From: a virus
Length of the DNA stretch: 23,735 nt
Strand: one strand, 5' to 3'
IMG/VR virus record: IMGVR_UViG_3300032313_001401
Coordinates: 1 to 23,735 of that record
How positions within the stretch are numbered: position 1 is the first letter of the stretch; every line of letters begins with the position of its first letter. The position numbers were made by a program, and so were the translations under genes. Positions 1-23,735 of this stretch are shown in pieces. The notes under the pieces were generated by a model. It was given only the letters and a program-made list of their open reading frames with translations, ran no database searches and had not been told where the DNA came from.

Positions 1-288
1 AAATTCTACCGATACTCCGTTTTTGGTTTCTACCCAAAGTTCTTTAATGAACTCGGTCTTAATAATTTTGTCGTCTTCGTCTCTCACTACTTGAAAGACT
101 GCTACTTTGTTTTGCATAATTATGTTTGGGGGTGTTAAATTAAATGATTGTGAAAAGGGCATTGCAGTTAACTGATAACTATTAGCACTACCTAACGTAG
201 TTGCTACCATGCCAAATTTTGTTACTGTGTTTGATGTTCCTGATGTTATTACACCTGTGTGTGCGAGTAGGCAATTATTTGTTTCCAT
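1..288 (-). CDS. Unknown protein, 3' end cut by the window edge
   Basis: An open frame starts with ATG at 288 and runs 96 codons without a stop to base 1, so the C-terminus lies outside the window. The N-terminal third is rich in Thr, Ser, Gly and Asn. The rest looks like a compact beta-rich domain with a charged stretch (RDEDDK) about 25 residues before the edge. I do not recognise a family. The start is supported by tight packing: the stop of the upstream 47-aa gene is 1 nt away, matching the 1-3 nt spacing of the neighbours. It is the last visible member of a run of very small genes following the TGT-like gene. The overlapping plus-strand frame at 201-458 is a shadow. Function unknown; confidence that it is coding is moderate to good. 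Confidence 0.6.
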   Translation of the reverse strand, partial: METNNCLLAHTGVITSGTSNTVTKFGMVATTLGSANSYQLTAMPFSQSFNLTPPNIIMQNKVAVFQVVRDEDDKIIKTEFIKELWVETKNGVSVEF

Positions 289-289
289 A

Positions 290-433
290 TTATAATTTTG
301 TTTTGTTAGCTAATCTACGTAACATTTTTAAATTTTCCAAACTTAGACGATATCTGTTTTCCCAAATTTCATCTAATACTTTTTTAATCTCTGCCTCCCA
401 AGCAGGATTAATATCTTTCATTGGTTCATTCAT
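290..433 (-). CDS. 47-aa hypothetical protein
   Basis: ATG at 433, TAA at 290-292. The product is a 47-residue, mostly helical, charged protein: an acidic, Trp-containing N-terminal half (WEAEIKKVLDEIWENRY) followed by a basic Leu/Arg/Lys-rich tail (LKMLRRLANKTKL). There is no membrane segment and no cysteine. The amphipathic pattern suggests a single long helix or helical hairpin, as in small phage proteins that bind host or phage partners; that role is inference only. It sits 2 nt downstream of the 67-aa gene and 1 nt upstream of the next start, which is the main evidence that it is real. No family recognised. Confidence 0.6.
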   Translation of the reverse strand: MNEPMKDINPAWEAEIKKVLDEIWENRYRLSLENLKMLRRLANKTKL

Positions 434-435
434 AA

Positions 436-639
436 TTAAAAAGGCATATCAGCTTTAAAATATTCATCTAAAAATGATTTAGGATACATCAAAATTTTAC
501 CTGAGTAGACAGGATTAGATACCTCTTTAACTCCTACTTTAATTTTTTTAGTTTGTGAAGTCCTAAAGACCATTTGTCCTAATTCTCCTCCAGCTGCTTT
601 ACCTAAATAATCGTAAAGCGATAACATTTGATTTTCCAT
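436..639 (-). CDS. 67-aa hypothetical protein
   Basis: ATG at 639 with an A-rich leader (AAATAAATTATGG). The 67-residue product begins with an amphipathic stretch (LYDYLGKAAGGELG), has a basic Lys/Val middle (KKIKVGVKEV), then a conserved-looking segment (VSNPVYSGKILMYP) and an aromatic/acidic end (FLDEYF). It is soluble, with no cysteine. I do not recognise the family. The mix of Gly turns and alternating hydrophobics looks like a small folded domain rather than noise. It is 3 nt downstream of the two-helix membrane gene and 2 nt upstream of the 47-aa gene, so it is almost certainly co-transcribed with both. Confidence 0.65.
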   Translation of the reverse strand: MENQMLSLYDYLGKAAGGELGQMVFRTSQTKKIKVGVKEVSNPVYSGKILMYPKSFLDEYFKADMPF

Positions 640-642
640 AAT

Positions 643-798
643 TTATTTATTTCTTTCTTTGTAATACAGAAACATAAACCAACCTACTAAAAGTTGATTT
701 AATCCTAAAAGATAATTTTGAGTAATAAAACTCATTAATCCTGCTAAAATGTTAGCACTAATAGCTAACTGGTAAAGAATTCGGGTTATTTTATTCAT
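643..798 (-). CDS. 51-aa small membrane protein, two predicted helices
   Basis: ATG at 798 and TAA at 643-645 enclose 51 codons. After a short basic N-terminus (MNKITR) there is a hydrophobic segment at about residues 7-25 and a second at about 30-46, ending in the charged tail YYKERNK. The short polar link between them (TQN) suggests a helical hairpin in the inner membrane. Small phage proteins of this shape include holins, antiholins and superinfection-exclusion proteins, but nothing here distinguishes between them and no endolysin gene is adjacent. The start is 4 nt after the stop of the TGT-like gene, and the stop is 3 nt before the next ATG. It lies below usual length cut-offs, so it is easily missed. 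Confidence 0.6.
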   Translation of the reverse strand: MNKITRILYQLAISANILAGLMSFITQNYLLGLNQLLVGWFMFLYYKERNK

Positions 799-802
799 AT
801 TT

Positions 803-1585
803 TTATTTTAATAATTTTCTAAAACTGTTTATATTATGATCTAATAAATCATAATTTATGTCCTCTGCACTCATGTAAAAATGTTCATTCATATTTGATT
901 TTGGTTTATCTGTTAATCCATTATGACTATATGATAAACCATCAATAGTAGCCATTATTGGATTTGATGTATCAATCGTTTCAATAAAAGGCATATCCTT
1001 ATATAGACTAAATTCTTGTGGTACCTGGCATCCTAGTAAATGTACTCTGTCTGTAAATAAAATTAAACCCATATCATACATTCTGCTTACTACCTCAACT
1101 CTACCTAATGCTTTAGATATATTTTTATTAGGATGAGATGAATGATCTAAATAATATTCGGCACCATAAGAGAATGCAATTTTTTCATAACCTAAATCTT
1201 TATATGATTGGTAGCAAATAGTGGCTTCTAAAAAGTTTTTAGCTTGAACAACCGCTACTTTAGTAACCTCTTTAGGTAATTTAATTTGAGACCATTTTCT
1301 AGCATTAATGATAGAGGCACTTGCCTCCTGCCATACATCTGGTATGATGAATTCTTGTGGTTTTAATTCATTAATCCAGTGTAATAGACCTGAATCATGG
1401 TATGCGGTTCCAAGTTCGTGTAGGCTATTATCTAAAATAATATAACGACCTTGTTGTTTTGCTTTAATAAAGAAATCAGCATAATCTTTATCTTTATCTA
1501 ATAAATGAACTAAAGCATAATCATAATCGTTAAAACGTAAACTGTCCTCTAATAAACATAAAGGAACTTCATGTGAAACTTTCAT
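803..1585 (-). CDS. TGT-like (tRNA-guanine transglycosylase / DpdA superfamily) protein
   Basis: A 260-aa protein with a pattern typical of the TIM-barrel TGT superfamily: strand plus Asp near residue 52 (YIILDNSLHELG), a second strand-end Asp near 83 (FIIPDVW), HLLG at 182-185, and an Asp near 205 in ETIDTSNP. In TGT enzymes an early Asp and a late nucleophile Asp exchange guanine for a 7-deazaguanine. In phages and bacteria the DpdA branch does this on DNA. By family logic this protein would modify phage DNA or a tRNA. I see no queuosine or archaeosine pathway gene in the window, and 260 aa is short for bacterial TGT (about 370), so the substrate is unknown. The start at 1585 follows an A+T-rich promoter-like leader shared with the RNase H gene. 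Superfamily call likely, exact role uncertain. Confidence 0.55.
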   Translation of the reverse strand: MKVSHEVPLCLLEDSLRFNDYDYALVHLLDKDKDYADFFIKAKQQGRYIILDNSLHELGTAYHDSGLLHWINELKPQEFIIPDVWQEASASIINARKWSQIKLPKEVTKVAVVQAKNFLEATICYQSYKDLGYEKIAFSYGAEYYLDHSSHPNKNISKALGRVEVVSRMYDMGLILFTDRVHLLGCQVPQEFSLYKDMPFIETIDTSNPIMATIDGLSYSHNGLTDKPKSNMNEHFYMSAEDINYDLLDHNINSFRKLLK

Positions 1586-1617
1586 AACTGGAATGTATGG
1601 ATAAATATTAAGACTAC
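1586..1617 (-). promoter_or_regulatory. Candidate promoter/leader of the TGT-like gene
   Basis: The 36-nt gap before the TGT-like gene carries AATATTTAT (1601-1609 on the minus strand), the core seen ahead of several tail genes, about 15 nt upstream of the ATG. It also contains TACATTCCA (1589-1597), which recurs at 9041-9049 in the leader of the RNase H gene in the same position relative to its ATG. Two independently placed leaders sharing both parts make a promoter likely. The strand and exact start site are inferred. Confidence 0.45.
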
Positions 1618-1621
1618 CAAA

Positions 1622-2134
1622 TTAAAATTTAGGAGGAGGTTGAATTTTTGGTAAATTTCTTGAATCACGATAAGCGGTAAGAAATTCAATCATTGTACCT
1701 TCAAATGATTCAAACATCTCTTTAATACCCTCTTCAGTACCACCAAAACTTCCTTTAACATCCTTTATAAATAAGGCCCATCTATTGTGTTCATCCTTTT
1801 CAGCATCCTTTAATAAACGTTTTCTACGCTCCCAAAACAATTTAGTGACACCTCTTTCCTCCCAACCTTTATTTTGGTAAGATCCTTTGTATTCTTTACG
1901 AAATTTAATCAATTCCTGTTCTTCAAACCAATATTCCCATTCACGTTGTTTCCAATAAGGAGAAACATCATAATCACCGTTTTTGGCTTTGTCCCAAATA
2001 GGGGATCTATTTGGTAAAAACTTATGTTCTTGATAACGACGCCACCAAAAAAATCGATTATATGTTTTACTTGCTTTAGGGGGAGCGGGATCATAAGTTT
2101 TTTTCCACTCCAAATATTCTTGAATCATACTCAT
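1622..2134 (-). CDS. 170-aa Trp-rich hypothetical protein
   Basis: The start ATG at 2134 overlaps the upstream stop as ATGA (2131-2134), which indicates translational coupling. The 170-residue protein is strikingly aromatic: about eleven Trp and many Tyr/Phe, concentrated in the first 110 residues (FFWWRRYQEH, YWKQREWEYWFEEQE), with alternating Arg/Lys and Glu. The C-terminal 60 residues look helical (DEHNRWALFIKDVKG; TEEGIKEMFESFEGTMIEFL) and end in PPPKF. There is no signal peptide, membrane segment or metal site. I do not recognise the family. The regular spacing of aromatic and basic residues would fit helices binding a protein or nucleic acid, but that is inference. A frame at 1909-2094 on the same strand is a shadow. 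Confidence 0.7.
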   Translation of the reverse strand: MSMIQEYLEWKKTYDPAPPKASKTYNRFFWWRRYQEHKFLPNRSPIWDKAKNGDYDVSPYWKQREWEYWFEEQELIKFRKEYKGSYQNKGWEERGVTKLFWERRKRLLKDAEKDEHNRWALFIKDVKGSFGGTEEGIKEMFESFEGTMIEFLTAYRDSRNLPKIQPPPKF

Positions 2135-2364
2135 ATACCCATTTCCCTTCTTAAATCATATTCCTCTTTATCAGCCTCAGAATACACATTAATATTCAAA
2201 TAACGACCATTACCTACATCATTTAAGTATTGGAATGCCTCTTCGGGATCCCATTCTTTACAAAACTCATACTCCTCTTGATTGAGGATTTCTTTAAACG
2301 ACATAATGGCGTTGTAACGAGCTAACTCTTGCTCTGCTTGGTAAATATCTTCTTGATTCATCAT
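2131..2364 (-). CDS. 77-aa hypothetical protein (start chosen at 2364)
   Basis: The frame is open from an ATG at 2424 (97 aa), but I favour the ATG at 2364, giving 77 aa (or 2361 for the second Met). It is immediately preceded by AAAGGTT, and its leader closely matches the leader of the DNA polymerase gene. The extra 20 residues would instead be encoded by a stretch holding a hairpin and a promoter-like element. The 77-residue product is acidic and helical (EDIYQAEQELARYN, FKEILNQEEYEF) with one Cys and a charged C-terminus (EYDLRREMGI). No family recognised. Its stop overlaps the next start by ATGA, so it is coupled to the Trp-rich gene. Confidence 0.6.
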   Translation of the reverse strand: MMNQEDIYQAEQELARYNAIMSFKEILNQEEYEFCKEWDPEEAFQYLNDVGNGRYLNINVYSEADKEEYDLRREMGI

Positions 2365-2445
2365 AACCTTTATCATGACATGAATATACGAAAGAGGGAT
2401 GACAAAGCCACCCCTTTCTTTCATTTAGAATTATTCTAAGTAATT
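2365..2445 (-). promoter_or_regulatory. Leader with hairpins and a candidate promoter
   Basis: If the downstream gene starts at 2364, this 81-nt gap holds three items. First, a short perfect inverted repeat TTAGAA/TTCTAA (2425-2439). Second, a hairpin of about 12 bp with a small bulge, arms 2390-2401 and 2409-2422, possibly a terminator or attenuator for the membrane-protein gene, although it lacks a U tract. Third, TATATTCATGTCA just after it, nearly identical to TATATTCACGTCA ahead of the polymerase gene at 12828. Order and similarity suggest terminator then promoter. Confidence 0.4.
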
Positions 2446-3642
2446 TTAGTTATACGTTATAATATCACTATCACCGTTTTGTGATTTTTTTAACTTTAAC
2501 ATTTGCTCATACTGTTTGATTTTGTCAATTTCATCATCTACTAATCTTTTTTTATTTATAAAATCAACATTACTTTCATTTATATGATTAATATTATCTA
2601 TTGTTTTACTATATTCTGATAGAACATTTTGTTCATAAACTTTATCATCATCTATTATTTCCCATTCACTAGAGTTAGGGGATGAACCTGAAACGTATAT
2701 TTGGTAAGGTTCCTCTTCATCTTTTTCCCATTTTTCTAAATCCTCTAAAGATGCGGTTTCTAAATCCTGGTCATTATCATCTGGCCCATCTTTCTCAGGA
2801 ATATCTATTTCATCCTCATCAGATAATATTTCTTTGTTACGTAGTTGAGCAAAAGCAAAGTTAGCAGCTATTACTAATGCTATAGCTAATGGATCAAAAA
2901 CAAATATAATAACTAATAACAAATAATTTATTATAGTATCCATTGATTTACCCGTTATATTAGATAAATATTTTAACGGACCTAATTCAGATGCTAGTTC
3001 AGTATTAGATTGTACCTCTACAATCCTAGTTTCTAAACTTATGATCGAGTCATTAAATGTTTGAATTTTGCTTGTAAGTTGTTCATCTTTTTGGATAGCC
3101 ACTTCCAACTGTTTTTCATAAGCTTTTCGGTTAGCTGAAGAAGAGTAATTAATAATATTACCAGTAGCATCCCTATAAGACTGAGTATTATTCCCCAAAG
3201 CATTTCGTAGTGTTGATATGTTTTCTGTTAAAGATTGTTTTTCTGTATCGTATTGTGTTTTTATTTTTTCAAAGGATGATTTTTTAATACCTAATAATTC
3301 AACTTGTTTATCTATAATATTAGATTTGGTAGCTGTTTCTTGGTATGCTCCTGAAAGAAACCCATATATTCCTGCTGATGTAATTAGTATTAAGATTACA
3401 ACAGCTATAGTTAAATATATTTTAAGTCCTTTATTTAATTTATCCCAATATTGATACAACAATGATGCTATAACTAGTTTAGATATCTCTAGAGAAGAGG
3501 CCATAACAATTACAGCAAAACTAGCCCCAGCAAATAATTTGCTGAGACCAGTTACGCTGTAGAAAGCAGCAGACGCACTTATTGATAAAGCAGAAAATGC
3601 TATCAAAAATGGAAATATTCTTTCTTTTATTTTTTCAAACAT
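2446..3642 (-). CDS. 398-aa membrane protein with central coiled coil
   Basis: Hydrophobic segments lie at about residues 10-32, 38-63, 74-98 and 237-264. Between the third and fourth lies a stretch of about 110 residues with heptad-like, charged helical character (residues about 105-215; KKSSFEKIKTQYDTEKQ, EVAIQKDEQLTSKIQTFN). The C-terminal 130 residues are highly acidic (DEDEIDIPEKDGPDDNDQD) and then helical. The hydrophobic segments and following motifs (ASSLEISKLVIASLLYQYW; FVFDPLAIALVIAANFA) look deliberate and family-like. From memory similar proteins occur widely in marine T4-type phages, but I cannot name an experimentally known function. A membrane-anchored scaffold with a long coiled coil is what the sequence shows. 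Candidate roles, all inference, are membrane remodelling, exclusion or lysis control. It lies 6 nt downstream of the 75-aa gene, with an AAATAAATAAAAAGTT leader. Confidence 0.75.
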   Translation of the reverse strand: MFEKIKERIFPFLIAFSALSISASAAFYSVTGLSKLFAGASFAVIVMASSLEISKLVIASLLYQYWDKLNKGLKIYLTIAVVILILITSAGIYGFLSGAYQETATKSNIIDKQVELLGIKKSSFEKIKTQYDTEKQSLTENISTLRNALGNNTQSYRDATGNIINYSSSANRKAYEKQLEVAIQKDEQLTSKIQTFNDSIISLETRIVEVQSNTELASELGPLKYLSNITGKSMDTIINYLLLVIIFVFDPLAIALVIAANFAFAQLRNKEILSDEDEIDIPEKDGPDDNDQDLETASLEDLEKWEKDEEEPYQIYVSGSSPNSSEWEIIDDDKVYEQNVLSEYSKTIDNINHINESNVDFINKKRLVDDEIDKIKQYEQMLKLKKSQNGDSDIITYN

Positions 3643-3648
3643 AACTTT

Positions 3649-3876
3649 TTATTTATTTTCAAATAGATTTTTTAATTCCATATCAAGAAGATCTAAATTA
3701 GCATTTAATTCCTTGATAATTCTTTCCTCTAGATCTGGGGATATATTAGAGTTTATTAATTGGATAAATAGAGGAATGGCATTGTTTTCAAACCTATTTA
3801 ACAAATCAGGGCGATCTTGTTTAATAAAATCTAAAGTATTATCTAATCGTTTTCCTAAACTTTGTAATTTACTCAT
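3649..3876 (-). CDS. 75-aa helical hypothetical protein
   Basis: The frame can be extended to an ATG at 3948 (99 aa), but those 24 residues overlap the upstream 54-aa gene in another frame, so I choose the ATG at 3876. It is embedded as ATGAGTAA, an 8-nt overlap with the upstream stop. The product begins MSKLQSLGKRLDNTLDFI and is helical throughout, with an amphipathic, Leu/Asp/Glu-rich C-terminus (LDLLDMELKNLFENK). No cysteine, no membrane segment. No family recognised. It and the 54-aa gene both start MSK and immediately precede the membrane/coiled-coil gene, so the three may act together; that is inference from position. Confidence 0.6.
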   Translation of the reverse strand: MSKLQSLGKRLDNTLDFIKQDRPDLLNRFENNAIPLFIQLINSNISPDLEERIIKELNANLDLLDMELKNLFENK

Positions 3877-4033
3877 TTGGTTTCTTTTTAGATAATGTAA
3901 TAATGTATTCCATTTCCTTTTGTAGTTTCTCCCACAATTCTTCAGCATTACTATTAGAAGAGTTTATTCCTGCTAATTCTTGTAATCGCTTTTTTTCTTC
4001 AATATCTTGGATTTGTTTTTCTATTTTACTCAT
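3869..4033 (-). CDS. 54-aa coiled-coil-like hypothetical protein
   Basis: ATG at 4033, TAA at 3869-3871, 54 codons. The product starts MSKIEKQIQDIEEKKRLQEL, a strongly heptad-like charged helix, followed by a short Asn/Ser linker (INSSNSNA) and a second helix (EELWEKLQKEMEYIITL) ending KKKPNE. A helical hairpin or short coiled coil is likely. It begins 3 nt after the stop of the GIY-YIG gene with an A-rich leader (AAAAATTAAATT) and overlaps the next start by 8 nt. This tight fit is the main evidence it is genuine, and it rules out the longer version of the 75-aa gene. No function can be assigned. Confidence 0.6.
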   Translation of the reverse strand: MSKIEKQIQDIEEKKRLQELAGINSSNSNAEELWEKLQKEMEYIITLSKKKPNE

Positions 4034-4036
4034 AAT

Positions 4037-4708
4037 TTAATTTTTATAAGAGTTAATTGAATCTACTATATTTTTTATGGTTCCCCAACTTACGTTATAT
4101 TCTCTACTTAAATCTGATTTTGAGTAGTTACCTGTTGAAAATTTTTCTCTAATTTCTTTAACAGCAGGTTCTGAGATTAGTTTGGGTTTTGGTTTGGGTT
4201 TATTGTTTTGATAATATTCTTTTAGACCTTTACTTATTTTTTCTTTATTTTCTGGATGTTGGTAGAATTCTTTTAATCCTTTACTTATTTTTTCTCCATG
4301 TTCTTTGGATGTGCTCCATGTATTTTTTCTTCCTTTTAGGGATTTTGATATATTATTTCTAGCTTCCTCAGACATTATTTTATTTTTATTACCTTTACCT
4401 ATTTTCTTTTTAGTTTCTTCACTACATTTCCCATTAGCATTTCCTAATTTACAATTCAATCCCATTTTCCCTAATACATTATATTGTAGTCCCCAATAAA
4501 TTTCTTTTTCATTTAATTGTTCTAAACTACATTCTTCAATAATTTCAAATACATGATTTTTAATACCATATTTTATAAATGAATTATAAAGGTGAGTTTG
4601 TCGTTTGCAATTTAAATATTTATATTTTCTAAATCTAGTTTTTAAATCTACACTTTGTCCAATATATATTTTATTAGAAGGGCTTGTGATCTTATATATT
4701 CCTATCAT
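4037..4708 (-). CDS. Free-standing GIY-YIG homing endonuclease with NUMOD-type repeats
   Basis: From the ATG at 4708 (223 aa), the GIY at residues 3-5, YIG at 15-17, a catalytic-type Arg in DLKTRFRKY and a Glu in NEKEIYW make up a GIY-YIG nuclease domain. After it come NUMOD3-like DNA-binding repeats (SEETKKKIGKGNKNK; SEEARNNISKSLKGRK; two copies of EKISKGLKE-Y/F-YQ) and a C-terminal helix-turn-helix-like segment (SKSDLSREYNVSWGTIKNI). It should make a site-specific cut in DNA of a related phage and spread by recombination. The ORF opens with TTG at 4747, but that is not a credible start because the catalytic domain begins at residue 3 from the ATG. It abuts the ribonucleotide reductase gene, a common homing target. 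Its start codon lies inside a strong hairpin. Lys/Asn-rich codon use suggests independent acquisition. Confidence 0.88.
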   Translation of the reverse strand: MIGIYKITSPSNKIYIGQSVDLKTRFRKYKYLNCKRQTHLYNSFIKYGIKNHVFEIIEECSLEQLNEKEIYWGLQYNVLGKMGLNCKLGNANGKCSEETKKKIGKGNKNKIMSEEARNNISKSLKGRKNTWSTSKEHGEKISKGLKEFYQHPENKEKISKGLKEYYQNNKPKPKPKLISEPAVKEIREKFSTGNYSKSDLSREYNVSWGTIKNIVDSINSYKN

Positions 4709-4741
4709 ACGATAATAAATATATAAAAATTTCACAAGCCC
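4680..4741 (-). promoter_or_regulatory. Long hairpin enclosing the GIY-YIG start, with embedded late-promoter-like element
   Basis: The outer stem is a perfect 10-bp inverted repeat (GGGCTTGTGA / TCACAAGCCC; 4732-4741 with 4680-4689). The inner stem is a perfect 9-bp repeat (TTATATATT / AATATATAA; 4718-4726 with 4692-4700). The apical 17 nt carries TATC/GATA and the start codon 4706-4708. The 5' inner arm coincides with TTATATATTTAT (4715-4726), the same element found upstream of the HNH and tail-tube genes. Read-through mRNA from nrdJ would bury the start codon; a transcript initiated at the element would lack the 5' arms. Confidence 0.6.
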
Positions 4742-4750
4742 CACCAACGC

Positions 4751-6607
4751 TTAAGCTATTTCACAGTTATTTCCAGAGCATGCAAGATTTTCCATTAGAG
4801 CAGTCATATCATCCATTTCAATTACTTTTGTTAAATCAACTGAATTAAGGGAAGTAATTGCTGCTTCAAATTCCTCTTTAGTAATTGTTTCAAAAGGAGC
4901 TTGCTTATAAGTACCAAGGTCTTCCGGTAAGAATGATAATGCTGTAAAGTATTCTTTATTTTCATATAACCACTCTCCAACTGCAGGCCATTCATCTTGT
5001 TTAATAGTCACAGTAGCAGATACGTTATGCATGTTTGAACCTTTTCTATGACCTGGTTTAATCCAGTTTTTGTTGATTGTTTTAATACGCTCTAACAAAT
5101 CCATAGCTGATTCGCTACGTGTAATGGAACCTTCTGGGGCACGTTGAGGAACAGAAACAATTGATTGTAATGTTGGTTTAAAGAAATCATCTTCCAACAT
5201 TTCTGGATGGTACAGGTTTAAGTAAGTATACAAAGCCTCATTTTTACCTAAACGAATTCGACGTAGATAAAAATCATCATGCCAAGCATGAATACCTGAG
5301 CTAGTACCTAATACTAAAGATGTAGTACCTGAGGGTTTAACTGTAGTAACACGAGCTGCTTTATTAATATCTAAAATAGATGCTACTCTAGCGTTTTCTT
5401 CAACAGCTACTTTAGCTGCTTGTTTCATATCTAAATTCAATACAGCACCTGAGGCAATACCTGTCATTCCGATACCTAGTAATGCTTCTTTTTCGGTTGT
5501 TTTTCTCCAAACATCTCTTAAATAATGGAAATCAGTATATGAGGCTTGTAATGTACCAATAAAAGAGGCGGCTTTAGCTCGTGCATTATATTCCTCTTGT
5601 GTTTCAATATCACTAGCATTGATTTCACATAGATTACAGAATTGATTTGCTTTCAAATTAATTTCAGCACAAGGATTAGTTCCTGCTTCTTTATCATTTG
5701 TAAATAAGAAACCGGGTTCACCACTATTAGATGCCTCAATTTTTTTCCATAAATCTAAAAACGTTTCTTTAGTAATTTTACTACGAAGTAATACGGCTGA
5801 ATTGTTTGCTCTGCCTCTTTGAGGATTATTTTCCCACCAATCACCAAATTTACATGTTAACATGTTTTGGTCATGTAGATTAAATAAAGCAATAAGAGCG
5901 GCTCTACGAATACCTCCTGATAATACAGCATCTGCTAGATGACAGATAATATCATGGGCTTCTAAAGTTGTTAATTTTTCACCATCTTTTTTACGGTCAA
6001 AAATAGCTTGCATATGAACTAAAGCAATTTTTAGTGGTTCAGGACCTGGTGCTTTACCACCAACAGTAATTAATGATGCTCCTTTAACCCTAATATCTCT
6101 AAAATCAAATAATGGACCTGTAGATGTAAAACCAAAATATGCTTTGGTTAACATACGAACAGCATCAGCCCATCCTTCAATAGAATCACCTATTAGATAA
6201 CGTTTCCATTTAAGTGGTTTTCTAACTTCAGGTAAATTTTCTACGTGGTGAGTTTGAACTGAGTATCCAACTCCACAACCTGATAGTAATAGGAACATAA
6301 TCTCAGAGAATGCTCTATAATCATCAATTGGTAAATAAGAGCAGTTAAAAATACGAGCATTATTTATTTCAATTGGTTTTCCGGCAAATTGCATACTGCG
6401 CATTGATGGTAATACTTTTTTGTCATAAACATACTTGTAGGCTGCTTCAATTTCCTCAGCCAAAAGAGGAAATTTTTTAAGGTGCATTTCTTTGTTTCGG
6501 GTAACTAGTTCGTCCCAAGTTTCTCGTCTGTTTTTATCAGGAACGTATTTGGCATACTTGAGGTGGGTAGTAATCTCCGACAAAATTTGTGATTCTGTTG
6601 TTAGCAT
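4751..6607 (-). CDS. nrdJ: Class II (adenosylcobalamin-dependent) ribonucleoside triphosphate reductase
   Basis: This 618-aa protein matches the monomeric class II enzyme typified by Lactobacillus leichmannii. All five redox/radical positions are visible: Cys89 in RIFNCSYLP, Cys313 and Glu315 in TNPCAEINLK, Cys324 eleven residues later, and a C-terminal Cys610/Cys615 pair (ACSGNNCEIA). The middle carries LLLSGCGVGYSV and LSGGIRRAAL, and the C-terminal half has VKPSGTTSLVLGTSSGIH. It converts ribonucleotides to deoxyribonucleotides using a B12-generated radical, without oxygen and without a separate small subunit. At 618 residues it is shorter than the about 740 of the Lactobacillus enzyme, so an allosteric insert is probably reduced. 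It lies 18 nt after the helicase gene. No intein or intron is visible. B12 must come from the host, because no cobalamin genes are present here. Confidence 0.92.
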   Translation of the reverse strand: MLTTESQILSEITTHLKYAKYVPDKNRRETWDELVTRNKEMHLKKFPLLAEEIEAAYKYVYDKKVLPSMRSMQFAGKPIEINNARIFNCSYLPIDDYRAFSEIMFLLLSGCGVGYSVQTHHVENLPEVRKPLKWKRYLIGDSIEGWADAVRMLTKAYFGFTSTGPLFDFRDIRVKGASLITVGGKAPGPEPLKIALVHMQAIFDRKKDGEKLTTLEAHDIICHLADAVLSGGIRRAALIALFNLHDQNMLTCKFGDWWENNPQRGRANNSAVLLRSKITKETFLDLWKKIEASNSGEPGFLFTNDKEAGTNPCAEINLKANQFCNLCEINASDIETQEEYNARAKAASFIGTLQASYTDFHYLRDVWRKTTEKEALLGIGMTGIASGAVLNLDMKQAAKVAVEENARVASILDINKAARVTTVKPSGTTSLVLGTSSGIHAWHDDFYLRRIRLGKNEALYTYLNLYHPEMLEDDFFKPTLQSIVSVPQRAPEGSITRSESAMDLLERIKTINKNWIKPGHRKGSNMHNVSATVTIKQDEWPAVGEWLYENKEYFTALSFLPEDLGTYKQAPFETITKEEFEAAITSLNSVDLTKVIEMDDMTALMENLACSGNNCEIA

Positions 6608-6625
6608 TGTGTGTTTTTTGTAAGT

Positions 6626-7990
6626 TTAGTTTGTTAGTTCGAAAAATTTTTGTTTAATAAGGGCCTTGTCTACAGAATCAATGTTTCCAAATTTACTGCT
6701 AGATTGTTGTAATACCACGTTATCATCGTCTTCCTCAATATGGGATGATACATCAAAATGTCCTGTTGATGTATCTACTTTGACAGAATAGGTCATGCCG
6801 TCCATTCCGTATCGATTTTTCATAATGTGAAATCTTCCTGTCCCATTTACTTTGTCTTGACGTTTTCTTGATAAAGATATAGCAACATCGGTAACCATCA
6901 TTTTATCATAGCTACCTGCTGCTTTATCTCCTTCGATAATATCATCTTTTGCACCAGCTCTATTTACTTGAGATACTGACCAAATAGGTAGTTTGAGTTC
7001 TCGTGCAAGTCCCTTAGTGCTAATATAAATATCATCAATTTCATCCTTACGCTCACCATTTTTTCTTTTTGAACGAAGAAGGTCAACATAATCGATAAGA
7101 ATTAAATCTGGTTTAAAATCTAGGTCAATACATTTTTTAACATGTGATTCAATCGTTGAGATCGTTGCTTTACCTGTGGGGAACTCTTTAATAATAAGTT
7201 GACCTTGTAACTGGGGAATAGTTTCTTCAACTTGACTTTTATGTTTAGTAATATCACCTACGGGTATATTTGTAAAATAAGCATCATAGCGTCTACCTAC
7301 ATAATCAGCCCCTAATTCAAGGGTATAGTGTAGAACATTATAACCTAATTTAACGGCATAACCTCCTAAGGCAACTAATGACCAAGATTTACCACCACCA
7401 GGACTACCGAAAATTAAACCAAAATCACCATCACCTAATCCACCTTGTAATAATTCATTAAATGGATCCCAAGGTGTAGGTACTATTACTCTATGATTTT
7501 CTCTGTATCTAGATTCTGTATCTTTATTATACTCGTGTCCTAAATTTTTGTCTTGACCCGCTTTTAATGCGTTATCAATCATTGTCCTGATTGAATCATA
7601 GTCTCCCGCGTTTAAAAAATCTACGCTTGTTAACAACGCTTTTTTAAGTTGTTGGTTTTTGCAAAAATTACTAAACTCTTCCTCTACATACTTGAGATCC
7701 TCATCTGATGATTTATAGGCCTCACGTAGTTGTTCTTTAATAGATATTTGTAATACCTCATTATCAATCTTTTTAAGTTCTACTTTAAGAACATCCATTG
7801 TAGGACAAGTGTGATATTTTTGGTAATACTTTAGGATTTCTTTGATAATCCAACGATGTGCTGTGTTATCAAAATACTCTTCACTTAATACATCTTGGAT
7901 ATTTAATAAAAATTCCTTATGTGTTAGTAAAGAAGATAATACTTTAATTTGGAAACCGATTCCATAAGAATTTAAATTGTGAAGTGTCAT
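6626..7990 (-). CDS. 41: Replicative DNA helicase, gp41/DnaB type
   Basis: A 454-residue protein with a DnaB-like N-terminal helical domain (about 1-110), a linker, and a RecA-fold C-terminal ATPase. Walker A is GSPGGGKS (195-202), the following LEL (about 224-226) carries the catalytic-type Glu, Walker B is LILIDYVDLL (Asp about 300), SQVNR forms motif H3, and KNRYGMDG near the end supplies an arginine-finger-type loop. It would form a hexamer that unwinds DNA ahead of the fork in the 5'-3' direction. Length is close to T4 gp41 (475). No fused primase domain is present. It is 7 nt after the RNase H gene and 18 nt before nrdJ, so the replication genes are transcribed together. The leader is AAAATAAGTTATAA. 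Confidence 0.9.
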   Translation of the reverse strand: MTLHNLNSYGIGFQIKVLSSLLTHKEFLLNIQDVLSEEYFDNTAHRWIIKEILKYYQKYHTCPTMDVLKVELKKIDNEVLQISIKEQLREAYKSSDEDLKYVEEEFSNFCKNQQLKKALLTSVDFLNAGDYDSIRTMIDNALKAGQDKNLGHEYNKDTESRYRENHRVIVPTPWDPFNELLQGGLGDGDFGLIFGSPGGGKSWSLVALGGYAVKLGYNVLHYTLELGADYVGRRYDAYFTNIPVGDITKHKSQVEETIPQLQGQLIIKEFPTGKATISTIESHVKKCIDLDFKPDLILIDYVDLLRSKRKNGERKDEIDDIYISTKGLARELKLPIWSVSQVNRAGAKDDIIEGDKAAGSYDKMMVTDVAISLSRKRQDKVNGTGRFHIMKNRYGMDGMTYSVKVDTSTGHFDVSSHIEEDDDNVVLQQSSSKFGNIDSVDKALIKQKFFELTN

Positions 7991-7997
7991 TTATAAC

Positions 7998-9035
7998 TTA
8001 TTTTGTAAAACTGTTTAGTACTTTATATGTGTCGTTAATTGTAAATTCTGGATTTTTGATCATGTGACCTATTCCATCTTCATTGTAAAGTAATAGAAAA
8101 TCGGGTGTATTCAAAACTGGAGTTGGTTCTTCTACAACATCCTCAAGATATTTCTTTTCAATGTCATCAACTAGAGGATTTCCTAAATCCATAATACGGA
8201 AATTATTCTCTAATCGTTCCATATCAAATACTATTCTTGAGTATACAACATGCTCTTTGTGTTTAGCGGCACTTATTTCAATAATGTCTTGAAAAGTAAG
8301 TATTCGTTCCGCTAATTCGGGGAATTTTTTAAGTAATCCTTTTTCACCCAAACCTTTTACACCAGCTACTTTATCGGATTGATCTCCTAATAATGTTTTG
8401 TATAGAATAAAATTCTCAGCCAATACACCAAACTTTTCTTTTACCATTTTTTTAGTGTAGTATTCTTTGTCTCCAGGACGATATAATATAACTTTATCGT
8501 CTACTAATTGAACAAAATCTTTATCGTTGGATACTATGAATACTTGGGAATCATGTTTACTAGGCAATATATTACTCAAATATGCGATTATATCATCGGC
8601 CTCCACCTTATCTAAACTTAATATTTTAACAGGTAAACATTTTAGATAATGGATTAACCTTACAATTTGATCGATTTTAGAATCATGTTCATCCTCTAAT
8701 GAATCAAAGGAATCCCAGTTTGTAATACGAACCAAGTTACGGCCTGATTTGTATTCGGGTAATAAATTTTTCCTGTTTACTGATGAACCTGTTCCATCAA
8801 ATACCACGTAAACGGAGGTTGGTTTAACTTGATTAATCAATGAATTAAGAGAACGAATAAAACCCCCTAAACCCCCAATGTGAACACCCTGTTGATTTAC
8901 AAAGTTCATCATTGCAAAATTCCTAAAAAACAAATTTAATCCATCAATCAATAATACTCGATCATGTGGATTGGCAAAATCTTCTTCTTGCTTATCCATT
9001 TGGTTTAGGAGGTTTAATAGTTCGTTCTTGTTCAT
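7998..9035 (-). CDS. rnh: RNase H / 5'-3' exonuclease, FEN family
   Basis: The acidic residues of the FEN/5' nuclease fold appear in order: Asp31 in LLIDGLNLFFRNF, Asp80 in YVVFDG, the basic LLPEYKSGR motif, Glu145/Asp147/Asp148 in VEADDIIAYL, Asp171/Asp173 in VSNDKDFVQLV, and Asp218/Asp221 in GDQSDKVAGVKGLGEKG, which begins the helix-three-turn-helix DNA-binding motif. It would remove RNA primers and flaps on the lagging strand, as T4 Rnh does. Length 345 versus about 305 in T4, mainly through the C-terminal extension, which is acidic and may bind the ssDNA-binding protein (inference). Its leader contains a candidate promoter shared with the TGT-like gene. It follows uvsX by 38 nt. Confidence 0.9.
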   Translation of the reverse strand: MNKNELLNLLNQMDKQEEDFANPHDRVLLIDGLNLFFRNFAMMNFVNQQGVHIGGLGGFIRSLNSLINQVKPTSVYVVFDGTGSSVNRKNLLPEYKSGRNLVRITNWDSFDSLEDEHDSKIDQIVRLIHYLKCLPVKILSLDKVEADDIIAYLSNILPSKHDSQVFIVSNDKDFVQLVDDKVILYRPGDKEYYTKKMVKEKFGVLAENFILYKTLLGDQSDKVAGVKGLGEKGLLKKFPELAERILTFQDIIEISAAKHKEHVVYSRIVFDMERLENNFRIMDLGNPLVDDIEKKYLEDVVEEPTPVLNTPDFLLLYNEDGIGHMIKNPEFTINDTYKVLNSFTK

Positions 9036-9073
9036 ATAATTGGAATGTAATGAAAATATTTGATATAACCTAA
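9036..9073 (-). promoter_or_regulatory. Candidate promoter/leader of the RNase H gene
   Basis: The gap between uvsX and the RNase H gene contains TACATTCCA (9041-9049), identical and similarly placed to that before the TGT-like gene, preceded by AAATATTTTCAT. The combination looks like an A+T-rich -10-type element plus a downstream box. It may allow the RNase H-helicase-nrdJ block to be transcribed separately from uvsX. Confidence 0.4.
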
Positions 9074-10159
9074 TTAATCAGGTTCTTGCTCAAAAATATT
9101 CATCGAACTTTCCAATACATCATCTTCCTCGTAGATATCAAAATCCATACCACCTAGAATCTTGCTCCATTCGGCAGCATGACTATCTTTATATGTTTTG
9201 ATTTCTTTATCGGTATCATTAATAAAACCGTGTGGGGTCATAATAATTTTACCTCGAGTTGTAATACCATTAATGTGGTTTTTATCAATTTGAATGTTAG
9301 TACGCTTAGCAAATTCAACTTGTTTACCATCTTTAATAGCTTTAATCTTGCTAGTACCAGCATTTGAAACATTACCAAAAGTAATTACAAATGTGGCATC
9401 AAACCACATAGCAAATCCACCTTTGTTCATTAACTTAGGTTGGCCCATAGGTACTTCTGCTTTTGCTGTCCAAACCTTATTTACACATACTAATGTATTA
9501 GTATAACGGGATGATTCTTTACGTGATAAAGTAATTTTCTGGTTTACGTTGTTGCCAAATTGTGTACTCATTGCACCAGCATTCCATTCATTGTTGTTCT
9601 TATTAGAACGAACTGATAATTCACAAGGTACTGAACCAATTGAGTCCCACAAAAACAATAGATCATATGGTAAGTTACCTTTTTTCTGTTCATCCAATAA
9701 ATCTAAAATAAATGCTGATACATCCTCGATTGTATGTAGTGTTTCTCTATCTACATAAAGAAAAAATCCACTGTAATTTCCAACCTCACCTGTTTCTTCA
9801 TCTACTTTAGTGTTTACTTGTAAACCCATTTGTGTTGCGTGTTCCCAATTCCATTTCATTTCAGTAATAATAAACACAGGTAGTACTCCTGCTCGTTGGG
9901 CAGCAACTGCTGCTTCAATTAGAGCTGTTGTTTTACCTGTATCACTATGTCCACGAAGTAGAACAATGTGCCCGGTTGGAATACCAGGCACACTTGTTAC
10001 TTCTTGAAATGCTGGACTAAGGGGAATCCACTTCTGTTCTTTAAACTTAACGTTACCATTAAGTAGTTTTTTCTCCTTAAATTTCTCTAAATTAAAATTA
10101 GATTTAATTTCTGCGGAGACAGCAGCCGTTAGCGATTCGCTTTTCTTAGTTTTAGCCAT
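9074..10159 (-). CDS. uvsX: UvsX/RecA-family recombinase
   Basis: A 361-aa RecA-fold protein. Walker A is GHSDTGKT (70-77), the catalytic-type Glu is at about 100 (FIITEMKWN), and Walker B is YDLLFLWDS (Asp172), followed by IGSVPCEL. SSRYTNTLVCVNKVW and the Gly-containing GGFAMWFDATFVITF are as expected for the RecA core. The N-terminus (residues 1-45) is basic and probably the oligomerisation arm. The C-terminus is strongly acidic (YEEDDVLESSMNIFEQEPD), which in RecA proteins regulates DNA binding. It would form filaments on single-stranded DNA and drive strand exchange, supporting recombination-dependent replication with gp32. Size is near T4 UvsX (391). The start at 10159 has the AAATTAAAGTT leader; gene 32 ends 13 nt before it. 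Confidence 0.9.
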   Translation of the reverse strand: MAKTKKSESLTAAVSAEIKSNFNLEKFKEKKLLNGNVKFKEQKWIPLSPAFQEVTSVPGIPTGHIVLLRGHSDTGKTTALIEAAVAAQRAGVLPVFIITEMKWNWEHATQMGLQVNTKVDEETGEVGNYSGFFLYVDRETLHTIEDVSAFILDLLDEQKKGNLPYDLLFLWDSIGSVPCELSVRSNKNNNEWNAGAMSTQFGNNVNQKITLSRKESSRYTNTLVCVNKVWTAKAEVPMGQPKLMNKGGFAMWFDATFVITFGNVSNAGTSKIKAIKDGKQVEFAKRTNIQIDKNHINGITTRGKIIMTPHGFINDTDKEIKTYKDSHAAEWSKILGGMDFDIYEEDDVLESSMNIFEQEPD

Positions 10160-10172
10160 AACTTTAATTTAA

Positions 10173-11015
10173 TTAGAAAGGTAGATCATTATCATCTTCA
10201 TCGAATAAAGCATCAAATTTATCTGCTTTACTTTCTTTAGAGACTGATGGGGTTTTCAAAGCATAATTCTTAGCAGGTGCTGCTTCTAATTCCGCTTCTA
10301 CTTCCTCTTCATCATCAATAATTGAACCTTCCTCTGGTTCCTCAGGTGATAACCAAGACTGTAAACTTTCCTTAATTGATTCATAAGTGTTTTTACGTTG
10401 AATTTCTAACAAAGTTGGTTGTTCTTTAAGAAAATCCTCAATTAGAGAGGCATCAGTACTTAGAGGGGTGGTTTTTGGTTTGATTCTGATAGATGTTTTT
10501 AATCCTTGACGTCCACCAATATCACCCTTAATGGCCTCAACTGTAAAGTCTCTTCCCTCATTGATGTCTGTGTAATCACCATAATCCTCATCTTCAGCAA
10601 TACCTAAAAGCTGCATGTAAATTTCTTTACCAAATTCCCAAAGACGTACACCTTTGTCTTCCTCACCACGTACAATAACGGGGGCAAAAACTCGCATTTT
10701 AGGATCTAATTTCTTAGCCAAAACCCAGTTTTCACGGTCATTAGTTTTACGTAGTTGAGCGGTAAATTCTACGATTGGGTCTTTTTCACCCCAATTAGTT
10801 AAAGCATAGATGGGAAATTTTGAAAACCCATAGTGTACAAAAACCTCTTGAAATGGGTTTTTAGGATCAAGTTTGGAAGGTACAATACGAATTTGAAACT
10901 TGCCTTCTTGTTTTGGCTTCCAGTAAACTTTTGTGTAATCAATTTTTTCTTTCTTGCCGGATGTGTTTGACGACTGTAATGTGTTTAGTCGTTGTTTTAG
11001 AGCATTAATGTCCAT
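10173..11015 (-). CDS. 32: gp32-like ssDNA-binding protein, cysteine-free, with SSB-like tip
   Basis: A 280-aa protein with gp32 architecture: a short basic N-terminus (MDINALKQRLNTLQ) like the cooperative-binding LAST segment, a central OB-fold core (residues about 25-200), and an acidic Glu/Asp-rich tail. In T4 gp32 the core holds a His-Cys3 zinc site. Here the matching region (HYGFSKFPIYALTNWGEKDP) keeps His61 and GEK but has no Cys, and the whole protein contains no cysteine. The C-terminus is DEDDNDLPF, which resembles the bacterial SSB tip (DDDIPF) that recruits repair and replication partners. It would coat single-stranded DNA and organise UvsX, helicase and polymerase. It has its own upstream terminator and promoter and heads the gene 32-uvsX block. 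Confidence 0.85.
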   Translation of the reverse strand: MDINALKQRLNTLQSSNTSGKKEKIDYTKVYWKPKQEGKFQIRIVPSKLDPKNPFQEVFVHYGFSKFPIYALTNWGEKDPIVEFTAQLRKTNDRENWVLAKKLDPKMRVFAPVIVRGEEDKGVRLWEFGKEIYMQLLGIAEDEDYGDYTDINEGRDFTVEAIKGDIGGRQGLKTSIRIKPKTTPLSTDASLIEDFLKEQPTLLEIQRKNTYESIKESLQSWLSPEEPEEGSIIDDEEEVEAELEAAPAKNYALKTPSVSKESKADKFDALFDEDDNDLPF

Positions 11016-11052
11016 GATTTTTTATTTATTTAGTTTAATATCGGAAAGATAC
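11016..11052 (-). promoter_or_regulatory. Candidate Bacteroidetes-like promoter for gene 32
   Basis: TATCTTTC (11044-11051, minus strand) matches the Bacteroidetes -7 element TAnnTTTG in seven of eight positions. It lies 20 nt after TTTG (11072-11075), which fits the usual -33 element and spacing. The -33 part overlaps the preceding terminator. The leader AAATAAATAAAAAATC precedes the ATG and has no Shine-Dalgarno. The gene is therefore probably transcribed by host-type RNA polymerase. Confidence 0.4.
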
Positions 11053-11078
11053 AAAAAAGGCTTGGATAAACCAAACCT
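11053..11078 (-). terminator. Rho-independent terminator after the 154-aa gene
   Basis: On the minus strand AGGTTTGG and CCAAGCCT pair over 8 bp (one G-T) around a 5-nt loop (arms 11071-11078 and 11058-11065) and are followed by TTTTTT (11053-11058). It lies 25 nt past the stop of the 154-aa gene and separates the polymerase pair from gene 32. Confidence 0.75.
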
Positions 11079-11102
11079 AATTTAATTATTTTTAATTATT
11101 TT

Positions 11103-11567
11103 TTAAATTTCAACAATCTTATAAATCTTTGTATTTAATTGTTTCAACTCATTATGGTTGGTCAATAAAATACAGTTTTTATAGTGCTGCCAATTTACAC
11201 GGAAAGAAGGATCAACCACACCACCATTCAATTTCTTAATCAAATCATTTAGAGCATTGATTGTATAAAGTGTATTAGAGTCTTTCTTGCGATGAACCAA
11301 AATAGTGTTAGTAGGGATTGAGTTAACATTGCCCTGCTCCACATTATAAGTAACTACGTATTCATCTGTACTTTTAACATACAAAACAAACATTTTATTA
11401 TACATTATAGTATAAGAGGACTTTAAATTATCTACAAGAGTATCTAATTGATCTAAAGTGGTAAAGGTTGCAAATAATCTGTTGTTCACATCTATGTCTT
11501 TTACTAGTTCAAAGTCGTATCCCCAATACATATTGTCATTATTCTGTAAAATCGTATGTTTTTCCAT
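11103..11567 (-). CDS. 154-aa hypothetical protein coupled to DNA polymerase
   Basis: The start (ATG 11567, leader CAAACAAAAACAAGTT) lies 29 nt inside the end of the polymerase gene in another frame. The product looks like a small alpha/beta protein: DNMYWGYDFELVKDIDV, alternating Val/Thr/Tyr strands (YTIMYNKMFVLYVK, YVVTYNV), an amphipathic helix (INALNDLIKKLNGG), and a final strand (CILLTNHNELKQL). No metal site or membrane segment; one Cys. I recognise no family. Because it overlaps and follows an unusually short polymerase, and ends at a terminator, the two form a two-gene unit and it may be a polymerase accessory protein; that is inference from position alone. Confidence 0.75.
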   Translation of the reverse strand: MEKHTILQNNDNMYWGYDFELVKDIDVNNRLFATFTTLDQLDTLVDNLKSSYTIMYNKMFVLYVKSTDEYVVTYNVEQGNVNSIPTNTILVHRKKDSNTLYTINALNDLIKKLNGGVVDPSFRVNWQHYKNCILLTNHNELKQLNTKIYKIVEI

Positions 11568-12828
11568 AACTTGTTTTTGTTTGTAGTTTATATTTTCTAA
11601 AAATTTTGTTTATTTCGATCTCAATACTCTCCTCATTCTCACCCATTTCAAATAAAAAACTATCATAAGTATATAATACTATTTTAGTTTGTTTCCCCCG
11701 CAATAACTTATGTATATCCATCAAAATATAAGCATTGACTGCTGATTCCACGTTCTGTAACATATAATTAAACAGCTTTTGTGGATTCATATTCTCCAGC
11801 TTGTTTTTCTCAAATATATAACCTGAAATGGGGGTAGTAACTTGTCCCTCATCATTAAATAATCTCCAATTATGGTCAATAAATTTCTTTACTTGTTGAA
11901 AAAATTCAATGTGCTCATACTCTTTAAATACCCCACCATAAAGTTGTTTAAACGTGAGCTCTTTTGCCTCTTTATACGAGACCCCGTATAACTCGGCAAA
12001 TGTTTGGTGGACATCCTGTCCATCAAAATCCAAGGAAACCAAACGAGCAGCAAGATGAGGATGGTATGCGCTAATATCGAACTCCATAAATCCATGACTC
12101 GATATAAAGCTCTCCCTTGCGCCATTTTCTTTATTTAAAGCGGCAAAGTTAATGCCATTAAAAGAGTTACTTGGTCTACGGGTTGTTGTAGATAAGTTGT
12201 AGCATGTGTATATTCTATTACCTTGGATAGAATAAAATTCGTGATTGAGTTCATAGTGTTTATCAAATTCATATTTGTTTATATTAATTCCGTTCTTTTC
12301 AATCCCAAAAAATGCTAATACTACCTTATTGTTGTAAAAATCAAACCAAGCGGGTAATTCCTTAGGCAAAACACCACGAACATAATCATAAATATGTTGG
12401 CATCTCTCATAGTGTTTGGTTATTGGTATTAATTTATTGGTAGTTAGATAATCCGGATATTGAGAATAAAAATGATTAAATACTTTAGGTGCATCTTGTA
12501 TATACGGAGGAATAATTTGGGACAGGTCATGCAATGTATTAATTGGGAAGTAATATAATGCTTGTTTTTTGTCTCGTACCCACACCCGCTTAATATTTTG
12601 TAGTATGCCGTTTATAACCGTTTTATTAAGCGAGCCTGCCTCACTATGGTCAATACATAACATATAGCCTTTAGTGTCATTAAACGGTCTAATATACACC
12701 AATGATACATCATTTAAGGCAGGATGAATGTAATTATGATATGGAATAATCTCTACAAACGCCTCTTGGATGGGGTTTTGTTGTAGATATATTAAATCGT
12801 TTTCTGTTTCAATTAGCCAAAATGCCAT
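11539..12828 (-). CDS. Family A (PolI-like) DNA polymerase, short, exonuclease-degenerate
   Basis: The C-terminal half carries the family A motifs in order: a TTTRRPSNSFNGINFAALNK segment (like TGRLSS...NLQNIP), motif A with Asp251 (FMEFDISAYHPHLAARL), motif B KELTFKQLYGG (Lys289, Phe293, Tyr297, Gly298), Gln358 in MLQNVESAVNAY, and motif C with Asp389 (YTYDSFLFEM). Both catalytic Asp residues are kept, but motif B has Tyr instead of the leading Arg and motif C reads YDS rather than HDE. The first about 190 residues sit where a 3'-5' exonuclease domain should be, yet show no DxE motif. At 429 aa it is shorter than Klenow-type enzymes (about 600). T4 itself uses a family B polymerase, so a T4-type recombination and helicase set joined to this enzyme is notable. 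It is probably the phage's replicative or a repair polymerase; I cannot tell which. Confidence 0.8.
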   Translation of the reverse strand: MAFWLIETENDLIYLQQNPIQEAFVEIIPYHNYIHPALNDVSLVYIRPFNDTKGYMLCIDHSEAGSLNKTVINGILQNIKRVWVRDKKQALYYFPINTLHDLSQIIPPYIQDAPKVFNHFYSQYPDYLTTNKLIPITKHYERCQHIYDYVRGVLPKELPAWFDFYNNKVVLAFFGIEKNGININKYEFDKHYELNHEFYSIQGNRIYTCYNLSTTTRRPSNSFNGINFAALNKENGARESFISSHGFMEFDISAYHPHLAARLVSLDFDGQDVHQTFAELYGVSYKEAKELTFKQLYGGVFKEYEHIEFFQQVKKFIDHNWRLFNDEGQVTTPISGYIFEKNKLENMNPQKLFNYMLQNVESAVNAYILMDIHKLLRGKQTKIVLYTYDSFLFEMGENEESIEIEINKIFRKYKLQTKTSYGKTYDFTE

Positions 12829-12852
12829 AACCTTTATTTGACGTGAATATAA
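12829..12852 (-). promoter_or_regulatory. Candidate promoter of the polymerase gene
   Basis: TATATTCACGTCAAATAAAGGTT directly before the ATG is almost the same as TATATTCATGTCATGATAAAGGTT before the ATG at 2364. The shared TATATTCA block sits 16-23 nt upstream of the start. Because the two genes are unrelated in sequence, a shared promoter/leader is the best explanation. The gap also holds only a weak 4-bp hairpin (GGTT/AACC), so termination of the structural block is not clear here. Confidence 0.45.
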
Positions 12853-12876
12853 TAAGGGAGGGTTGGGTAACCAAAT

Positions 12877-13494
12877 TTATTGGAAATACTTTGTGTAATC
12901 TTCTCTTAAATATAAATTAAACTTAGGTAAAGATAAACGTTTCATAGTTAGCTCTACTATGTTTTTATTTGTACGAGCTACTTGTTGTTTATCTCCTGTT
13001 AGTTGCCAACTTATATAGAAAGGAATATATAACGAATATTCTATTTGGGAATCTTTATTTACTAATTTATCATGAGTATCCTTATCAATTTCTATGTAGG
13101 ATATTTCATTAACTTTTTTGCAAAAGTATCTTCTAAATTCCCCTATCTGGTAATCTTGTTGTGTTGGAAGGGTGGGGTTGAATGTAGGTATAAATTTGGA
13201 GGTTGGGGATTGGTTGGTTGTATTTAAATATATTTCTGTGTTTTTTTCAAAAATATTTACTGTTGTTACGTAATTGGATTGTATGTTTGGATTTATTGGG
13301 GTTGGGATATTTTGAGAGTTTAATAATGGGATTAATTCAATATTAGGTCTATCATTTGGATTTCTCCCAGTAAATATTTTCCCGGTAGCAATTTTATAAT
13401 AGAATCCAGAATACACTGTTTGAGTAGTAGACAATACAAACTCGTTTCCATTAGTGTATAAGTTAGGTGTTATTTGAGATTTAGGATAATACAT
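12877..13494 (-). CDS. 205-aa structural (baseplate/tail) candidate
   Basis: The frame extends to a TTG at 13503, but the ATG at 13494 is the better start: it lies 1 nt after the hub gene's stop (TAAAATG). The product is beta-rich and Asn/Thr/Pro-rich in the middle (LIPLLNSQNIPTPINPN; IYLNTTNQSP), then has a folded region containing EFRRYFCKKVNEISYIEID and LYIPFYISWQLTGDK, ending LYLREDYTKYFQ. I do not recognise the family. It is the last gene of the tail block, directly after the baseplate hub, and its composition matches virion proteins, so a baseplate or tail role is likely by position. Confidence 0.7.
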   Translation of the reverse strand: MYYPKSQITPNLYTNGNEFVLSTTQTVYSGFYYKIATGKIFTGRNPNDRPNIELIPLLNSQNIPTPINPNIQSNYVTTVNIFEKNTEIYLNTTNQSPTSKFIPTFNPTLPTQQDYQIGEFRRYFCKKVNEISYIEIDKDTHDKLVNKDSQIEYSLYIPFYISWQLTGDKQQVARTNKNIVELTMKRLSLPKFNLYLREDYTKYFQ

Positions 13495-13495
13495 T

Positions 13496-16333
13496 TTATA
13501 CAAAAATATCTTTTACAAGAGTGTTACGGTTTATATTTGGTTTAAATGGTTTTAAATCTCCTATAATTCCTGAAATATATTGTTCTGTGTTGTTTTCGTT
13601 TGGTGGGGCATAGGTATAGAAGAATTGAGCAATAGTTGGAGGTTGGTTTTTTATCCATTTATTTCCTCCTTTGTTATTAACAATAAGCTCTTGATTACCT
13701 TTTGTGGAAGGCATACGTCCGTTAGCCCATGCTTTTATTTTGGTTTCTACTAATGCTTTAGCTCCTAATTCTGCGGTTGTAAAATGAGCAAATCTATTTG
13801 AACCATAAGGATTATTTTCTAAAGTTACTCCAGAATCAATGCTTCTAAGATTAATATCATAATCTAAATTTCCGGGATTATTATTTCTATAGGAACGACT
13901 TCCAACCCCACCATTTTGATTAGCATTCCATCCTTCTCTACTTCCAATAGCAAAAGCAAATCTATATTCAGGGGAATTTATATTATAACCTGCATTTAAT
14001 AATACTTGTCTTAAACTATTATTTCCTCTAATAGATGATGTATTACCCCTGCTTGAAACATTTGTTATAGATTGGGGGTTAGGTCTTTGGGAACCATATG
14101 GTTTTCTAGGTATGGCTAGAGTACTTAAGTTAGTAACCCAATCATTTTCAGTTATAGTATGATCTACACCTTTAATTATAAATTCTAAAGATGAGGGGTA
14201 ACTGGAGGGTAAAAAGAATGTATCTAATTCAATTTTATTGTATATTTTTATTCCTGATAGTCCATCAATAGTTAGTTGAAGATCAAAGGGGATAAATCCA
14301 ATATTTGGAGAACCTCTATAGTTACTGGTTTGAGGATCTAAAGTTTGATTATCTTTTGTACTCTTTAATTGGCTATACTCTATAATATTCTTTAATGTAC
14401 TTTTGTAACTATTCATATCATCCACATTAAAAGAGGGAATAGTTGTTTTATTTAAAGATGATATTTGATAAAAATATTTATTAAAATCTATTAGTGCGGA
14501 TCCGTATTTTTCTTCAACAGATATAAGTTTTTTATTTGTGGATGTAGCTGCTATTTCTTGTCCTGAATTATTTACTAGTTTAGGATTTATAGCATCATAA
14601 GTACCATAGTTTATAGCTCTTAATCCTGTAGCATCATATCCAGGTGTGTATCCATCTTTAGTGGCACCAACCGTTATCATTGTAGCTAAATTAGGACTAA
14701 TGGTAGTATTAAAGCTTAAGTTTCTAACAAAATTTGAAGGTCCTTTAACACCATTGTATCCAAAAGTATTAAAAAAGGAGGTTTTTTTATTTTTTACAAG
14801 ACTATCTTTATCGGGAAGTGGAATTTCATCTCTAAAAATAATTTCATTAGTATCAGGATCTACTGTTGGATGTAACTTATTAAAACCACCTGTAGATTCA
14901 TTATACCCATTACATAATGCTTTAAGTAGTTCATATAAAGATACATTACCTTCATTATCTATTAAACTATCCATAGTAGTAAGTATCCACCCCATGTTAA
15001 AATATATGTTCATTATTTTACCATAGTTATTAGAACCTATTTCTCTGATATATTCTTCACCATCAGGAAGCATATAATAAGTATCAGGTCCTACAGATGT
15101 AACTATTTTAAAAATACATATTCTAATATCTGTACTAATTGTTTTATTTTCTAAATAAATTAAATTACTATTAACATCTGTATCAAAATTAATAAATTTA
15201 GTTTTACCATTATTATCTATAGTAGGTATTAGATTTTCTTCAATGTATCTAAGAAATCTTTCAAATCGTATGTAATACTGAGTAATTCCATTTTTACCAC
15301 TATTTTGTCCATCCTTATATTGTTGTTTTATAAATGATACTCCTTTATTTTTTAAAAAAATACTTCCATAATCACTAACTTTTTGTTTATCTAAAGTTAT
15401 TGTGTTATTATAGAAAAATTTACCAATACTATGTTTGTCTTTATAAGAAACTATAAATTCAGATAAAGTTTGTTCTGGATTAGGTTCTTCCTTGTTTTCT
15501 TCTGTTGTATTTTCTGTGGGGGGTTTTATAGAGCTTTTAGTTGATAGTGCATCTTTAGGTAATAAAATGTTTGTTTTTAAAGATTCAATTACATCACCTA
15601 TACTTCTTAATATAATAGTTATATTATATGTTCCCGCTTGAGTAAAAGTCCAATTAAAATTAATTACTTTACCTATTATAGCATCATAATTACCATCAGA
15701 TTCATTCCTGTTTTTTTCTACTGATTTTAATAAAGTATCATAATTTTTATTTCTCAATAGAAAGTCATCCGCTAAACTATAAGGATTATCTTTAATATGA
15801 ATTTTCTTATTATTAAAATAATTAGTCCAACCCCACTCTAATAACATAAGGTAACCTAACTTTAGATATAAAGTTTCAATAATTTCAAATTGTTTTTTAT
15901 TATTAGCTATTATACTAACAGTAGATGTTCGTAATGATCCTCGGTTTTCACTTTTAATAGTTGCTGAGGTTATACCCATCATGGGTTTTATTCCCATTTC
16001 CAATCCACCTAATCCATAAGCACTATTATTAATAATACTCTTATCTCTAGCGATACCTGATCGTTGGTATGTTTCTAATGATCCACTACGAGGTGATTCA
16101 TTAGTTGTTCCATTAAATAAAACATATTGTTCGGCTAATCTATTTCCCGGTAATCCTAGGTTATTAATATCATCACTAACAAAAACAGATGAAACTAGCT
16201 TTACAAATGCTGTTTTAGAATTTAAATACACAAGTTCATCATTATTTCTATTTAAAGAACCATGAATTTCTTGTCTAATATCTACTTGTTTTATAACATA
16301 TTCCGGTGTGCCTTCTCCTACAATATTTCCCAT
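13496..16333 (-). CDS. Large baseplate hub protein with C-terminal muramidase-like domain
   Basis: A 945-residue structural protein. The N-terminal 260 residues and the segment around 640-745 (LTIDGLSGIKIYNKIELDTF, LEFIIKGVDHTI) resemble tail-hub (gp27/gpD-like) folds. A low-complexity linker (residues about 745-770) leads to a C-terminal domain at about 773-945 with AIGSREGW (candidate catalytic Glu at about 800), RNNNPGNLDY, FAHFTTAELGAKAL and YAPPNENNTEQYI. This is the pattern of phage glycosidase/transglycosylase domains of the PRD1 P5 type. It should form the tail tip and locally digest peptidoglycan during injection, combining the jobs of T4 gp27 and gp5 in one chain. Starts 3 nt after the LysM gene. 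The plus-strand frame at 14646-15026 is a shadow. Confidence 0.75.
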   Translation of the reverse strand: MGNIVGEGTPEYVIKQVDIRQEIHGSLNRNNDELVYLNSKTAFVKLVSSVFVSDDINNLGLPGNRLAEQYVLFNGTTNESPRSGSLETYQRSGIARDKSIINNSAYGLGGLEMGIKPMMGITSATIKSENRGSLRTSTVSIIANNKKQFEIIETLYLKLGYLMLLEWGWTNYFNNKKIHIKDNPYSLADDFLLRNKNYDTLLKSVEKNRNESDGNYDAIIGKVINFNWTFTQAGTYNITIILRSIGDVIESLKTNILLPKDALSTKSSIKPPTENTTEENKEEPNPEQTLSEFIVSYKDKHSIGKFFYNNTITLDKQKVSDYGSIFLKNKGVSFIKQQYKDGQNSGKNGITQYYIRFERFLRYIEENLIPTIDNNGKTKFINFDTDVNSNLIYLENKTISTDIRICIFKIVTSVGPDTYYMLPDGEEYIREIGSNNYGKIMNIYFNMGWILTTMDSLIDNEGNVSLYELLKALCNGYNESTGGFNKLHPTVDPDTNEIIFRDEIPLPDKDSLVKNKKTSFFNTFGYNGVKGPSNFVRNLSFNTTISPNLATMITVGATKDGYTPGYDATGLRAINYGTYDAINPKLVNNSGQEIAATSTNKKLISVEEKYGSALIDFNKYFYQISSLNKTTIPSFNVDDMNSYKSTLKNIIEYSQLKSTKDNQTLDPQTSNYRGSPNIGFIPFDLQLTIDGLSGIKIYNKIELDTFFLPSSYPSSLEFIIKGVDHTITENDWVTNLSTLAIPRKPYGSQRPNPQSITNVSSRGNTSSIRGNNSLRQVLLNAGYNINSPEYRFAFAIGSREGWNANQNGGVGSRSYRNNNPGNLDYDINLRSIDSGVTLENNPYGSNRFAHFTTAELGAKALVETKIKAWANGRMPSTKGNQELIVNNKGGNKWIKNQPPTIAQFFYTYAPPNENNTEQYISGIIGDLKPFKPNINRNTLVKDIFV

Positions 16334-16336
16334 TTA

Positions 16337-16639
16337 TTACTGGTTTATTCGGTTAAAACTTTTTACTACATTACTCGGATTATCGGGTATTCTGATTTGT
16401 AATCCTGAAGGGATTACTAGTGTATTTTGTGATAATTGGTCTGTATTTGCTATAGAAATAATCCACCACAATGAGCTATCATTATAATATTGTTGAGCTA
16501 AAGTATCAAATCTATCACCTTGAGTAGTATAAACGTAGATATCATTTTCAGATAAAGGTACCTCAGGATAACGAGAGGTTACATAAACTTCTTTACCATT
16601 GATTTTTGATTTAGGAATATTTTGATATCTATTAGCCAT
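16337..16639 (-). CDS. 53: LysM-type baseplate wedge protein (gp53-like)
   Basis: A 100-aa protein. After a 25-residue N-terminal arm, residues about 35-85 form a LysM-like domain: YVYTTQGDRFDTLAQQYYND, then SLWWIISIAN and LVIPSGLQIRIP. The Asp-Arg-Phe-Asp-Leu start, the two-helix middle and the Ile-Pro end are typical of T4 gp53 and of LysM proteins in contractile baseplates (P2 gpX/XkdP class). In these systems it links the baseplate to the central spike or hub. Its ATG overlaps the stop of the tube-associated gene as TAATG, and the hub gene follows after 3 nt, so the three are translationally linked and probably assemble together. Confidence 0.85.
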   Translation of the reverse strand: MANRYQNIPKSKINGKEVYVTSRYPEVPLSENDIYVYTTQGDRFDTLAQQYYNDSSLWWIISIANTDQLSQNTLVIPSGLQIRIPDNPSNVVKSFNRINQ

Positions 16640-18249
16640 TACTTATCATAATTATTATTTACTTTTCCAGTACCACTAGCTAATGCTATAAATCTTTCAG
16701 AACCATAAGTGTTAGTATCTGTTAATCCAGCCTCAGTCATAGGAGTAGTGATTTCTTGGAGTGAAGGTCTAAAATTATGAATTGGTGTAAAGCTAAATCC
16801 TTCTACTCGAATAATATGAGTTAATTCTTTAACAGAATTATCATCTCCTCCTTCATCATTTATTCCTATTTCCCATGTACTATCTTCGGCCATAGAAATA
16901 TTCATACCTGTTATAATTCCGGGTTGTTCATAAAAGTATCCTCCAATAGTAAGTTGTACTAAATTACCTTTCATATAACCATTATCGCTATAATCAGGGG
17001 TTAAGGTAGATGCTAAATAATTTAATTTTTTATACATTGGAATAAGCTCTTCTTTTGATTGGGCTGCTATAGTCCAAGATAAAGAAACAGTTCTAGTAAA
17101 CCCATTGTAAGTATAAAAATCTTCTCCCCTACCTAAATATTTAGTTGGATTCCAAGTAGCACTAAAATTATCGGATATTGCTCCTAAAAAGGCTCTAAAA
17201 TGAATAAATGTTTTTTTATTAGGAGTTTTATTACTAATAACAGCAATTCTGAATTTGACTAAATCGTTTTTGATTGAATTGGGGGTTACATTCTCACTTT
17301 GGTATATAGGTAAAGCATTAATTCTATCAACAGGACCTATATCTGATCCACTTGTATATGAAATAAGATTTCTGTCTTTACCTGCTGGGTTTTCTAGATT
17401 AATTCTACCTTCAACTGTTTTATTATCACCATACAAATATGAAGGACTTTTAGATAAAACTAAAGAAACACCAATGTTTCTACGTAATTGAGATCTGAAA
17501 TCCTGTTTAATGGCTGATGTTTTTCCTACTTCACTATCGGGTTTTGCCTCTTGTAGTTGTGTGGTAGTATAAGTTGATGGAAACTGTGTTGTAGTACCCG
17601 TAATTATATTACCTGTCTTAACATTTACAAAAGGTGGTGAAGCTAAAGTTTTGGCTGATCCAAAAGGAGTAGTTGAGAATTTTATATTAGTATTGCCAAC
17701 CCCTAAATTAGAACCAGGACCTCCAGGGTATGAAAACAAATTTACAGGATCTAAAACTTTAACTGTATTTTCTTTTAATGTTAGTAATTTATTTGATTCA
17801 GAATTTTTTATAGTATTATAATAAAGATTATTGTTATTAGAATAAGCTCCTGAATCAGAAAATGGATCTCCTTGTTTATTTAAATGGTATCCTGTAGATA
17901 TAACTCCTGCTTGAGATATAGTAGATAATGGATTATAGGCACCATTGTTTAATGGACCTGTAGAGGTTTGTGTTTGTACGGCTGTACGAGATAATAGATT
18001 TTGTTTTGCTGTAAATAAAAGCCCATTTGGGGATTTTAAATCAAAAAACATTTGTGTTAATCTACTAACATCATTAACCGAACTAATTGGATTTAAATAA
18101 CCATTCCTTAACAAAAAGTCAGGAGAGGAAGACGTTGAACCTTCAGGAATGGGAGTGGTTATGTAGGGTTGATTACTACTTCCACCACCTTTCCTGTCTT
18201 GCCCGTACTTAAGGCTTTTAAGATCAGTCTTTAGGTTAATTAAAGACAT
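16639..18249 (-). CDS. 536-aa tail tube/baseplate structural protein
   Basis: The first about 250 residues are Ser/Thr/Asn/Gly-rich and low in charge (a flexible or beta-rich virion region). From about 340 on there is a folded domain: FIHFRAFLGAISDNFSATWN, GRGEDFYTYNGFTRTVSLSW, SKEELIPMYKKLNYLASTL, YMKGNLVQLTIGGYFYEQPG and a closing STWEIGI. This pattern recurs in tail/baseplate proteins of T4-type phages of environmental origin, next to LysM (gp53) proteins; gp48/gp54-like tube initiator or wedge roles are possible, but I cannot choose between them. No membrane segment. Its start overlaps the 58-aa gene's stop (TAATG) and its stop overlaps gene 53 in the same way. The plus-strand frame at 17255-17491 is a shadow. 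Confidence 0.75.
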   Translation of the reverse strand: MSLINLKTDLKSLKYGQDRKGGGSSNQPYITTPIPEGSTSSSPDFLLRNGYLNPISSVNDVSRLTQMFFDLKSPNGLLFTAKQNLLSRTAVQTQTSTGPLNNGAYNPLSTISQAGVISTGYHLNKQGDPFSDSGAYSNNNNLYYNTIKNSESNKLLTLKENTVKVLDPVNLFSYPGGPGSNLGVGNTNIKFSTTPFGSAKTLASPPFVNVKTGNIITGTTTQFPSTYTTTQLQEAKPDSEVGKTSAIKQDFRSQLRRNIGVSLVLSKSPSYLYGDNKTVEGRINLENPAGKDRNLISYTSGSDIGPVDRINALPIYQSENVTPNSIKNDLVKFRIAVISNKTPNKKTFIHFRAFLGAISDNFSATWNPTKYLGRGEDFYTYNGFTRTVSLSWTIAAQSKEELIPMYKKLNYLASTLTPDYSDNGYMKGNLVQLTIGGYFYEQPGIITGMNISMAEDSTWEIGINDEGGDDNSVKELTHIIRVEGFSFTPIHNFRPSLQEITTPMTEAGLTDTNTYGSERFIALASGTGKVNNNYDK

Positions 18250-18425
18250 TATTGAGGTTTATTGTCTAAATATTTTTCAGGTGTTTTACCATCTAAATCT
18301 AAACTAGAACCGGTTAATGATTTTGGGTTTAAGGGGATGGTGGTTGAAGGGGTAGGTTGAGGTGTTTTACCATCTAAATTACTTAATGTAGATCCTTGTG
18401 TTGTTAGTTTATCTAATAGTCCCAT
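18249..18425 (-). CDS. 58-aa protein with duplicated LDGKTP motif
   Basis: ATG at 18425, TAA at 18249-18251 sharing a base with the next ATG. The 58-residue protein starts MGLLDKLTTQGST and carries two copies of a short motif, NLDGKTP at 17-23 and DLDGKTP at 44-50, separated by a Thr/Pro-rich linker (QPTPSTTIPLNPKS), ending EKYLDNKPQ. The repeat is also exact at DNA level (20 bp). It is likely an unstructured virion or assembly peptide with two identical binding motifs. It lies between the tape measure and the next structural gene, where tape-measure chaperones or baseplate plugs can lie; the role is unknown. It is short enough to be missed by gene callers, but an upstream promoter-like element and the TAATG coupling support it. 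Confidence 0.65.
   Translation of the reverse strand: MGLLDKLTTQGSTLSNLDGKTPQPTPSTTIPLNPKSLTGSSLDLDGKTPEKYLDNKPQ
18279..18298 (-). repeat. 20-bp direct repeat, copy 1 (paired with 18360-18379)
   Basis: An identical 20-mer (AGGTGTTTTACCATCTAAAT on the plus strand) occurs at 18279-18298 and 18360-18379, 81 bp apart (27 codons, in frame). Each copy encodes the LDGKTP motif of the 58-aa protein. Exact identity at synonymous positions points to recent duplication or gene conversion. Confidence 0.85.
18360..18379 (-). repeat. 20-bp direct repeat, copy 2 (paired with 18279-18298)
   Basis: Second exact copy of the 20-mer at 18279-18298. It encodes the N-terminal LDGKTP motif of the 58-aa protein. 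Recombination between the copies would delete 81 bp and leave an in-frame 31-codon remnant. Confidence 0.85.
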
Positions 18426-18439
18426 AATTGTATTTTGTT

Positions 18440-18448
18440 ATAAATATT
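18440..18448 (-). promoter_or_regulatory. Late-promoter-like element AATATTTAT before the 58-aa gene
   Basis: AATATTTAT lies 14 nt before the ATG at 18425 and just after the tape-measure stop. The same nonamer occurs in the gaps before the tape measure, the gp26-like gene and the TGT-like gene, which suggests a promoter core for the late block. Confidence 0.45.
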
Positions 18449-18453
18449 TGATT

Positions 18454-20688
18454 TTATTGAACTTTAAAACTACTTACAGCCATTGCTGTACCTACTTTAG
18501 TTCCATCAAGATAAATATCACCTCCTGATTTAACAGCTGCTATTAATTCATCTAATTTAGAATAAAACTGGTTAAGGGGGATTACGGCTTCTGGGCCCGC
18601 TTCTCCAATAGTAGCATTATTAATTTCTCTATTAACAATACCTCCCTTAGCAAATTTAGGTCCTGAAACTGTAATTAATCTGTCTTCACTAATTTGTATG
18701 TTTTCAGCAGATGATACTATTGATTCTTTTGGTTTTACTTCTCCCCCGGAGTTAAATATAGCCGATAAAAGGCCATCTGTTTGCCATGCATTAACAAACT
18801 TAGTTAATAAATCAGCTAATTTGTCTAAACTGTCCCCTTCAGCAAATTTTGCAAAAGCTTCTTGTGCTTTTTCTAGTGATTTGTTAAATCGGGTTTGTGC
18901 ATCTTCAGCTTGTTTAGTCTCGTATAATCTTTTTCCTAAAATATTAATTAATTCTCCTTCACTTCCTAATACATTTTTGTTAGCTTCATATATTTCTTTT
19001 AAACTTTGGGTTTCAATATCACCTATTTTTACTCCCATAGTTAATGCTTTTTGTTGTAAAGCATTATATTCTTCTTGTTTTTTAAGGGTATCAGATAATT
19101 GATCAACAGACATACCAACGGCATTAGCAAAAGCTTCTCGCTGTATGACGTTCATTTCTTGTAGATCATTATATTTAATTCCTTGATTATTTAATTCTTT
19201 ACTTAAACCAACTAGATCACCATCCAATGCTGCCTGTCTTGCTTTTTCAAGATTTAAATCTCTACCAGTTAATAATTCAGCCTCTAATTCAGCAGATATA
19301 GATTGTTCAAAATTTAGTAATGATTTAGAGGTATTATTTAAAGTAGATAATTCAAAACCTAGTCTTTTAGCTTCTGTTACTCCTCTAGATAATTCAATAT
19401 TTGAATTTCTAAAATTTAAACGAATTTCTCCTTGGATTTTTGTAGCTTCTTCTAATATTTTATTAGTATCAAATAAAAATCCTTTAGATAAAGAAGCTTC
19501 TGCTGTGGTACCCATCATTGCTTTAGTTATATCTTCAACACTTTTACTTGTTCGTATAGATTCTTTTTGTATTTCTCCTATAGCTTCAGCCGATAGTCCA
19601 ATATTGTCTTTTAATATTGCGGTTTGGACTAATAATTGTCCTCCAAATTCTTCACCTAACTCTTTTGTAAAATCTATTTGAGTTTCTAGTGATGAATTAG
19701 TTAAATTCATTGCCTCAACTATCTGTTTTTGAAGAATAATTATTCTTCCTTGAGTATCAGCAAATCGAGATGAGTTTTCTGATATTTCGTAAGTACGTTG
19801 TCTGAGGTCTCTAGCATATTCTGCGCTGACACCAAAATCCTTTTGAAACTCTGCTACTTGTTTAGAGGCATCAAACATTGATTTAACAAAAAACTGTGCT
19901 ATCTTAACAACCGCTCCTATAATAATAGGGACAGGACCTAAACTTTTTATTAAATTACCACCAATACCACCTGCTAACTTACCTAAAACCTTAAATTGTT
20001 GTCCTACTTTTGTTCCGAAACTTGCGGGACCTGTTTGGGATTTGGTTAATTCAGATGCAAATTGTCTTGAATTAATAATAGCATCCTTTATCCCTAAACG
20101 TTGACTAAGATTACTAAGTCCTAATTTATCTAAAGCTGTTTCTAATCCTTCTGCTACTTTTCCAGCACCACCAAAAGCTGATTCAACCGTTTTGGCTCTA
20201 TTACTTACTTGTTCTAAAGTATTTTCTTGATCATTAAGTACTTTAGACTGTTCCTCATATATTGTAAGCAATCGTAATTGCTCATCACTAAGATCTCCTA
20301 ATTGATCGCCTAAAGCAGTATATATATCTAATTGACCTGAAGTAATTTGTTCTATTTTAGAGCTTTCTACTTTAGCTTGGGATAAAGCTTGACGATATTC
20401 TAAAGCGAATTTTTTCTTAGCTGATTCTTGTTTTGTTATTATTTTATTTAAATCACTTATTGATTTAGTGCCATCAACAATATCATCTATTTCAGAAGCA
20501 AAATCCCTACTTAAATCAGCTAGTTTTTTAAATGAGTTAGCAGCTTCGGAAGATTGAACAGCATTATTGAAAACAGCTTTTGATGCTTCTTTTACTTCTT
20601 TAGTAAAATCTCTAGAAGCAAATAATAATTCATCAAATATTTCTTTTGTTCTTTCTGTATTCTTTTTTAATTCCTCGTTATTAGCCAT
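18454..20688 (-). CDS. Tail tape measure protein
   Basis: A 744-aa protein that is mostly alpha-helical and coiled coil in its first 180 residues and between about 290 and 640. A hydrophobic, Gly-rich segment at 236-270 (LAGGIGGNLIKSLGPVP, IIIGAVVKIAQFFVKSMF) is the usual tape-measure membrane region. The C-terminus has the hallmark FAKGGIVNREINNATIGEAG and PEAVIPL found at the end of many tape measures. It sets tail length and passes into the host envelope during injection. At about 0.15 nm per residue it predicts a tail near 110 nm (inference). It has its own terminator-promoter module upstream and follows the two ORFs after the tail tube, the usual position. Plus-strand frame 18698-19102 is a shadow. 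Confidence 0.85.
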   Translation of the reverse strand: MANNEELKKNTERTKEIFDELLFASRDFTKEVKEASKAVFNNAVQSSEAANSFKKLADLSRDFASEIDDIVDGTKSISDLNKIITKQESAKKKFALEYRQALSQAKVESSKIEQITSGQLDIYTALGDQLGDLSDEQLRLLTIYEEQSKVLNDQENTLEQVSNRAKTVESAFGGAGKVAEGLETALDKLGLSNLSQRLGIKDAIINSRQFASELTKSQTGPASFGTKVGQQFKVLGKLAGGIGGNLIKSLGPVPIIIGAVVKIAQFFVKSMFDASKQVAEFQKDFGVSAEYARDLRQRTYEISENSSRFADTQGRIIILQKQIVEAMNLTNSSLETQIDFTKELGEEFGGQLLVQTAILKDNIGLSAEAIGEIQKESIRTSKSVEDITKAMMGTTAEASLSKGFLFDTNKILEEATKIQGEIRLNFRNSNIELSRGVTEAKRLGFELSTLNNTSKSLLNFEQSISAELEAELLTGRDLNLEKARQAALDGDLVGLSKELNNQGIKYNDLQEMNVIQREAFANAVGMSVDQLSDTLKKQEEYNALQQKALTMGVKIGDIETQSLKEIYEANKNVLGSEGELINILGKRLYETKQAEDAQTRFNKSLEKAQEAFAKFAEGDSLDKLADLLTKFVNAWQTDGLLSAIFNSGGEVKPKESIVSSAENIQISEDRLITVSGPKFAKGGIVNREINNATIGEAGPEAVIPLNQFYSKLDELIAAVKSGGDIYLDGTKVGTAMAVSSFKVQ

Positions 20689-20704
20689 TTAAAAGATATG
20701 TTTA

Positions 20705-20718
20705 TCATAAATATTAAA
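20705..20718 (-). promoter_or_regulatory. Late-promoter-like element before the tape measure
   Basis: TTTTAATATTTATG, with AATATTTAT at 20707-20715, lies 18 nt before the tape-measure ATG. Its T run is also the U tract of the terminator immediately upstream, so the two signals are fused. Confidence 0.5.
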
Positions 20719-20742
20719 AGGCATCATTTTTTAGATGCCTTT
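20716..20742 (-). terminator. Terminator overlapping the 3' end of the 105-aa ORF
   Basis: AAAGGCATC (20734-20742) pairs perfectly with GATGCCTTT (20717-20725) around an 8-nt loop, followed by T's at 20716-20719. The 5' arm and loop encode the last residues of the 105-codon ORF (stop at 20724). It separates the chaperone-like ORFs from the tape measure. Confidence 0.8.
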
Positions 20743-21041
20743 GTAACATATGTAGGTACTTTAATCTGTTTATTTTTTGATGCTTCTTCTTTAGCAGCTC
20801 CTTTAACCCAACTATCTTCATTAGGAGTTGAATTTTCTGTACTATACCATTCTTTTAGTTTATTAAAAGTAAATTTTCTTAACCAAATAGGCATGTTATA
20901 AACAGTATTATAATCATACCCTCCTTTACCATGAAATAATATTTCGTGGATTTCGGTAAATATAGATTTTCTAAAAAAGGAAGTTGTTTTAGATGTCAGG
21001 CCAAAAAAAGTTAAGATTAATAGGGATAGCGACCTCCTCAC
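20724..21041 (-). CDS. 105-codon ORF after the gp26-like gene; probably started late or by frameshift
   Basis: The frame has no ATG before its conserved-looking core; its only candidate start is a GTG at 21041, 53 nt inside the upstream gene. The frame itself opens at 21059. The core reads FFRKSIFTEIHEILFHGKGG, VYNMPIWLRKFTFNKLKEWY, then a basic Lys-rich tail (AAKEEASKNKQIKVP). The PIWLR-F pattern looks like a real small domain found beside gp26-like genes of T4-type phages, where T4 places gene 51. The overlap contains a T7 run (21003-21009) that could support a +1 frameshift from the upstream ORF, making this a C-terminal extension, much like the G/GT tail chaperones. Which mechanism is used cannot be decided from sequence. 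It lies between tail tube and tape measure. Product role: tail/baseplate assembly, inferred. Confidence 0.65.
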   Translation of the reverse strand: MRRSLSLLILTFFGLTSKTTSFFRKSIFTEIHEILFHGKGGYDYNTVYNMPIWLRKFTFNKLKEWYSTENSTPNEDSWVKGAAKEEASKNKQIKVPTYVTKASKK

Positions 21042-21711
21042 CGCTATCCGTAGTATAATTCATATCTACATCTGGACTAATTTCTTGGATAAATTTTCTT
21101 AATGCTCTAGCATCTTGGGCTAGTAAATAATTTTCAACAAATGATTTTATTTCATTTTTATCTTTATTTCCTTCTACAGAAATAATCATATGTTTTAAAC
21201 GAGTAGTTACATCATATGAAATGTCTTTATTTATCTTTTTTAAACCATTAATTTCCTCTTCAATATTTTTTTCATCTTTTTCAAATAATAGTTTAACTTC
21301 TAATTTATTACCTGATTTTGGTAGAATAAATTCAAAGTATCCATCATTATTTATTAAAGATGTATCAAAAGGTTTATTTTCTAAAGTTGATAGATCTACT
21401 TTATATTCTTTACCTTTGTATGTAAATTCATATTCTGATCCATATCCTAAAATACGAGAAGCTATTAAAATAGCGTTCTTATCACCCGCATATAAATCAT
21501 TCATATCAAATTTATCAACTATTAAGGATTCTAGTAATTTGTCTAAAACTGTTCCTTGTTTAATATAATTTTGATTAGTTAAAATATCCTCTTCTTTAGC
21601 CGTCATATATTTAATTTCGACTGTTCCTTTTCTTAATAAATGATTAGGAGGATATACTAATCCTTTTGAAGGTAACTCTACCGTCTCGGTAGGAAATTTA
21701 AATTCGCTCAT
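20989..21711 (-). CDS. T4 gp26-like baseplate hub assembly protein
   Basis: The 240-aa protein opens with ETVELPSKGLVYPPNHLLRK, then VEIKYMTAKEEDILTNQNYI and KQGTVLDKLLESLIVD, followed by GDKNAILIASRILGYGSEYE. These are the signature blocks of the T4 gp26 baseplate family (Pfam T4_baseplate, named from memory). The end FFWPDI is also typical. In T4, gp26 assists baseplate hub assembly. Relatives of this family commonly have a Cys-containing loop before FFWP; here that region (MNYTTDSGEEVAIPINLN) has none. It lies between the tail tube and the tape measure, where other phages have tail-assembly chaperones. The promoter-like AATATTTAT element and A-rich leader precede its ATG at 21711. Confidence 0.75.
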   Translation of the reverse strand: MSEFKFPTETVELPSKGLVYPPNHLLRKGTVEIKYMTAKEEDILTNQNYIKQGTVLDKLLESLIVDKFDMNDLYAGDKNAILIASRILGYGSEYEFTYKGKEYKVDLSTLENKPFDTSLINNDGYFEFILPKSGNKLEVKLLFEKDEKNIEEEINGLKKINKDISYDVTTRLKHMIISVEGNKDKNEIKSFVENYLLAQDARALRKFIQEISPDVDMNYTTDSGEEVAIPINLNFFWPDI

Positions 21712-21743
21712 AGTTTTTATTTGTTATAACTTTGTTGTTATGT

Positions 21744-21752
21744 ATAAATATT
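21744..21752 (-). promoter_or_regulatory. Late-promoter-like element before the gp26-like gene
   Basis: AATATTTAT, flanked as TTAATATTTATAC, lies 32 nt upstream of the ATG at 21711 and 7 nt after the U tract of the tail-tube terminator. It fits the pattern of fused terminator-promoter modules in this block. The extended palindromic TATAAATATTAATATA around it makes orientation ambiguous. Confidence 0.45.
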
Positions 21753-21759
21753 AATATAC

Positions 21760-21786
21760 AAAAAGAGCTTGACATAGCCAAGCTCT
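21760..21786 (-). terminator. Terminator after the tail tube gene
   Basis: AGAGCTTG (21779-21786) pairs perfectly over 8 bp with CAAGCTCT (21764-21771), with a 7-nt loop, and is followed by TTTTT (21760-21764). It lies 25 nt beyond the tail tube stop. Strong tail-tube termination fits the need for many more tube subunits than downstream products. Confidence 0.85.
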
Positions 21787-21811
21787 CCTTAAAAAGTATT
21801 TTGTAATTTGT

Positions 21812-22300
21812 TTAAAAGTTCAATACACAGTAATCAGGTTGAACAGTCATCGTAAGATTCACAGCAGTATCTGTAGTATCCCAGTTATATTCACCAAAAT
21901 TAGCATCTGTAATAATTGCTCCTTTGATAATCCATTCGGAAACAATATCACCTACTGGACCTAGTACGTTAAAAGTTAAATCTTTCTTGTAGAAATCACT
22001 ATAACCATCTCTACCTGTTACTGATTCGTGATGTAGACGTACCCACTCCATTACTGATTGGGCACCTGATGGGGTGATAGGATCAAATAATGTAAACTGG
22101 ATAGTACCCCAAGTTGTTTTACCTTTAACAAATCGTTGGATATTGATATGGTTTAAAGCTACTGTACCTTGAGTTAAATTTACTGCTCCTACTCCTTTTA
22201 CTTCATAAGAGGGAATACCATCAATATACATGATAAATCTATTTGCCTGCTTTGGTTCAAAAGCTGTAAAGAAAATTTCATTTGGATTTAATACGGCCAT
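21812..22300 (-). CDS. 19: Tail tube protein (gp19-like)
   Basis: A 162-residue, beta-rich protein, essentially the length of T4 gp19 (163). It starts with a tube-type N-terminus (NPNEIFFTAFEPKQANRFIM, YIDGIPSYEVKGV), has a central GKTTWGTIQFTLFDPITPSG and VMEWVRLHHESVTG, and ends with a strand DTAVNLTMTVQPDYCVLNF. Six copies per ring stack inside the sheath to form the inner tube. It has its own promoter-like element (TTATATATTTATCAATGA) and strong terminator, so it appears to be a separate transcription unit, as expected for an abundant virion protein. In most contractile phages the sheath gene lies next to it; here an HNH endonuclease gene lies between. Confidence 0.9.
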   Translation of the reverse strand: MAVLNPNEIFFTAFEPKQANRFIMYIDGIPSYEVKGVGAVNLTQGTVALNHINIQRFVKGKTTWGTIQFTLFDPITPSGAQSVMEWVRLHHESVTGRDGYSDFYKKDLTFNVLGPVGDIVSEWIIKGAIITDANFGEYNWDTTDTAVNLTMTVQPDYCVLNF

Positions 22301-22321
22301 TTTGTTTTTATTTATTTTTGT

Positions 22322-22339
22322 TCATTGATAAATATATAA
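22322..22339 (-). promoter_or_regulatory. Late-promoter-like element before the tail tube gene
   Basis: TTATATATTTATCAATGA (minus strand) matches the element before the HNH gene (23061-23078) in 17 of 18 positions. It ends about 21 nt before the ATG at 22300. Two such long near-identical blocks upstream of unrelated genes are the best support for a shared promoter. Confidence 0.6.
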
Positions 22340-22358
22340 GAAAAAGGAAAAATCAAGG

Positions 22359-23042
22359 TTAATTAGAAGATTTATTTCTATTTCCTATATGGTTTTTATA
22401 ACCAAAAGATTTAGATATTTCTGTGGTTTTAAATAAAGGTTGTAAATTAGAATAGTGAAAACATTCTTGTTGTTGTTTTACATCCGTTAAATCAAAAGAG
22501 GCACATGGTTTTATATGGTCTATTTCCCAGATTTCTCCATGGTTATTCCAATTCATCTCGGGGGTGAATTTAGATTCCAATAAAAGTTTTAATTCATTTA
22601 AAGAACATCCTAATAATTTAATTATATTTGAATCTTTATTTGTTTTAGATTTTTTAAGACATTCATTTAATCTGTTACCTAATGTTATCCTTAATCTAAA
22701 ATTAGGATTATTATCCCATTGATTTTGTCTCCATTTTTTAAAATATTCTCTATTATTTTTAGCCCATTTATTATGAGTTAATTTACTAGATTCAAGATGG
22801 GTTTTTTGCCATTTTATACTTTTTTTGTTTACTTTTTCTTTATTATTACTATAATACTTTTTACTATTATTTTGATGGTTTTCTTTAGTTTTTAAATAAT
22901 ATTGAGATATTATTTCTTTATTTTTTATATTATATTTTTTTCTACAAGAAATACATTGATTATTATAACCATCTTTTGATGATACTTTTTTATAAAAATC
23001 AGAAAATTGTTTTTCTTGATTACATTTATTACATATTTTCAT
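22359..23042 (-). CDS. HNH homing endonuclease inserted between sheath and tube genes
   Basis: The 227-aa protein has an N-terminal zinc-ribbon-type motif (C4xxC7 and C30xxC33 in MKICNKCNQEKQF / NQCISCRKKYN), a long Lys/Asn-rich basic middle (residues 40-110, probably DNA-binding), a helical region (LRITLGNRLNECLKK), and a C-terminal HNH nuclease: IWEIDHIKPC (Asp175, His176), then CFHYSNLQPLF (His196, Asn199). It is the HNH type found as free-standing homing endonucleases in phages. It would cut an endonuclease-free sheath-tube junction and spread the gene by repair. Lys/Asn-rich, A-rich codons differ from the flanking structural genes, consistent with separate acquisition. It has its own promoter-like element and lies after the sheath terminator, so expression is independent of the sheath. 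Confidence 0.9.
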   Translation of the reverse strand: MKICNKCNQEKQFSDFYKKVSSKDGYNNQCISCRKKYNIKNKEIISQYYLKTKENHQNNSKKYYSNNKEKVNKKSIKWQKTHLESSKLTHNKWAKNNREYFKKWRQNQWDNNPNFRLRITLGNRLNECLKKSKTNKDSNIIKLLGCSLNELKLLLESKFTPEMNWNNHGEIWEIDHIKPCASFDLTDVKQQQECFHYSNLQPLFKTTEISKSFGYKNHIGNRNKSSN

Positions 23043-23060
23043 ATAAATATTTCGTTTGGG

Positions 23061-23078
23061 TCATTCATAAATATATAA
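23061..23078 (-). promoter_or_regulatory. Late-promoter-like element before the HNH gene
   Basis: TTATATATTTATGAATGA overlaps the U tract of the sheath terminator and lies about 18 nt before the ATG at 23042. It differs by one base from the element before the tail tube gene. Confidence 0.55.
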
Positions 23079-23103
23079 AAGGGTGTTAAAAAACACCCCT
23101 TTA
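23077..23103 (-). terminator. Terminator after the tail sheath gene
   Basis: GGGTGTT (23092-23098) pairs perfectly with AACACCC (23081-23087) around a short loop, with TTTT directly after it (23077-23080) and A's before the stem. It lies 22 nt after the sheath stop. Confidence 0.85.
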
Positions 23104-23124
23104 AAATATTAGTCCTTTAAAAAA

Positions 23125-23735
23125 TTATTCAAAACTTACTCCTGTAGGAAGGATGTTAAAGTTCAAGTAAATAAATTCAGCAGTTTTGGTTGGTTGTAAA
23201 TAAATAGCTCCAACTAATTGGTTTCTATCAATTACATCTGCTGTATTATTTGTATCATCCATTACTACTTTGAAAGCATACAAACCTTGTCTCTGTTGAA
23301 CTGATTCCAAATATGGGTTAACTTGAGATAGGAAAGAATTACGAGTAGCTAAAGTATTTTGTTCAAATACTAAATTATTAGCAACTTGTCCGATGTATGA
23401 TTTTAAAGAAATTAACAATCTACGAACGTTTACACGATCCAAAGCACTTGCTTTAGTTTGTAATGTTTTTTGTCCATAAACTACTACTCCAGTACCTGGG
23501 AAGGTAGCAATTGGATTGACTTTAGCTGTGTATAAAGTATCTCTTGAGGTTTGTGGGAGCTTTTGTTCTGCTCTAATCACATTACCTAATCCACCTCTGT
23601 TAATACCAGCTGGTGCAAACCAAGGCTCACTTACCGAATCATTGTATGCATAAACGCCAGCAATCATAGTTGAGGCAGGTACCCAAACGTTTGCTCCTGT
23701 ATCAGGATCAATTGTTTGTAACCAAGGCCAATATG
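23125..23735 (-). CDS. 18: Tail sheath protein, C-terminal part (5' end outside window)
   Basis: The frame is open to the window edge, so the N-terminus lies beyond 23735 and the Met at 23667 is internal. The visible about 203 residues include YWPWLQTIDPDTGANVWVPA, IAGVYAYNDSVSEPWFAPAG, NRGGLGN, VNPIATFPGTGVVVYGQKTL, and NVRRLLISLKSYIGQVANNL with its NTLATRNSF continuation. These are the conserved C-terminal blocks of contractile sheath proteins (T4 gp18, phage sheath family). It polymerises around the tail tube and contracts to drive the tube through the envelope. The YGQKTL and NVRR motifs mark the domain that connects neighbouring subunits. The end ILPTGVSFE is followed by a strong terminator. 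No sign of interruption in the visible part. Confidence 0.93.
   Translation of the reverse strand, partial: YWPWLQTIDPDTGANVWVPASTMIAGVYAYNDSVSEPWFAPAGINRGGLGNVIRAEQKLPQTSRDTLYTAKVNPIATFPGTGVVVYGQKTLQTKASALDRVNVRRLLISLKSYIGQVANNLVFEQNTLATRNSFLSQVNPYLESVQQRQGLYAFKVVMDDTNNTADVIDRNQLVGAIYLQPTKTAEFIYLNFNILPTGVSFE

Follow-up and report, generated by a model that had tools for sequence, protein, structure and literature searches.

In bacteriophage T4, the I-TevI homing endonuclease gene belongs to an early or middle transcription unit, and a stable hairpin on the long RNA hides its initiation region. A promoter in or beside the hairpin yields a shorter RNA that is unable to fold. I-TevI also represses its own late promoter via an operator resembling its homing site (PMC2988022). 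Two free-standing phage homing endonuclease genes, mobE of Aeh1 and segB of T4, likewise have their initiation region in a hairpin (PMC2988022), and the T4 late genes e, soc and 49 are kept silent on early RNA by a hairpin, the 5' arm of which is absent from late RNA (PMC3014915).

The locus described here is predicted from its sequence to carry a switch that delays expression of a free-standing GIY-YIG homing endonuclease until the late phase. It would be a leaderless variant of the T4 I-TevI switch that operates without a Shine-Dalgarno site. A rough probability of 0.78 may be attached to this reading.

The locus and its surroundings

The window is the whole 23,735-nt stretch of IMG/VR record IMGVR_UViG_3300032313_001401. 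Its minus strand carries all of the main genes, among them the endonuclease gene with its hairpin. The genes that matter here are:

4037..4708, minus strand: free-standing GIY-YIG homing endonuclease gene, 223 aa (Pfam GIY-YIG above cut-off, plus NUMOD3)
4751..6607, minus strand: nrdJ-type ribonucleotide reductase gene (open reading frame; Pfam Ribonuc_red_lgC)
21812..22300, minus strand: tail tube gene, late structural (PHROG tail tube, 3.4e-23)
22359..23042, minus strand: HNH/endonuclease VII-like homing endonuclease gene (PHROG endonuclease VII, 4.5e-12)

The nearest cultured relative found is the T4-like Flavobacterium phage vB_FspM_immuto (NC_055915; tail sheath 69%, helicase 56%), which makes a Bacteroidota host likely for the window phage, with flavobacteria the likely group.

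The GIY-YIG product matches the PHROG homing endonuclease family (1.4e-28) and, weakly, I-TevI (1mk0). Its GIY..YIG catalytic module with the conserved Arg is present as G3-I4-Y5, Y15-I16-G17 and R25 (G3, Y5, Y15, G17 and R25 are invariant in A1), and together the Pfam and PHROG matches identify a phage homing endonuclease. No Shine-Dalgarno-like sequence is found in the bases read before its ATG. Upstream lies nrdJ with a complete C-terminus (..CSGNNCEIA), preceded by replication genes; all are oriented as the endonuclease gene is and lack the late motif described below, whose core ATATTTAT was absent upstream of nrdJ in a search of the window for the promoter element. The endonuclease frame is open from the nrdJ stop onward (window 4751-4708, also in the relative L002), so nrdJ read-through would yield a fusion; it is closed in the relatives L267 and L036.

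A nested hairpin over the start codon

The start of the endonuclease gene lies within two nested stems:

4732..4741, minus strand: outer stem, 5' arm GGGCTTGTGA (by folding and pairing)
4718..4726, minus strand: inner stem, 5' arm TTATATATT (by folding and pairing)
4701..4717, minus strand: loop of 17 nt with the start codon ATG at 4708-4706 (read from the sequence)
4692..4700, minus strand: inner stem, 3' arm AATATATAA, coding (by folding and pairing)
4680..4689, minus strand: outer stem, 3' arm TCACAAGCCC, within the endonuclease codons for I-T-S-P

The original prediction had proposed this geometry, and on the minus strand it is borne out throughout: a perfect outer stem of 10 bp (4741-4732/4689-4680), a perfect inner stem of 9 bp (4726-4718, TTATATATT, with 4700-4692, AATATATAA) and a 17-nt loop (4717-4701) that holds the ATG (4708-4706). 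It had also equated the inner 5' arm with a promoter element. That is right for the paired arm TTATATATT, while the last three bases of the element are unpaired and fall in the loop.

The minus-strand RNA has a minimum free energy of -35.2 kcal/mol against -14.4 +/- 3.1 for shuffles (z -6.8; 0/200 shuffles as stable), and among 1,600 other gene starts in 13 contigs (the window and 12 related ones) none matches its pairing across the AUG. On read-through RNA, opening the start region is calculated to cost 11.55 kcal/mol, compared with 1.6-1.7 kcal/mol for a late RNA starting at the AUG or one base earlier. Ribosomes that terminate on nrdJ halt some 10 nt short of the stem and could destabilize its base; with the outer stem melted in this way, the inner stem alone would still take 6.6-8.3 kcal/mol to open in silico. 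The hairpin matches no known RNA family in Rfam.

Conservation of the stems in relatives had been named beforehand as a check. Three orthologues of the window hairpin were found. L002 shares 84.9% identity with the window in nrdJ and about 86% in the later part of the endonuclease coding sequence, while its hairpin differs by 1 base in 62 nt, and that base lies in the internal loop. L267 is more distant (64% in the flanking nrdJ), yet identity is 91% over the first 45 coding bases, and it keeps most of the pairs.

A probable late-promoter motif

The inner stem overlaps a sequence that recurs elsewhere in the window:

4715..4726, minus strand: late-promoter element TTATATATTTAT, core ATATTTAT at 4722-4715; dominant upstream motif of the clade
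4708..4710, minus strand: predicted start of late transcription, at the A of the AUG or 1-2 nt earlier (from motif spacing)
22328..22339, minus strand: copy of TTATATATTTAT, exact 12-mer, 27 nt before the tail tube gene
23067..23078, minus strand: copy of TTATATATTTAT, exact 12-mer, after a terminator-like hairpin and 24 nt before the HNH gene

As had been noticed earlier, the element precedes two other window genes, with exact 12-mer copies at 22339-22328 and 23078-23067; it stands in front of tail genes, not of replication genes. Upstream of the HNH gene (window 23043-23110) are a terminator-like hairpin, the element, at 24 nt from the ATG, and another ATATTTAT, immediately in front of that codon; the gene at 22359..23042 has no promoter-spanning hairpin (ddG 0.0). 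Within the window the 12-mer count is not beyond chance (5 matches with at most 1 mismatch, 2.9 expected), and the significance of TTATATATTTAT derives instead from a clade-wide motif analysis of twelve related contigs, read whole (G001-G012; L102-L169).

No other 8-mer found upstream of genes is as strand-biased as ATATTTAT, which occurs 235 times in sense and 9 times in antisense orientation. Its distances to the ATG cluster tightly at 4-6 nt (122 cases), become scarce at 7-10 nt (19) and spread broadly over 11-24 nt, and terminators often directly precede it. In the 162 genes with the element 11-30 nt upstream, a +1-like A is conserved 4-5 nt past the motif end (73-85% A); in the short-spaced class, the A of the AUG sits where this +1 A falls. 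Flavobacterium johnsoniae has no Shine-Dalgarno sites, and its -7 element TAHHTTTG lies 4-5 nt from the start (PMC6847099). ATATTTAT is closer to that element than to the T4 late consensus TATAAATA, which it does not fit; F. johnsoniae differs from the short-spaced class of the clade in that 87% of its leaders exceed 10 nt. The start predicted at 4708..4710 follows from the spacing in the leadered promoters of the clade and in Flavobacterium (PMC6847099). In immuto, TATTTAT precedes 9/24 genes for structure or lysis, against 3/33 of the remaining genes (p 0.012). On the simplest reading of these sequence statistics, ATATTTAT serves this phage clade as a true promoter motif on the sense strand and gives leaderless RNA at short spacing.

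The original prediction had listed as its weak point that the element is only 6 nt from the ATG, leaving late transcripts nearly leaderless. The spacing is correct, and it loses its force as an objection since the 4-6 nt class is common (122 cases) and, with the +1 A of other promoters coinciding with the A of the AUG, is the normal leaderless class. The 122 cases in G001-G012 and the window suggest that many late mRNAs of this T4-like clade are leaderless.

Sigma-like proteins are encoded on some contigs and could be what reads ATATTTAT; one family is shared with immuto. This conserved 236-aa family (G003:141875-142582, G002:2460-3161, G011:87879-88550 and immuto 78171-78848) has a weak Sigma70_r2 match and no PHROG match, and could be a candidate for the late sigma factor of the clade.

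The nrdJ-tail copy

One further feature connects the hairpin to its neighbor:

4725..4750, minus strand: GGTGGGGCTTGTGAAAT, a degenerate copy of the 3' end of nrdJ (compare GGTGGAGCTTGTGAAAT; profile z 7.8), located immediately behind the nrdJ stop

GCGTTGGTGGGGCTTGTGAAAT, which immediately follows the nrdJ stop, thus copies the nrdJ 3' end in degenerate form and abuts the late promoter. Against a tail profile built from 54 nrdJ tails without an endonuclease gene, 11 of 11 nrdJ-adjacent GIY-YIG loci examined score above all 54 loci without the gene (p 1e-7). The outer 5' arm comes from this copy in both the window and the L267 lineage. No target-tail copy of the nrdJ type was found at endonuclease genes away from nrdJ. 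From its sequence, the copy looks like the footprint of an insertion at nrdJ, whose 3' end is the probable homing target of the endonuclease; by analogy with the I-TevI operator, it might also bind the enzyme. In other phages (L011, L027, L032 and L038) the position behind nrdJ is taken by a second, HNH-like family (MRKSKYEN/MKKREHY), which marks the nrdJ 3' end as a recurrent insertion site.

Hairpins at other homing endonuclease genes

Further GIY-YIG and HNH genes were located in related DNA by profiles, giving 42 nonredundant endonuclease genes with the element for comparison with 300 other genes that have it, and an enlarged endonuclease set of 110. On read-through RNA, the mean added opening cost is 6.1 kcal/mol for the 42 endonuclease genes and 2.0 kcal/mol for the 300 others (p 5e-9). 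A cost of at least 9 kcal/mol is reached by 12/42 endonuclease genes against 2/300 others (p 2e-10), and by 26/110 in the enlarged set. Many endonuclease genes with the element have no strong hairpin. Late RNAs are equally open in the two groups (1.8 and 1.8).

The arms also appear to be matched gene by gene. Across the 110 genes, a 5' region pairs with its own 3' region at -12.1, compared with -8.1 when regions are swapped (p 2e-10), and the preference holds in the 41 genes that start with the GIYKI motif (p 2.7e-4); it is absent in the 300 control genes (p 0.60). Stem sequences are entirely different between families, as in GAGACTCCGT-element-ACGGAGTCTC for an HNH-like gene versus ATTCCTGTCAT-element-ATGACAGGAAT for a GIY-YIG gene. 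Paired changes are seen, with GTGTGTTCC/GGAACACAC versus GTGTGCTCC/GGAGCACAC and GACACTCAT/ATGAGTGTC versus GATACTTAT/ATAAGTGTC. In the MEHTKIYY family, the one family alignment tested, column-wise covariation is not above shuffles and pairing is partly lost in 3/11 members.

The idea that endonuclease genes carry either a terminator or a hairpin found no support (8 genes with a terminator, 102 without; p 0.21). Some HNH-type genes, in L256 and L258 (about 1300-1400), have long perfect hairpins TTTGCAGGTATG..CATACCTGCA over the start without ATATTTAT. A smaller version of the lock occurs at some late genes that do not encode endonucleases (G001:50429, tail sheath; G011:29254; G007:30549; G001:37488), where ATGGCA at the start pairs with a short arm (TGCCAT or similar) immediately ahead of the element.

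Alternative readings

The strongest rival treats the inverted repeats as DNA operators: the endonuclease or another repressor would bind across the promoter to bring about autorepression, and RNA folding would be incidental. I-TevI provides the precedent, since it represses its own late promoter through a homing-site-like operator (PMC2988022), and the probable target, the 3' end of nrdJ, has its copy right at the promoter. The mismatches within stems, 13 G-U against 9 A-C (p 0.26), do not favour RNA. However, strong-stem repeats are centred anywhere between -4.5 and +25.5 nt from the element, which leaves no fixed operator geometry; the position of the 3' arm follows that of the AUG (rho 0.48, a value constrained by the search region), arms often extend 10-28 nt into coding sequence, and endonuclease genes away from nrdJ yielded no target copy. 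Operators in place of an RNA lock are thus improbable, and the two could coexist. One may even imagine a single 60-nt stretch with three jobs, the nrdJ-tail copy serving as a DNA operator at the late promoter and as the 5' arm of the RNA lock, with release by a leaderless late RNA that starts exactly at the AUG, although this full combination seems unlikely.

Another possibility is that ATATTTAT near the AUG is a translation signal rather than a promoter, in which case no late RNA would start in the hairpin. The sharp distance of 4-6 nt to the ATG in 122 cases is what such a signal would give. The same motif, however, is also found 11-30 nt ahead of 162 genes, where a conserved +1-like A keeps a fixed distance from it; it often comes directly after terminators, is depleted at spacings of 7-10 nt and resembles the flavobacterial -7 element TAHHTTTG with its 4-5 nt to the start (PMC6847099), all of which render this account highly improbable.

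The hairpin might also be the intrinsic terminator of nrdJ or a fragment of one, given that in some relatives without the gene (L039-L045) nrdJ is immediately followed by a true terminator, whose stem is GGGCTTG/CAAGCCC, and then by the promoter element. This is hardly tenable for the window: the 3' arm is inside coding sequence, the bases after that arm (TTCTAATAAA) contain no T run, a terminator scan of 3600-5000 finds none, and the nrdJ tail is a far better match to the 5' arm. Scarcely credible is the production of the endonuclease by stop-codon read-through or translational coupling from nrdJ with the hairpin helping: the frames match and are open in the window and L002, but stops close the frame in L267 and L036, the nrdJ C-terminus is complete and the ATG is 42 nt from the stop.

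The proposed switch

The original suggestion of an I-TevI-like switch is supported by the sequence-level tests, namely the promoter motif before late structural genes, the conserved hairpin and its recurrence with different stems. In the late-expression switch favoured here, RNA reading through from nrdJ, as is assumed, would fold the endonuclease start codon into the nested hairpin, so that RNA made before late transcription would leave the endonuclease untranslated. Late RNA polymerase would then start at ATATTTAT to produce a leaderless or near-leaderless mRNA beginning at the AUG; lacking the whole 5' side of the hairpin, this RNA could be translated. The outer 5' arm would have been recycled from the copy of the nrdJ 3' end. 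With flavobacteria lacking Shine-Dalgarno sites as the likely hosts, what the lock hides is the AUG and not such a site.

More broadly, the hiding of starts in late-promoter hairpins as a means to time homing endonucleases does not appear to be a peculiarity of T4. The design recurs in GIY-YIG and HNH families with unrelated stems, in phages whose likely hosts have no Shine-Dalgarno sites, and it suggests that many late messages of these phages are probably leaderless.

Comparison with known systems

The closest parallel is I-TevI. The shared features are a homing endonuclease gene, a stable hairpin on the long RNA over the initiation region (here in silico, z -6.8 and 11.55 kcal/mol), and a promoter in or beside the hairpin that gives a shorter RNA unable to fold (here from motif and spacing statistics). 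The nrdJ unit, without the late motif, may likewise be an early or middle transcription unit. The homing-site-like operator of the I-TevI promoter might have its equivalent in the nrdJ-tail copy. Unlike I-TevI, the window gene is free-standing after nrdJ with no intron, the AUG itself is hidden with no Shine-Dalgarno site sequestered, and the promoter is ATATTTAT rather than TATAAATA, at 6 nt from the AUG and with a predicted leaderless late RNA.

Turning to the free-standing genes, mobE also adjoins ribonucleotide reductase genes (PMC2988022). Both mobE and segB are Shine-Dalgarno-based and leadered, mobE being of the HNH type (PMC2988022), and only in the window is the outer arm derived from the 3' end of the target gene. 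The T4 genes e, soc and 49 are Shine-Dalgarno-based as well and are not mobile endonucleases (PMC3014915); some late structural genes of the clade, such as tail sheath, resemble their arrangement. Immuto shares with the window phage the motif before structural genes and differs in having class I nrdA/nrdF in place of nrdJ, with no GIY-YIG gene after its nrd genes. Since the hidden Shine-Dalgarno site of the I-TevI, mobE and segB switches is missing here because none exists, the window switch would be a variant of theirs and not a copy.
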